From a bacterium (GTDB lineage: Bacteria; CLD3; SB21), in the NCBI GenBank assembly GCA_013360215.1, contig JABWCP010000050.1:1-8814 (forward strand): a stretch of 8,814 nucleotides of DNA, read 5' to 3'. The translations under genes and the position numbers were made by a program. The notes under the pieces are model-generated. The model was not told the origin of the DNA, did not search any database, and saw only the letters and a list, made by a program, of their open reading frames with translations. This document shows positions 1-8,814 of the stretch, piece by piece (the stretch's first letter is position 1; every line of letters begins with the position of its first letter).

Positions 1-1
1 C

Positions 2-322
2 ATGAAACTCGGCATTATCATAGAAACCAAAGAACCGGAAAAAGCGTGGAATGCATTTCGTTTTGCCGTCACATCCCGCAAAACCGGCCACGAGGTAAAA
101 GTATTTCTGATGGGTGAAGCCGTCGAATGCGAAGGACTCACGCATGAAAAATACAACGTGGATGAACAATTGAAAAAATTTATCGGTGAGGGCGGTACGA
201 TCTTGGCCTGCGGTACATGCCTCAAATCACGGCAATTGGATGGTACTGAAAGTTGTCCGATTTCTACGATGATCGATTGTGTTCAGATGGTCGAGTGGGC
301 GGATAAAGTCGTTACGTTTTAA
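2..322 (+). CDS. DsrE-family small sulfur-relay-like protein
   Basis: This 106-residue cytosolic protein has the look of the DsrE/DsrF/YchN family, whose members form small alpha/beta oligomers and often carry or transfer sulfur on a cysteine. The N-terminus (MKLGIIIET, then a helix rich in EKAWNAFRFA) is the usual first beta-alpha unit, followed by HEVKVFLMGEAVEC with Cys43. The most telling part is ILACGTCLKSR at about residues 67-77, a CxxC pair (Cys70, Cys73) at the place where many family members hold the reactive cysteine. Cys85 and Cys93 follow. The ATG at position 2 matches where family members start, so the gene is probably complete, although its ribosome binding site lies outside the window. 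It converges with the SET gene, only 12 bp apart, with no visible terminator. The family is clear; the actual sulfur donor or acceptor is unknown, and some members have no proven sulfur role. Confidence 0.85.
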   Translation: MKLGIIIETKEPEKAWNAFRFAVTSRKTGHEVKVFLMGEAVECEGLTHEKYNVDEQLKKFIGEGGTILACGTCLKSRQLDGTESCPISTMIDCVQMVEWADKVVTF

Positions 323-334
323 AAATAGAAATCC

Positions 335-736
335 TCAAATACTACCTCGGCATCGTTTTGCACCGCATCGGCAGCGAAGTTTGCCGTCGTGATGCGACTC
401 GACGTAATCGCAGGTGATCTCCTCTCCCATGCGAATCACACGCCGCGCATAAAATTCGACGTGATGACCGTAGACACGCATCCATGCATTAGGCGCACAG
501 CTGTGGTTGATCCGCGCAAAGGCATTGCCGTGATCAAAACCGTCTACGGCCCACCCGTCCGAAAATTCGACCAAAGCAATAGCTCCGCGTTGTTTAGCAC
601 GCCGACGGGCTTCACGTACCGTAATGATCGCGCCGGTCATTTCACCGATCTTACGACGTGCCGGTATTTTTTCATCGGCAAAAACACCCCGGCCGTGAAT
701 CGGGCTTTTTTTTATTTTGACTCGGTATCCGATCAC
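335..736 (-). CDS. SET-domain protein-lysine methyltransferase-like protein
   Basis: This is a compact bacterial SET protein of 133 residues when read from the GTG at 736. All hallmark motifs are present: SPIHGRGVFA near the N-terminus (11-20), the cofactor/knot motif NHSCAPN (77-83), GEEITCDY (104-111) with the catalytic-type Tyr111, and a post-SET CxCxxxxC (Cys122, Cys124, Cys129), which with Cys80 should bind one zinc. SET enzymes transfer methyl from S-adenosylmethionine to lysine side chains; the target here cannot be read from sequence. The GTG start overlaps the TGA of the upstream membrane-protein gene (GTGA, 733-736), a usual sign of translational coupling, and no good Shine-Dalgarno precedes it. 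A second in-frame GTG at 808 would give 157 residues. That version overlaps the upstream gene by 76 bp and adds an Arg-rich stretch that is not part of the SET fold, so I prefer 736. It is the last gene of the M1-membrane-SET unit. Confidence 0.87.
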   Translation of the reverse strand: MIGYRVKIKKSPIHGRGVFADEKIPARRKIGEMTGAIITVREARRRAKQRGAIALVEFSDGWAVDGFDHGNAFARINHSCAPNAWMRVYGHHVEFYARRVIRMGEEITCDYVESHHDGKLRCRCGAKRCRGSI

Positions 737-1581
737 GCCGTTTGTAATATATTTTCCTGCGACGAAACGACGCGCGGCGGCACGACGGTATAATGCAAAT
801 TTTTCCACAGCTCTGCCGGTGCCGCCAAAAACTGAATCCGCATCATTGCGCGGAAATATACAAATAGCTGATGCAAGACGATCATCATCAAAAGTTTTAG
901 TCCGTTATTCGCCACGAATCCGTTGTCCAAATATTTATACAGTGCGAAAACGGCCACAAACGCGATCCCATTGACGATATACAGCGCACTGATGTGATGC
1001 ACATGCTGCCAAACCCATTTCCATGACTGAAAATACATCCGCGTTACGGAATAGTGTGCATTATAGACGATACGAATTTTAGCAATATCTCCCGCCATGA
1101 TCGCCGTACCGGAGAGTATCACCGTAATAATCCAGCCGTATTCATACGTGGGAATGAGTGCTATGCCGATCATAACAAATACCGCATTCCACAAGAATAA
1201 CCGGAAAAAACGACCGAAGTATTTACCGCAATTATGCCAAAAAAGGTTTTGTTCATTTGGGTGTATAAGCGCCGCAACAATACCGCCTGTCAAAAAAATC
1301 ATGAGTATAAGCGAGGCGATCGCCGCTCCGCCAAATACCGACGAAATAATCGTACCCGCCGAAGGCTGATCAATCATCATGTCAAATAAGTAGTTAAGTT
1401 CAAAATCATTTTTCCACAGCGAAGGAACTTCTGTGCGTCCGAAGTACTGCCCCATCGTGCGGTACGCCATAACGTATCCGGGTATCGCCGTAATCAAAGT
1501 AGTAAACCACAGTATGATCGCCATACGGCGGTTATTCCATGTTGCATGCCAAGCGCTGAAATAGATATGTGTAAGTTTCAT
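733..1581 (-). CDS. unrecognised polytopic inner-membrane protein
   Basis: I do not recognise this 282-residue protein. About six hydrophobic segments are visible, near residues 20-41, 77-105, 124-146, 150-165, 197-215 and 227-243. A polar loop (about 42-70) follows the first, and a hydrophilic C-terminal tail (about 254-282) ends the protein. There is no cleavable signal peptide. The short start MKLTHIYFSAWHATWNNRR is aromatic and basic, which would keep the N-terminus in the cytoplasm. Further basic/aromatic clusters occur between segments (for example FGRFFRLFLW near 122-131 and MYFQSWKWVWQHVHH near 182-196). No catalytic motif, Walker box or transporter signature is visible. The gene begins 12 bp after the M1 peptidase stop with a strong AAGGAG site, and its TGA overlaps the SET start. 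It is therefore almost certainly expressed with both, and a structural or partner role for the exported peptidase is a reasonable guess but no more. Confidence 0.83.
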   Translation of the reverse strand: MKLTHIYFSAWHATWNNRRMAIILWFTTLITAIPGYVMAYRTMGQYFGRTEVPSLWKNDFELNYLFDMMIDQPSAGTIISSVFGGAAIASLILMIFLTGGIVAALIHPNEQNLFWHNCGKYFGRFFRLFLWNAVFVMIGIALIPTYEYGWIITVILSGTAIMAGDIAKIRIVYNAHYSVTRMYFQSWKWVWQHVHHISALYIVNGIAFVAVFALYKYLDNGFVANNGLKLLMMIVLHQLFVYFRAMMRIQFLAAPAELWKNLHYTVVPPRVVSSQENILQTA

Positions 1582-1589
1582 TGTGTATT

Positions 1590-1595
1590 CTCCTT
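1590..1595 (-). promoter_or_regulatory. Shine-Dalgarno site of the membrane-protein gene
   Basis: AAGGAG on the minus strand lies 8 nt before the ATG at 1581 and supports that start. Its first two bases fall inside the TAA stop codon of the M1 peptidase (1594-1596), so ribosomes finishing the peptidase would be placed directly on this site, consistent with coupled translation. Confidence 0.75.
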
Positions 1596-3588
1596 AAACT
1601 AATACGGCCAACACCTGGCCGATATTTTGTAACCAAAAAAGAAAACGCGTAATATAGCGCTGAATTCCGACTTCGTCCCGCTCAAGCACGCGGCTATTAT
1701 TGGTCCAGTTGATATCCAATAAATTGACGCGATCCGGATCAATATGCACCGATTTGATTTTCGCCTTACCATGGTAAACAAATTCCTGGGGCGCGTATTG
1801 ACCGTCCCATGTCTCGACAATGGAATCGCCGTCGGCAAAACAAACCAAAATTTTCGTCGGAAAATAACCATCGCCCATATTGCGTACGGAAAATCCGCTT
1901 CGGTATTGTTTTAGTGAATCCGATGCATCGCTGCCGGTAAAACTCAGATCATTACCCTCGCCAAACCAGCCCCGGGACGCATGTATTTCTTCATTAAATA
2001 TCCCTGCTATCTGATAATCTACGGTTACCGGTTTATTGACAAACTGATCAAAATACCACATAAAATCCTTCCCGGTCACTTCATTGACCACCGCATAAAA
2101 ATCGCGCGGTTTGGGATGCTTGAAACTGTAACGTTCAAAATACGTGCGCATGACTTTATTCCACATCGCATCACCGAGGTGGCGTTGCAGTGTTTCCAAA
2201 ACAAGCGCCGGTTTGGCATAGGCCGCAGGCTGATAAAAAGATTCCGGAATATTCCACGAAAAAGCTTCGATCACACCGTCTTTGGGTCGGCTCGTATAGC
2301 TGCTTCGATTATAGGCCAATACGTTGAAAGGAATACCGAAAATATCCGCCATTTCGTAAGCAATATTATTCTCCTTTGCAAAACGAACGGATGCACGCGC
2401 TTCGGTATATTGCGTAAATCCTTCATCCATCCACGGATGTTCAAATTCATTGGTTGCTACGATACTTTGAAAATAATTATGGCCGAATTCATGAAACGTC
2501 ACAGTCTCCAGCCAATGGTTGGGCACGATATATTTATTGATAAAAGGCCATCCGAAATAAGAACCCGTCGTGACAAGTGTCGGATACTCCATACCGCCGG
2601 CTGTCATTTCTTCACCTACAGGCATATCTACGATCGTCAGATTGGGATAGGGATACGCGCCGTACCACTCTTGATAATAATTGAACATCGCTTCGGATGT
2701 CGCATAATATTTGGGCATTACCCAAAGGCGTTCCGGAGGAACTAAATACGTCACGACGACCTGCCGCCCTGTTTCTTTGATCGTCACTGTTTGCTGAAGT
2801 TCCTTAAAGTGAGGATACGCTGTCCAGACGGCATCAATTACATCTTCCTGACGATAGCGGAATAGATTGGTACTGTCGTTGAGCGCTTTCTTTTCCATAA
2901 GCACGGCATTGGCGCCGACGACGTATTTTTTTGGAACGGTTAGCTCCATCGTATAAACGCCGAAGTCGGCATAGAATTCAGAATTGGAGTGAAACTGATG
3001 GCAATTCCACGCTCCGTTTTCCCATACCCCGATTTTGGGAAACCATTGACCGATGAGATAAAACTCATCTTCCGTAAAACCCGTACGTGCATACACGCGC
3101 GGCAGTTTGGATGTGAAATCGCAGGTAAGCCGAATATCTCCGCCCGGAGGTATCGGGCGACTCAGCGGAACACGCATTACCGTACGATCGTCCTTGTTTC
3201 CGTCATCCGGTGCGATGTATTCGATACGCGTCGTGAGGTTTTCTCCGCCGGCCATCGCCAAATTTTTTATGAGGATATAACCCCAATTGGCCGAATCCAG
3301 TTTAATCTCACCGGAACGATGCCGTCCTCCGCTTTCACGAATAAAAGTAGATCTTTCATTGCGAAATGCATTGAGGTAAAGGTGAAATTGCAATTCCTTT
3401 ACCGTATCACGACTGGCATTCCACCAATGCAGATTCCACGATGCCTCGACGGTTTTCAGTTCCGGCTTCAATTCCGCCCGCAAATCATAGTTGGCAATAC
3501 GCGGGCTCAACGGTTTTTCAAAAATTTTTTCCTGCGCTATCACCGATAAACCGGTCAGAGTAATAAAAAACAAATAACGGAAACTCAT
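1594..3588 (-). CDS. exported M1-family zinc aminopeptidase-like metallopeptidase
   Basis: This 664-residue protein belongs to peptidase family M1 (gluzincin aminopeptidases), enzymes that remove N-terminal residues from peptides. The zinc site is intact: HEFGH at 366-370 (ligands His366 and His370, base Glu367) and third ligand Glu389 in HPWMDEG, with the family spacing of 18 residues. GGMEY (332-336) is the counterpart of the GAMEN exopeptidase motif, and Tyr457 in AYAKPALVLETL sits where the transition-state tyrosine is expected. Residues 1-18 form a signal peptide (hydrophobic core YLFFITLTGLSVIA, likely cleavage after Ala18), so the enzyme acts outside the cytoplasm. An N-terminal beta domain spans about 25-220, the catalytic domain about 225-515, and a further beta-rich part about 520-640. 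An odd feature is the hydrophobic tail RFLFWLQNIGQVLAVLV at the very end (648-664), which could anchor the protein or contact the membrane protein encoded next. It is first in the operon and has a strong ribosome binding site. Confidence 0.93.
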   Translation of the reverse strand: MSFRYLFFITLTGLSVIAQEKIFEKPLSPRIANYDLRAELKPELKTVEASWNLHWWNASRDTVKELQFHLYLNAFRNERSTFIRESGGRHRSGEIKLDSANWGYILIKNLAMAGGENLTTRIEYIAPDDGNKDDRTVMRVPLSRPIPPGGDIRLTCDFTSKLPRVYARTGFTEDEFYLIGQWFPKIGVWENGAWNCHQFHSNSEFYADFGVYTMELTVPKKYVVGANAVLMEKKALNDSTNLFRYRQEDVIDAVWTAYPHFKELQQTVTIKETGRQVVVTYLVPPERLWVMPKYYATSEAMFNYYQEWYGAYPYPNLTIVDMPVGEEMTAGGMEYPTLVTTGSYFGWPFINKYIVPNHWLETVTFHEFGHNYFQSIVATNEFEHPWMDEGFTQYTEARASVRFAKENNIAYEMADIFGIPFNVLAYNRSSYTSRPKDGVIEAFSWNIPESFYQPAAYAKPALVLETLQRHLGDAMWNKVMRTYFERYSFKHPKPRDFYAVVNEVTGKDFMWYFDQFVNKPVTVDYQIAGIFNEEIHASRGWFGEGNDLSFTGSDASDSLKQYRSGFSVRNMGDGYFPTKILVCFADGDSIVETWDGQYAPQEFVYHGKAKIKSVHIDPDRVNLLDINWTNNSRVLERDEVGIQRYITRFLFWLQNIGQVLAVLV

Positions 3589-3592
3589 ACAC

Positions 3593-3599
3593 CCTCCTC
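3593..3599 (-). promoter_or_regulatory. Shine-Dalgarno site of the M1 peptidase gene
   Basis: GAGGAGG on the minus strand ends 4 nt before the ATG at 3588. It is a near-perfect anti-16S match, with slightly short spacing, and fixes the M1 start. Strong sites like this and the one at 1590-1595 argue against a Bacteroidetes host, where Shine-Dalgarno sequences are rarely used. Confidence 0.75.
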
Positions 3600-3603
3600 A
3601 TTA

Positions 3604-3770
3604 TATCAAAAGCAGACATTTCGAGTTTATCAATAATACGACCGAATATCAACACATATGACACCCTTACTTAGACAATAAAAAGAACAAAATGTTGCAA
3701 TGTCTATCGAACAACGCATTGAAACGGACATTAATACGCAACAATAAAGACCCTGTTCCGTATCTATCAA
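3604..3770. other. divergent intergenic region with four TATCAA hexamers
   Basis: The 207 bp between the divergent M1 and S33-like genes hold no ORF worth calling. The stretch is AT-rich and carries TATCAA on the + strand at 3604-3609, 3628-3633, 3647-3652 and 3765-3770 (TTGATA when read on the minus strand). The copy at 3647-3652 is also the -35 box of the candidate M1 promoter. Four copies are more than expected by chance in a region this short, but a hexamer is a weak signal and base composition favours it. A regulator site or several alternative promoters are both possible. Confidence 0.3.
3624..3652 (-). promoter_or_regulatory. candidate sigma70-type promoter for the M1 operon
   Basis: Read on the minus strand, TTGATA (3652-3647; 5 of 6 to TTGACA) is followed after exactly 17 bp by TAAACT (3629-3624; 4 of 6 to TATAAT). 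Transcription would begin near 3617, giving a leader of about 30 nt that contains the strong ribosome binding site. The fit and location are good, but the -10 box is only moderate and the region is AT-rich, so a chance match is possible. Confidence 0.4.
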
Positions 3771-3783
3771 TCATATTTTTTAG

Positions 3784-3789
3784 AAAAGG
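3784..3789 (+). promoter_or_regulatory. ribosome binding site of the S33-like hydrolase gene
   Basis: AAAAGG lies 6 nt before the ATG at 3796. It is a moderate Shine-Dalgarno match at good spacing and supports this start, which places a hydrophobic export signal at the N-terminus. Confidence 0.55.
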
Positions 3790-3795
3790 TCTCTC

Positions 3796-5670
3796 ATGTC
3801 GCATTCAAACCTTTTTTCATTCCAAGTCTTAGGAATACTTTGGCTTGTTTTTTTTCCATCATGTGTAAATGCTAATTCCGATGATAATTCTAAGGCCTTT
3901 ACGCTTATGACCGATGACGGTGAATCGTTTATCAGTGAATTAGATTATTTTAAGGTTCCCGAATCACGTGATGGTAATTCATCCCGTGAACTATCGTTGG
4001 CATACCTCAAGATACCTTCCACGTCACAAAATCCCGGGCATCCGATAATTTATCTATCCGGCGGACCAGGCAACTCGGCTATCCGTTCGGCTAAAACCAA
4101 TTTGATCACGGCTATTCTTGAACTTCGCCGGCACTCGGATGTTATTCTTTTGGAACAGCGAGGTGCAGGCCTGTCAACAATGGAGATGAATAGTGATAGA
4201 GTTTTTACGCTGCCTTTGGATCAACCCATTACCTCCGACGCAACCAGACGGATATTCACGGAAGCCATACGATCCATTCGTGATGAAATGTCGTCGAATG
4301 CCATTCGTCTTGACTCTTATAATACTTTAGAAAACGCTCACGATATCGAAGCGTTAAGAAAAGCATTGAACCTCGATTCCGTAATTATCTGGGGGCAGAG
4401 TTACGGAACGCACTTAGCGTTGGCTTATGCCCGGGCCTATCCGTCGCATATTTCCAAAATGATATTGGGGGGTATCAACGGATTGGATCAAAGATTGCGA
4501 ACTCCCGAAGATGGTCAGATATGGCTCCGAACAATCAATAACCTTGTTCATGAAAATACCAAACTTTCCAAAAAAGTACCGGATTTTATCGGTCTAGTAG
4601 ATTCCGTTTTTGATTCACTTCAAGCCTACCCCAAAACCGTAGAAATTCCTCTGAAGCGCGCATTGCGCTACGACCAACAGCCGTGGTATAACAAAATCGC
4701 TATAACTGTACGCTCGTGGTTTAACGGTACAATATCTGTGACAGTTTATAAAGAAGACGTACAAATGCTCATCGGATTGCAGGCGGGAAATTTGGAATTC
4801 ATTCGTTCACTCCCGTTTCTTTTTTACAGCATGAAGCGCGGCGATTATTCGACGATCGCTCTCCAGATATTTAACATGAAAAACACACCGGTCGGATCGG
4901 TCATGCGTTACCCGGCGTCCATCGCATCGGGCTGTTCGGCAGAACGTCTTGCTCTGATCGCATCACAAAAAGATACATGCCTCTTATCGGACATGATTAA
5001 TTTTCCATTTAATCGCTCCTGGTTTACGGAAGAATGGAAAGTTACGGATTTAGGACATTCATTCAGAGCGCCTTTTACTTGCACGATCCCCACTTTGTTT
5101 GTAAGCGGCACTCTGGACGGCCGGACGTCTATGACGGATGCCGATGCGGTTCGAAAAAATTTTACGCACGCGTCGAATATTATCATCGAAGGCGCTTCCC
5201 ATGAAGTTTTTACCTCCGATATGCGTGTATTGGCTTTAGTTGATTCATTTATCATAGGACAAACACTGGATCGGCGAATCGCGGTTCCGACTGAGTTTTG
5301 GGGCATAGACGAACTCTATCAATCGGATATTATTTATAATCTGGCAGCCCAACAAGGGATAGAGATTGCATTAAAACGCGTTGCCAAAATCACTTCCGAT
5401 ACGGCAAAAGTACATATCACCGGATTTACTCTCTATCAATCGGCCCAGCGGCTATATGAACGCGACCAAAAGGCGGAAGAGGCTCTAGTATTATTAGAAA
5501 TGAATACACGCCTGTTCCCTAACTTTATTCATAGTTATGAGTTGGCCGGTGATATAGAAGCTCGACGGAAAAACACGAATAAAGCAAACGAATGGTATGC
5601 CATAGCATTTGAAAAAAATCCGTTTTTCAGAAGAACCTTACTGAAAAAGTCAAAAACTAAGCCCCAATAA
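3796..5670 (+). CDS. exported S33-like alpha/beta hydrolase with TPR-like C-terminal tail
   Basis: This 624-residue protein resembles prolyl/tripeptidyl aminopeptidases of family S33. The oxyanion segment YLSGGPGNSA (GGPG at 89-92), the LLEQRGAGLS motif (118-127) and the nucleophile elbow GQSYG with Ser202 are all present. The rest of the triad is Asp441 in SGTLDGRT and His469 in EGASHEVF, in the TAP-like C-terminal part. The roughly 240 residues between Ser202 and Asp441 are the helical lid typical of this group. Residues 1-22 are an export signal; Cys23 in FFPSC could be a lipidation site, but Phe and Pro at -3 and -2 make a poor lipobox. Residues about 540-615 form TPR-like helices (EEALVLLEMNTRLFPN, then ELAGDIEARR), a tail often found on hydrolases in FCB bacteria. 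The likely role is release of N-terminal residues from peptides in the envelope, though esterase activity cannot be excluded. It stands alone in its transcription unit and looks somewhat more AT-rich than its neighbours. Confidence 0.85.
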   Translation: MSHSNLFSFQVLGILWLVFFPSCVNANSDDNSKAFTLMTDDGESFISELDYFKVPESRDGNSSRELSLAYLKIPSTSQNPGHPIIYLSGGPGNSAIRSAKTNLITAILELRRHSDVILLEQRGAGLSTMEMNSDRVFTLPLDQPITSDATRRIFTEAIRSIRDEMSSNAIRLDSYNTLENAHDIEALRKALNLDSVIIWGQSYGTHLALAYARAYPSHISKMILGGINGLDQRLRTPEDGQIWLRTINNLVHENTKLSKKVPDFIGLVDSVFDSLQAYPKTVEIPLKRALRYDQQPWYNKIAITVRSWFNGTISVTVYKEDVQMLIGLQAGNLEFIRSLPFLFYSMKRGDYSTIALQIFNMKNTPVGSVMRYPASIASGCSAERLALIASQKDTCLLSDMINFPFNRSWFTEEWKVTDLGHSFRAPFTCTIPTLFVSGTLDGRTSMTDADAVRKNFTHASNIIIEGASHEVFTSDMRVLALVDSFIIGQTLDRRIAVPTEFWGIDELYQSDIIYNLAAQQGIEIALKRVAKITSDTAKVHITGFTLYQSAQRLYERDQKAEEALVLLEMNTRLFPNFIHSYELAGDIEARRKNTNKANEWYAIAFEKNPFFRRTLLKKSKTKPQ

Positions 5671-5722
5671 CAGCCAGGAATATAAATCGGATTTTATTCT
5701 AATAGAGCATGGCGTTTCTTAA

Positions 5723-5748
5723 AATTTATTTGACGTTTCAAATAAATT
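5723..5748. repeat. perfect 11-bp inverted repeat over the tRNA promoter
   Basis: The arm at 5723-5733 (AATTTATTTGA) is repeated in exact reverse complement at 5738-5748, with a 4-bp centre (CGTT). The left arm covers four bases of the -35 box of the tRNA-Leu promoter and the right arm lies in its 17-bp spacer. Placement is operator-like. An alternative is a weak terminator for the S33-like gene, which ends 52 bp upstream, but the stem is almost all A-T and no clean U-run follows. Confidence 0.5.
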
Positions 5749-5758
5749 ATCTTATTAT
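5730..5758 (+). promoter_or_regulatory. sigma70-type promoter of tRNA-Leu
   Basis: TTGACG (5730-5735; 5 of 6 to TTGACA) and TATTAT (5753-5758; 5 of 6 to TATAAT) are separated by exactly 17 bp. Transcription would start near 5765, a few bases before the mature tRNA end at 5769. The match and the position immediately before a tRNA gene make this the best-supported promoter in the window. The form differs from the Bacteroidetes -7 consensus (TAnnTTTG). Confidence 0.75.
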
Positions 5759-5768
5759 TGCCCGCCTT

Positions 5769-5851
5769 GCCGAGGTGGTGAAATGGCAGACACGCTAGTT
5801 TCAGGTACTAGTGCCCGCAAGGGCGTGGGGGTTCAACTCCCCCCTTCGGCA
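5769..5851 (+). tRNA. tRNA-Leu (anticodon CAG)
   Basis: A full class II tRNA cloverleaf can be folded by hand. The acceptor is GCCGAGG (5769-5775) with CTTCGGC (5844-5850), including one G-U pair. The D-stem is GTG/CAC (5778-5780 with 5791-5793). The anticodon stem is CTAGT/ACTAG (5795-5799 with 5807-5811), with loop TTCAGGT and anticodon CAG at 5802-5804. A long variable arm closes as TGCCC-GCAA-GGGCG (5812-5825), and the T-arm is GGGGG-TTCAACT-CCCCC (5827-5843). The discriminator is A at 5851. The long variable arm and anticodon identify leucine, reading CUG codons. The genome continues CCC after the discriminator, so the 3' CCA is not fully encoded and must be completed by the CCA-adding enzyme. 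The gene has its own promoter and terminator. Confidence 0.96.
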
Positions 5852-5854
5852 CCC

Positions 5855-5884
5855 AATCCCGCAAACCCATTGCGGGATTTTTTT
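5855..5884 (+). terminator. intrinsic terminator of tRNA-Leu
   Basis: A perfect 10-bp stem (AATCCCGCAA at 5855-5864 with TTGCGGGATT at 5870-5879) with a 5-nt loop (ACCCA) runs into seven T residues (5878-5884). It ends one base before the stop codon of the convergent gene. Read from the minus strand the hairpin has no U-run after it, so it should stop only rightward transcription. Confidence 0.88.
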
Positions 5885-5885
5885 A

Positions 5886-8222
5886 TTACCAAAATTTCCA
5901 ACCTGCCGTAAATACGAGACCAAACTGCAACGCCACCGAATACGCCCATTTGTCTCGCCCGTATCCTTTATAAGCAAAAAAATTCACGCCGGGATTAAAA
6001 TAAAAATTCTTAAACCGCTCTATGGCGATAAGAGATGACCAGTTGAACCGCAAAGAACGCGTATTGGATGACGCGCTGTCGGCTTCGGCCACACTTTTTT
6101 TCTTTTTGGCTTTGGTAAAAAAATAGATGAATTCAAATTCAGAAAAATTACCATAGTTCCCGCGTGTATTGGAAAATAGCGAATGCACACCGACACCAAA
6201 ATTGCCGATTCGTCGTTCATTACCCTCGATCCGGGTTAGATGGACGAGCCCGACGCGGTTTTCGGAAAAATTCCAAAAATCCGAAAACGCCGCCCCGGTA
6301 TGAATGTATAAATCTTTCTTTCGCGGGCCCTGATCGGCCGTAAATTCGGATTGAAATTTAGACGCCGCATAAGGATATACGGCTACCGAACTTACGATAG
6401 GCTGTTCGATGAGCGGCAAAGCCACGAGACTTTCGACGGACCAGTTATCATCCGATTCGCGGTAAGGATCATTACCCAACTTGATGCGGCCGTACTCCGA
6501 TTTAATATAGTTTTCTATAATGAGGTCGCGCGTCCAGCGGGTCAGTTTCATATCAAGCGAGGAGGAAACCGCTACTTTTTCTTCGCCTTGCAATTCGTTG
6601 ATGGAGTAGTCTTTATACAGAGCATCATTCTTTTTTGTTTTATTCTCCGCTTGGAAACCGATCTTGCGCATCGTCATAAACCACACCGGATGATCAAATC
6701 TTCGTGGTATATTCCGGTCTTTGTTTTCGATCAGGTATTCGATAAATGTCTTTCGTATCGGCAGCAGCTTTCCTTCGGCCTGTTGACGCCATCCGTCTTT
6801 GGTGAGCGCAAAATGTTCCTGTTTACGCGTGCCGCGTAAAAATTCGTTATACCCGTCGCCGCCGTTGGCCAAAAAATTGGAAGTGACCACCGTGTAAAAT
6901 TGATCAGCTAACACCGCACGCCCGTGCACATTGAAGCCATCCGTTTTGCCCGTCGAATTAACCGCCTTGAGATGTACAAAACGATCGTTGTATTTGGTGC
7001 GGCTCTCATCGCTGCGTTTTATGATTTTGAGAATATCCTCGCCTTTGATGCGGAGTGTGACAATATCGTTTTCGATCCAAAATATGCGCTCAAAATCCCG
7101 TACCGTCAGGGTGTCCGTTTGTACGGCATTGGCGATATAATTATCAAAATCAAAAAAGCGGTCATTGATCACGGCGATCTCCGCATTCGCTTTAAAAAGC
7201 ATCATCGCCATCATATAATCGCGCAGATCTTTATTGCCCATCCAATTCTTTTTTAAAATAGAAGACGACGGGCCCAATCCATACGCGGTTTCACAGTGTT
7301 CGGCATAGGCCAGTTCCACTTCTTCTTCAAACGCCGCCTGCATCGCCGGATCCACGTAAATCGTTTCGGAGGCCAGTTCGATCACTTCGACGCTCTGCAC
7401 ATCATGTATTTTGCGATCTTGCACTTCCATCGTAATGTGCGGTATGTTGCGGCCAAATTTATCCACCGAAAACACAAACGTCTCAAAACGATCACTAACG
7501 CGTACCGAACTAAAACGATCCGGTGCGATATAGCTGGATTTACCGATAATCACGTTGATTTCTGGAAATTCGCGTGCAAAATCATTGTTCTCTTCTTCCG
7601 AAAGATGCGTCAAAAGAACAATGGCATCCGATTGTTCGCGCACTTCGTCTATATACACACGGATCGCCGCACTGGGATCGGCAATGATAATGCCGGCCAT
7701 TTTTTCCTCAAGTACACTTTGTGTTATTGCCGGATCCGTCACGCCGATAATACCAACGCGCAGCCCGGCTTTTTCGACGATCTTATACGGCTGCAAATAC
7801 GGCAGTGAGTCCGCGCCTAAAACATTGGCGCCGAGAATGGACGGATACGAAGGGTCATCCACATACGCTTTGAGCACATCTTTTCCAAAATCAAATTCGT
7901 GATTACCCACCACCATCGCGTCATAGCCGATATCCCGCATTTTATCCAAAACAATGCGACCGTGCGAAGCCGTCGTCAAATAATAATACCCCAGCGCATC
8001 GCCGGTATCGAAAAGGAGCATATTCTGACGACCATAAGCCGATTGGAGCTGGTTTATCGCAGCCTGACGTTCCAGTATCCCGCCCGATTTGCCAAATTCG
8101 ACATTCTCTTCAAAAAGATAACCTTTGGTATCACCGGTAGCGACAATGTGCAGACTCTGCGTGATGGCGGGATGATGCGCGCCATAGAGTAAAAGGCATA
8201 TACAAAAAAATATAGTCTTCAT
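5886..8222 (-). CDS. 5'-nucleotidase-like protein with altered metal site fused to a C-terminal beta-barrel-like domain
   Basis: This 778-residue protein has three parts after a signal peptide (about 1-22). Residues about 23-265 form a metallophosphatase domain of the UshA/5'-nucleotidase type, with GD75 in DTGDALG, GNHEFDFG (106-113, holding the catalytic-type His108 and Asp111) and His206 in LTHLS. Two conserved sites differ. The usual DxH reads D31-T-K33, and the usual GHxH/GHxQ reads G227-K-S-S230. Judged against UshA, three of seven metal ligands are therefore lost. Residues about 300-500 are the nucleotidase C-terminal (substrate-binding) domain, with NFLANGGDGYNEF at 449-461 intact. 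Residues about 540-778 are beta-rich, with alternating hydrophobic residues, and end in LVFTAGWKFW. A terminal aromatic of this kind is typical of outer-membrane barrels, and this part loosely recalls the Bacteroidetes barrel family DUF3078. A lysine-rich loop lies at 704-709. The gene follows the M16 gene by 33 bp, with no clear Shine-Dalgarno. Hydrolase activity is uncertain; nucleotide binding at the envelope is plausible. Confidence 0.85.
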   Translation of the reverse strand: MKTIFFCICLLLYGAHHPAITQSLHIVATGDTKGYLFEENVEFGKSGGILERQAAINQLQSAYGRQNMLLFDTGDALGYYYLTTASHGRIVLDKMRDIGYDAMVVGNHEFDFGKDVLKAYVDDPSYPSILGANVLGADSLPYLQPYKIVEKAGLRVGIIGVTDPAITQSVLEEKMAGIIIADPSAAIRVYIDEVREQSDAIVLLTHLSEEENNDFAREFPEINVIIGKSSYIAPDRFSSVRVSDRFETFVFSVDKFGRNIPHITMEVQDRKIHDVQSVEVIELASETIYVDPAMQAAFEEEVELAYAEHCETAYGLGPSSSILKKNWMGNKDLRDYMMAMMLFKANAEIAVINDRFFDFDNYIANAVQTDTLTVRDFERIFWIENDIVTLRIKGEDILKIIKRSDESRTKYNDRFVHLKAVNSTGKTDGFNVHGRAVLADQFYTVVTSNFLANGGDGYNEFLRGTRKQEHFALTKDGWRQQAEGKLLPIRKTFIEYLIENKDRNIPRRFDHPVWFMTMRKIGFQAENKTKKNDALYKDYSINELQGEEKVAVSSSLDMKLTRWTRDLIIENYIKSEYGRIKLGNDPYRESDDNWSVESLVALPLIEQPIVSSVAVYPYAASKFQSEFTADQGPRKKDLYIHTGAAFSDFWNFSENRVGLVHLTRIEGNERRIGNFGVGVHSLFSNTRGNYGNFSEFEFIYFFTKAKKKKSVAEADSASSNTRSLRFNWSSLIAIERFKNFYFNPGVNFFAYKGYGRDKWAYSVALQFGLVFTAGWKFW

Positions 8223-8255
8223 AAAAATGACCGAATCCGTTAAGTGGTAGCACCA

Positions 8256-8814
8256 TCAAGGCTTCAATATTACGGTATTTGATTTTTCAGGTATAAGATA
8301 AGACTGCGCAACCCGTCTGATATCCTCCGGCGATACGCGCATAAAATCATTTTCCAAGGCATCCAGTTGTCCGTTATGATACCGTCCGGAGATCGTCGTA
8401 TAGCGACCAATCCATTGTGCGCGTCCCAATGTCGTTTCCAAGCTTTGTGCCCACTCGGAACGGATAATATTACGCATACGCTCCCATTCGCGCAATGTGA
8501 TCAATTCTGTTTTTAGTTTGTTCAGCTCATCCCACAACGCTTGTTCCAGTTCTTCAATAGCTATCTCCGGGCGTGCTTGCGCCGTAACATGAAAAAGGCC
8601 GTCATCCTTTTTTTCATCCATACTGCATGATACGGAAGTAGCTTTTTGCGGATCATACACCAGATGACGATATAGTCTTGAACTTTTCCCCGTTGCGAGT
8701 ACGCCACTCAAAAAACTCAGCGCCGCAAAATCCGGATGATCTACATGGACAGCTGAAAAAGCGATGTGGATGGCGGGCAATGCTACTTCTTTATTTACAA
8801 CACGACGCCGCGCA
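8256..8814 (-). CDS. M16 (pitrilysin-type) peptidase, C-terminal part, open at window edge
   Basis: The reading frame stays open from its TGA at 8256 to the window edge, giving 185 visible residues; the start and the HxxEH zinc half lie beyond. The visible part is an M16 C-terminal domain: a strand with IHIAFSAVHVDHPDFAALSFLSGVLATGKSSRLYRHLVYD, then DGLFHVTAQARPE, a long helix (ELEQALWDELNKLK), and the closing VSPEDIRRVAQSYLIPEKSNTVIL, which is the usual end of M16 domains. The segment KATSVS stands where the partner subunits of M16B heterodimers carry their Arg/Tyr pair (LR...Y). The absence of the tyrosine suggests this belongs to the zinc-binding kind of subunit. That is inference from family knowledge, since the zinc motif is not in view. 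M16 members of this type are usually exported and degrade peptides or process proteins. It is upstream in the same direction as the nucleotidase-barrel gene and probably co-transcribed with it. A TTG at 8780 is not the true start. Confidence 0.85.
   Translation of the reverse strand, partial: ARRRVVNKEVALPAIHIAFSAVHVDHPDFAALSFLSGVLATGKSSRLYRHLVYDPQKATSVSCSMDEKKDDGLFHVTAQARPEIAIEELEQALWDELNKLKTELITLREWERMRNIIRSEWAQSLETTLGRAQWIGRYTTISGRYHNGQLDALENDFMRVSPEDIRRVAQSYLIPEKSNTVILKP

Follow-up and report, generated by a model that had tools for sequence, protein, structure and literature searches.

The window analysed here, a stretch of 8,814 bases, contains a gene that appears to join a nucleotidase to an outer-membrane barrel, and this raises the question of what such a protein might do. 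The original prediction took the barrel to hold the nucleotidase domain in the periplasm or, in an autotransporter-like arrangement, at the cell surface. Positions 5886-8222 form a single unbroken open reading frame of 778 amino acids, which is read on the minus strand (8222 to 5886). The frame had been predicted at these positions without a strand and is real; stop codons are present across the region in the plus-strand frame read. Signal peptide, metallophosphatase-like part, 5'-nucleotidase C-terminal domain (5_nucleotid_C) and the GGDGY signature were all found as described before, and so was the C-terminal AGWKFW, with tryptophan as the last residue. According to the model and the alignment, the signal peptide is followed by the nucleotidase fold, about 10 residues and the first strand of the barrel, which itself lacks a confident model (Table 1).

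Table 1. Features of the fusion gene and of the adjacent gene, given in positions of the window
Feature	Position	Strand	Basis
Whole gene, nucleotidase-like domain and barrel, 778 aa	5886..8222	-	Open reading frame; homologs with the same architecture
Predicted signal peptide, about residues 1-21	8160..8222	-	MKTIFFCICLLLYGAHHPAIT, hydrophobic N-terminus
Metallophosphatase-like domain, about residues 22-310, degenerate catalytic site	7293..8159	-	AlphaFold2 model, VIA match, motif loss
D31-T-K33, replacing metal motif DxH	8124..8132	-	Alignments with canonical relatives and controls
H206, kept His at metal-ligand position (D75 and N107 kept too)	7605..7607	-	Alignments with relatives
G227-K-S229-S-Y231, replacing GGHxH, both His lost	7530..7544	-	Alignments with canonical relatives and controls
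5'-nucleotidase C-terminal (substrate-binding) domain, about residues 311-505, Pfam core 333-460	6708..7292	-	PF02872, model
GGDGY, residues 454-458, kept substrate-domain signature	6849..6863	-	Alignments with relatives
Short linker, residues ~506-512	6687..6707	-	End of the nucleotidase fold at ~505-510; conserved W514 at the barrel start
Outer-membrane-barrel-type domain, residues 513-778, ~12 predicted strands	5889..6686	-	DUF3078/DUF481 matches, hhalign, alternation
DUF3078-matching stretch, residues 546-603	6414..6587	-	PF11276
AGWKFW C-terminus, beta-signal-like end of the last strand	5889..5906	-	Sequence; WKF/WKW-like ends in many relatives
M16 peptidase fragment, cut by the contig end	8256..8780	-	PF05193, E 1.9e-16

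The M16 peptidase fragment lies 33 bp upstream of the fusion gene on the same strand and is a possible operon partner. Just beyond the 3' end of the fusion gene, a tRNA-Leu (CAG) is located at 5768-5855 (+), and a terminator-like hairpin comes next (5855-5879). At the other end of the window, a SET-domain open reading frame (335-808, minus strand, E 7.6e-19), here in a bacterial genome, adjoins a DsrE-like open reading frame at 2-322.

Residues 22-505 form a complete two-domain fold of the UshA/CD73 type, as judged from an AlphaFold model together with the sequence. The 5_nucleotid_C family (PF02872) matches above the Pfam cut-off (E 2.6e-11). The Metallophos match at residues 25-144 (E 0.045) stays below the cut-off, which is a clue in itself because metal ligands are missing. 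The full-length AlphaFold2 model is good to about residue 502, with pLDDT values mostly between 70 and 97 across the metallophosphatase-like domain. The alignment behind this model consists of canonical nucleotidases, which biases the result toward their fold; the nucleotidase-type fold is already indicated by the sequence alone, apart from the model. In the VIA comparison, residues 22-510 of the model matched the Thermus 5'-nucleotidase 2z1a with a Z of 32.6 and an rmsd of 3.9 over 451 aligned residues, CD73 and UshA structures reached a Z of 30-32, and SoxB was also among the matches. The match list spans only residues ~19-579, and the fold of the barrel is outside its reach. The PDB sequence matches are confined to the first ~470 residues and are all nucleotidase-superfamily proteins, and none of the NCBIfam models, including those for nucleotidases, reaches its own cut-off with the window protein. 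The protein is therefore similar to the UshA/CD73/NadN superfamily (Metallophos plus 5_nucleotid_C) in its two-domain fold (Z about 30-33), its 5_nucleotid_C match and its GGDGY. Unlike these enzymes, it lacks the metal-ligand histidines and the substrate arginine and carries an additional, predicted membrane barrel.

The C-terminal ~265 residues are of beta type. DUF3078 (PF11276) had been guessed as a related barrel family, and the hhalign and Pfam results bear this out and add DUF481 (PF04338) as a second one. The window protein matches PF11276 with 20.6 bits (E 6e-4) as a whole protein and with 24.6 bits as barrel alone, either way below the Pfam gathering cut-off of 25 bits. In hhalign, the barrels of 27 fusion proteins aligned with 22 standalone DUF3078 proteins at a probability of 99.1% (E 4.3e-19) over 231 columns. 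Searched singly against Pfam, 11 of the 27 fusion barrels match DUF3078 and 9 match DUF481; the window protein is without a DUF481 match. Among the standalone relatives, DUF3078 was found in 22/22, DUF481 in 14/22 and OMP_b-brl in 4/22. A barrel profile made from the window protein and two relatives of its class retrieves standalone DUF3078 proteins, with a best E of 2.6e-5 among 4177 open reading frames. DUF481 proteins are classified as transporter family 1.B.75, putative outer-membrane barrels of 277 amino acids with 12 strands (PMC4827864). PG1786, a DUF3078 protein of Porphyromonas gingivalis, appears among the outer-membrane proteins listed in PMC9722745 and was detected in outer-membrane vesicles of this organism (PMC4335976). 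In Bacteroidetes, proteins of both families occur together with type IX secretion (PMC5053529). Unlike the fusion proteins, DUF481 proteins are standalone. Standalone DUF3078 copies (~290 amino acids) are present in the same genomes as the fusion proteins; they start with the barrel and the motif NFSQ..W..GGE, whereas the fusion lacks this motif and has a 480-residue domain in front of the barrel.

For the family as a whole, the strand pattern points in the same direction. Hydrophobic/polar alternation in the profile of the 27 barrels is 0.96, compared to 0.585 +/- 0.059 in shuffled profiles, none of which (0/2000) was as high, and the nucleotidase part shows no excess. About 12 alternation peaks can be recognized in the family profile, the strands being counted by eye. 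For single sequences the median z of the alternation is 3.4 in fusion barrels and 3.55 in standalone DUF3078 proteins, against 1.5 in a soluble, beta-rich M1 peptidase used as a control. The window barrel by itself has a z of 0.3, which is not significant, so the barrel claim rests on the relatives and on homology rather than on this one sequence. It is very unlikely that the C-terminal part is a soluble beta domain which is not embedded in the membrane. Such a domain would fit the low confidence of the models (pLDDT 28.7 for the single-sequence AlphaFold prediction of the barrel, and under 40 past residue 510 of the full-length model) and the PDB sequence searches, where the barrel, the fusion-barrel profile and the DUF3078 profile gave nothing significant, and amphipathic alternation is found in soluble sheets too. 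However, neither the homology to two outer-membrane families nor the much lower z of the soluble control agrees with it.

The fusion is a genuine one and has been conserved in several phyla. The family comprises 27 proteins from five phylum-level groups, 24 of them with at least 600 amino acids and 22 with a full nucleotidase part. The contig is short, which might suggest a chance fusion or an assembly error in this particular genome; this was ruled out by the recurrence of the architecture in the five groups as one clade. Full or partial members occur in three of nine genomes of the window's own class, in three further phyla, those of G035, G069 and G168, in 1/17, 6/82 and more than 12 of 64 genomes, respectively, and in two of 347 sampled genomes in that of G106. 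In a tree with 17 canonical proteins, these are separated from the nucleotidase parts of 22 fusion proteins by a branch with a support of 100/99, the tree being rooted only via the choice of outgroup. One origin followed by spread or loss is the simplest reading of this tree. The members are very divergent, with about 15-30% identity, and the family looks like an old one, judging by its spread, in full-length or eroded form, over five or more bacterial phyla. DUF3078 matches are present in all genomes of the window's class, mostly as a strong match to a standalone copy of ~290 amino acids. Of 395 sampled Bacteroidota genomes, 173 have a match to the barrel profile; all matches listed are short open reading frames of at most 435 amino acids, and no nucleotidase-barrel fusion was seen among them. 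No relatives were found in the viral contigs searched, and the defence library gave no match. Plasmid records contain no match covering 80% of the query; those listed are nucleotidases ending near residue 476.

No conserved gene neighbourhood across phyla was seen in the neighbourhoods of relatives that were read. In two same-class genomes (L102/L103, in G007 and G008), a shortened relative immediately follows a PIG-L-type deacetylase-like gene, so called on the basis of its sequence, and this neighbour occurs only there among the neighbourhoods read. Downstream of the G035 member, a 418-amino-acid open reading frame (L151, 2626-3882, plus strand) looks exported and is rich in threonine and lysine. 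A second metallophosphatase-only protein of ~310 amino acids was found at G000:C13:21558-22205 (L002), with a CDC motif and GAHDQ replacing GHxH. Similar copies are present in genomes of the same family (L008, L011, L014), and these proteins are a small lineage of their own whose metal motifs are altered. Another protein of G007 (L123, 400-2265, plus strand; 622 amino acids) has a non-nucleotidase N-terminus followed by a C-terminal stretch with weak similarity to DUF3078 (E 8e-4); the barrel may thus also occur in combination with other periplasmic domains.

What found no support is that the barrel holds a working enzyme, since all nucleotidase-bearing relatives found have a broken catalytic metal site. 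In an alignment with 33 canonical relatives, D31, G74-D75, N107-H108 and H206 are still present in the window protein, and K33, S229 and Y231 stand at metal-ligand positions, each replacing a histidine. Both GHxH positions are histidine in nearly all of the 33 relatives; position 33 is less informative, being tyrosine in some of them. D358 replaces the substrate arginine of NxGxxR. Not one of the 22 nucleotidase-bearing family members has a histidine at either GHxH position, while all 18 canonical controls have both, and the histidine of DxH is absent from all 22 members compared to its presence in 15 of the 17 controls having a residue there. The NxGxxR arginine was found in 18/18 controls and 15/22 members. 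H206 is retained by 18 of the 22 members and each of D31, D75 and N107 by 15; the G168/G829/G830 branch has lost all four as well. The GGDGY of the substrate domain is kept in most members. The proteins of the same-class relatives G007 and G008 lack most of the metallophosphatase part. Their middle part matches the family weakly (hhalign 41%, E 2.7e-4), and the homology of their N-terminal part to the family is tentative.

As the four residues D31, D75, N107 and H206 are kept in the window protein and most of the clade, one metal could still bind. This would suit a barrel-anchored phosphohydrolase with altered chemistry, using one metal (held by D31, D75, N107, H108 and H206) or a different substrate. 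The substrate arginine kept in two thirds of the members is in line with such an enzyme, and SoxB, which acts on a substrate other than a nucleotide, is among the fold matches. We nevertheless regard it as unlikely: the two GHxH histidines are missing throughout, one branch lacks the four remaining residues too, the window protein itself has an aspartate for the arginine, and G007 and G008 dispense with most of the metallophosphatase part. From its sequence, the protein is best read as an outer-membrane-anchored pseudo-nucleotidase, a putative module for binding or sensing seated on a barrel, and not as a tethered enzyme.

On which side of the membrane the nucleotidase-like domain is located has to be judged from the layout. 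In an even-stranded barrel both termini lie in the periplasm. The linker of only about 10 residues leaves little room for threading a 480-residue domain to the outside, and both observations favour the periplasmic side, so the domain is probably periplasmic. The barrel could instead display the nucleotidase-like domain on the cell surface, where it would be a passenger or a receptor. Signal peptide, large passenger-like N-terminal domain and C-terminal barrel of ~12 strands do follow the order of type V secretion as in classical (type Va) autotransporters, and the relatives CD73 and Nt5e work at cell surfaces. Classical autotransporters, however, have a helical linker of tens of residues threaded through the barrel, which is longer than the roughly 10 residues estimated here from model and alignment. 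Moreover, an Autotransporter Pfam match was absent from all 27 fusion barrels even at E 1, the homology being to DUF3078 and DUF481 instead, and display at the surface is thus distinctly improbable.

Taken together, we favour, with a probability of roughly 60%, an exported UshA/CD73-like fold on a DUF3078/DUF481-type outer-membrane barrel of ~12 strands, acting on the periplasmic side as a putative non-catalytic module for binding, regulation or scaffolding. The barrel would sit in the outer membrane, with the nucleotidase-like part kept below it in the periplasm. Hydrolysis of nucleotides would have been lost, and the old substrate cleft, or the surface of the domain, may have been reused for binding of a putative ligand. 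The small barrel would anchor a module that binds a ligand, regulates or serves as a scaffold. A bolder version, in which a family of outer-membrane pores in several phyla is gated or instructed by the fused dead nucleotidase sensing nucleotides or related ligands, as a ligand-responsive channel or surface receptor, is a long shot.

A nucleotidase paired with DUF3078 or with any other barrel was not found in the open-access literature searched. The fusion apparently brings together known parts in a conserved, catalytically degraded combination undescribed so far, and no described class of outer-membrane barrels with a large fused pseudoenzyme was found for the nucleotidase fold. Because the proteins form one clade over five phyla, in which the metal site is broken throughout while the signature of the substrate domain is retained, the sequences suggest a selected non-catalytic role in the cell envelope. 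Naming these genes 5'-nucleotidases in annotations is better avoided. The fused version may point to a ligand, and in this way could help to reveal the role of the standalone DUF3078 and DUF481 barrels.
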